From a virus, in the IMG/VR virus record IMGVR_UViG_3300036790_000821, positions 1 to 41,701 of that record: a DNA stretch of 41,701 nucleotides; one strand, written 5' to 3'. The notes under the pieces are model-generated. The model saw only the letters and a program-made list of their open reading frames with translations. It had not been told where the DNA came from and made no database searches. Both the position numbers and the translations under genes were made by a program. Positions within the stretch are counted from its first letter, which is position 1. The number at the start of each line of letters is the position of its first letter. Positions 1-41,701 of this stretch are shown in pieces.

Positions 1-708
1 ATGGCTTTGCAGTTGAATCTTCTCTCCTCGGCCAGCAGTCGTCGCGTGCCGACGTTCCCTCAGACTATTTCAGCGCTCGGCAACATGCCCGCAATTCTTT
101 ACCGCGCGCTAGAGTTCGGCACAGCACAGAACCGCACGTTCTTTGAAACTTTAAGCCAGAAAGAACGTCCGCGTCCCCACGTCCGCGAGATCATCGTGCG
201 CGATCAAGCAAAGCGTTTTCTGGAGCGCAATGATTTTCAGGTCGAGGAGGAGTCTGTAACAGTGGGAAACGAGCCATTGTCTGCACTCGTGGTGCGCTGC
301 GGAATAATCCAAATCCGCGTATTGAAAGGGACGGGTGGAATCGTGCCTGGCTGCGGAGAGTCGTTCCGGCGGCGACATTTCTACAATCAACGGCCAGATC
401 TGTATATTGACCGGAAGGGCCAAACACGGCAGACGCGGCTGAATTTGCTAGCACTTTGGGATTTCAATACCGTTTTCAATCTCGACAAAATTTGGCTCGT
501 ATGCCCCATGCGGGCCGGGGAAACATCCGCTGATGTTCTTTGGCATTGGCACGAACCGATACCGCATCCGGCAACGACCGCAAGTCCCGCCCCCGACGAG
601 GCTCGAAGACAAGCCGAAGAAGCCCTGCGCAAGCAAGCAGAAGAAGAGTTGGAGCGGCTCCTGCGCGATGACGAATTGGAGACTGACGAGTCAATCGAGA
701 AGGCATGA
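1..708 (+). CDS. Unrecognised protein paired with an XRE/ImmA-like gene
   Basis: I recognise no family in this 235-residue protein. The middle (about residues 60-175) looks like a compact soluble alpha/beta domain with a basic RRRHFYNQRPDLYI stretch. The C-terminal 45 residues are an Ala/Glu/Arg-rich coiled coil that ends very acidic. There is no signal peptide or membrane segment. Its stop overlaps the start of the XRE/ImmA-like gene as ATGA, so the two are probably translationally coupled and act together. Two-gene units of an unknown protein plus XRE-ImmA/IrrE are often toxin-antitoxin-like or stress-regulatory, but nothing here identifies a toxin activity. The reading frame begins exactly at the window edge, so the real start may lie further upstream. 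The promoter is also outside the window. It may be host DNA or the left part of the element. Confidence 0.7.
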   Translation: MALQLNLLSSASSRRVPTFPQTISALGNMPAILYRALEFGTAQNRTFFETLSQKERPRPHVREIIVRDQAKRFLERNDFQVEEESVTVGNEPLSALVVRCGIIQIRVLKGTGGIVPGCGESFRRRHFYNQRPDLYIDRKGQTRQTRLNLLALWDFNTVFNLDKIWLVCPMRAGETSADVLWHWHEPIPHPATTASPAPDEARRQAEEALRKQAEEELERLLRDDELETDESIEKA

Positions 709-1763
709 TTGGCAGCAGGCTCAAACTGGTGCGCGAAATTCTCGGCAAGACGCAAGGTGAACTTGGCGAGATGATCGGCACAACCCAATCCGGCGTTGCA
801 TCTATGGAGTCCGGCATCTACCGCCCGTCCTCAGAGTATCTGCAAACGATCGCCCGTTGCACCGGATTTACTGTGGGATTCTTCGATAAAGGCGAAACCC
901 CGGACTTCCCGTTTGGGTCGATCCTTTATCGTGCGCAGGCTTCAGTGAAGCAAGGCCCACGAACCAAAGCGCACGCAATCGCGCATCTCACATTTGAGCT
1001 TGCTCTTGACCTGGCAAGCCGTCTGAAAAAGGTGCCGATCAACATTCCGAGGTTGGATGACGATCCTCAAAAGTGCGCTCAGATCACTAGAGCATCGCTC
1101 GGGCTGTCGCCGCACAGCCCGATTCGCGGTCTGCTTCGATGCCTGGAGCGTAATGGCGTGTTGGTCTTTTCGCTGCCGATGCACGTTGAAGGGTTCGACG
1201 GTTTTTCGGCGTGGGCGGGGCATGATCCAGCGCGGCCGGTAATCGCGCTACTTCAAGGCAAGACGGCCTACCGCGAGGTATTTACGAGCGGGGAAGAGCT
1301 GGCGCACCTAACAATGCATTCACCACTTCGTGTGAGTGCGGCCGAAGCCGACAAAGAATCGCGCCTGTTCGCTCAGGAATTCTTGCTTCCCGCTGAGGCG
1401 ATGTTCACCGAAATGCAACCGCCGATTACGCTTTCCAGCCTTGCCCCGATGAAGACGCGCTGGGGCGTCTCGATCGCTTTCCTTGCCAAGCGTGCGGAGT
1501 CACTCTCGTTAATCACCCGCAACCAGCACAGGTACTTGATTCAACAGATGCGCTCTAGTTGGGGCAGCAAGAGCGAGCCGGGCGATGAAAACGTCACGCC
1601 GGAGAAGCCGCATCTCGTTAGAAAAATGGCGGAAATGCTCTACGGTGAGCCGATTGACTTCGCGAAGCTGTCTAAAGACTCAGGATTGCCGCCCAACATG
1701 CTCCGTGAGATTCTCGGTGTGGACCGTGCTCCAGGGCGATTGCTGGAATTCAAAACGAAGTAG
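705..1763 (+). CDS. XRE-family HTH regulator fused to an ImmA/IrrE-like domain with altered HEXXH
   Basis: The 352-residue protein has an N-terminal XRE helix-turn-helix (about residues 4-60; LGEMIGTTQSGVASMESG is the recognition region). An ImmA/IrrE (DUF955)-like domain follows at about 125-250. In this family a zinc-dependent HEXXH cleaves or senses a cognate repressor. Here the motif reads GEELAH at residues 196-201, so the first zinc-ligand His is Glu197. The second His (201) and the downstream acidic and FAQEFLLP segments (about 218-229) are kept. The fold is therefore clear but protease activity is doubtful. A further domain of about 75 residues follows (275-352). The ATGA overlap with the preceding gene shows an operon. 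It could be a phage-type switch regulator or a host antitoxin-like regulator. Confidence 0.85.
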   Translation: MIGSRLKLVREILGKTQGELGEMIGTTQSGVASMESGIYRPSSEYLQTIARCTGFTVGFFDKGETPDFPFGSILYRAQASVKQGPRTKAHAIAHLTFELALDLASRLKKVPINIPRLDDDPQKCAQITRASLGLSPHSPIRGLLRCLERNGVLVFSLPMHVEGFDGFSAWAGHDPARPVIALLQGKTAYREVFTSGEELAHLTMHSPLRVSAAEADKESRLFAQEFLLPAEAMFTEMQPPITLSSLAPMKTRWGVSIAFLAKRAESLSLITRNQHRYLIQQMRSSWGSKSEPGDENVTPEKPHLVRKMAEMLYGEPIDFAKLSKDSGLPPNMLREILGVDRAPGRLLEFKTK

Positions 1764-1798
1764 AATGCGCGGCGGTGGAACAGCATAAGCAGACATGA

Positions 1799-1827
1799 TT
1801 GACCCCCGATTGTGTTTCTGAGACAAT
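1799..1827 (+). promoter_or_regulatory. Candidate sigma70-type promoter
   Basis: TTGACC (1799-1804) and GACAAT (1822-1827) are separated by exactly 17 bases in the gap after the XRE/ImmA-like gene. They face the small gene at 1977 and the methyltransferase. Both hexamers are close to consensus, but this is pattern matching only. The following 150 bases hold no open frame I trust. Confidence 0.35.
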
Positions 1828-1976
1828 TAAGCTAGCCAAGTGCGAGGTGCCGGGATACCTCGATTCAAAACTCCTTCCCGCATCCGCATAGCAGGCGCGT
1901 CCCTCCAAGCAGTTAATCTAGCCAGCGCCTCCGAGAGAAACCATACAGCGGAACCGAGCGAGCCAGAGGCATCGCT

Positions 1977-2339
1977 ATGTCCGTTCCGCTCTACTCATCA
2001 GATCTTACCCTGCTGGATGTCATCAGCGAGAAACGTGCGTTGCGCTTAGAGGGCTGCGGGCTCGCAAAGTTGGTGCGCCACAAGGGGCACATCAACCGAG
2101 TGGTCTTCTTTCGCCGGCCAGATGATCCCCTTCCGCCGACGGCCCGGGACTACCTAGGCAAGGCATACGCGTTCGAACAGCCGCTCGCAGACGGACATCA
2201 TTGCTGGAAGCTCCGACCGTTGCAAGGTGGCCGTTCCGATTCGACCCTTGCGCCACCGGAAACGCGTGGCATCTTCCTGAGTGTCGTGCGCGGCTGCATG
2301 CCGCAACCGGCCACGCCCCCGACGATTCGCGGGACCTGA
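1977..2339 (+). CDS. Small hypothetical protein
   Basis: This 120-residue protein is not recognised. Residues 18-78 look genuinely coding, with an amphipathic segment (EKRALRLEGCGLAKLVRHKG) and then a basic, Trp-containing stretch. The last 25 residues are Pro/Arg-rich and of lower quality, so the end may be frayed or frameshifted. AGAGG lies about seven bases before the ATG as a modest ribosome site. It sits alone between the XRE/ImmA operon and the methyltransferase, with the repeated leader downstream. There are no membrane segments. It could be a small DNA- or RNA-binding protein judging by its basic charge, but that is a guess. Confidence 0.5.
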   Translation: MSVPLYSSDLTLLDVISEKRALRLEGCGLAKLVRHKGHINRVVFFRRPDDPLPPTARDYLGKAYAFEQPLADGHHCWKLRPLQGGRSDSTLAPPETRGIFLSVVRGCMPQPATPPTIRGT

Positions 2340-2394
2340 CTTTGGATGCCGCGGCCGCGGGTCGAATGGCGGCGCAGTCTGCCTAGTTAGCAGT

Positions 2395-2488
2395 CGATTT
2401 TCAGGTTGTCACCCTGCACTCAAAGCGTTGATTCTTCGAGATTGGGCTTGATTTTCCCAGGTTGTCACCCCCGTTGAAGTTGTCACCC
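2395..2488. repeat. Three copies of GTTGTCACCC in the methyltransferase leader
   Basis: GTTGTCACCC occurs at 2405-2414, 2461-2470 and 2479-2488. The last copy abuts the ATG at 2489. The first two copies share a longer context (GATTTTC, then AGGTTGTCACCC, with a two-base difference in the C run). All are in the same orientation. They may be operator sites for a repressor of the gene or duplicated remnants of a mobile-element end. They are not regularly spaced (56 and 18 bases between starts), which argues against replication iterons. Confidence 0.6.
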
Positions 2489-3838
2489 ATGCGCACCCCT
2501 AAACAAATCAAACCGCAGTCCCCGGCGTTCGCCATCGAGTGGTGGCCGATCGGCCGCGTCACGCCGTATCCGAACAACGCCAGGGTGATTCCTGCGGCGG
2601 CAGTCGAGAAGGTCGCTTCCTCGATTCGAGCCTTCGGGTGGCGGCAGCCGATCGTGGTCGATGCCGACGGCGTGATTATCGTTGGGCACGTTCGGCTGCT
2701 GGCTGCACAGTCGATGGCGATGACCGAGGTTCCCGTGCACGTCGCGCTCGATCTCACGCCCGGCCAAGTGAAGGCGTACCGTCTGATGGATAACCGGTCC
2801 CATGATGAGGCGACGTGGGACTTGGACTTGATCGGGCCGGAACTCCAGAGCATCCAGGAACTGGACGGCGAGTTCGATCTGGCGTTGACCGGGTTCGATC
2901 AGGACGAGTTGAACGCCTATCTGTTCCCGGAGGAGGAAGCCACCGGGGAAGAGGATGTGGTCTCGTTGCCGCCGGTCGTGCCGGTCACGCGGCCCGGCGA
3001 CCTGTGGCTCTGCGGAGATCCGCCCCGTCAACACCGTGTGCTCTGCGCGGACTCGACTAGCCCGGAGGCAGTGTCCCGTTTACTCGGCGAGTGCAAACCG
3101 TTTCTGATGATCACGGACCCGCCTTACGGAATTGAATTGGATTCAGAATGGCGCGATCGTGCCGGCCTGAATGGTTGTGGGCCTGCCGAGGCGAGCTACA
3201 TGAAGCACCGGACTGAAGGCCACACGCAAACGGAAATCTCGGGCGACACTCGCGCGGACTGGTCGGAAGCGTTCGCGCTGGTGCCGAGCCTCGAGGTGGC
3301 CTACGTCTGGCACGCATCGAAGTTTACCCGCGAGGTGCTCGACGGCTTGCTGCGAATCGGGTTTCTGCATCACCAGCAGATCATCTGGAACAAGGGGCGC
3401 ACGGTGCTCACGCGAACGCACTACTGGTTCCAACATGAGCCATGTTGGTACGTCCGTAAGAAGAACGCGCCGTGGTTCGGGAAGCCCGGCGAGAACTCCA
3501 CCATATGGGATTCGCCGTCGCCGAAATTTATTATGGGTGGGTCGGATGAGGAGAAGCTCGATCACCCCACGCAGAAACCCGTCGCGCTGATGCGGCGCCC
3601 GATCCTGAATCACACCAAGCTTGGCGAACTGGTTTACGAGCCGTTCCTTGGCAGCGGGACGACGCTCGCCGCGGCTGAGTTGACGGAGCGCGTCTGCTGC
3701 GGCTTGGAGCTTGATCCGAAGTACGTCGACGTCGTCGTCGAGCGGTGGCAGCGTCTCACGGGTCTGGAAGCAACGCTCGATGGTGATGGACGGACGTTCG
3801 AGCAGATGAAGGCCGAACGTGTGGGGATCGCTGCATGA
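2489..3838 (+). CDS. ParB-like domain fused to a beta-class DNA methyltransferase
   Basis: The 449-residue protein combines a ParB/Srx-type N-terminal domain (about residues 15-115; IIVGHVRLLAA carries the GHxR signature) with an adenine-N6 or cytosine-N4 DNA methyltransferase. The catalytic DPPY is at residues 210-213. The SAM-binding loop EPFLGSGTT comes later, at 384-392. This order defines the beta class. ParB-methylase fusions are common at the front of phage packaging operons, where they modify phage DNA against host restriction. No restriction endonuclease is adjacent, so this is an orphan modification enzyme. ATG 2489 is preferred over the in-frame TTG at 2462, because the ParB domain begins after it and the TTG lies inside a repeat unit. 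Confidence 0.9.
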   Translation: MRTPKQIKPQSPAFAIEWWPIGRVTPYPNNARVIPAAAVEKVASSIRAFGWRQPIVVDADGVIIVGHVRLLAAQSMAMTEVPVHVALDLTPGQVKAYRLMDNRSHDEATWDLDLIGPELQSIQELDGEFDLALTGFDQDELNAYLFPEEEATGEEDVVSLPPVVPVTRPGDLWLCGDPPRQHRVLCADSTSPEAVSRLLGECKPFLMITDPPYGIELDSEWRDRAGLNGCGPAEASYMKHRTEGHTQTEISGDTRADWSEAFALVPSLEVAYVWHASKFTREVLDGLLRIGFLHHQQIIWNKGRTVLTRTHYWFQHEPCWYVRKKNAPWFGKPGENSTIWDSPSPKFIMGGSDEEKLDHPTQKPVALMRRPILNHTKLGELVYEPFLGSGTTLAAAELTERVCCGLELDPKYVDVVVERWQRLTGLEATLDGDGRTFEQMKAERVGIAA

Positions 3839-3979
3839 ATCGCCCGCTGCCACCGCGAGATCGCGGAAATAGAATCGCTGATCATGTCCGGGCACCCCGA
3901 TCTGCAGGGGCTGTGCCTCGCGCTGTCGGACTGGTCGGCTGAGTTGAGGATCATCGAACGCGATGTTAATCCCGGTTGA
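3835..3979 (+). pseudogene. Small phage ORF whose start codon is out of frame or lost
   Basis: Directly after the methyltransferase stop, and in the same frame, 3839-3976 encodes 46 sensible residues ending at TGA 3977. They include REIAEIESLI and GLCLALSDWSAELRIIE. This has the look of the small helical proteins that follow phage methylases. No usable start exists upstream: the ATG overlapping the methylase stop (3835) is in another frame and reads out after 35 low-quality codons. The only in-frame ATG is at 3884, which leaves 31 residues. Removing one A after that ATG (AA to A) would restore a continuous 47-residue protein coupled by ATGA overlap. So it is either a one-base indel (mutation or sequencing error) or a short gene starting at 3884. 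Confidence 0.45.
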
Positions 3980-4256
3980 GATCATAATTGCCGGCACGGG
4001 ACTCGCCACCGGTCTGATCGGTTCCTACGTTGGTCTCAAGAATCGGGTGCTCCTTGCGGAGGTTCGGAAGGAAGCCGCGGAATTGGAGACCCGAATGGTC
4101 GACAGGATTTGCCACATCTATGTGCGCGCGGGAGAGTGCCGTTTGCAAGAAGACCAGGTGAGGGAAGTACTCGGCAAGCTGGCTGAGGAAGTCCACGGCC
4201 TTGCACACCGCGATCAGCACCAGAAGCATGAACGAGAAACGCCGCCGGATTGTTGA
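3963..4256 (+). CDS. Small protein with one N-terminal membrane segment
   Basis: This 97-residue protein has a hydrophobic helix at about residues 4-24 (IIIAGTGLATGLIGSYVGL). A highly charged, probably helical tail follows with two Cys (109-style spacing absent) and a His/Glu-rich end. No family was recognised. The ATG lies 17 bases inside the end of the preceding small frame, which is tight, operon-like packing. Small proteins of this form occur in phage packaging regions. A holin role is possible in principle, but there is one membrane span and no lysis gene beside it, so I do not assign it. The final codons overlap an inverted repeat that may terminate the converging gene. Confidence 0.6.
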   Translation: MLIPVEIIIAGTGLATGLIGSYVGLKNRVLLAEVRKEAAELETRMVDRICHIYVRAGECRLQEDQVREVLGKLAEEVHGLAHRDQHQKHERETPPDC

Positions 4257-4267
4257 ACCCGGCGGCG
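4240..4267 (-). terminator. GC-rich inverted repeat, possible terminator of the DUF3489 gene
   Basis: CGCCGCCGG (4240-4248) and CCGGCGGCG (4259-4267) form a perfect nine-base stem with a ten-base loop between two converging genes. Reading leftward the stem is followed by GTTTCTCGTTC, which is only moderately T-rich. On the plus strand there is no T run. It most likely ends the minus-strand transcript. Confidence 0.4.
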
Positions 4268-4292
4268 GCTTGGTGAGGCAAGGTGGAAGGCT

Positions 4293-4706
4293 CTACTTGA
4301 CGATCTTGTACACGCGGTCGCCGGCCTCACTTTTCGAGGACTCGATTTTGACGCTGTGCTTTTTTCCGGCGGTGGAGATGAAGCCGCGCACGCTGTGGGC
4401 CTGCCAGTCGGTGGCCTTCATGATCTCGGCAAGAGTCGCGCCCTTGGCGCGGGCGATCATGTCCAGGATTTTCGCGCCCTTGCTCTCGGCGCGGGGGGCG
4501 GCGGCTTTGCGTTCCGTCTTCTTGGCGGTCTTCTTCGCCTTGCCTTCGGCTTTGGGTTTGGCACCCTTGGCGGTTTTCCGGCCCTTGGGCGCGCCCTTCT
4601 TCTGGGTGGCAGCCTTCTTCGAGGCGGCCTTCGCGGGCGCGACGGGCGCGCCCTGTTCCGCAACGGCGGCGGCTTGGGTGGTTTCGGTGGCTTCGTGGTT
4701 CTTCAT
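4293..4706 (-). CDS. DUF3489-type protein with histone-H1-like basic tail
   Basis: The first 75 residues are an Ala/Lys/Pro-rich, low-complexity tail resembling eukaryotic H1 or bacterial Hc1-type tails. The C-terminal 60 residues (KGAKILDMIARAKGATLAEI onwards, ending RVYKIVK) form the compact winged-helix-like DUF3489 domain. The family is widespread in phages and proteobacterial genomes, and its function is unproven. The composition suggests nucleic-acid binding. An AAAGGT ribosome site sits upstream of the ATG on the minus strand. It is the only minus-strand gene within the late operon and lies between the methylase block and the terminase, the usual place for an independently expressed moron. 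Confidence 0.85.
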   Translation of the reverse strand: MKNHEATETTQAAAVAEQGAPVAPAKAASKKAATQKKGAPKGRKTAKGAKPKAEGKAKKTAKKTERKAAAPRAESKGAKILDMIARAKGATLAEIMKATDWQAHSVRGFISTAGKKHSVKIESSKSEAGDRVYKIVK

Positions 4707-4801
4707 GGTGGTTATACCTTTCTATTCAATCGCTTGCGCGTCTTCGCGCACCACGATTCATCACTCCGTTTGAACCGGAAAGCAAGGCGAATCTTCGTTC
4801 A

Positions 4802-5320
4802 ATGGGCATCTCTTTACGGGCTTACGCAAAGGCACGCGGATGCAGCCTGACCGCTGTTCAGAAGGCCATCGCCACCAAACGGATCACGAAGCTCCCGGAT
4901 GGGACCATCGATGCGGAGCGCGCCAACCGGGAGTGGTCGAAGAACACCTTCGCCGGGCAGACGGTCCGTGAAGCTGCTGCCGCGCCGGAGCGGCTTCCGA
5001 TGCACGAGTCTCCGGCACCCACGGGAGATCCGGTTACGGCGTACCTACGGGCACGCGCGGTCAAGGAGAGTTTCCAGGCGCGCACCGCTGAACTGGATTA
5101 TAAGGAGCGCGCCGGGAAGCTGATCGACGCGGCGCGGGCTTCCGAGTACGCGGCCACGTTTTCCGCGATCGTCAAGGACGGCCTGATGGCCATGCCCGAT
5201 CGCCTGGCTCCGATGCTGGCGGCTGTGGACGACGAGAAGACGATTCATCGAATGCTGGGAGCTGAGATCACAGCCTTGTTGCGGAAGGTGAGCAAGTCGG
5301 TCGCGGACGCGGGTCTTTGA
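4802..5320 (+). CDS. Terminase small subunit (Nu1-like)
   Basis: The 172-residue protein has an N-terminal helix-turn-helix (about residues 5-30; AKARGCSLTAVQKAIATKRI). An acidic/Pro linker and long helices (80-170) follow. It lies directly before the gpA-type large terminase, with overlapping stop and start. This is the arrangement of lambda Nu1/A, where the small subunit recognises the packaging site and recruits the ATPase. Sequence similarity to Nu1 is limited to the HTH and layout. No clear Shine-Dalgarno precedes the ATG. The 95-base gap to the divergent DUF3489 gene should hold promoters, though I could not identify a convincing one. Confidence 0.8.
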   Translation: MGISLRAYAKARGCSLTAVQKAIATKRITKLPDGTIDAERANREWSKNTFAGQTVREAAAAPERLPMHESPAPTGDPVTAYLRARAVKESFQARTAELDYKERAGKLIDAARASEYAATFSAIVKDGLMAMPDRLAPMLAAVDDEKTIHRMLGAEITALLRKVSKSVADAGL

Positions 5321-5322
5321 AG

Positions 5323-7218
5323 ATGCAACCGTTCTCCATTCACGAAGTGGGCGCCGCGGCGATGCTGCCGCCGCGCGACATAACGGTCGCTAAGTGGGCC
5401 GACGAGAATCGTGTCCTCACCGGAGGCGCGGCGGCCGAGCGCGGGCAGTGGCACACGCGTCCGTATCAACGCGAACCGATGGAGGTGCTTAGCCCGGCGC
5501 ATCCGTGCCGGCAAGTGGTGTTGCTCTCGGCGGCGCAGCTTCTGAAGACCGAGGTGCTGCTGAACTTCATCGGCTTCATCGCGGACGTTGATCCGGGACC
5601 GGTGCTGGTGGTCGAGCCGCGCGCTGAGGACGCCAAGGCACTATCGAAGGACCGCGTCGCGCCAATGTTTCGCTCTACGCCTTCGCTGCGTGGCAAGATC
5701 GCGCCCGCCAAATCGCGCGACTCGAACAACACTACGCTGCACAAGGTACTCGCGAACGGCGAAGGGCACATTACGTTCACCGGGGCGATCTCACCCTCGG
5801 GTCTCGCGATGCGGCCGATCCGATATGCGTTGCTCGACGAGGTGGACCGATACCCGGCGAGCGCGGGGACGGAAGGTGATCCGGTATCGCTGGCAATCCA
5901 GCGCACCTCCGAGTTCGCGCACAACAAGAAGATCGTCATGGCGTCGACGCCGACGATCAAGGGCATCAGCCGGATCGAGCTGGCGTGGCTTGAAAGTGAC
6001 CAGCGCGATTACTTCGTCGCGTGCCCCAAGTGCGGCCACTACCAGGTGCTGATGCTGGGCGACGGTACCGGGCCTGGCTTGGTGTGGCCGGACGGCAAAC
6101 CCGAAGAGGCTGCCTACCGCTGTGCTGGATGCCACGAACTGATTCCGCACCATGAGAAAGCGCGGATGGTCGAGCAGGGTCAGTATCGTGCCCAGAATCC
6201 TTCTTCGCCGATTCCGGGATTCCGCGTCTCGCAGTTGATCTCGCCGAAGCGGAGTTGGGGATCGATAGCGGTGGAGTTCCTCTCGGCGAAGAAGTCGCCC
6301 GAGACCCTCAAGGCGTTCGTGAATACGGTGCTCGCCGAGTTGTGGGAGGAGAAGCACGAGACTCCCATGGACGAGCGTGCGCTGTGGAATCGCTGCGAAC
6401 CGTTCGAGTCCGAGGCACCGGATGGAGCCGCGTTGATCACCGCCGGCGTGGACGTGCAGGCGGATCGGCTCGAGGTGGAGTTGGTTGGATGGGGCCGCGA
6501 TGAGGAGTCGTGGTCGATCGCCTATCACGTGATCCCCGGCGACATCATGCGCAACGAGGTCTGGGATCACCTGGAGAGCCTGCTCACTTCGGAATGCATT
6601 CACGAATCCGGCCTCGGCATGCGCGTGGTCGCGGCGGCGATCGATTGCGGATTCAAGGACGCGCTGGTGCTGCGGTTCACGCGCGACCGCTACGCGCGCC
6701 GCGTCTACGCCGTGAAAGGACGACCGGGCCAGACTCCGATCTGGCCGCGCAAGCCCAGCCGGAAGAACCAGACGCCATTCTTTATGGTCGGGGTCGATGC
6801 GGCGAAGACGGCGATCTATGACCGGCTGAAGATCCAGGAGCCGGGACCCGGATACTGCCATTTTCCGATCGGGCGCGAGTTGGAGTACTTCGAGCAGTTG
6901 ACGGCGGAAAAGAAATTCACGCGCTATCACAACGGCTTTCCAAAGCAGGAATGGAAGAAGGCCGCCGGCGCGAGGAACGAAGCGCTGGATTGTCGGGTGT
7001 ACGCCTACGCAGCGCTGTATGCGCTGTACGCGAGCGGGCTGCGTCTGGGTGCGCACTGCGACAAGTTCGCACAGATGGCAGGAGGTCGCCGCGCTGAGTC
7101 GACGCCGGCGATGCCGCGTCAGGAACAGCATCCGCAGCCGCCGACTGAAAGCGTGCCACCCGCGCTCATCGAGCGGACGACTCCCGAGCCGTGGGTGCCA
7201 CGGAGGAACTGGTTCTGA
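5323..7218 (+). CDS. Terminase large subunit, gpA family
   Basis: This is the phage DNA-packaging motor ATPase and nuclease. The 631-residue protein matches the GpA family in length and order. A degenerate Walker A (SAAQLLKTE, Lys75) is followed by Walker B LLDEVD (Asp172, Glu173). A four-Cys zinc knuckle comes next (CPKC at 234 and CAGC at 267). The C-terminal nuclease domain begins with an acidic strand (ITAGVDVQADRLEVELVGWG, about residues 370-390). The tail of about 40 residues is Pro/Gln-rich. A TTG at 5317, overlapping the small-subunit stop, is an alternative start two codons upstream; ATG 5323 is preferred. It works with the portal at 8670 to fill the prohead. Confidence 0.95.
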   Translation: MQPFSIHEVGAAAMLPPRDITVAKWADENRVLTGGAAAERGQWHTRPYQREPMEVLSPAHPCRQVVLLSAAQLLKTEVLLNFIGFIADVDPGPVLVVEPRAEDAKALSKDRVAPMFRSTPSLRGKIAPAKSRDSNNTTLHKVLANGEGHITFTGAISPSGLAMRPIRYALLDEVDRYPASAGTEGDPVSLAIQRTSEFAHNKKIVMASTPTIKGISRIELAWLESDQRDYFVACPKCGHYQVLMLGDGTGPGLVWPDGKPEEAAYRCAGCHELIPHHEKARMVEQGQYRAQNPSSPIPGFRVSQLISPKRSWGSIAVEFLSAKKSPETLKAFVNTVLAELWEEKHETPMDERALWNRCEPFESEAPDGAALITAGVDVQADRLEVELVGWGRDEESWSIAYHVIPGDIMRNEVWDHLESLLTSECIHESGLGMRVVAAAIDCGFKDALVLRFTRDRYARRVYAVKGRPGQTPIWPRKPSRKNQTPFFMVGVDAAKTAIYDRLKIQEPGPGYCHFPIGRELEYFEQLTAEKKFTRYHNGFPKQEWKKAAGARNEALDCRVYAYAALYALYASGLRLGAHCDKFAQMAGGRRAESTPAMPRQEQHPQPPTESVPPALIERTTPEPWVPRRNWF

Positions 7219-7487
7219 TGGCCCTTACGACACTGACCGTCGCCCAACTGACCTCGAACCTGAACGCGCTGTACATGGCGTTGGGGAACCCGACGCTGCG
7301 CGCGCGCTTTCCCGATGGACGAGAGGTGCAGTATCGTACCGTTGATGATATTCGGAAAGCCATCGCGGAGACCGAAGACGCCATCCGGGAGGCCAGTGCG
7401 CAGAAGACCAGCAAATCGACGCTGGCGGAACACCGGCGTGGGGACGGTCCGTACGTGGCGGGCTTCCCTCCGTGGGAGCAGTGGTGA
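7218..7487 (+). CDS. gpW-like head-tail joining protein
   Basis: The 89-residue protein starts with MALTTLTVAQLTSNLNALYM and contains a YRTVDDIRKAIAETEDAI helix pair. This is the size and pattern of the lambda gpW family, which closes the head after packaging and provides the tail attachment platform. TGATG overlap with the large terminase stop shows coupling. In lambda-like phages gpW sits between terminase and portal, as here, except that an Abi-alpha gene and a zinc-ribbon gene have been placed between it and the portal. The last 25 residues (after about residue 65) are less conserved-looking. Confidence 0.85.
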   Translation: MALTTLTVAQLTSNLNALYMALGNPTLRARFPDGREVQYRTVDDIRKAIAETEDAIREASAQKTSKSTLAEHRRGDGPYVAGFPPWEQW

Positions 7488-7530
7488 TGGGTTGATCAGG
7501 CGACCGCCGCGATCAGGCGAGGTCATCGTT

Positions 7531-7567
7531 CCCTGTAGAGCGCGACAGGGCTGAACAGCAATACAAT
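7531..7567 (+). promoter_or_regulatory. Inverted repeat and TACAAT element before the Abi-alpha gene
   Basis: CCCTGT (7531-7536) and ACAGGG (7545-7550) form a six-base inverted repeat. A TACAAT hexamer (7562-7567) ends seven bases before the ATG at 7575. If TACAAT is a -10 box, transcription would start at or next to the start codon. That fits the absence of any Shine-Dalgarno and would give a leaderless mRNA. No good -35 is visible, so this is tentative. Confidence 0.3.
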
Positions 7568-7574
7568 CGAACAA

Positions 7575-8291
7575 ATGACGGACGAAGAAAAGGAATTGCT
7601 ACGAGCAGGTGCTGACGCAGCAATCAAGCCCTTTGGCAATCTTATCGAGCGGTTGTTCGGTGGGGCTGTCGACGAGATTGGCGGAACGTGGCAGGATCGC
7701 TTGAAGCTCAGGCGCTTTAAGAGGCGACTCAAGCTCTACGAAGAGATCGACCGTTCGATTAAATCTGCTGGATTCGAGCCAATAGAAATCCCCGAGAGAA
7801 TTTGGTTTCCTGCCCTCTCAGCGGCCTCCTTGAATGACGATGCAGATTTGCAACGCTGTTGGGCAACTCTCTTGATCAACGCCGCTGATCCAGAAAAGCA
7901 GCCAGCGGTGCTTCCGGCGTTTGTAGATATCTTGAGCCAGTTGTCACCCAAGGAAGCGCTTTTCATGCGGCAACTCTATCAAGATGCAGGTTCCATAGTG
8001 AAGGGGGAGCCACGCAGACGGTTAGGCGATCGGAGTTCCCTCATCAGTTCGTTCACAAAAGCGGGTCTTTCATACAACAATATGCTCGAAGACCCAGAGC
8101 GCTGGATGTTCACAGTATTCCTCGGCAATCTCCTTCGCCTGCAGCTTCTGTCGAAAGAAACGACTTTCAACCTGTCATTTCCCAATCCAGCCTACAATCG
8201 CGGAGAAGCGCAAGCTACGGATGTCTATTTCGTCAGTGACATTGGGAACGCTTTTGTGGAATTGTGTCTGCGCGGACAAGGACCGGCTTGA
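7575..8291 (+). CDS. Abi-alpha (DUF4393) family protein, probable defence cargo
   Basis: The 238-residue protein matches the abortive-infection-alpha/DUF4393 pattern. It has an N-terminal helix with a Gly-rich hydrophobic segment (PFGNLIERLFGGAVDEIGG), then a basic helix (RLKLRRFKRRLKLYEEI). Next comes the family core of proline-bounded helices with ASLNDDADLQRCWATLLINAADP and a downstream LSPKEALFMRQLY. A beta-rich C-terminus follows. Members are linked to abortive infection or antiphage defence, but the mechanism is not established. It interrupts the head gene order between gpW-like and portal genes, is visibly more A/T-rich than they are, and lacks a Shine-Dalgarno. It is therefore likely expressed from its own promoter in the lysogen. 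Confidence 0.8.
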   Translation: MTDEEKELLRAGADAAIKPFGNLIERLFGGAVDEIGGTWQDRLKLRRFKRRLKLYEEIDRSIKSAGFEPIEIPERIWFPALSAASLNDDADLQRCWATLLINAADPEKQPAVLPAFVDILSQLSPKEALFMRQLYQDAGSIVKGEPRRRLGDRSSLISSFTKAGLSYNNMLEDPERWMFTVFLGNLLRLQLLSKETTFNLSFPNPAYNRGEAQATDVYFVSDIGNAFVELCLRGQGPA

Positions 8292-8484
8292 GGAATTTAC
8301 CAGAAGTCCGAATTGAGGCTACTGGCAGTATCGCGCGGGAATCCTGTGACGAGATGAGCCTCTTCTAATTGAGTTGGTCGCGTAGGCGGCGAAAGTATCG
8401 ACCAGGTGTCGATGTTCTGCGCTGATAGACCCCGGGGTTCTTTGCGACCGTACTCGTCGCGGCAAAATTAAGTAAGAGCAACCA

Positions 8485-8673
8485 ATGCGGATCAATCCAG
8501 CGGTGCTTCAGTGCGACTGTGGGTCGCCAGTGCTGGTGCTGAACGAGCAGGGCATGTTCACCTGCTCGAATCCGACGTGCCCGAACTTCGAAAAGGTGTT
8601 TAAGCCAGTCGAGGTGAAGGCAATTCGATCGCAGAAGACGTATCGGGAGACCGTGTACACGGCAGCCGAATGA
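8485..8673 (+). CDS. Small zinc-ribbon protein upstream of portal
   Basis: A 62-residue protein with Cys10, Cys12, Cys27 and Cys32 (CDC, then CSNPTC) makes a plausible single zinc-binding knuckle on a small beta hairpin. It overlaps the portal start as ATGA, so it is part of the head operon. The family and role are unknown. Position suggests a head or packaging accessory. The 193 bases between it and the Abi-alpha gene carry no open frame I trust and may be the scar of the cargo insertion. Confidence 0.7.
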   Translation: MRINPAVLQCDCGSPVLVLNEQGMFTCSNPTCPNFEKVFKPVEVKAIRSQKTYRETVYTAAE

Positions 8674-10358
8674 ACGTTCTCGATCGCGCCATCAACTTCG
8701 TTGCGCCTCGTTACGGGCTGCGGCGAACGCAGGCGCGCATGGCCCTGGAGCTGACCGAGGGTTACCTCGAGCGGCACGCAGCGCGCTTCTCCTACGACGG
8801 GGCGAGCGCGGGGCGGCGCGCTTACGGCTGGTACGCTCCATCGACCGACGCCAACGTCGAGTTGATGGGATCGCTGGTGTGGCTCCGCAACCGGAGCCGC
8901 GACCTGATCCGCAACAATCCGTATGCGTCGAAGGCGATTGAGGAGCTGGCCGGCAACACGGTTGGGACCGGCATCGTGCCCCAGGCGAAGACGGGCGACG
9001 CAGGGCTCGATCGCATCATCGATGCCGAGTGGCCGTACTTCGTAGAGAACTGCGACACGCCGCAGCGGTTGGATTTTTATGGGATGCAGTCGCTGATCAT
9101 GCGCACGGCCGCCGAGAGTGGCGAAGCGATCCTGCGGTTCCGGCCGCGCCTGGCAAAGGACAACCTACGCGTACCGCTTCAGCTTCAGATCCTGGAGGCC
9201 GATTTTCTCGACCAGACCAAAACGATGGGGACGGTGAATGGCCACATCATGCAGGGCGTCGAGTTCGATCTGCTCGGTCGGCGGTCCGCGTATTGGCTCT
9301 ACACGTATCATCCCGGCGGCGTTCTGATCTTGAATCCGCGCGGCGGAATCCTGAGCCAGCCCATCCCAGCCGAGCAGGTCCTGCACACGTACCGGGTGCT
9401 GCGGCCGGGCCAGGTGCGCGGCATTCCGTGGCTGCATCCGGTGATGATGGCGCTGCGCGATCTCGATGACTACGCCGACGCGGAGCGCGTGCGTAAGAAG
9501 ATTGAAGCCTGCGTGGTGGCGATGGTGACGCAGCCGGAGGGAATCGACGGTTCGACGCTGGGCATTCAGGGCAAAGATCCGCTGACGCGGAATCCGGTCG
9601 AGTCGTTTCAGCCCGGCATGACCGCGTACTTGAAGCCCGGCGAGGATGTGAAGTTTAACAATCCCCCGGTCGCGGGCGGCTATCGCGAATACAAGATGAC
9701 GGAGTTGCAGGGGATCGCCGCGGGCCTGGGGATTCCTTACGAGATGCTCGCGGGCGATCTGTCGCTGGTCAACTATTCGAGCTGGCGCGGTGGCCAGTTA
9801 GGGTTCCGGAACACCATCGAAGGATACCGGTGGCTGACCCTGATTCCAATGTTCTGTATGCCAGTGCGACGGCGTGTGATCGACACGCTGGTTCTGTTGG
9901 GCAAGGTCCCGGCGAAGGCCGTCAACGATCCGACGATCAACCTGTACGGCACGCAGTGGACGGCTCCTCGGTTTGAATCGGTGGACCCGGTGAAGGATGC
10001 CGAGGCGGCGCTGAAGGACATCCGCATCGGTCGTGTGACGTGGTTCGAAGCGGTGGTGGCCAACGGGTTCGATCCTAACGCCCAAATCGAGCAGATCGCG
10101 CTGTTCAACAAGCTGATGGATAAGTACGAAATCATCCTCGACTGCGATCCGCGCAACATGACTCTGCGTGGTCAGGAGCAGCCTGCCGCGACCGAGGAAC
10201 GAACGCCGACGAGCAAAGCAGTGCCGGGCGCACCGAGGCCCGCGAATCAGTCGGCCAAGCTCTCCGACGAAGATCTCGGAATGATCAAGGAACTGCTCGT
10301 GGCTGGCGCTTCCAACCGTGCGCGATGGGATTCCCCCACGCGGATGTACCTCACGTAG
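8670..10358 (+). CDS. Phage portal protein, lambda gpB family
   Basis: The 562-residue protein forms the dodecameric ring at the capsid vertex through which DNA enters and leaves. Recognisable family stretches are LIRNNPYASKAIEELAGNTVG (about residues 75-95), an aromatic-rich wing domain, and the stem segment ending in GIPYEMLAGDLSLVNYSSWRGG (about 353-374). The acidic/Pro tail (after about 500) ends KELLVAGAS and similar. Length and position (after gpW, before prohead protease) match lambda-like heads. The start overlaps the zinc-ribbon gene by ATGA. Confidence 0.95.
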   Translation: MNVLDRAINFVAPRYGLRRTQARMALELTEGYLERHAARFSYDGASAGRRAYGWYAPSTDANVELMGSLVWLRNRSRDLIRNNPYASKAIEELAGNTVGTGIVPQAKTGDAGLDRIIDAEWPYFVENCDTPQRLDFYGMQSLIMRTAAESGEAILRFRPRLAKDNLRVPLQLQILEADFLDQTKTMGTVNGHIMQGVEFDLLGRRSAYWLYTYHPGGVLILNPRGGILSQPIPAEQVLHTYRVLRPGQVRGIPWLHPVMMALRDLDDYADAERVRKKIEACVVAMVTQPEGIDGSTLGIQGKDPLTRNPVESFQPGMTAYLKPGEDVKFNNPPVAGGYREYKMTELQGIAAGLGIPYEMLAGDLSLVNYSSWRGGQLGFRNTIEGYRWLTLIPMFCMPVRRRVIDTLVLLGKVPAKAVNDPTINLYGTQWTAPRFESVDPVKDAEAALKDIRIGRVTWFEAVVANGFDPNAQIEQIALFNKLMDKYEIILDCDPRNMTLRGQEQPAATEERTPTSKAVPGAPRPANQSAKLSDEDLGMIKELLVAGASNRARWDSPTRMYLT

Positions 10359-10377
10359 ACCAACAGGAGAAAACCAA

Positions 10378-12609
10378 ATGAGCGAACCGCGAGGCGAGTA
10401 CTTCGCCGCCGACGACGAGGAAGTGTCGTTTATTCCGACTACGCTCGACGGCGACGAGCGCACTGTCGATGTGGTCTGGTACGGCGGAGCTACCGTCCCC
10501 AGGACCGATCCCGACACGGGCGACGAATACATGCTGCAACTGGACATGTCGGGCGCACGGCTTGACCGGCTGAACAACGGTGCTCCGGTTTTCGACAACC
10601 ACATGAGCGGGACCGATGTTCGCTCAGTGATGGCGAACAAGGCTGGAACGCGGGCGCAGATCGGCGTGGTGCAGAAGGCTTGGGCCGACGGTCCGAAGGG
10701 AATGGCGACGCTGAAGTTCCGGCCGGAAGGTCAGGACGCAAACAGCGACCTGGTTTGGTCAGGAATCCAGTCTGGAATTATTCGCAGCCTCAGCTTCGGC
10801 ACCTGGCTCTACGCCAAGGAGCCGCAGGACGCCAGCAACGGGGCGACGAGCAATGTATTCACGGCGACCGATTGGGAGCCGTTTGAGATCTCGGCGGTGA
10901 ACGTACCGGCGGATTTCACCACCACGTTTTTGTCCGCGACGCCTTTATCAGCTAAAGCTGCGGATCGAACCCGGGCAACTCGCCCAACTAAGGAGACCAT
11001 CGTTATGGAAACGACGACTCAAGCGGGCGGAGATGCCCGTAATGATCAGGTAGTGCTCGACGCGGCGCGCGCCGAGGGAACGAGGCTGGAGCGGCAGCGC
11101 GTGAGTGAGATCACGTCGTTGGGCGCCAGTTTCAAGTTGGAGAAGCTCGCAGCTTCTCTGGTGACGGCGGGCGTCTCGATCGAGGACGCCAAGCTGCGGT
11201 TCGCCGGAGCTTCGGAGATCCGCACGATTGGTGCGCCGATGCTGAAGTACGGCGTTCCACAACAGTTCATCGATGGGCTGATTGATCAAGGCGTGACTCT
11301 CGACGCGGCTCGCGCGAAGATCCAAGACGAGCTGGCTGCGCGGGCGAACCAGACTCGCGAGGGCCGGGAGTTCCAGCCGCGAAGCGAGGTGGTGATCACG
11401 CGGGACGCGAACGAGACTCGGCTCGCATGCATGCAGGAAGCTCTGGTGCTGCGCTGCAATCCGCAGTTCTACATGCAGAAGCGTCGGTCGTTCGCGGGAG
11501 AGATGGAGTTTCTTCCCGGCGGCGGTTCCGAGATGCAGCGGCGTGCAGAGGAGATGGGGCGCGAGTACGTCGGCTTCTCGCTCCTGGAGATGGCGCGAGA
11601 GAGCCTGGAACTGCGCGGGGTCAGCACGCGAGGCATGGACAAGATGACCATCGCCACCAAGGCGTTGATCCAGTACGACGGCAAGGTAGAGATCTTCGGC
11701 GGCGGCGCAGAGTCCACCAGCGACTTCCCGTCGATCCTGGCGAATGTCGCCAACAAGACACTGCGGCAGTCCTATGAAGCGTACCCGCAGACCTTCAAAC
11801 CGTTCTGCCGCCAGGTCACCGCGCCCGACTTCAAACCGATCAACCGCGTGCAATTGTCGGACTCGCCCGCGCTGCGGCCCTTGAATGAAAAGGGCGAGTA
11901 CACGCGCCTGACTCTCACCGACACGAACCAGAACTACTCGCTCGCGACCTATGGCGGAGTGGTGGCGCTGACTCGCAAGACCATCATCAATGACGATTTG
12001 CAAGCGTTCACGCGGATTCCGGCGGTGTTGGGCGTGGCGGCAGCACGCAAGCAGTCGGATGTGGTCTGGGCGATTATCACCGGCAACCAGGTGATGCAGG
12101 TGGACAACACCGCGATGTTCGCCACCGCGCACAACAACCTGCTGACCGGCGCCAACAGCGCGCTGGCGCTCGGGGCGGGCAACCCGGTGACCGGCATCGC
12201 CGCCGGGCGCGTCGAGATGCGGACGCAGACTGGTCCGCAGGGCACGCCGTTGAATCTGATTCCGCGGTATCTTCTGGTTCCCGCCGCGCTCGAAACGCTG
12301 GCGCTGCAACTGATCTACCCGATCCAGTTGGCTGCCAACCAGGTCACTGGCGTAGTGCCCGAGTGGATTCAGGGTCTGGTGCCGATCGTCGAACCGCGCC
12401 TCGACGCAGCGAGCACTACCGCCTGGTACATGGTCGCCGATCCAACGCAGATCGACACCATCGAGTACTGCTTCCTCGAAGGGCAAGCGGGCGTGTACTT
12501 CGAGACCCGCCAAGGCTTCGAGGTGGATGGTATCGAGATGAAAGCGCGCATGGACTTCGCGGCCGCCGCGATCGACTATCGCGGGCTGCAAAAGAACGCA
12601 GGCGCATAA
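10378..12609 (+). CDS. Prohead protease, scaffold and major capsid protein fusion
   Basis: The 743-residue protein has three parts. Residues about 5-190 form a prohead protease domain with candidate catalytic His75 (FDNHMSG) and Ser139 (SLSFGTW), plus WEPFEISAVNVPAD. Residues about 210-400 are Ala/Glu/Arg-rich helices of the scaffold (delta) type. Residues about 430-743 form an HK97-fold-type major capsid domain (YGGVVALTRKTIINDDL, AARKQSDVVWAIITGN). AGGAG lies nine bases upstream of ATG 10378, chosen over an earlier in-frame codon inside the portal gene. Fused protease-capsid genes are known in prophages. Here an internal Shine-Dalgarno and ATG at 11005 would also give scaffold-capsid without protease. 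Confidence 0.93.
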   Translation: MSEPRGEYFAADDEEVSFIPTTLDGDERTVDVVWYGGATVPRTDPDTGDEYMLQLDMSGARLDRLNNGAPVFDNHMSGTDVRSVMANKAGTRAQIGVVQKAWADGPKGMATLKFRPEGQDANSDLVWSGIQSGIIRSLSFGTWLYAKEPQDASNGATSNVFTATDWEPFEISAVNVPADFTTTFLSATPLSAKAADRTRATRPTKETIVMETTTQAGGDARNDQVVLDAARAEGTRLERQRVSEITSLGASFKLEKLAASLVTAGVSIEDAKLRFAGASEIRTIGAPMLKYGVPQQFIDGLIDQGVTLDAARAKIQDELAARANQTREGREFQPRSEVVITRDANETRLACMQEALVLRCNPQFYMQKRRSFAGEMEFLPGGGSEMQRRAEEMGREYVGFSLLEMARESLELRGVSTRGMDKMTIATKALIQYDGKVEIFGGGAESTSDFPSILANVANKTLRQSYEAYPQTFKPFCRQVTAPDFKPINRVQLSDSPALRPLNEKGEYTRLTLTDTNQNYSLATYGGVVALTRKTIINDDLQAFTRIPAVLGVAAARKQSDVVWAIITGNQVMQVDNTAMFATAHNNLLTGANSALALGAGNPVTGIAAGRVEMRTQTGPQGTPLNLIPRYLLVPAALETLALQLIYPIQLAANQVTGVVPEWIQGLVPIVEPRLDAASTTAWYMVADPTQIDTIEYCFLEGQAGVYFETRQGFEVDGIEMKARMDFAAAAIDYRGLQKNAGA
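10988..11007 (+). promoter_or_regulatory. Internal Shine-Dalgarno and in-frame start in the capsid fusion gene
   Basis: CTAAGGAG (10988-10995) is followed after nine bases by ATG 11005, in frame with the fusion gene (codon 210). Translation from here gives 534 residues beginning METTTQAGGDARNDQ, exactly at the junction of the protease and scaffold-like domains. The site is as good as the one used at 10378. It would allow many capsid subunits per protease. Confidence 0.65.
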
Positions 12610-12627
12610 GGAAAAGGAGAACTCAAG

Positions 12628-12990
12628 ATGAAAAACTACGTTCAAAAAGGCGATACCGTCACCGTCACTGCGCCGTACGCGGTGCTGTCGGGCGGTGGCT
12701 TGCTCGTAACCGGGACTGGCCACATTTTCGGTGTGGCGGTCAACAACCAGAGCAGCGGCGACAGTTCGGAGGTGCTCACCGAAGGCGTGTTCGATCTCAC
12801 GAAAGACACGAGCACCTTCGCCGAGGGCGATTACGTCTACTGGAACAACTCGTCCCAGGAGTGCACCTCGACTGCAACCAGCAACACGAAGATCGGGGTC
12901 GCTGCGCTGACCACGCCGAGTGGAGTGAATGCACCCGGCGGTCTGACGGGCGATCCAACCGTGCGTGTGCGGCTAAACCACGACTTCTGA
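12628..12990 (+). CDS. DUF2190 family capsid decoration-type protein
   Basis: The 120-residue protein beginning MKNYVQKGDTVTVTAP fits the DUF2190 family of small beta-rich proteins encoded right after the major capsid gene. It has the repeated beta pattern GHIFGVAVNNQSSGDSSEV and ends with a TVRVRLNHDF strand. Members are thought to decorate or stabilise the capsid surface. A strong AAAGGAG lies about seven bases before the ATG, consistent with high expression. It is followed with a one-base TGATG overlap by the next connector gene. Confidence 0.88.
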   Translation: MKNYVQKGDTVTVTAPYAVLSGGGLLVTGTGHIFGVAVNNQSSGDSSEVLTEGVFDLTKDTSTFAEGDYVYWNNSSQECTSTATSNTKIGVAALTTPSGVNAPGGLTGDPTVRVRLNHDF

Positions 12991-13316
12991 TGTCGGACTG
13001 GCCCACGATCGACACGGCAGCGAACTCCATAATGCAGGAGACGTTCGGGGAGCCGGTCTTGTATCAACCCGTGGAGTCCGGCGCGGCAGTGGGTTCCCCG
13101 CTGACGATCACGGCAGTTCGCCATGCGCGCCCGCCCGAGGAGTCGGGCACAATGGCGGGCTTCGAGGAGATCTCGGTGAATCCATCCGACTTCTCGAATC
13201 CGCCAGCAAAGGGCGACTGGGTGACGGCCTGGGGCGTGCAGTACGTGGTGACGACGCTGCGCCAGCCGGATGCGTACGGCATGCTCAACCTGGCACTGCT
13301 GAAGCGCGGGAGCTGA
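12990..13316 (+). CDS. Putative head-tail connector protein
   Basis: The 108-residue, mostly beta protein starts MSDWPTIDTAANSIMQETFG. It is coupled by TGATG to the DUF2190 gene. Position after the capsid and before a tail-terminator-like gene matches small head-tail adaptors such as lambda gpFII. Phrases such as PAKGDWVTAWGVQYVVTTLR, a barrel-like strand pair, fit that fold. Sequence alone does not prove the family. The start is set by the overlap; the frame stays open upstream, within DUF2190, only as a shadow. Confidence 0.65.
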   Translation: MSDWPTIDTAANSIMQETFGEPVLYQPVESGAAVGSPLTITAVRHARPPEESGTMAGFEEISVNPSDFSNPPAKGDWVTAWGVQYVVTTLRQPDAYGMLNLALLKRGS

Positions 13317-13323
13317 CGCGTCC

Positions 13324-13827
13324 ATGATCAACCCGAAGACAATACTCAGTGAATGGGTGACCGCGCTTCGATCCTGCCCGGACCTGGTCACCGCGATCGG
13401 CGGCGACGGCAACAACATCCGACCCTTCATGGAAGGGCTGGCGGATCACAACAATCTCCGGTTGGCCATCCTTCAGATGCCACCCGGTTCGATCCTGGTC
13501 GCGTGGAACGGAACCACGCCGCGGCGTCTTACGGGCGGTGCGTTGCACTTCGCGCATCGCTTTTCGATCTACTTGCGCGCGCCGGAACAGAACTCGACCG
13601 CCACGTATGCCGATCTGTTCTCGCTGCTGGTCAGTGCAATACCAGCGGGCGCTCCATCGTGGTCATCGCTTCTGCATGTTCAGATCGACCCCGACTGCTA
13701 CCCGATGGACCTGGATCTTCCGTCCGCGCAGCGAAACACGGTCGTGGTAAGCGCGGACGGAGCGACACTCGATTACTTCGAAGTGCAAGCCACGCTCGTG
13801 GAGCAAGGGAATCCCGGCGGGGAATGA
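13324..13827 (+). CDS. Putative tail terminator or minor tail protein
   Basis: The 167-residue protein has alternating helices and strands (ILSEWVTALRSCPDLVTAIG, ALHFAHRFSIYLRAP, an acidic middle, then NTVVVSADGATLDYFEVQATLVEQ). Its size and place between the connector and the tail tube fit the tail terminator or completion class (lambda gpU-like). These proteins cap the tail tube and join it to the head. I recognise no specific family signature. It is followed after ten bases by a tiny gene with a strong ribosome site. Confidence 0.6.
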   Translation: MINPKTILSEWVTALRSCPDLVTAIGGDGNNIRPFMEGLADHNNLRLAILQMPPGSILVAWNGTTPRRLTGGALHFAHRFSIYLRAPEQNSTATYADLFSLLVSAIPAGAPSWSSLLHVQIDPDCYPMDLDLPSAQRNTVVVSADGATLDYFEVQATLVEQGNPGGE

Positions 13828-13837
13828 AGGAGACGTT

Positions 13838-13996
13838 ATGGACTGGGTGTTCATGGAATCGCCAACGGGCGAAGTGAAGGAAGTCGAGGCGACCGCCGCA
13901 GCGCTCACGCCGCTCATGGTCGCCGGGTGGCGTCAGGTTCCCGCGCCGGCGGCAACGGGACCAAAACCGGCAGCTCCGGCTGAGGAGAAAAAGTAG
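13838..13996 (+). CDS. Small 52-residue tail-operon protein
   Basis: This is a short gene with AAGGAG six bases before its ATG. It starts MDWVFMESPTGEVKEVEATA and ends in an Ala/Pro/Lys-rich tail (PAAPAEEKK). Its stop is one base from the tail-tube ATG, and its last codons hold the AGGAG for that gene. The protein resembles the small, poorly conserved proteins that precede major tail genes. Function is unknown. Evidence for reality is the ribosome site, tight spacing and good codon pattern. Confidence 0.7.
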   Translation: MDWVFMESPTGEVKEVEATAAALTPLMVAGWRQVPAPAATGPKPAAPAEEKK

Positions 13997-13997
13997 C

Positions 13998-15026
13998 ATG
14001 GCAAACGTCAATGAACTGATGAACGGCTGGGGCTTCGGCAAACAGACCGCGATCGGCACCGCGAACGCCTCGACGGCGATCTGGCGTCAGACCAACCTCA
14101 ATACCAAGCCGTGGGCCAAGGTCCCGGTGAACGAGGACGACCGGGCTGAAATCGGCAAGGGCCATGAGTTCCCCACGCAGCTTTTCAAGTCGCATTACAA
14201 CATGCCGACGTACGAGCTTTCGAAGTACGCATCGTCGGAGATCCTCGCGTGGGCGATGTCCTTCGGTCTCGGCAATGTCACCGTCAGCGGCAGTGGCCCG
14301 TACACGTATGTGATCATTCCGGCGCTGGGCGCCACGAACGCGACCGGCCTTGAGTTGCCGTACTTCTCGTTCGTGCAGCAGATCCGGCCCGGTGGCTCGG
14401 CCGTGCTGGACGAAATGCTGGTGGGTTGCGCGCTCAAGAGTTGGAAGCTGTCGATCAAGAACTCGCCGGGCCGCGCCAGCGCGATGGTCACGGCGGAATG
14501 CGTTACGACCGGCCAGTACACCTCGCCTAGCGGCATCACTCTTCCGGCCGTCTACTCGCCGCACGAATTCAATGCCGGCATGATCAGCGCGTTGACCTTC
14601 AACGGCATCAACTACCTTTCCGGCAGCAGCGCCAAGGATTTCGTGTCCATGGAAGCGTCCTGGGAGAACAACTTCCGGCCTGGCTTCTTCCCTGGCTCGG
14701 GAACGCAGGATGGCTATCAGATCCAGGGGCGTTTCGAATGGGGCGATCGTGTCTTCGGGGTGCAGTTCGTGGTCCGTGTCGAAGCCGGATCGGCCGAGTA
14801 TACGAACCTGATCAATTTGACCACTGGCACGGCCACGTTCACCGTGACCCGCGATGCCAACAACTCCTTCACGATGCTCATCCAGAAGATGGGCTTCAGC
14901 GTCGCTGAGTTGGGAAACACGGACGGGATCGTGACACTCCAGATCACGGGCGTGCAACTCTTCGACCCAACGAACGGTCTGGTGACGATGACGGTCGTCA
15001 CGCCGCAGACCGGTATCTGCCAATAG
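13998..15026 (+). CDS. Major tail tube protein
   Basis: The 342-residue protein has the pattern of siphovirus tail tube proteins. The N-terminus is short (MNGWGFGKQTAIGTANASTA). Long beta-rich segments with repeated Gly/Ser/Thr follow, and a C-terminal TVTRDANNSFTMLIQ and VTLQITGVQLF region resembles an added Ig-like domain. It lies after the terminator-like gene and before the chaperone-like gene. No sheath gene is present, so the tail should be non-contractile. An AGGAG is ten bases before the ATG. The family assignment rests on length, composition and position together. Confidence 0.8.
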   Translation: MANVNELMNGWGFGKQTAIGTANASTAIWRQTNLNTKPWAKVPVNEDDRAEIGKGHEFPTQLFKSHYNMPTYELSKYASSEILAWAMSFGLGNVTVSGSGPYTYVIIPALGATNATGLELPYFSFVQQIRPGGSAVLDEMLVGCALKSWKLSIKNSPGRASAMVTAECVTTGQYTSPSGITLPAVYSPHEFNAGMISALTFNGINYLSGSSAKDFVSMEASWENNFRPGFFPGSGTQDGYQIQGRFEWGDRVFGVQFVVRVEAGSAEYTNLINLTTGTATFTVTRDANNSFTMLIQKMGFSVAELGNTDGIVTLQITGVQLFDPTNGLVTMTVVTPQTGICQ

Positions 15027-15035
15027 GAGGCTTGA

Positions 15036-15644
15036 ATGGAAACCGAAAAGAAAGCGGGCTTCGATGCGTCGAAGCCGTTCGTGGTGCCGATCCTCTCGGG
15101 CGGCGAGAAGAGCTGCGAGGTGCGTTTCCCGTCCGATGACGATTGGTGTGCTTGGGCGCGTGCGCAACGCACCGTACGGCATTTCCTCGGGCGCGGGAAA
15201 TCACACAGTGAGGACGTAGACCTGCCCAAGATCAACGCCGAGTTGTTCGCCAAGATCCGCATCGACAAAGACGGTCCCGAGTTTGATGACGCCGAAGCCG
15301 GCATGGTAATCGGCCGCATTGAGCGGTGCGCCGTGGCCAGTGTCGAGCGCGAAGGCATCAACTATCGGATCGAGATGAAAGTCCCCGGCGCCCGCGTGAT
15401 CCACGTGCTGAGGATGCCGACCGCCAAGGAGATGCAGGACCACGAACGTGGTTCGACCAGCGTCGTCGCCGCGCGTAGGTCCGTCGAGACACGCGCGTTT
15501 CTGGAGCCGAGCGGCGCGCTCTACGACAAACTGCACGTCTCGCACGATGGCTACGCCAGCGCAGTCCCGATCGTGCACAAGTCGGCCGCGGTCTCCGAGG
15601 TGATCGCGCAACTGGCGATTGAGGCCGACGAAGACCCGGAATAG
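15036..15644 (+). CDS. Presumptive tail assembly chaperone (gpG position)
   Basis: The 202-residue, highly charged protein starts METEKKAGFDASKPFVVPIL. A conspicuous FPSDDDWCAWARAQRTVRHF helix and an Ala/Ile-rich helical end (VSEVIAQLAIEADEDPE) follow. TAGGAGG sits five bases before the ATG. Position between tail tube and tape measure is that of the tail assembly chaperone that coats the tape measure during assembly. A second frame, open from 15623 and shifted by -1, overlaps its last codons, as in lambda gpG/gpGT. No classic slippery heptamer is visible, so the frameshift is unproven. Confidence 0.6.
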   Translation: METEKKAGFDASKPFVVPILSGGEKSCEVRFPSDDDWCAWARAQRTVRHFLGRGKSHSEDVDLPKINAELFAKIRIDKDGPEFDDAEAGMVIGRIERCAVASVEREGINYRIEMKVPGARVIHVLRMPTAKEMQDHERGSTSVVAARRSVETRAFLEPSGALYDKLHVSHDGYASAVPIVHKSAAVSEVIAQLAIEADEDPE

Positions 15645-16063
15645 CCGCGCCCGGCGACTGGCCGGAAGAGCCGGGCGTTCGCTTCCTGATTCGGTCGGTG
15701 CTGCACCAGGGCGGACTGTGTGGACGTGAGGAAGACTGCCCCGACCGCGTCTTCCGCTGCCGGAAGTGCGGATACTCGTCGCAGACGGAGTTGGATGGCT
15801 GCCCAGCGTGTGGCGCGGATTGGAAGGCAATCGACGTCAGCCACGGGCCGGGCTGCCCACGGAACCGGCTCGAAGAGGCGATGGACACGCCGAACGGCGC
15901 ACTCGTTCGACGGTGCTTCCGTATTCTGAATGCAAAGAGCATCGGGCTGACCATTTCGCTGACTGACATCACGGAGGAGGAGTTCCGGGTGCTCGAACTG
16001 ATCGAATCCGAGCGCCAGGAGCAGATCAGGAGTGGAGACAGTGGCGCTCGGGGTTCTCGGTAG
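15623..16063 (+). CDS. Zinc-ribbon frame overlapping the chaperone in the -1 frame
   Basis: This frame is open from 15623 and good coding from about 15647. It contains DWPEEPGVRFLIRSVLHQGG, then a four-Cys zinc ribbon (CRKC and CPAC, in VFRCRKCGYSSQTELDGC and the next residues) and a helical end. The first standard start codon is a GTG at 15698 with no Shine-Dalgarno, which would discard clearly protein-like residues. Expression as a -1 extension of the preceding gene is therefore possible. The stop of the chaperone is at 15642-15644, leaving a 22-base window for slippage. Function is unknown. By position it could be the gpT-like part of the chaperone. Confidence 0.6.
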   Translation, partial: GRRRPGIAAPGDWPEEPGVRFLIRSVLHQGGLCGREEDCPDRVFRCRKCGYSSQTELDGCPACGADWKAIDVSHGPGCPRNRLEEAMDTPNGALVRRCFRILNAKSIGLTISLTDITEEEFRVLELIESERQEQIRSGDSGARGSR

Positions 16064-16265
16064 TAGGTCAATTTCTGGTTTGCCAACTATGCGTTTAAGC
16101 GGGCTGGCGGACCTTAAACGTGTTTACGGTACTCGTTTGGCAGAATTGGACTTGATGGTTGTCCGGGCACACGTTGGATGCCGCCTCCCCCACGCGCCTT
16201 CATCCACATGGTATTCGTATGAAGATCCCTTCCTTTTGTTCAAATTGGCTTGGGGAGTGCGCACC

Positions 16266-17033
16266 ATGGTCGAATACGACGTATCGGGCATCTCCGACCT
16301 GCTTGAAGCTCTGCCGAAGATCTATGGGAGAACAAAAGCTGGCAAGCCGAAGACCGTTTGGTTTCGCGGACATGCTAGCCATGCATGGCATCTCGAACCT
16401 TCGCTGTCGCGCCAGGGCAAGTTAGAAGACGAGCTGAAGCTGATGAAACACTTCAAGCAGAATGCGTTCCAGTTTCTGTCCGCTCCACCACAGAGCGAAT
16501 CCGAATGGATCTTTTTGATGCAGCATTATGCGATTCCGACGCGCCTACTCGACTGGACGGAGAATCCCTTAGTAGCTCTGTACTTTGCTTGCCAGGATTT
16601 TCCGGCGAGGAGGAAACCTGCAGCCGCAGTTTGGTGCTTGTACCCGCAAGAGCTCAACAAGATCTCCGGCGTCGTCTTGACACCCCAGGATGACATTCCA
16701 GCTTTCGGTGAAGAAGACGAGCTAGAGGATTATCTACCCTCTCGCGTTCGGATAGGAAATGCACAGAAGACGCCCCTTGCAATTATTGCGGCCCGTCGGT
16801 TTGATCGAGTCTATGCCCAAAAGGGTGTATTCACCATTCAACATCGGGAAGTCCACAGACTTGAAGAGCTGCAAGACGCGGCGGGGGAGCAACCCCACCT
16901 CGTGAAATTAAAGATCCCGCGAAATGCGGTGAAGCGGTTAACAAAGGAGATTGCTCTACTAGGCGTTAACAAACTGATGATCTTCCCCCAGCTTGATAAC
17001 GCCGCCGCCCATGTAATGGAGACACTAGGATGA
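16266..17033 (+). CDS. FRG-domain protein
   Basis: The 255-residue protein has the FRG domain signature: WFRGH at residues 32-36, then HLEPSLSR, then QHYAIPTRLLDWTENPLVAL (86-105) and YFA. FRG domains are named for the Phe-Arg-Gly motif and are often found in predicted defence or stress loci; the biochemical role is not settled. ATG 16266 has GGGGAG at a proper distance, and the family homology starts there. The frame is open further upstream to 16032 but looks non-coding. The gene is A/T-richer than its neighbours and overlaps the next gene by ATGA. The 202 bases before it hold no gene I trust and probably the cassette promoter. Confidence 0.85.
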   Translation: MVEYDVSGISDLLEALPKIYGRTKAGKPKTVWFRGHASHAWHLEPSLSRQGKLEDELKLMKHFKQNAFQFLSAPPQSESEWIFLMQHYAIPTRLLDWTENPLVALYFACQDFPARRKPAAAVWCLYPQELNKISGVVLTPQDDIPAFGEEDELEDYLPSRVRIGNAQKTPLAIIAARRFDRVYAQKGVFTIQHREVHRLEELQDAAGEQPHLVKLKIPRNAVKRLTKEIALLGVNKLMIFPQLDNAAAHVMETLG

Positions 17034-18127
17034 GCACGTTTGAATGTAATCAACTCAGTGACAGCACCGTGATGGTGGTGTACTTGGAGCGCGACAGAAT
17101 CTTGCTTTCTCCAACCTATCAGCGGGAAGGGGAGGTATGGACCCTCTATAAGAAGCAGTTGCTCATCGATTCGCTGATCAATGGCTACGACATCCCAAAG
17201 ATCTACCTCCACGAATATGAAAAGGCCAAGAAACAGGGTGGACGCCTAATCAAGTACGCGATCGTCGATGGCAAGCAGCGACTTTCGGCAATCTGGCAGT
17301 TCATGGACGGTGAGTTCCCCCTCGACCGCGATTTTGAATATCTTCGCGATCCCAAGATCAAGCTCGGTGGTCTTTATTATGAGGATCTGCGTCGAGAACA
17401 CACGGCGATACACGCGCGCTTCACTGGTCGTCCGCTTTCCATCATCACTATCAAGACAAGTGACATCGACCTCATCGAGGATATGTTTTCGCGTCTCAAC
17501 GAAGCAGTGCCACTCAACGCCGCTGAGAAGCGCAACGCCTTTGGGGGGCCGTTGCCTGTGACGATTCGCAAGCTCGTCAGAGAAAAATTCTTCACAGAGT
17601 GCCTGAGTATCTCCAGCACGCGATACCGTCATCATGACCTCGCTTGTAAGTTGTTATATCTCGAAGCCCAAGATCGCCCTGCTGAAACTAAGAAGGCCAC
17701 CCTTGACGATTTTGTTCGGGAGTACGCCGAAAAACAATTCAAAAAGAAGGCTGCTGAATTGCTCCAAAGGGTTCGGCCTACACTTCGGGCCATGAGAGAA
17801 GTTTTCAAACCCGCAGACCCATTACTGAAGTCCCCCGGGACCGTCGTTGTGTACTTCCTGCTGTTTCGCGGTTTGGCTGCAAATGTAAAGGTGAGACGCA
17901 GCGCCTTTGAGCGTTTTGAGAAAGCTCTTGAAAGTAATCGGAGTCTCGCTGAAGAACACCTCGCACAAGCCGACTGGGAGCTCCTAGAATATGATCGCCT
18001 GACGCAAACGCCGAACGATTCTTCCGCGATAGAATTTCGGCTTAAGGCGCTCCGCAAGCACATTCTTGGAACCACTGACGATCAGAGCGCGAACGCTCCC
18101 GCAGTCAAAAACAAAACGGCCCAGTAG
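17030..18127 (+). CDS. DUF262 (ParB/Srx-fold) protein
   Basis: The 365-residue protein carries the DUF262 domain: LSPTYQREGEVWTLYKKQLL (about residues 26-45), the DGKQRLSAIWQF motif (80-91), and FSRLNEAVPLNAAEKRNA near 155. This is the nucleotide-hydrolysing or DNA-sensing half found in GmrSD-type restriction systems and many defence islands. No C-terminal HNH (DUF1524) domain is visible, so cleavage would need a partner. It is coupled by ATGA to the FRG gene. The two form an inserted cassette between the presumptive chaperone and a tail gene. The C-terminal 40 residues are Ser/Asn/Ala-rich. Confidence 0.85.
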   Translation: MSTFECNQLSDSTVMVVYLERDRILLSPTYQREGEVWTLYKKQLLIDSLINGYDIPKIYLHEYEKAKKQGGRLIKYAIVDGKQRLSAIWQFMDGEFPLDRDFEYLRDPKIKLGGLYYEDLRREHTAIHARFTGRPLSIITIKTSDIDLIEDMFSRLNEAVPLNAAEKRNAFGGPLPVTIRKLVREKFFTECLSISSTRYRHHDLACKLLYLEAQDRPAETKKATLDDFVREYAEKQFKKKAAELLQRVRPTLRAMREVFKPADPLLKSPGTVVVYFLLFRGLAANVKVRRSAFERFEKALESNRSLAEEHLAQADWELLEYDRLTQTPNDSSAIEFRLKALRKHILGTTDDQSANAPAVKNKTAQ

Positions 18128-18284
18128 CCACCGCTTGAACGAATCCTTCAGGGCTCTTGCTGGGTCGTCCGCTGAATTCTCAAAAGTTCCCGAGTTGTGG
18201 ACGGACTTGGTGTCTCGAGAAATATCGCCCTTCCAGTCGAGTTCTATCGCGGGGCTGTTAGGACCATCCTGTCGAGGTTTAATC

Positions 18285-18743
18285 ATGGCCAGGTTCCAGA
18301 CCGTCATCAAAAGCGCTCGCTTCGTCTATTCGCCTTACACTGCGGCCGAGATGCAGGGTTTTGCGCAAGTGCTCGCGGATTCGATCCGGGCGCGTATCCA
18401 AAGCGGGCAGAACATCTACGATCAGGCGGCGACACCGCTGAAGCCGGGGCTCGCGGGCCGGCGCGGTTACCCCGACTACAAGTCCGCGCGCGGTCTCCAG
18501 CCCATCCGAGACTGGACATGGAGCGGGCACACGCTAAGGTGCCTCAAGGTCTTGACGGCGAACGAGAATCGTGCGGCGATTGGGTTTCTCGACGAAGCTC
18601 TTTCTGGCCGGCGGCAGACTGCCTCGCAGATCGCTGCGTTCAACAACCGGCGTGAAGCGCAGTGGGGCGTGTCACCGCATGACAGGCAGGTGGTCCTCGC
18701 CGCGTTCCAGGCGCGTCCGTTCGTGATGCTCAAGGCAGCGTGA
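18285..18743 (+). CDS. Hypothetical tail-operon protein
   Basis: The 152-residue basic protein starts MARFQTVIKSARFVYSPYTA and contains DWTWSGHTLRCLKVLTANEN, followed by AAFNNRREAQWGVSP. GAGG precedes the ATG. It lies immediately before the tape measure gene. The pattern (an N-terminal helix, an RIQSG segment, a Trp-rich hairpin and a QWGVSP turn) recalls phage virion-morphogenesis proteins, but I cannot name the family. The 157 bases upstream, after the DUF262 gene, hold no convincing frame. Confidence 0.65.
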   Translation: MARFQTVIKSARFVYSPYTAAEMQGFAQVLADSIRARIQSGQNIYDQAATPLKPGLAGRRGYPDYKSARGLQPIRDWTWSGHTLRCLKVLTANENRAAIGFLDEALSGRRQTASQIAAFNNRREAQWGVSPHDRQVVLAAFQARPFVMLKAA

Positions 18744-18744
18744 A

Positions 18745-21700
18745 ATGGCAGACCAAGCGGAACGCGTAATCCTCGAAGCCGAGGATCAAGTCAGTCCAGT
18801 AGTGGACAAGGCCAACGCGGGCCTGGACCGCTTCGAGAAGCAAGCTGAATCGTCGCATGGGAAGGTCATCCGGATTTCGGATCAGACCCGAACCAGCGTC
18901 CAGCGTCTGATTGCGTCGCTCGAAAAACAGGCGGAGACCTACGGCAAGAGCGGCGTGGAACGGCTGATCACCCAGCGGGATCAGCTCTTGCAGCGATACA
19001 ACCGCGAGCCGCAGGCCATCGACGCGATCACCAAATCCTACGAGAAGATGATCGCGATGGAGGAGAAGGCCGCGCGCGAATCGCTCGCGCTCAAGGCAGC
19101 CAAGGAAGCTGAAGAGGCCCTCCAGAAGCAATCGGAAGCTATCAAAGGTTTCGGGGAACGTGTCAGCCAGTTCATGGAGAATCCACTCCAGGGAGCGAGG
19201 GGCGCGGTTTCGTCCGTGCTCACGGCGCTGGGTCCCTTTGGTGTCGCGGTCGCCACCGGCGCGGCTGTGCTCGGCACGATTGCGGTGTCGGCTTTCGAGG
19301 CGGCAAAGAGCCTCGGCGAGTACGGCACGCGCGTGAAAGATGCAGAGTTGCGCACCGGTTTGACCGCGAAGGAGGTCGGACAGTTCGGCTTCGCGGCGCG
19401 GGCGGTCGGGCAGGACATTTCGATTGTCGAGCGCCTCATGCGCGGCATGGCCCAAGCGGCGAACGACAATTCCAACGAAGGTGAAAAGGCGCGGGCAACG
19501 ATGCGCGCGATGGGGATCGAGTTTCACACGGCTACGGGAGAGATGAAACCCACTTCCGAGATCCTGATCGAGCTGTCAGGGGGACTGAACAGGCTCCCTG
19601 CGGGGTTTGAGCGCGACGCCGCTGCGATGGCGCTATTTAAGAAGGTCGGCGTCGAGGCGATTCCGTTCATGACGGAACTGAACGAGAACCTGCGCGTCGC
19701 CCACGAGCAAGGTTTCGGTCCGACCGAAGAGGACATCCATCGCTTTTCCGAATACCAGCGTGAAGTGACCGTGCTCGAAACCAAGTGGGACTCGCTGGTC
19801 CGCAAGTTCAAAGAGGGGCTGGTCATCAGTGTGACGTGGGTCGGGAAGGGCGTCGACTGGTTCCTTGACAACATCTCAACTGCTCGCGATGAGGAACGGG
19901 AACACCGCGAAGAGATCCAGGCGCTTCAGGACGCCGCGCAGATCAAGGCGCTGGGCGGTTACGGCGCGAGCATGTCCGTTAGCGCGCATCGCAAGGAAGC
20001 GGCGGACATGGAACGTCAGGCGCCGGACATCATGAAGAACCGCGATGCCACTTTGAAGCGCATTGAGGATCTCCGGGCCGAACAGGAACGACTGACGGGC
20101 GGTTTCGGCCTTCTGCAAGCGATCGCTCCCACCCGCGATGAGGAAGATCGTTCGAAGAAGGCGAGCGACATCCAGGACCAGATCCAGCAATTGCAAAAGA
20201 TGCTGGCGGATGCCGAGGCAGCCACCAAGCGGAGCGATCTGCATGCGGGCAAGGAGGAGACGGATCGGATTCGCGCCCGGTTCTTCGGCACGCACGACGG
20301 GATGGAAAAGGCATACGCCGACGCGAAGAAGGATGTCGAGCGGCTGCAGAAAGAATTACTCGAACCAGACAAGCCGTTGACGAAGGCTGAGGCGGTCGAT
20401 CTGGATAAGCAGCTAAAGGCGGCTGAAGCCAATGAAGCGCGCCGCAAGGCAAGCCTGGATGCCGTCGCCAAGAACGCGGAGCAACTCAAGGAATTCCAGC
20501 GCCAGGCTGCCGACTTCGAGAAAAAGGGTGACGAATCTGAACTCGACGCGATCGGCAAAATCTATTATCAGCGCGATCAGCTTTTGAAGCAGGCCGCGCA
20601 AGTGAAGGCTTCTGAAACGGAGATCGCCGCGATTCGGAAGTCTGCCGAGGACCAGGCGTCCGTCTTGTACAAAAAGTCATGGGAGGAATTTGAAAAGTAC
20701 GCAGAGAAGGAAGATGCCGAGCGGCGGAAAAATGCGCTGGCGATGATGCTGCCATCGAAGGAGCAGATGAAGGAGTGGGAGGAATACTTCGCAGCGCAGG
20801 AAAAGATCGAGGACGTTGGAGTCCAGGCGCAGCGTGAAGCTGCTTCGCGACGCGCCGCGCGATCCGGGCGCATGGCGGAACTGACCGCCGGTCAGGAAAC
20901 GCCGATGGCAATGTCCGAGTCCGAAAAGCAGGAGCTGTCGGATCGAAAAGAAGTGGAGGCCGCGCAGCAGGCGTATCAGGCCAGGCTCGACCTGGCGGTC
21001 CAGTTGGCCGGTATCGAAGCGGAACGAATCTCGAAAGAGGAAAATGCGGCGAAGCGATCCGTCCTGGCGGCGCAGGCGCAGAAGGATCTGTTCACGGAAC
21101 TCGCCCAGGCGCAGGACCAGTTCGAGGAAAAGCAGTCCCAGATCCAGCAGAAGCGTCAGCAGGAAATACAGTCACAGATCGACGGGTTGCAAAAGCAGGC
21201 CGAGCGGCTGTTCGATGTGCTGTTCACCAAGCCCAAGAATTTCGGTAAGGATCTGTTCAGCACGATTCACGCCGCGGTGCTCAAGCCGGTGACGGAAACG
21301 TTGGGTGGCGCGGTGGCGAACGTCGTGCATCCGATCATCTACGGGTCGGACGGACGCAGCGGGCTAAGCGGGATGTTGCGCGGCACCTCCCAGGATCCGG
21401 TGCGCGTATCCACGGACATGAACACGTCGGCGACCATGCAGAACAGCGCAGTGATGGCCAGCTTGACGGCGATTCTTGCCGCCAGCATGGGAGTGGCAGC
21501 GCCATCGATGTCGGGCGGCACTGCTGGCGTGCCGTCGATCTCGATCCCGTCGATTTCGGCCCCGGCGAGTGCGAGCGCGAGCCTGAGTTTACCAACGATC
21601 TTCGGGGGTGGCCTCTCGCTCGGTGGACCATCGACCGGCGGCGGCGCAACCTCGGTTTCCGCGTCTGGGACTCCCGATCTTCGCGACCTTCCGTTGCATT

Positions 21701-22686
21701 CCACTTCGGGGAGCGCTGGCTTCAATCCGCTGAGTTTGCTGTTTCCAAGTTCCAGCAAAGGGATGGGCGGGCTTGCGGGGAGTATCTTCAAGCCCGGTGG
21801 CCTCACCGGCATGCTCGGAAATCTAAAGAATTCCGTCTACAACTCCGGCGGCATCATCATGGGGCCAGGCGTCGGGACGACCGCAGCCGGAATCGGTGGG
21901 CCGCTGGGCACGGTTGCTGGCGTGGCCTCCAGCCCGGCGGCGGGCATGGCCGGCCTGATGCTCGGCATGAACGGAGTCCAGCGTCAGGGTGTGGGCGGAA
22001 CGGTCGAGGCCGGTCTGGGCGGCGCGCTCGCGGGCTTTTCGCTTGGCTCGCAGATTGGTTCGCTCGGAGGTCCTATGGGCGCGGCGATCGGCGCTGGTGC
22101 CGGCGTCCTCGCCGGAGTCATCAGCTCCGTGTTCTTCGAATCGCCGCAGAAGAAAGCTCATGACGACATCCGGAGCATCTACGGTGTGAATATCCCGCAG
22201 AACAGCGGCACGATCAAGCAGGTGGTCCAGATCGCGCAGTCGCAGTTCGGTGGCGACGTGGCGGTGGCCGTGCGGTCGCCTAGCGTCCGTCAACTCGTAA
22301 TGCTGTATTCGGAGGCCACCGGCCAGAAGATGCCGCTGTCGGCCACGACGCCGTATGCGGGCAGCCTGGTCGAACAGGGCGGCAACGTCTATCAACAAGC
22401 CAGCTACCAGGACGGCCAGGCTCACACCTACGCCTCGAACATCCCGACGCTCGGCGGGATCGCATCGGGAACCTACCCGACTCCCGGAGGCCCGAACACC
22501 TCGGGCGGCACCGGCGCGACGTACCTTTCGATGAACGTGAGTGGCAGTGACGCCGCGAACTTCATGACGGGCCAGTTCGTGACGCCGCAGTTCGTGACCG
22601 ACCAGGCGATGGCGGCGCAGTATTCGAGCTACGGCCGCACGCAGCAATCCGCCAACATGCAGTTGCCCGGCTTGACGGTGTCCTGA
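18745..22686 (+). CDS. Tail tape measure protein
   Basis: The 1313-residue protein is typical of tape measures. Residues 1-150 are coiled coil. A hydrophobic Ala/Gly segment (about 155-195; LTALGPFGVAVATGAAVLGT) is followed by the conserved GLTAKEVGQFGFAARAVGQD region. Long charged coiled coils extend to about 840. A Gly/Ser-rich C-terminal part has further hydrophobic stretches (about 1020-1130). Tape measure length sets tail length; at the known ~0.15 nm per residue this predicts a tail near 200 nm. The hydrophobic segments fit membrane insertion during DNA ejection. It follows the preceding gene by one base and anchors the siphovirus tail assignment. Confidence 0.95.
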   Translation: MADQAERVILEAEDQVSPVVDKANAGLDRFEKQAESSHGKVIRISDQTRTSVQRLIASLEKQAETYGKSGVERLITQRDQLLQRYNREPQAIDAITKSYEKMIAMEEKAARESLALKAAKEAEEALQKQSEAIKGFGERVSQFMENPLQGARGAVSSVLTALGPFGVAVATGAAVLGTIAVSAFEAAKSLGEYGTRVKDAELRTGLTAKEVGQFGFAARAVGQDISIVERLMRGMAQAANDNSNEGEKARATMRAMGIEFHTATGEMKPTSEILIELSGGLNRLPAGFERDAAAMALFKKVGVEAIPFMTELNENLRVAHEQGFGPTEEDIHRFSEYQREVTVLETKWDSLVRKFKEGLVISVTWVGKGVDWFLDNISTARDEEREHREEIQALQDAAQIKALGGYGASMSVSAHRKEAADMERQAPDIMKNRDATLKRIEDLRAEQERLTGGFGLLQAIAPTRDEEDRSKKASDIQDQIQQLQKMLADAEAATKRSDLHAGKEETDRIRARFFGTHDGMEKAYADAKKDVERLQKELLEPDKPLTKAEAVDLDKQLKAAEANEARRKASLDAVAKNAEQLKEFQRQAADFEKKGDESELDAIGKIYYQRDQLLKQAAQVKASETEIAAIRKSAEDQASVLYKKSWEEFEKYAEKEDAERRKNALAMMLPSKEQMKEWEEYFAAQEKIEDVGVQAQREAASRRAARSGRMAELTAGQETPMAMSESEKQELSDRKEVEAAQQAYQARLDLAVQLAGIEAERISKEENAAKRSVLAAQAQKDLFTELAQAQDQFEEKQSQIQQKRQQEIQSQIDGLQKQAERLFDVLFTKPKNFGKDLFSTIHAAVLKPVTETLGGAVANVVHPIIYGSDGRSGLSGMLRGTSQDPVRVSTDMNTSATMQNSAVMASLTAILAASMGVAAPSMSGGTAGVPSISIPSISAPASASASLSLPTIFGGGLSLGGPSTGGGATSVSASGTPDLRDLPLHSTSGSAGFNPLSLLFPSSSKGMGGLAGSIFKPGGLTGMLGNLKNSVYNSGGIIMGPGVGTTAAGIGGPLGTVAGVASSPAAGMAGLMLGMNGVQRQGVGGTVEAGLGGALAGFSLGSQIGSLGGPMGAAIGAGAGVLAGVISSVFFESPQKKAHDDIRSIYGVNIPQNSGTIKQVVQIAQSQFGGDVAVAVRSPSVRQLVMLYSEATGQKMPLSATTPYAGSLVEQGGNVYQQASYQDGQAHTYASNIPTLGGIASGTYPTPGGPNTSGGTGATYLSMNVSGSDAANFMTGQFVTPQFVTDQAMAAQYSSYGRTQQSANMQLPGLTVS

Positions 22687-22723
22687 CACTGGCATCCCTC
22701 CATTACCCACAACAGGAATCGAT

Positions 22724-24880
22724 ATGCGGAGACTTTTTGTCTTTCTTATATGCGCTGTGCTCTGGCTATTCTGCGCTCCGGTGTGCCGAGCGCAACCGGC
22801 ACTGACCACGATCAGTGACACGCTCTACAACATCGACGGGTCGCTGATGGATGGCAATATCATCGTGACCAATGCGGCCTTCTCGGTCGGAGGCGTGCCG
22901 ATCGCGCGCGGTGCGCGTGCCTTTCCGATCACGAGCGGGGTCGTCAACATTCAGCTCGCACCAACGGATCACGCGAGTCCGGCCATCGCTTACACAGTTA
23001 ACACGGTCTCAAACGGGCAGACCTCGACGAGCGTGTGGTCGGTGCCGACAATCCCGTCGTCCCGGTGCCCATCGGGGACTTGCACCATCGTCGAGGTCAC
23101 GACGCTCTACACACCCGGCCCGACGACGACGGTCGCGCTTTCGCAGCTCTCAACGCAAGGCGCCACAAACGGGCAGATGATCTGTGAGACCGCAGGTGTG
23201 GCGGTCTGGTGCAATCCGCCCGCCAGCGGCGTTACGTCCTTTGACGGAAGGACCGGCGCAGTCTCGCCCGCAGCGAACGATTACAACTTCAATCAGCTCG
23301 CGGGTGCGGCTTCGGTCGGCCAACTGCCGACAGGAATCCCGGCCTCCAACATCGGAGGCGGCAGCGTCGGGAATACGGCTTTCGGATACGTCGCCAACCT
23401 GACGAGCGATGCGCAAGCCCAGCTCAATGCGAAGCTCGCCGTGGCGAACAATCTGTCCGACGTGGGCAGCCCAGCGACTGCGCTGTCGAACCTCGGCGGG
23501 CTCCCGAAAGGTACGGTGATCACCTGGATCGATCAGTATTGCAGCGTACCGGGAACCTATGACGACACCTGTTTCTCACGCGCTTTCAGCGCGGCCGGGT
23601 CCACAGCGAATGTGACCTTCATGATGGGGCCAAACACCTATACGCTGCAAAACGGGCTCTCGATCTCCAGCACGACCGGTTGGACCGTCATGGGTCTGAA
23701 GGCTCGAAGCAAGCTCACCGTGAAGAATGGATTGAACACCGCGATGCTGAGCCTGACCTCGACCACCGATTTCGCGATGAGGGATGTGTTCGCCGACGGA
23801 AATTATACGAATCAGACCAGCGAAGCCTCGGTTATTTCGGCGACGGGCATTGTCGGGCTGATCCTGGAAGGGAATCGGTTCGCCAACGTAAAGGGCCGGG
23901 CCGTGGTGGTGAGCAACTCGGCTTATGACTTTACCGACGGCCTGTTCATCGTGGACAACATTATCTCGGGCACCACGGATTCTGCGCTTTATCTGGCGTT
24001 GCGCTACGACGGCCTCACGATCACGGGGAACCGGATCGATGGCATCGGCATCGACGGAAGCAACCCGCAGAAGGCCGCCGCGATCTATGTCACCCACGGC
24101 AGCACCTCCGGCGGTCTCCTGATGGTGGGCTACAGCGGGAACTACATCATGGCCTCGCCCAACGTCAACGGCAACACCTACCTTCAGTACGGCATTCTGT
24201 TCGACGCGGTCCCCGGGCCGCCCATCAACGATCTTTCTAATTCGTATACCAACGTTGGGACCAACTGTGGCAGCATCAATAACGCCGCGAACTGCGTCAC
24301 GGCCATGCCCAGCGTGGTGAACGGGAACGCGACTCAGATCTTCCCGGTCGGATACTGCTCCTCGGTCGGCGCGACTCCCAGTCCGAGTCCGCAGTTCATG
24401 GGGTCGAGTGCGGCCATGCAGTGCATTTCGGTTGGAGGCACGCCGATGGCGGCGGTTCCGCTGGCCCACGGAAACGGCGACATATATGCATCGATGCTGT
24501 TTGAGACTCCGGCGACGTACAATTCGGTGACCCTGTCGTGGGCAGGTTACTCGGATGCCTCCGGCGGCAACATTGACTTCATCGTGCTGATGGCGTGCGC
24601 GCCGTTCAGCACATCGAGCGGGCCGTCCTTTCCTTCCATGCCGGGAGGTTCCACCACGGCTCCTGTGACGTCGGGCGGCGGCGGCTACTCGATAAGCAGT
24701 TCCTCGATCAACGAATTTGTCGGGCCGTACGGTCTCGGCATCAACGCGTCCTGTCCTAACCCGCTGTCAGGCGCCGTGATCACAAGGCTGTACCGGCGTG
24801 GCAGCAACAGTCCTGATACGAACACCGGCACCTTGTGGATCGTTTGGGCCAAGCTTGAACAGAGCTTCACGGTCCACTAG
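22724..24880 (+). CDS. Tail-fibre-like beta-helix protein with signal peptide
   Basis: The 718-residue protein begins with a textbook Sec signal peptide (MRRLFVFLICAVLWLFC, cleavage likely after CRA, about residue 23). The mature part has a beta-sandwich-like N-terminus (30-140), then tail-fibre motifs (SFDGRTGAVSPAANDY; VANNLSDVGSPATALSNLGG). A right-handed beta-helix or pectate-lyase-like region (about 290-480; repeated LILEGNRFANVKGRAVVVSN pattern) follows, then a Gly/Ser C-terminus. It lies between tape measure and tail tip genes, where a fibre or receptor-binding protein is expected. Virion proteins normally assemble in the cytoplasm, so a signal peptide is odd. It may be an exported protein of the lysogen or a fibre captured from host exported proteins. 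Confidence 0.75.
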   Translation: MRRLFVFLICAVLWLFCAPVCRAQPALTTISDTLYNIDGSLMDGNIIVTNAAFSVGGVPIARGARAFPITSGVVNIQLAPTDHASPAIAYTVNTVSNGQTSTSVWSVPTIPSSRCPSGTCTIVEVTTLYTPGPTTTVALSQLSTQGATNGQMICETAGVAVWCNPPASGVTSFDGRTGAVSPAANDYNFNQLAGAASVGQLPTGIPASNIGGGSVGNTAFGYVANLTSDAQAQLNAKLAVANNLSDVGSPATALSNLGGLPKGTVITWIDQYCSVPGTYDDTCFSRAFSAAGSTANVTFMMGPNTYTLQNGLSISSTTGWTVMGLKARSKLTVKNGLNTAMLSLTSTTDFAMRDVFADGNYTNQTSEASVISATGIVGLILEGNRFANVKGRAVVVSNSAYDFTDGLFIVDNIISGTTDSALYLALRYDGLTITGNRIDGIGIDGSNPQKAAAIYVTHGSTSGGLLMVGYSGNYIMASPNVNGNTYLQYGILFDAVPGPPINDLSNSYTNVGTNCGSINNAANCVTAMPSVVNGNATQIFPVGYCSSVGATPSPSPQFMGSSAAMQCISVGGTPMAAVPLAHGNGDIYASMLFETPATYNSVTLSWAGYSDASGGNIDFIVLMACAPFSTSSGPSFPSMPGGSTTAPVTSGGGGYSISSSSINEFVGPYGLGINASCPNPLSGAVITRLYRRGSNSPDTNTGTLWIVWAKLEQSFTVH

Positions 24881-24893
24881 CAGTCATCAGATC

Positions 24894-25310
24894 ATGCCCG
24901 GAAATATTCAATACGCCGTGCCGAGCGGCGTGATGCCGGCTTCGCTGTGCACCGCCTTCACGGAGTTGCGCGAATACGTGCAGCTCCAGAACCAGTATCA
25001 CGACGGCACGATTCAGAGGTCGCAGCTCGCGCAGACATCGCGCCGGACGTTCCGCCTGAGCAAGCGGTTGACCGCATCGTTGCTCGCGGCGCTGTACAGC
25101 TTCTGGGTCTCGCAGAACGCCGGCATGACGCCGTTCGCGTTCTACAATCCGTTCGATGTGGCGTCAGGCCAGCAGATCGGTAGCAACTACGATTCTACCG
25201 GCAACAACACGCAGGGGCGCGTGACGGTTGTGTTCCGCGGCAACTGGGCGCAGGCCACGGACGTAGCGCGGACCAACGTGCAGGGACTGGAACTGGTGGA
25301 GGTAGCATAG
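24894..25310 (+). CDS. Distal tail (gpM-like/DUF2460-type) protein
   Basis: The 138-residue protein has the minor tail pattern R-x-F-x-L-SKRLTASLLAALYSFW followed by a Phe-rich segment (GMTPFAFYNPF). It ends in a GRVTVVFRGNWAQAT strand and a LELVEVA end. This is like distal tail (gpM/DUF2460-type) proteins that join tube to tip. The N-terminal domain of the large gene at 27618 has the same layout, so the two look like paralogues separated by a cassette. ATG 24894 is chosen because upstream codons belong to the end of the previous gene. No strong Shine-Dalgarno is visible. Confidence 0.7.
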   Translation: MPGNIQYAVPSGVMPASLCTAFTELREYVQLQNQYHDGTIQRSQLAQTSRRTFRLSKRLTASLLAALYSFWVSQNAGMTPFAFYNPFDVASGQQIGSNYDSTGNNTQGRVTVVFRGNWAQATDVARTNVQGLELVEVA

Positions 25311-25616
25311 GCGTTCGAGGCTTTTAAACTTGCCTAGCCCACCAACTGCGATAAATCCCGAATGCGCGCTGCGCGCCCGCATGGATTAATAGCGGAAGGC
25401 TTCTTAAGGAAATTGAATGGCAGGATAGAACATTGATCGTTCGACCAAACGGCGAAGGTGAATAGCGCGCCTCGATTCTCACAGTTTTACGCTAATGACC
25501 ACCAAGGAGAAAGCGCGCATTTTGTCGCCCGACCGGCTTCGCGATCCTCCACCGTAGGCTTCCGTCTGATATGCTTCTCAGAACGCTTCCCGTTGCTTTC
25601 GGAGAGGTCAATATCC

Positions 25617-26537
25617 GTGACGGATCTGGAAAAGTCTCTATACGTCGCCTGGATTGGGCGCTTCGGCAAAAAGAAGGTTCTAGAACTCACGGCCAACCAA
25701 GCTGGGGCGAAGACCAGCGACAGGATTAGGGCGCTCATCAAGGCAAGCAGTCAGGCCACTCTGAACGCATTATTGCTCGAAGGGTTCCGTGGGTATTTTC
25801 ACCAGACCGTTTTTCTGCGCAGACCCAAGCAGGCTGGGCAGACGATCCAGGCCCTACTCAAGGTGAAAAGCAATTCCGATGATCGTGTGCATGTGCAAAG
25901 TCGAGAGGTGAGCGCTAACGGTGACCGAGCACGGCTCTTGCTCATGGTGACGCGCAGAATGGACTTCGTCCTCGCCCAAAGCAGTTCCATTCATGCGGTG
26001 GACGTTCCATTCCCCGTCGCCTTAGATATCTCAAACAATGCACTGATCGTTCAGGTCATGACGATGCAGAGCGGAGTGTTCACGTGGGGGAAAATCGTCG
26101 GGCAGGACTTCCGCCGCATCCTAACGTTTGTCCGGGCTGACTTCTTCAATGACCAGGTTCTCGCGTTCATTGGCTCTTCTGGCGGCGATTCTGGCAATTA
26201 TCTCGATTGCTCGAAGCGCGCGGTAGAATTGATGAAGAGTGAGCGCGTGGACACATACGGCGGGAAGTATGAGGCGGGGGCCGATGGGCATACAGAGCAC
26301 AAAACAGTTCGCGGAAAGGGCAAGAAAGCCTTACGCGAATCCCGCCCGAAGGATTTTCAAAGCCTAATCGGTGCCGCGCGCATCATCAACTGCGAATTGA
26401 TCTTTCGATCGAAGCATGCGGGTCTTGAGGCAGGCTCCAAAGTTGCTCTATACCCGTCCATCGGAAAGATAGCGTTTCGCTCAAACCTGGAAGGATGCGA
26501 CCCAGATGGCTTCATTAAAGCTATGGCTAAACCATAG
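25617..26537 (+). CDS. Unrecognised protein, gene 1 of a three-gene cassette
   Basis: The 306-residue protein is not recognised. GGAGAGG nine bases before the GTG at 25617 fixes the start, although the frame is open upstream. It begins MTDLEKSLYVAWIGRFGKKK. It has a helical N-terminus (20-60), a mixed alpha/beta middle (about 85-215) and a C-terminal region with REVSANGDRARLLLMVTRRM-style strands and a basic GKGKKALRESRPKDF segment near 245. There is no signal peptide and no catalytic motif I can name. It overlaps the next gene by 32 bases. The region is more A/T-rich than the tail genes. The 306 bases upstream hold no gene; a GC-rich palindrome near 25365 is unlikely to be a terminator. Confidence 0.75.
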   Translation: MTDLEKSLYVAWIGRFGKKKVLELTANQAGAKTSDRIRALIKASSQATLNALLLEGFRGYFHQTVFLRRPKQAGQTIQALLKVKSNSDDRVHVQSREVSANGDRARLLLMVTRRMDFVLAQSSSIHAVDVPFPVALDISNNALIVQVMTMQSGVFTWGKIVGQDFRRILTFVRADFFNDQVLAFIGSSGGDSGNYLDCSKRAVELMKSERVDTYGGKYEAGADGHTEHKTVRGKGKKALRESRPKDFQSLIGAARIINCELIFRSKHAGLEAGSKVALYPSIGKIAFRSNLEGCDPDGFIKAMAKP

Positions 26538-26889
26538 CGCGTGGTGGCCTTGGCTGGCGAAGCGCTTCTTTCGGCTGGAAGAAATTGAGCGCTTTGTCGC
26601 GACCACCGGCGAGCGCTATCTTGATGCCGATCTCTGGGCTGGCATCCAAGGAATTTCTACCGATGAGGCCGAGCTACAACTCCAAGAAGGCGTTAGGGCG
26701 GGCAGGCTCCAGCAGTGCTTTCTCTATGAATGGTCAGACAGCCCGGTGCAGTTCATCGTGCCTCGTGACTTTATAGGGCGCAAGGTGAAACTTGCAGAGA
26801 TTGGCTACGTTGGCGAGGATGACACCCGCACAATCGAGATTTCCCCTTTCCGAGTCAGGGCGGTTTTCATAACTGCGGATGCCGAGTAA
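26506..26889 (+). CDS. Small protein with winged-helix-like segment, gene 2 of cassette
   Basis: The 127-residue protein is unrecognised as a family. Residues 25-65 (RLEEIERFVATTGERYLDAD, then LQLQEGVRAGRLQQCFLYEW) look like a winged helix: two helices, a Gly-flanked turn, then strands. The C-terminal 60 residues are a beta-rich domain (PVQFIVPRDFIGRKVKLAEI). The start lies inside the previous gene with AAGGA ten bases upstream, and the next gene begins three bases after the stop, so all three are one operon. A nucleic-acid or ligand sensor is a reasonable but unproven reading. Confidence 0.65.
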   Translation: MASLKLWLNHSAWWPWLAKRFFRLEEIERFVATTGERYLDADLWAGIQGISTDEAELQLQEGVRAGRLQQCFLYEWSDSPVQFIVPRDFIGRKVKLAEIGYVGEDDTRTIEISPFRVRAVFITADAE

Positions 26890-26892
26890 TTT

Positions 26893-27237
26893 ATGGCACT
26901 GAAGAAGCCAGTTCCCGTTGGCGATATAAAGCCGGTCCGCGAAGAGGCGCTAGGGCTAGCATTGGATCTTGCTCGCATACGGGTGAATGTTGAGCTGACC
27001 AAATTTCGATTCAAATCTGGCGGGCTACTGCTGTTTCTTTCCGTGTTGATTTTCTTGGCCGGTGAATCTATAGAGGTGGGGAAGCATTTCAGGCCAGAGT
27101 TCCCAGATCGTGCATGGTTTGTAGCTAAGATGCTGTTTCTAGTGGGTTTGGCGTTCGCCGGAAGAGAAATTGTCGAAGCGGTAATTGGCGGCTGGAAGAG
27201 TGTGTTTAAAGGTAGCGAACAATCTCACGGCCAGTAG
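26893..27237 (+). CDS. Two-span membrane protein, gene 3 of cassette
   Basis: The 114-residue protein has a charged N-terminus (KKPVPVGDIKPVREEALG) and two probable membrane helices: about residues 43-59 (GGLLLFLSVLIFLAGES) and 74-91 (AWFVAKMLFLVGLAFAGR). A short amphipathic C-terminus follows. No family was recognised. Small two-span proteins occur both as phage holins and as membrane effectors in defence operons. The tight linkage to genes 1 and 2 favours a cassette function over lysis, but neither is shown. Confidence 0.6.
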   Translation: MALKKPVPVGDIKPVREEALGLALDLARIRVNVELTKFRFKSGGLLLFLSVLIFLAGESIEVGKHFRPEFPDRAWFVAKMLFLVGLAFAGREIVEAVIGGWKSVFKGSEQSHGQ

Positions 27238-27617
27238 TTCGCGCACGCTCCAAACGTTAATCGGTCAGGTTCGCTTCCATCGCAGGCGTCACGGCGCAAC
27301 GCGCCAGGAATCCGGCAAACTTTGAAGTAAGCGAACCACAACGCGTAGGCTGCATGCAGATGATCCTAGCGTTTGCTGAAGGCGTTCGTCATGCGCGCAT
27401 TCCCACGCGAATATCCAAATCTTGCCTTCCGATATGGCTCCTGCAGATTCGCTTCGGATCGGGGTTACCCATGACGGAGACCAGCTCCGTTGAGACGATC
27501 TCAGACGGCGCTTAGCGCTTCGCTCTCGCGCGGCGAGCGATAAACCAATGCAAGCGCTTGTCGTTACCTAGCAGCGCATCTGAAGATAACGCTCGCCAGA
27601 ACCACCTCCGCCCTGTT
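27238..27617. other. 380-base gene-free stretch after the cassette
   Basis: No coding frame here has convincing sequence on either strand. The only structure seen is a small inverted repeat, TCGCTC (27520-27525) with GAGCGA (27535-27540), without a following T run. It may be the scar or right edge of the inserted cassette. Confidence 0.4.
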
Positions 27618-30600
27618 ATGTCCGATACGATCGGCCGCATCACCGTGCCCACGGTGATCAACTCCGGCCAAACATTCCCGCTTACCACGCAGTACCCCTT
27701 CGGTTTCTCTGTCGAGCGCCCGGTCATCGTGCATCGCTTCGGCAGCCTCGACGCGAAGCAGGAGCAGCGGTATTACGTCGGCATCGGACCACGTAAGTTT
27801 CAATTCAAGCACCCGAACTTGAATTGGGCCGAGGTGAACCAGCTCAGGGCGTTCTGGGAGTCGATGCAGGGGCCGTGGCAGGCGTTCACCTACACCGTCC
27901 CGAACCCCGATGGAACGACCAGCAGTGTGCTGGTCACTTTCGAGCAGGTGCCGATCTCGTTTGAGTACCTGCGCAACGCAGCGCAGATCGGACTCAATTT
28001 CATCGAGGTCGTCGACCCGACAGGGGCACCCACCTACACGATCACCTCCACCTGCCTGCGGTTTCCCTCGACCTCGTTGTCCACAGCGTTGCTTTCCGAA
28101 GTCCAGCAGATCATCCCGCTCATCCACATCCGCGTGCGCGAATCCGCGGTCGCCGACATCTATCTCTCCGACCGGCGGGCCACGGTGGGCGGCCAGCTCT
28201 ACCTGCCGCGTCTCATCGGCATCGGCGAGGCCGGCTCCGACGTTCTGATCTCGCAGGACATCAAGGGCACCTCCGATAACGTCCGCTTCACGTTCGGCAA
28301 CGGCGACCGCGTCATGACGCAGCTCGCCAACGATACGGACCTGAAGTACGCCGAGATCGACCTGTGCCTCTTCCACGTCAACTCCGGGATTCTGCTCCAA
28401 CTCTGGAAGGGCGTCGTCCAGAACTTCACCAGCGACGGCACACCCGTCTTCCCGGTGACCTGCTCCGACGGCTTCTTCCAGATCATGAACCAGTACCCGG
28501 AGCGGCAGGTCAGCCGCCAGTGCTGGAAAACTTACAACGACGGCGTCAACTGCCCGTGGGCCGCCAAAGGCGCGAGTTCCGCCGCAGTGACCGCCGCCGG
28601 CGGCGATCCCACGAGCTGCGACTATTACCTCGAATCGGCAAACGGCTGCCAGGTGCACGGCATGTCTCCCTACTTCGGCGGGCACCAAGCCGACCCGCAG
28701 GGCGTCGTCATTAAGGACGATTCCACCGGTTTCCTCGGGTTCGGCCGCAACACCGTCACCGCAACGTCGATCGTTTCGGACACCATCTGGGGGCTGGCGC
28801 TGCCGGAGATCTGGTGCAACAGCGGCGGTAATCCTATCTTCGCGTTCATGGCGAACGCGCTGATGGTGGCGTATCGCGACGAATCGACTTTCGCGGACTC
28901 GCTCGGCATTCTCTGCGCCGGCCCGATTGGCGGATTCACCGGGATGTACGTGGTCACCAACGCGGATGGTTACCGCTACGTGGTGGCTCCCATGGTGGAT
29001 GGCTACACGCCGCAAGGGTTCGCGGTGAATGGCAATCTGAACGTAGTCAAGGATTCGCCCATCGGCGCGCCTCGCGAAGTGCTCGGCAACGACCCCGTAA
29101 ATCCCACCTTCGATTATTTCTCGCTTGGCTCCGGCAGTCCGCAAACTTGGGAGCCGAACGTCTACGCGGCCGGAACCGCCGTGTGCGAGATTCGCATCGT
29201 CAAGTCTTCCACGATCCAGCCAAGCACCCCTGACCAGCACCAAATGACGGTCCCGATCGACTACGGCATGTGGGGATGGACTTGGGATCAGAGCGGCAAC
29301 CGGACGGCGGTCAAGGGTCTCATCAATCCATTTTGGATTGCGGTGAACATGCTGCTGCGCGCGATGGGTTTGTATGGCGATCCGTCCACCGGCTCAGATC
29401 CGGCAGGCGGAGCAGGCCCGGCGTCTTCCGACCAACTCGCCACGTTCGCTCTGCCGTCGCTGATTGTGGGCGACGGAAGTGGAGCGGCTGAGATCGCCGC
29501 AGCCCAGGTCGCGGCCATTCTCGGAACCGGCACCGAGACGCAGTTTCAGTTTCAAGGAATCATCAGTGCCCAGAAACCGTTCCGCGACTGGCTCACCGAG
29601 GTCCTGAATTGCTGCCTGGGCTTTTACACCTGGGAGTTTGGACAATTGAAGCTCGGCTGCCGGATCAACGCCAGCGCGGGGGATGCCTACACGCTCGCCA
29701 ACTCTCTTTATCAGACGCTTCGGCTGACGCCGATCCAAGCTGGCTTCGAGCACCTAGTGATTTCGTTCGCCGATGTCGCCTATCAATACCAGGCGAACAC
29801 GGGCGAGTATTGCGACAAGAGCCACGCGGCCTACTACGGGCGCGCGGGTTCGCCGTTGACCACGCAGATGCACTCGGTGGGATGTTCTTCTCTCAGCCAG
29901 GCACTTCGGATCGCTGCTACGCGAACGCGCGAGGAACTCGGGGGCGTGACGCCCGCGGAATGGCGCGACGCACGCACCGCTGCGTGGCAGACCACGTTGC
30001 TCGGCCTCGGCAACGAGGTCGGACAAGTCGTCTCGATGACGCATCCGGACATTCCGGGCGTCCACGGCACGTGCAGTGTCTCCGGCAGCACGGCTACATG
30101 GGTGAGCGGCGATCCGTGGACCTACGCCCGGACTACGACCGGAGATACCGAGCTGATCAACAAGGAAATACTGATCGACGGTTCGCAGGTGACGATCACC
30201 GCAGTCGCCAGCGACGGCTCGACCATCACCACTTCTCCAGCGCCGCCAAGCGGAACCGGCCTGGCATTCCGGGTCGTCACCATGTGCTTCCGCATCCAAC
30301 GCTGGAGCCTGAAGAAGGATTGGTCGGTGCAGATCGAGGCGCAGACCGTCACGGCTTCCATGTACGACCTGGATGTCGGGCCGAAGCCGATGGACGTCGT
30401 GCCAGCGCCCCTTCCCGCGCTGTTCTATCCAATCCCGCTCGGGCCGGTGTGGGCGCCATACCAGGTGCAGGCGTCTTCGAGCGACGCGCTGTTTCCCAGC
30501 GAGTGGACCTTCGATTCCGACCAGGAATACACCACGCTCGCCGATGGCAGCGCGCTCGCGAGCCTGATCGTCACCGGCAAACTTCCGGTGAACGAGTTCA

Positions 30601-32027
30601 GCGCGACCGGTGCGGGCGCGCCGGGAATCGGATCGATTACGCAGAACACAACGGGCGGATCGTTGCCGGCGAGCGTCACGTTGTGGGTTGCCATTTGCGC
30701 GATCGATTCGAACGGCCTTCCGTCAGTTCCGTCGAACATTATCATCATCGGTACGTCGGCATCGGGGACGGACACGTTCGACTTGCAGAGCATCATATGG
30801 CCGCCGGTCGCGGGGCTCGTCTCCTACGTGTTGTTCGTCGGAACGCAGCCCGATCTAATCTGCGCGCAGGCGACCGGGACGTTGACCGCTGGTACGGGCA
30901 ACACCTACACGCCGAGTTCGATCACGTTCGGCGGGCCGGTGGTGCGTTCGACTTGGGCGCTGCCGTCGCCGTACGTCGCCAAGGTTCGCATCAAAGCCAA
31001 GCTCCTCCTGCACTCGGGTGTTGCCGGGGTTGCGGTCACCACAGTCTCGACCAACACGCTGGTTTGTTCCGAATTAGTCGACACTTCGTCCACACCGTTC
31101 AGTCCCGTCGGCCGCATTCTTTCCGTAATCGGCAGGCCCAACGGCAGCACACCGTTTGCGAGCTTCAACGTCACGGCGTTCGTGCCCACCACTGGGACGA
31201 TCACGCTGGACCGCGATCCCACGGGGATTGTGAACGTAGGCGACGCAGTGGTCATTCGCAACCAAGCGTCGGGTCTGTCAAGCACACCTACTGCCATCAC
31301 TCAAGTCACCGACCCCGGCTACCAGAACGTCGCGAACAGTTACGGCGGCCTGACGGTAAGCGCGGAGATCGGCAACCTGATCCGCGTGATCGCGGGCACT
31401 GGTCGCGGCCAGCCTCCAAGTGCGATAACGGCCAATACCTCGACTCAGTTGACCTTCCAGCCGCCGTTGCTCATGGACGACACGTCGGTGTGGATCGTCG
31501 AGGCGCCCGCGTGGGCGTTCCAGGCGGATTCGACCAGCATCGACAATGCGAACCCGCTAACGCCAGTCAGCCTCTCGGTGCCGACCGCGAACTTCATCGA
31601 GCAGCCGATGCTCATTGCCGGTTTCACCGTGGATGTCAACGGCAACGAATCGCCGGACGGCGACCAGCCTTTCCGCGAGGACTGGATCTATGGCGAAGTC
31701 GGCGCGCCCTCGGGCGAGATGAAGATCTCGATTCCCGGTACGCTCGCAATTGGGAGTAACCTCGGTCCGGCGGCGTTCTATACCTCCACCGTCGCGTTGC
31801 AGAACGGCGTGACGTGCATGGTGAAGCAGGCACCCGTCGGAGCGGACCTCGTCATCCAGGTCTACGCCGGAACCACGCTGCTATTTACCGTCACGATCGC
31901 GGCAGGCTCAACAGTCGGGTCCGCGACAGGCACTCCTGCGATCGGACCAGAGACGCCGGTCATCATTAATCTCACCGCCGTCGGCACGACGTTCCCCGGA
32001 TCGGATCTCACCGTCGCGCTGTCTTGA
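27618..32027 (+). CDS. Fused tail-tip protein (gpM-, gpL- and gpJ-like parts)
   Basis: The 1469-residue protein starts MSDTIGRITVPTVINSGQTF. Residues about 15-160 repeat the distal-tail pattern of the gene at 24894 (RKFQFKHPNLNWAEVNQLRAFW, GLNFIEV). Residues about 165-360 resemble lambda gpL: a beta domain, then Cys302, Cys312, Cys334 and Cys344. The C-X9-C-X21-C-X9-C spacing is close to the iron-sulfur Cys set of gpL. From about 580 on it looks like a gpJ-type hub: FQGIISAQKPFRDWLTEVLN and a central tube fold, then FN3-like beta modules (about 990-1250) and a Gly/Thr-rich end. This fusion would be the baseplate hub at the tail tip. ATG 27618 is preferred to TTG 27558. Confidence 0.75.
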   Translation: MSDTIGRITVPTVINSGQTFPLTTQYPFGFSVERPVIVHRFGSLDAKQEQRYYVGIGPRKFQFKHPNLNWAEVNQLRAFWESMQGPWQAFTYTVPNPDGTTSSVLVTFEQVPISFEYLRNAAQIGLNFIEVVDPTGAPTYTITSTCLRFPSTSLSTALLSEVQQIIPLIHIRVRESAVADIYLSDRRATVGGQLYLPRLIGIGEAGSDVLISQDIKGTSDNVRFTFGNGDRVMTQLANDTDLKYAEIDLCLFHVNSGILLQLWKGVVQNFTSDGTPVFPVTCSDGFFQIMNQYPERQVSRQCWKTYNDGVNCPWAAKGASSAAVTAAGGDPTSCDYYLESANGCQVHGMSPYFGGHQADPQGVVIKDDSTGFLGFGRNTVTATSIVSDTIWGLALPEIWCNSGGNPIFAFMANALMVAYRDESTFADSLGILCAGPIGGFTGMYVVTNADGYRYVVAPMVDGYTPQGFAVNGNLNVVKDSPIGAPREVLGNDPVNPTFDYFSLGSGSPQTWEPNVYAAGTAVCEIRIVKSSTIQPSTPDQHQMTVPIDYGMWGWTWDQSGNRTAVKGLINPFWIAVNMLLRAMGLYGDPSTGSDPAGGAGPASSDQLATFALPSLIVGDGSGAAEIAAAQVAAILGTGTETQFQFQGIISAQKPFRDWLTEVLNCCLGFYTWEFGQLKLGCRINASAGDAYTLANSLYQTLRLTPIQAGFEHLVISFADVAYQYQANTGEYCDKSHAAYYGRAGSPLTTQMHSVGCSSLSQALRIAATRTREELGGVTPAEWRDARTAAWQTTLLGLGNEVGQVVSMTHPDIPGVHGTCSVSGSTATWVSGDPWTYARTTTGDTELINKEILIDGSQVTITAVASDGSTITTSPAPPSGTGLAFRVVTMCFRIQRWSLKKDWSVQIEAQTVTASMYDLDVGPKPMDVVPAPLPALFYPIPLGPVWAPYQVQASSSDALFPSEWTFDSDQEYTTLADGSALASLIVTGKLPVNEFSATGAGAPGIGSITQNTTGGSLPASVTLWVAICAIDSNGLPSVPSNIIIIGTSASGTDTFDLQSIIWPPVAGLVSYVLFVGTQPDLICAQATGTLTAGTGNTYTPSSITFGGPVVRSTWALPSPYVAKVRIKAKLLLHSGVAGVAVTTVSTNTLVCSELVDTSSTPFSPVGRILSVIGRPNGSTPFASFNVTAFVPTTGTITLDRDPTGIVNVGDAVVIRNQASGLSSTPTAITQVTDPGYQNVANSYGGLTVSAEIGNLIRVIAGTGRGQPPSAITANTSTQLTFQPPLLMDDTSVWIVEAPAWAFQADSTSIDNANPLTPVSLSVPTANFIEQPMLIAGFTVDVNGNESPDGDQPFREDWIYGEVGAPSGEMKISIPGTLAIGSNLGPAAFYTSTVALQNGVTCMVKQAPVGADLVIQVYAGTTLLFTVTIAAGSTVGSATGTPAIGPETPVIINLTAVGTTFPGSDLTVALS

Positions 32028-32033
32028 GAACCT

Positions 32034-35000
32034 GTGCCCACTGAAGCAATCCACAAGCTGGAGCCTCACCGAACGATGTATCTGCGCGGCTTCGACCGCC
32101 GCGGATGCGCCGCGTCTCTGAACAACGCCACGGCCTCCGGATTCACGGTCAGCGGCGTCTTCAGCGACCAGGCTGATTTTGCGGTCCTGGTGCTGTTCGA
32201 TGCCGATGACCAGTTCGGTCATCTCTTCACCACGAAATACCTTCCCGATTTCTCGCTTGCTGGAGTCACGCTCGACTTCGACCTGGCGATCACCAACGCG
32301 CAGAATCCCGTCAGCCGCAAGTTTCAGTCCGTCCCGTGGGGCGCGCTCAGCTACATCACGAAGTCGGAAACGCCCGGTACCATCTCTCTCCTGCCGATGG
32401 CGACCTCCGTTACCGGCATGGCGGCGGCTTCTCAGACCTTCACGGTGAACGGCACGCCCGCCCTGTACGACCGCGTGGATCTCGTCTACTTGAGCAACAT
32501 CGTTTACGACTACCTGGTATCGGCTACGCTGTCGCCGGGACCTTCGACGGTGACGTTCGGGTTCTTCAATTACCTCGGCACAGGATACGACCACACCATC
32601 ACCATCGGGTCCAACACGTACTCGCACGTCCAGCTTTCAACCGATGGTTCCGGCGACATCGCCATCGCGCTGGCCGCCGCAATCAACGCCGCCAACGATC
32701 CGAACGCGACCGCTTCCGTGAGCGCCAACAACGTGATCCTCACCGCCCGGACGAACAGCGGTGCAAGCATTAGCTGTTCCGCATCCGACGGCAACGGCCC
32801 AGGCACCCTCTTCGAGTCGCAAGGCGCTTGCCCCTTCATCGCCGCGCAACTGGCAGCACAGATCAACGGGACCAATTGGGCCTTCCTCAACCCCACGATC
32901 GCGCTGATGGCAACGGTGAGCGGCGCGAGCTTCACCGTCTATGCTGCGCGGTACGGTACCGTCAACACCTCTGGCACGTCGGTATCGTTCGCCTCCGGCC
33001 AGAACTTCCTGGGATCGCAAGCCGGCGATCCGATCCTTATTAATAATGTCCAGTACGCGATCGCGTCGGTAACGTCGCCCACGTCGGCCACCCTGACGAC
33101 CTCCGCTGGTACCCAAACAGGCGTCAACTATCTCGCGCCGACCGGCGGCCGCGACGGCAATGCCATCGAGTTGCTGGAGATGCACAAGACCTCAACCGCG
33201 TACTTGACTCCGGCGGGTGCATCCAAACTCACCGGCGGCGCAGACCCGTCGTCCGTGCATTTCCACATCGATTTCACAGCAAGCGGAATCGACTCGCTGC
33301 GCCAAGCGTGGCTCACCTTCGCGCCCGCACTGAACTACGACTCCGGGTCGGTCAATCCCGCGCTGGTCGCCTATCAGCCGAGCACATGGAGCGCGGTTTT
33401 CAGCAACTGGACCCTGTCCGATCCCAGCAGTGTGCTGCCGCTGAAGATCGCTGGACCAGGAAGCGTGACGGTCGGCAGCCGCGACTTCTGGGCAAGCTTC
33501 GCCGGCACCGGCTGGAGCGAGCAAGTAGGCTTTTACTTCCGCGGCTTCGCGCAGCAATCGTCGAACCCGACCGACCACGTGACCATCACGTACTCGTGCC
33601 AGTACACGCACAATCTGTATCTCGGCACGTCCCTCTCGTCAGCAAGCGGCCAATTGACTGCCACCTTGGACGGCGTGGCGCAGCCGACGATCGACACCTA
33701 CGCCGACACCACCTCACCGGTTTCCGCACGCCGCCTCATCGCCTCGAGTGTCGCGCCCGGCGCCCACGCGGTGGTCCTCACGGTATCCAGCGGTCACAAC
33801 TCGCTCTCCACCCGCACCAGTTGCCTCTTCGATTATCTGCAAGCGGCCGTCCTGACAGACGTGCAGTCGCCCGCGACGACCTATCCCAACGTCAACTGCG
33901 CATGCGATTTCGATACCGCGCAGACCTACGCCATCGCGCCCACACGCGCATTCTGGATTCTAAGCAAGGCCGGATTCGCCGGCGACATCGACTTCTATTC
34001 CGGCGTCTTCTTCGCCTTGAAGCGCGTGCGCTCGGGTGGAAACTTCCATCAGGCCGTCATCACGATTTCCGCAGGGTTGAGCGGCTTCAATCTCGGATCG
34101 CTCTATGGCGACGGCGACGCGATGTTCCTGCAGGTGGGAGGGAACAGCTACGGCGACGGCCTCGGCACCGCATTCGGCGCGGCAGTCTATCCGACCGACA
34201 CCGTGGATACGCTCGCGGAGCGGTTCGTCAACGCGATCAACGCACTATTCGTCGGGATCTCGGCAGCGAAGACCGGGACCGGCCAGCTAACGATCACGAC
34301 GCTCAGCCCCGTCGCTGGCTTCACACTGTTCACAAGCTATGCGGCGGGAACGGGCGCGAATGGCGCGAACCCGTCAACCGGGTCGATCACCTTTAGCGGT
34401 GACATCAAGGCAGGTAACGAGGGCGTATGGCAGGTGGACGCATCGCAATCGCAACCCCTCAATCGGGCTTTCACCGACTATCTAGCCGACTTCTGCGCGC
34501 AGGTCAACGCCGCCGGGCAGACGATGACCGTTTCATTCTCCCAGGAACTGCTCGCGCCGCCCGATGCGAACACGGCCGCTGGAGCATGGGCGCAGCGATT
34601 CGCGAACGGCACTCAGGTCCTCACCGATACCGGCTTTGGAAGCTGGGGCTCCGGCTTCGTCGAGGCGGTCAGCGGCTCCAGCCCGATCACGATCCAGCAG
34701 ACCGGCCACGGCTACATTACCGGGAACACGGTTCACATTTCGAGCTCAACGCAATCCGGCGTCTGGGCGATCACCGTCACGGACGCCAACCACTATCAGC
34801 TCACCACGCTCGTCTCGGGCGGCTACACGCCCAACGTCGGAGACGCAACTTTCATCGATCTCCAAACCACGCAGTGCACGTTCAATCCGTCCACCGTAAC
34901 GCCATACCTTGCAGCCTGCTACCTGCAGGTGGCGGGAATCATGAGCACCGCTGGTCTGACGCCATGGCTCCAGTTCGGCGAGTTCCTCTGGTGGTTTTTC

Positions 35001-35855
35001 AGCGTGGTCCAGAACCTCGCGGTGGGATACGCGAGCTGGACATCGCCAATTTCGATCGGCACGGTCAGCCCGCACGGCTTTTCCACGAGCCAACGAGCGA
35101 TCCTCGCTGGCGTCCAAGGAAACACGGCGGCGAACGGAGACCAGACGATTACCGTAACGGACGCGACCCACTTCACCCTCAACGGCACGAGCGGGAACGG
35201 GAATTACGTCGGCGGCACCGGGACATGCAGCGGCGGCGGGATGGCTTACTATGACGCCTACACGGTGCAAGCCGCCCAGACCGCGCTCGGCCGGTCCCTG
35301 GCCACGTTCTACACCCAGGACGACGATCCGACCGTCAACGGATCGGCCGATGCGAACTTCCTCGCCAGCCTGATCCAGAGCCACATCGATTCCATCCGCA
35401 ACACCGTACTCGCAGCTTACTCCGGCGCGAAGTTCGAGCTGCTCTGGCCGTATGACGTAAACTTCGCGACGTGCTACTACACGCCGGATGTCCCCTACCC
35501 ACAGGGCGGACGCCTGAACCGCGCCGTCAATCTCCCGTCGCAGTATCTGACTCAGGCAGGCTCGGGTCTCGACCGCCTCAAGATGGAGGCGCTGTCCTGG
35601 GGATCAACTTACCGGAACTCGACCAACGCGCAGGCCACGATCACATTTCCGGTGACGACTCCGGGCAGTTGGCCCGTGACCGCGACGGCGTACCTGGTGC
35701 CGTGGTTCAACGGCGGGTGTCCGTGGACGATGGAGTACGTGTGCGCCCTTGACCAGTCGATTCCCCTCGTTTGCTTTTGGGCCTTCGACCACCTCTGCCT
35801 ATTCAGTTGGCCCTTGCCGCTGCGAACGGAAGTCAGCCGTGCGACCTTTCCATAA
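32034..35855 (+). CDS. Large tail-tip or fibre protein, possible glycosidase-like C-terminal part
   Basis: The 1273-residue protein starts at GTG 32034, six bases after the previous stop. The first 420 residues and the middle are beta-rich domains (LPDFSLAGVTLDFDLAITNA and similar). Two related modules at about 885-940 and 1010-1065 share a Gly-(Phe/Tyr) turn and TVTDANHYQL or TVTDATHFTL. The second interrupts what looks like a TIM-barrel-type glycosidase region: LQFGEFLWWFF (about 981) before it and MAYYDAYT after it. The end has a short beta domain and a Trp/Cys-rich tail. The gene ends 16 bases before the integrase stop. Family and activity are uncertain; a role in host surface recognition or polysaccharide cleavage is inference. 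Confidence 0.7.
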   Translation: MPTEAIHKLEPHRTMYLRGFDRRGCAASLNNATASGFTVSGVFSDQADFAVLVLFDADDQFGHLFTTKYLPDFSLAGVTLDFDLAITNAQNPVSRKFQSVPWGALSYITKSETPGTISLLPMATSVTGMAAASQTFTVNGTPALYDRVDLVYLSNIVYDYLVSATLSPGPSTVTFGFFNYLGTGYDHTITIGSNTYSHVQLSTDGSGDIAIALAAAINAANDPNATASVSANNVILTARTNSGASISCSASDGNGPGTLFESQGACPFIAAQLAAQINGTNWAFLNPTIALMATVSGASFTVYAARYGTVNTSGTSVSFASGQNFLGSQAGDPILINNVQYAIASVTSPTSATLTTSAGTQTGVNYLAPTGGRDGNAIELLEMHKTSTAYLTPAGASKLTGGADPSSVHFHIDFTASGIDSLRQAWLTFAPALNYDSGSVNPALVAYQPSTWSAVFSNWTLSDPSSVLPLKIAGPGSVTVGSRDFWASFAGTGWSEQVGFYFRGFAQQSSNPTDHVTITYSCQYTHNLYLGTSLSSASGQLTATLDGVAQPTIDTYADTTSPVSARRLIASSVAPGAHAVVLTVSSGHNSLSTRTSCLFDYLQAAVLTDVQSPATTYPNVNCACDFDTAQTYAIAPTRAFWILSKAGFAGDIDFYSGVFFALKRVRSGGNFHQAVITISAGLSGFNLGSLYGDGDAMFLQVGGNSYGDGLGTAFGAAVYPTDTVDTLAERFVNAINALFVGISAAKTGTGQLTITTLSPVAGFTLFTSYAAGTGANGANPSTGSITFSGDIKAGNEGVWQVDASQSQPLNRAFTDYLADFCAQVNAAGQTMTVSFSQELLAPPDANTAAGAWAQRFANGTQVLTDTGFGSWGSGFVEAVSGSSPITIQQTGHGYITGNTVHISSSTQSGVWAITVTDANHYQLTTLVSGGYTPNVGDATFIDLQTTQCTFNPSTVTPYLAACYLQVAGIMSTAGLTPWLQFGEFLWWFFSVVQNLAVGYASWTSPISIGTVSPHGFSTSQRAILAGVQGNTAANGDQTITVTDATHFTLNGTSGNGNYVGGTGTCSGGGMAYYDAYTVQAAQTALGRSLATFYTQDDDPTVNGSADANFLASLIQSHIDSIRNTVLAAYSGAKFELLWPYDVNFATCYYTPDVPYPQGGRLNRAVNLPSQYLTQAGSGLDRLKMEALSWGSTYRNSTNAQATITFPVTTPGSWPVTATAYLVPWFNGGCPWTMEYVCALDQSIPLVCFWAFDHLCLFSWPLPLRTEVSRATFP

Positions 35856-35873
35856 AAAGGTGTCGGCACCTTA
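35854..35873 (-). terminator. Intrinsic terminator of the minus-strand operon
   Basis: AAGGTG (35857-35862), loop TCGG, CACCTT (35867-35872) is a perfect six-base stem. Reading leftward it is followed by TTTTT then ATGG. It overlaps the stop codon of the integrase and abuts the stop of the plus-strand tail gene. On the plus strand there is no T run, so it should mainly end the integrase transcript. Confidence 0.7.
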
Positions 35874-37124
35874 CGCTGCGTTCTTCTCCGCCGACTCGCG
35901 AGCCTGCGCTCTGGCTTCCTTCGACTGCTGCTTTTCGCGGGCTGTCGCGACGCGTTCCTGAATCGCGCGGGTCAACTCGTCCTGCCTCTGCAACTGAACG
36001 ATTGTGTAGTCGCCCGTCATGCTTACGGTCGCGTGACCCGCGATCTTGCTCGCTTCGATGGCGCTCCCGCCGACTTCCTGCCGCCACGTGATATTGGCCC
36101 GCCTGAATGAATGCAGCCCGAAGCCCTCGAAATCGCACTCGGCGTCCTGCGCCGCGATCTTGAGCGCCTTCCGGACGCCGGAATCCCACATCGGCTTGGT
36201 ACGGTCCTCCTCCTGCGCGAAGATCCAGTCGTTCGGCTGCGTGATTCCCTTCTTGGCGATCCACGCCCTGTACCGGTCGGCCAGCGTGCCCAATGCCAGC
36301 ATCCTCCTGCTGTTCTTGGTCTTCGGCTCGTCCACATCGCCTCGGCAATGGCGTTGCTGAATCTTGACCGTACCGGCGTTCAGGTCCACGTGTTTCAATT
36401 GAAGGCCGACCGCCTCGGAGATGCGTGTCCCGGTTGAGATGCACGTCTCGCAAATCAGCAATTGCGGGTCCACCAGACGCGCAAATACCTCTGCTGTCTC
36501 CTCGTGAGTGAGGATGCGGTCTGGCCGAACGCTCCATTTTCTGCCCAGCTTCACACGCGTCATCGGATTGGCGAATGTCTCGTCAAGGATCTCCCACTCC
36601 TGGGCGCGGGCGAAGATGCCGCTCATGATGTTCCGCAAGTCGATCATCATGTGCCAGGAGGAGCAATTGTGCTGGAGCCAATCGAGAATTTCCTTCGACC
36701 GGAACTCTCCGAGGCGTGTGTCCTTCCATCTCGGCAGGATGTGGTTGTCGAGGCGAGACCGGTATTTCTCACGGGTCGGCGTCGCCAGTTTGACCTTCAG
36801 ATTGTCCACGTAGTCCTTCCGCCACAGCGCGGCCAGTTTGCCGAATATGATCGCGCGTACGTCGACCGGCTGCTGGGCCTGTACAGCCGCGTCGCACCGC
36901 GTCGGCGCAGTGTTCAGTTCCGCTAGGAAGTCGTCCCGTTTCGTCTCTGCCCCCCGCTTCGTGAGCCCATCCTCGCCCTTACTCGGGCCGATCGTGTGGA
37001 ACTTCCGGCTGGTCTTCACCCGGCCATCGGGGAGCATCTCGTCATGCCAGTAGCGAAAGAACCAGTAGGATCCTTTCCGATCCTTCCGCTCGTGCACCTT
37101 GGGGTGCTGAACTCTTCTGTTCAC
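35871..37124 (-). CDS. Tyrosine recombinase (phage integrase)
   Basis: The 417-residue protein is the site-specific integrase of the element. The catalytic set is complete: Arg234 (TGTRISEAVGL), His338-x-x-Arg341 (LHSFRRANI), His364 (GHATVSMT) and nucleophile Tyr373 (GDYT). An N-terminal SAM-like DNA-binding region and an alpha-helical core-binding domain (about 70-190) precede it. The start is set to GTG 37124, because AGGAGG lies seven bases upstream on the minus strand. The frame is open further to 37193 but those residues look leader-like. The last 40 residues are a Lys/Ala/Gln coiled coil. It is the last gene of the minus-strand operon. No attachment site was identified. Confidence 0.95.
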   Translation of the reverse strand: MNRRVQHPKVHERKDRKGSYWFFRYWHDEMLPDGRVKTSRKFHTIGPSKGEDGLTKRGAETKRDDFLAELNTAPTRCDAAVQAQQPVDVRAIIFGKLAALWRKDYVDNLKVKLATPTREKYRSRLDNHILPRWKDTRLGEFRSKEILDWLQHNCSSWHMMIDLRNIMSGIFARAQEWEILDETFANPMTRVKLGRKWSVRPDRILTHEETAEVFARLVDPQLLICETCISTGTRISEAVGLQLKHVDLNAGTVKIQQRHCRGDVDEPKTKNSRRMLALGTLADRYRAWIAKKGITQPNDWIFAQEEDRTKPMWDSGVRKALKIAAQDAECDFEGFGLHSFRRANITWRQEVGGSAIEASKIAGHATVSMTGDYTIVQLQRQDELTRAIQERVATAREKQQSKEARAQARESAEKNAA

Positions 37125-37193
37125 CACTACGCCTCCTGTCAGCGACAGAAGGCTAGCGTCATTCGACAACATAAGCAAGGTCCATAGTTTCAA

Positions 37194-38882
37194 TCAGATG
37201 GAGACAGCCACTGGGGTTTCCCGTTGGCAGATATAGAGGGTTTCCCGCGCCCTGGTTATGCCCACGTAAAAAGTGCGGATCACCGAGTCATGGGGCGCGC
37301 CTTTACGTTGGTATTGGGCGTCTCCAGCCTGGCTAAGATCGGGGAAGAGATAGACGACATCGGCCTGGCCGCCCTTCACGGAGTGAATGGTCCCGACCAC
37401 CACCTGCGGCGTATCGATGATCGCGCGCGGCCCCCAAGCGGCAGCAACGTCTGCGGGAAACTGCACACGACCGCGAACGTCCGTCGTGAGCAGCCGGCGC
37501 CACCAATTGAGGAGCGCGTGGTAGTCGCCGCCGCACGCATCCATCAGCGTCGTGAGGGCACCCGCCTCAAAGATCTCATCGAGTTGCTCCATGGTGGCCG
37601 TCTGCGCCCGATCAAACTCGAGGAGCTTCCCCTTCATTCCGTGCTTCAGGATTCCATGCGAAACTACCCAGTCTGCCCACAGCGCAATATCGCCGTAGGT
37701 CCACCGATGTTGACCGTCACCAAAATCGGGGTGCGCCACCAGCAATGCAAGGATGCGGCTGGCCGTCGAACCTTTCTTGCCAATTCGTAATGGATTCCAA
37801 AAGCCGTTGGACTTCCGGTACGGGTTGTGAAACGGGATACCGCGCTTTCGAAGCGCCGCTACCACGGGATGCAGCATGTAGGAGCACGCCGCCAAGAACA
37901 TCACAGTCTTGCCGTTTTTCAGGTGCTGTTCGGCACTGCTGAGGATAAAATATTCCGGCGACTTATAAGTTCCAGTCGAGATCCGGTGAACAGCGCCCGG
38001 TTCCGGCCGCGCGAGGTAGATTTTCTCCTGGCGTCGAGTGAGCTGCCGGATCAGTTGGTCCGCGAGCCGATGCACGGACTGCGGCACGCGAAACGACTGC
38101 TTGAGGATGATCTTGTGATCGTCCGGTATGTCCGGGTCGAGGATGGCGTCCGGCGAAGCACCCGTGAACGAAAAAATGCACTGGTCGTCATCTCCAGCGA
38201 CGATGAAGTAGTTTGCCCGCTCGCCCCATTTCCGAACTAGCGTCAACTGCATCCGGTTCAGGTCTTGCGCCTCGTCCGCGAAAATCACCGTCGGATTGGT
38301 GGGCGCCACGGGAACATCGTGGAGACACTGCTCGATGAGATCGGTGAAATCCAGAAGGCGTAGATCTCGTTTGTACCGAGTCCATTTGGCTTCGAATTGT
38401 CGTAACGCGAGCGGCCAGTCTTTGATCGGAATCAGCAAACCGCGATAGCGGCTCAACTGCTGCAGGATTTGATCGCCGTCCTTAGATTGTTCGATGGCTT
38501 CTTCGGCGGCCTCACCGTCAAGCTTGCCCTGCCTCTTTGTGGCGGTGAGGCCGAGGCGCGGATTCTCCCGATTCCACTCGTCCACACAGGACTCGGCGAC
38601 CAACGGCGCGCCAAGGGCGTGATAGCAATGCGAATGCAATGTTCCGATCCTGTTCGGATTGATGGGCAAATCGCGGCCTGTCAATTCCGCGGCGGCGGCG
38701 CGGGAGAAGGACGTGACCAACACGGATGCAGGGCCGTACCGATCGACGGCACGTCGGATCTGGCGAGTGAGGTTGGTTGTCTTGCCGGTTCCCGGCGGGC
38801 CAAAGATGCGGTACTCCGATGTGACGCTGTGGTCTTTCTGCCCGATCTCATCGAGCGTGCCAGTAGCTTCTTCATTGCACAT
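37194..38882 (-). CDS. UvrD/Rep-type superfamily 1 helicase
   Basis: The 562-residue protein has the SF1 helicase motif series: Walker A GPPGTGKTT (28-36, Lys34), motif Ia TSFSRAAAAEL, Walker B FADEAQDL, motif III AGDDDQCIFSFTGASPD, motif V TIHSVKGGQADVVYLFPDLS, and motif VI FYVGITRARETLYI. It would unwind DNA during element replication. GGAGG lies six bases before ATG 38882 on the minus strand, which is why this start is chosen over the open frame to 38969. The start overlaps the primase-like gene by 11 bases. It is shorter than host UvrD (about 720 residues), so it is a phage or plasmid-type member. Confidence 0.92.
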   Translation of the reverse strand: MCNEEATGTLDEIGQKDHSVTSEYRIFGPPGTGKTTNLTRQIRRAVDRYGPASVLVTSFSRAAAAELTGRDLPINPNRIGTLHSHCYHALGAPLVAESCVDEWNRENPRLGLTATKRQGKLDGEAAEEAIEQSKDGDQILQQLSRYRGLLIPIKDWPLALRQFEAKWTRYKRDLRLLDFTDLIEQCLHDVPVAPTNPTVIFADEAQDLNRMQLTLVRKWGERANYFIVAGDDDQCIFSFTGASPDAILDPDIPDDHKIILKQSFRVPQSVHRLADQLIRQLTRRQEKIYLARPEPGAVHRISTGTYKSPEYFILSSAEQHLKNGKTVMFLAACSYMLHPVVAALRKRGIPFHNPYRKSNGFWNPLRIGKKGSTASRILALLVAHPDFGDGQHRWTYGDIALWADWVVSHGILKHGMKGKLLEFDRAQTATMEQLDEIFEAGALTTLMDACGGDYHALLNWWRRLLTTDVRGRVQFPADVAAAWGPRAIIDTPQVVVGTIHSVKGGQADVVYLFPDLSQAGDAQYQRKGAPHDSVIRTFYVGITRARETLYICQRETPVAVSI

Positions 38883-40620
38883 TGGTTTCCTCCTTCTGCG
38901 GTGAGTACTCGATTGGATCGAACTGATCCGTCGGCAGCATCCATCGGCTTTGCTCCCTGAAATTCGCACCGCGCACGCGGACGTTTTTTCCGCCCAGCGC
39001 CCCTAGCATCGACGCGACAGCCTTAACAGACAGCGTCTGGAAGGTGGTCTTGTTGATATACATCTGTAAGTCGCTGGCGCAGATTCCAATCTTGCCGTCG
39101 AGCACGATTGGTTTCCGCTGGGTTTGTACGGACTGGCCTTCGAGCGTGTCGATGAAGCCGGTTTCCGACAAGTACTGCGCAACGTACATCCGCGCCGAGC
39201 CTTCCCACTCGGTTTCTTCACCACCCTGCTCGACGATGCAGGCGTCCAGCATCGCTTGCGCCAATTCGTCCCATACCTTGGGCTTAAGCCGCTGAATCAC
39301 CTTCCCGACTTGTCCTGCGATTGCCAGCTTGACGGAGTTCTGCGAGAGCAACTGGCCAACGTTGAGGAATTCGACCTTCCCTTCTTCCAGTTCCATATGG
39401 AAGGTCGGCTCCTTGCCCGTGAATTTCACGAAGCGGCAAATCCGGACACCTAGGATCTGGGAAATCTGCTGACACAGCAACGCCTTGGCGGTCGCCGGGT
39501 CCGGGCTGGCACTATTCCTCGCCCCCGCCGCCTCCGGCGCGCCGTCCGCGCCCTGGGGCGCAGCGTTGCCGGTCGTGGGGCCTGGAGTCGGCGCGCCGGT
39601 CAGAACAGCGGGGGCGTTTAGGCCCTGACTTTGCCGGGACGCCTTGGCGATCGCCCGCTGAAAGTAGTCCAAGCGCGTCCGCGGCTTCTGCCCGTATTGC
39701 CTCCGGTGGTGAATGATCAGATCGACGACCTGCTGGTCACTCAGGCCGGCCTCAGTTCCAAAATTCGCGAGCGCCAAGTCGTATCCCGACTGGCTTTGGT
39801 CCCTCAAGTCGTGACGCTGCCGCAGCCAGGTGTTCTTGAACCGCATGTCCGCAGCCATCCAGCCGTCAAGCATGTCCTGCGGTATCTGCGCGTCGGCATT
39901 GATCACGAGAGGCGTGTCCGTGACGCGTTCGGCCCACTCCTTCGCCGCCTTTTCTTGCGCCTGCAAGTCGGGAATCGCGGTGTCGTCGAGGTACTGTCTG
40001 AAATCGGAGAGGTTGTACCGCCGGTCACTGAACGAGTGGAGGACGACATCCTTCGGGTTGGCGCGGTCCTTGAGATTCTGTGTGCCTGGAATCCTTAGTA
40101 TCCGGGCCAGATCGGAAAGGCGGTCATACGCCCACCCGCGCGACGACGCATTCAAGCATAAAAGCGTGTTCCACCTGGCAACCAGACTTGCGGTGGCCTG
40201 ACGATCGTCGTCGCCATCAAAGAGGTACGGCTCTTTGAAGAGCCACCAGGCGTGGGCGCCGTTGCCAGTGGCGACGACGACGGTCGGCGGCATTGACGCA
40301 GGGATTACGGAGAGCGCGTCAGAAATGGTGGTCGGGAGCGCCTTTTTGCTGTGCGCGTCTGACCGGAGATCGAAGTCAGCCCAGAGCCCACTGATGCCCG
40401 CGATCTCTCCTGAGGCGCAGCGACGCGTGGGACCGTAATCCACTCTGGACAGCCCAACACCAACGTACACGTCCATGTCGCCCGCATCCGAGACGAAGTC
40501 CGCGGCGGCGGCGATATCCCGGTACCAGTGAGACCGTTTGTCGGGAAGTGTCCATAACAGGACGTAAAGCTCTTCCGGCTTGAACTGCCAAAGGAGCTTA
40601 AGGAAATCGAGCGGCGTCAT
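38872..40620 (-). CDS. RepB-type archaeo-eukaryotic primase-like protein
   Basis: The 582-residue protein carries the archaeo-eukaryotic primase signature in its N-terminal 200 residues: LWADFDLR with Asp82 and Asp84, VVATGNGAHAWWLF with His123, and WAYDRLSDLARILRIPGTQN (163-182). These give the catalytic acid pair, the His motif and the RxPGT motif of plasmid RepB-like and phage primases. The middle is helical and Ala/Pro/Gly-linked (about 325-365). The C-terminal 200 residues (FTGKEPTFHMELEEGKVEFL onward) are unassigned and may bind DNA or the helicase. It precedes and overlaps the helicase gene, so the pair is the likely replication core. No DNA polymerase is present in the window. Confidence 0.85.
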   Translation of the reverse strand: MTPLDFLKLLWQFKPEELYVLLWTLPDKRSHWYRDIAAAADFVSDAGDMDVYVGVGLSRVDYGPTRRCASGEIAGISGLWADFDLRSDAHSKKALPTTISDALSVIPASMPPTVVVATGNGAHAWWLFKEPYLFDGDDDRQATASLVARWNTLLCLNASSRGWAYDRLSDLARILRIPGTQNLKDRANPKDVVLHSFSDRRYNLSDFRQYLDDTAIPDLQAQEKAAKEWAERVTDTPLVINADAQIPQDMLDGWMAADMRFKNTWLRQRHDLRDQSQSGYDLALANFGTEAGLSDQQVVDLIIHHRRQYGQKPRTRLDYFQRAIAKASRQSQGLNAPAVLTGAPTPGPTTGNAAPQGADGAPEAAGARNSASPDPATAKALLCQQISQILGVRICRFVKFTGKEPTFHMELEEGKVEFLNVGQLLSQNSVKLAIAGQVGKVIQRLKPKVWDELAQAMLDACIVEQGGEETEWEGSARMYVAQYLSETGFIDTLEGQSVQTQRKPIVLDGKIGICASDLQMYINKTTFQTLSVKAVASMLGALGGKNVRVRGANFREQSRWMLPTDQFDPIEYSPQKEETNVQ

Positions 40621-40641
40621 ATGCAGACAAGTTCCTCGCGA

Positions 40642-41481
40642 TCAAAAGTTCGGCGGCGGTATGTAGTTAGTCCCGCTTAGAACCTCGGTGCCGAATGGTT
40701 TCACTGGTGCCTGGCCAGCGAGTCGCAATGCGACCTCGTGGTAATGCGACAGAAAAAGCTTTACCACCCACCGCTTGGCGCGGGCCTGGACATGTGTCGG
40801 CGGGAGTTTGCCTTGCGAGTACGAAGCGCGCGCCTTGGCATTCCCAGCAAGTCTAGAGCGCGCCAGCTTACTCTGTGCCTGGTCTGCAAACCTTCCGGCC
40901 TGGTTCGCCGCCTCCTCCTGGGTTTGGCGCTGCAGGTACAACCGTCTGTAGAACTCGCCATCGTCTCCGGGCCTTGCAAAGGACTCACCGATCTTTGAGC
41001 AGAGCACCTTGAGATCGGCGTTCCACGGGCTCCGCATTCCCTTCTTCCGTTCCTGCGTGGGGTCGAGGCCGGCGAACCGCCAGATGTGTCCCACGGTTGG
41101 ACAGCGCGCCATATCGATGTGCGCCGCGAGGCCCGCCGCGATTACCGGGTCAATACCCACGCTCTTGGCCCAGCGTGCGATCGGGATCGAGTCGCTCCAC
41201 GCATCCAGCGCCCTTTTGATCTGCTTCTCAGCAGTCGTATTCTGACTCTGGAGCCACGCGATCACGGCATGCGGCTGCTGATTGGTCAGGGAAATCGCGC
41301 GGATCTGATTCCCGGCAACCTTCCGACTTTCCTGCATCGCGTAGTACGTGTTTACGAGATACCGGGCCTCCTTGACGCCCAACGTCGCCGCCGTCCTCAG
41401 CAGATCGCTCTTGATGTGGCGACCTACTGCTGCCGTCTCATCAGGGACTGCGGTAGCAGCCGCCAACTCTCTTCCACGCAT
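40642..41481 (-). CDS. Protein with IS110-transposase C-terminal-like (helix-hairpin-helix) domain
   Basis: The 279-residue protein contains SVGIDPVIAAGLAAHIDMAR and HIWRFAGLDPTQERKKG (about 115-155). This resembles the C-terminal Transposase_20 domain of IS110-family recombinases (a helix-hairpin-helix followed by a Gly-Leu-x-Pro loop). The N-terminal DEDD RuvC-like domain of IS110 is absent. Instead residues 15-75 are helical, with YYAMQESRKVAGNQIRA. The C-terminal third is Gln/Ala/Arg-rich coiled helix plus VVKLFLSHYHEVAL. There are no IS110 ends. It lies in the early operon, 21 bases before the primase gene, so a DNA-binding or recombination role in replication or excision is likely. Function is not established. 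Confidence 0.65.
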   Translation of the reverse strand: MRGRELAAATAVPDETAAVGRHIKSDLLRTAATLGVKEARYLVNTYYAMQESRKVAGNQIRAISLTNQQPHAVIAWLQSQNTTAEKQIKRALDAWSDSIPIARWAKSVGIDPVIAAGLAAHIDMARCPTVGHIWRFAGLDPTQERKKGMRSPWNADLKVLCSKIGESFARPGDDGEFYRRLYLQRQTQEEAANQAGRFADQAQSKLARSRLAGNAKARASYSQGKLPPTHVQARAKRWVVKLFLSHYHEVALRLAGQAPVKPFGTEVLSGTNYIPPPNF

Positions 41482-41485
41482 CGGG

Positions 41486-41701
41486 CTACCGCTGCTCCTG
41501 TCGGCCGCCGCGTCTCGGCAAAGAGCGCAACCAGTCTTCGACGTCTGATCGCAGATATCTGACGGAGGTTCCGATTTTGACGAAGGGGCAGTTCTTCTTC
41601 AAGAGCCTGTCACGGCGGATCGACGCTAAGCTTCGCTTAGTGATTCGGGCGAGATCATGCTCGTCGAGCAGGTCTTCGAGTTCGTTGTGAAGCGCTCCCA
41701 T
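41486..41701 (-). CDS. MerR/AlpA-like HTH protein, probable excisionase
   Basis: The 71-residue protein has the winged HTH of excisionases and AlpA-type regulators: RITKRSLASIRRDRLLKKNC followed by the wing FVKIGTSVRYLRSDVEDWL. It would bend DNA at the attachment site for excision or act as an early-gene activator. It is the first gene seen in the minus-strand operon and stops four bases before the next start. The ATG coincides with the window edge, so promoter and exact start are outside view. Confidence 0.8.
   Translation of the reverse strand: MGALHNELEDLLDEHDLARITKRSLASIRRDRLLKKNCPFVKIGTSVRYLRSDVEDWLRSLPRRGGRQEQR

Follow-up and report, generated by a model that had tools for sequence, protein, structure and literature searches.

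Fusing a prohead protease to a capsid protein in one gene raises the question of how a phage could build its head without a protease on every subunit. Such a gene lies in the 41,701-nucleotide stretch of viral DNA analysed here (IMG/VR record IMGVR_UViG_3300036790_000821, referred to as the window), in which positions 10378–12609 translate as a single uninterrupted ORF of 743 aa. The original prediction was that a Shine-Dalgarno (SD) motif, CTAAGGAG, and an in-frame ATG at 11005 within this ORF would give rise to products of 743 and 534 residues, and its coordinates, lengths and frame proved right upon inspection of the sequence and its translation.

A probable internal start site within the fused gene

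Specifically, the internal SD extends from 10988 to 10995, with its AAGGAG core (10990–10995) spaced 9 nt from ATG 11005, which is in frame with the outer ORF and encodes residue 210. The inner product predicted from this ATG would comprise the C-terminal 534 aa. Because the ORF is continuous, frameshifting and readthrough were unnecessary and were set aside. The features of the locus, all on the + strand, are as follows.

10378..12609, +, fused prohead protease-scaffold-capsid ORF, outer product 743 aa (translation, profile matches)
10364..10369, +, outer SD CAGGAG ahead of ATG 10378 (–7.4 kcal/mol)
10435..10935, +, protease domain, residues ~20–186, probable S78/U35 type (S78 homology, predicted fold)
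10936..11040, +, disordered, poorly conserved linker, residues ~187–221 (pLDDT <50, low column conservation)
10973..10985, +, hairpin GGGC-AACTC-GCCC preceding the internal SD (junction comparison in the clade)
10988..10995, +, internal SD CTAAGGAG (sequence, duplex energy, kept in relatives)
11005..11007, +, internal in-frame start ATG, Met210 (sequence, translation, column conservation)
11005..12609, +, 534-aa scaffold-capsid protein predicted as inner product (sequence, translation)
11041..11403, +, helical scaffold-like (delta-domain-like) region, residues ~222–342, putative role (AlphaFold2)
11449..12606, +, HK97-fold capsid domain, residues ~358–743 (Pfam, structure comparison)

SD strength was expressed as the energy of pairing with the 16S anti-SD. 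By this measure, the internal site scored –9.0 kcal/mol versus –7.4 kcal/mol at the annotated start at 10378. ATG 11005 ranked first among the 21 internal in-frame ATGs (runner-up at –7.3 kcal/mol), and its energy was matched by just 1.2% of the 1010 ATGs on both strands of the window. The earlier description of the internal signal as being as good as the upstream start was therefore an understatement.

Domain make-up of the fusion protein

The 743-aa protein matched the NCBIfam model NF045541 (scaf_prot_MCP2, prohead protease/major capsid fusion) with 598.5 bits (cut-off 525; E 1.7e-179) and PHROG 4523 ('major head and protease protein'; E 1e-177), and its gene is flanked by a portal gene and a head-decoration gene. 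At the C-terminus, a match to PF25209 (E 1e-54) indicated an HK97-fold capsid domain, with Pfam Phage_capsid_4 spanning residues 426–740. At the N-terminus, Pfam S78 reached 14.7 bits in the window protein, below its cut-off of 21, and exceeded this cut-off in homologues aligning over the full length (e.g. 28.9 bits in P0002), through which we infer an S78/U35 protease domain in the window protein as well. Searching the PDB by plain sequence gave no match for the window protein, so that the capsid assignment rests on Pfam and on the predicted structure.

An AlphaFold2 model, for which 34 window and locus proteins were aligned, displayed protease strands up to residue 174 and a confident protease fold up to residue ~186, followed by a disordered linker (residues 187–222, pLDDT <50), helices (222–360) and the capsid fold. 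Foldseek and VIA-align placed residues ~358–743 on the HK97 fold, with model residues 364–742 superposing on HK97 structure 1ohg at a Z of 13.1 and an rmsd of 4.7 over 235 aligned residues. Met210 falls in the linker, so that the internal start indeed sits where the protease ends and the helical scaffold-like sequence begins, as had been proposed. Among 34 divergent homologues, the top-residue fraction averaged 0.32 over the linker, compared to 0.52 over the protease and 0.59 over the capsid domain, and Met210 (74%) and R221 were the best-conserved linker residues.

Conservation of the junction site in related fusions

The original prediction had suggested looking for a conserved AGGAG plus Met at the junction of related fusions. 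Relatives were drawn from IMG/VR, GTDB genomes and annotated phages, yielding a test set of 85 fusions with less than 70% identity (75 with an S78-type and 10 with a ClpP-type protease, and two capsid types). In each of them, the best ATG or GTG site 15–70 codons past the protease end motif was scored against a threshold energy of ≤ –5, with equal-sized windows further along the same ORFs serving as controls. A junction SD with ATG or GTG passing this threshold was found in 93% of the fusions (79–80 of 85, counting also GTG starts and SDs that lie in other frames) versus 26% of the control windows (Wilcoxon p 9e-15, taking each of the 85 representatives as one although they are not phylogenetically independent). 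When only ATG was scored, these proportions were 88% and 13% (Wilcoxon p 1e-14, on the same footing). Weak or missing SDs at the joint occurred in five relatives (L326, L327, L305, L177 and L354), Xanthomonas phage Murka, Achromobacter phage Mano and Synechococcus phage S-CBS3.

After synonymous-codon shuffling of the same genes, 58% of the shuffles still scored ≤ –5, indicating that the chosen amino acids carry part of the SD signal. Since residues such as Lys-Glu already bring purines, the significance of this test was modest (median p 0.28, Fisher-combined 6e-4, window alone 0.11), and the shuffle was dropped as sole proof for being underpowered. The SD core, however, occurred in all three codon phases (37/26/17 in 80 genes) and was encoded by 79 different heptapeptides in these 80 genes, which argues that the DNA rather than the protein is conserved. 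In the positional profile, the SD appeared as a purine-rich stretch between about –9 and –13. The internal SD surpassed the best N-terminal start in 60 of the 85 fusions, in line with a need for surplus capsid protein.

Within the clade of the window (52–98% identity), linker length and residues vary, and the SD and ATG are present in nearly every member. Two members (L011 and L020) carry GTG instead of ATG behind AAGGAG, and in a third (L055) the block AAAGGAG-TAACACCT-GTG, hairpin included, is found in another reading frame. This frame change and the GTG substitutions point to selection on nucleotides. In short, the linker between the domains holds an SD-ATG that outscores the outer site in this phage and whose DNA is kept across divergent fusions. 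Internal initiation at ATG 11005 of this gene appears well supported by sequence comparison.

A hairpin ahead of the internal SD

Among 44 distinct junctions compared from this clade (L001–L093), nearly all carried GGGC-N4/5-GCCC directly upstream of the SD. The pattern turned up in 0.08% of 31-nt windows taken from other parts of these genes. Divergent members show alternative stems at this position, such as GGGAGCGC-AACAA-GCGCTTCC (L049) and GGCC-CACG-GGCC (L042). The stem codons CGG, AGC and CCA were fixed in 42 of 42 distinct clade sequences, with gene-wide usages of 25%, 37% and 10%, respectively, the last being the share of prolines encoded by CCA. In the other groups, generic hairpins were not clearly above a background of 48%; a test for any hairpin upstream of the SD was therefore discarded, leaving GGGC-N4/5-GCCC as the only informative motif.

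A larger predicted stem (CGGGCA...UGCCCG, 10970–11039) encloses both the SD and the ATG. z values of about –3 to –4 were obtained for this stem in the window, L001–L008 and L012, and it was absent from most other groups. RNA structure as a general means of hiding the internal start was rejected, as z averaged –0.25 over 80 junctions, even though it was strong in the close relatives of the window. In the window itself, the stable structure predicted around the internal site (z –3.6) could lower initiation unless it is opened by upstream ribosomes.

For the small hairpin, insulation of the SD from the upstream mRNA is the favoured role, with control of the product ratio as the alternative. Extending the latter, the hairpin-SD-start block of the clade might be an element devoted to translational control, adjusting how much protease is made relative to capsid and turning the fused gene into a self-dosing switch for head assembly. 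Upstream ribosomes might open the block, for example, or a head protein of the phage might bind it, although we consider this reading rather doubtful.

Two probable products from one reading frame

The reading that we prefer, at a probability of roughly 0.86, is that of a nested same-frame gene, in which a 743-aa protease-scaffold-capsid protein is made from 10378 and a 534-aa scaffold-capsid protein from an independent start at 11005. Since the site has been kept across dozens of distant phages, it most likely serves to make much plain capsid protein and little protease-bearing capsid protein. From one late gene, ribosomes at ATG 10378 would produce the long form, while ribosomes in infected cells presumably also engage ATG 11005 through its own SD in the linker to produce the short one. 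Most of the shell would then be built from the 534-aa form, with the 743-aa form co-assembling as a minor subunit and thereby bringing the protease into the prohead. There, the protease would cut off both itself and the scaffold domain, so that both forms may end up as an identical mature capsid protein.

The virion of Dinoroseobacter phage R4C bears on the last of these steps. This phage has a 629-aa fusion whose best internal SD-ATG (GGAGGACGCAATG, –9.5) lies at residue 189, and its capsid chain in cryo-EM structure 8gta comprises 268 residues, corresponding to the C-terminal capsid part only. This length fits the loss of everything ahead of the capsid fold, from both forms, and on its own does not prove internal initiation. 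The words 'protease' and 'cleav' are absent from the R4C structure paper (PMC10276861).

A mature R4C capsid devoid of anything before the capsid domain would also arise if only the full-length protein were made and the capsid protein were released by self-cleavage of the fused protease, which could remove itself, with the internal SD-ATG remaining unused. L326, Murka and S-CBS3, having no clear SD at the joint, also agree with this explanation. It nevertheless leaves unexplained why such sites occur in 93% of junctions versus 26% of other windows, why they survive changes of frame and why GTG can stand in for ATG, and we regard it as improbable.

Protease-capsid combinations and a split relative

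Pfam scans revealed that all four combinations of protease and capsid type occur, each with an SD-ATG at the joint.

S78 with PF25209: the window (S78 by homology), L081, L112
S78 with PF05065: L101, Bas97 (L356), CRP-811 (L362)
ClpP with PF25209: L120, L341
ClpP with PF05065: L285 (808–2877), with GGAGGTTGTAATG at the joint

In one relative (L098), the protease stops at a TAA and a separate scaffold-capsid gene begins with CAGGAGAATGAAATG at the equivalent place. Because the same DNA recurs in a second IMG/VR record (L338), we accepted it as evidence for a split gene, and its two-gene layout is the arrangement expected before fusion. Four other candidates for split genes (L039, L005, L087 and L094) were set aside because their frame breaks fall within a domain. 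The breaks in L094, L087 and L039 lie inside the protease or scaffold and may reflect a degenerate prophage or a sequencing error; L094 keeps TAAGGAG and a GTG for its capsid part.

The internal site is probably the ancestral start codon of a once-separate capsid gene, retained when the intervening stop codon vanished. The split layout of L098, with its start at the same place, would also suit a neutral relic of the time before fusion. A neutral site would, however, be expected to decay in so variable a linker, whereas this one persists in all four architectures and its stem codons are frozen in 42 of 42 sequences, which makes a mere relic very unlikely. Least credible of all is that a purine stretch is kept for the sake of a linker rich in Lys-Glu, which might serve as a cleavage site, and resembles an SD by chance, as the fair SD in 58% of synonymous shuffles and the frequency of Lys-Glu ahead of Met might suggest, since the 79 peptides, three codon phases and frozen rare codons speak against it and the conserved ATG or GTG would be left unexplained. 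Translation from two nested starts remains our preferred reading.

Relation to known nested and fused head genes

Nested protease-scaffold genes are known from phages lambda (C/Nu3) and Mu (I/Z), where translation also begins in frame at a second site past the protease domain. The protease is part of the outer product alone, whereas the inner product has the same C-terminus and is the more abundant of the two. The window gene likewise has an in-frame internal SD and start codon after its protease domain. The parallel with lambda C/Nu3 drawn in the original prediction is thus apt as a mechanism but does not extend to the product: the inner protein of lambda is scaffold only, with a separate capsid gene, whereas the inner ORF of the window adds the HK97-fold capsid domain to the scaffold domain. 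Herpesvirus UL26/UL26.5 are nested protease-scaffold genes as well, in which a single reading frame supplies abundant scaffold and a small amount of protease. They belong to a eukaryotic virus, use a separate internal transcript and make scaffold only, and the analogy to the window gene is a functional one.

The single lambda gene for protease and scaffold has been described (PMC8508860), as has the HK97 gp4/gp5 arrangement (PMC8508860). The window gene resembles the latter in its probable S78/U35-type protease, in a putative scaffold (delta) domain N-terminal to the capsid part and in the HK97 fold. Unlike these two genes, it forms one 743-aa ORF with the capsid start kept inside, the two being separate only in L098. 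The same fused architecture is found in the NF045541/NF045540 fusion proteins and has already been described for gp5 of phage MD8 (PMC8508860) and for the Rhodobacter RcC cluster (PMC8601537). In the open-access literature, we found no report of an internal start in protease-scaffold-capsid fusions, and a literature search for virion proteomics of 'peptidase U35' found none. With fused genes and nested protease-scaffold starts both being known, an internal start in triple fusions would represent a new variant.

Protease-capsid fusion genes are common in tailed phages, E. coli phage Bas97 and Salmonella phage PT1 among them, and are annotated as single polypeptides. The S78-PF05065 fusion of Bas97 (Bas97_0005, 1206–3254), for instance, is annotated only as major head protein; it has an internal GAGGG-N7-ATG at residue 217, and this phage would make a convenient laboratory model. 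If the nested start works, current annotations omit the main capsid protein, and it would explain why not all capsid subunits of such phages bear a protease. Gene fusion could then proceed via stop loss with the inner start retained.

For annotation, this suggests seeking an SD and start codon at the domain joints of fused head genes, of which there may be two in succession. The fusion of Roseobacter phage CRP-811 is extended at its N-terminus, and a strong SD-ATG marks each of two joints (AAAAGGAGCGCTCTATG, residue 112; CTAAGGAGAACACTATG, residue 404). Longer fusions with additional sequence ahead of the protease are likewise found in CRP-406 (L364), with SD-ATG sites at joints at residues 136 and 356, and in S-CBS3 (L361), with a joint site at residue 213.
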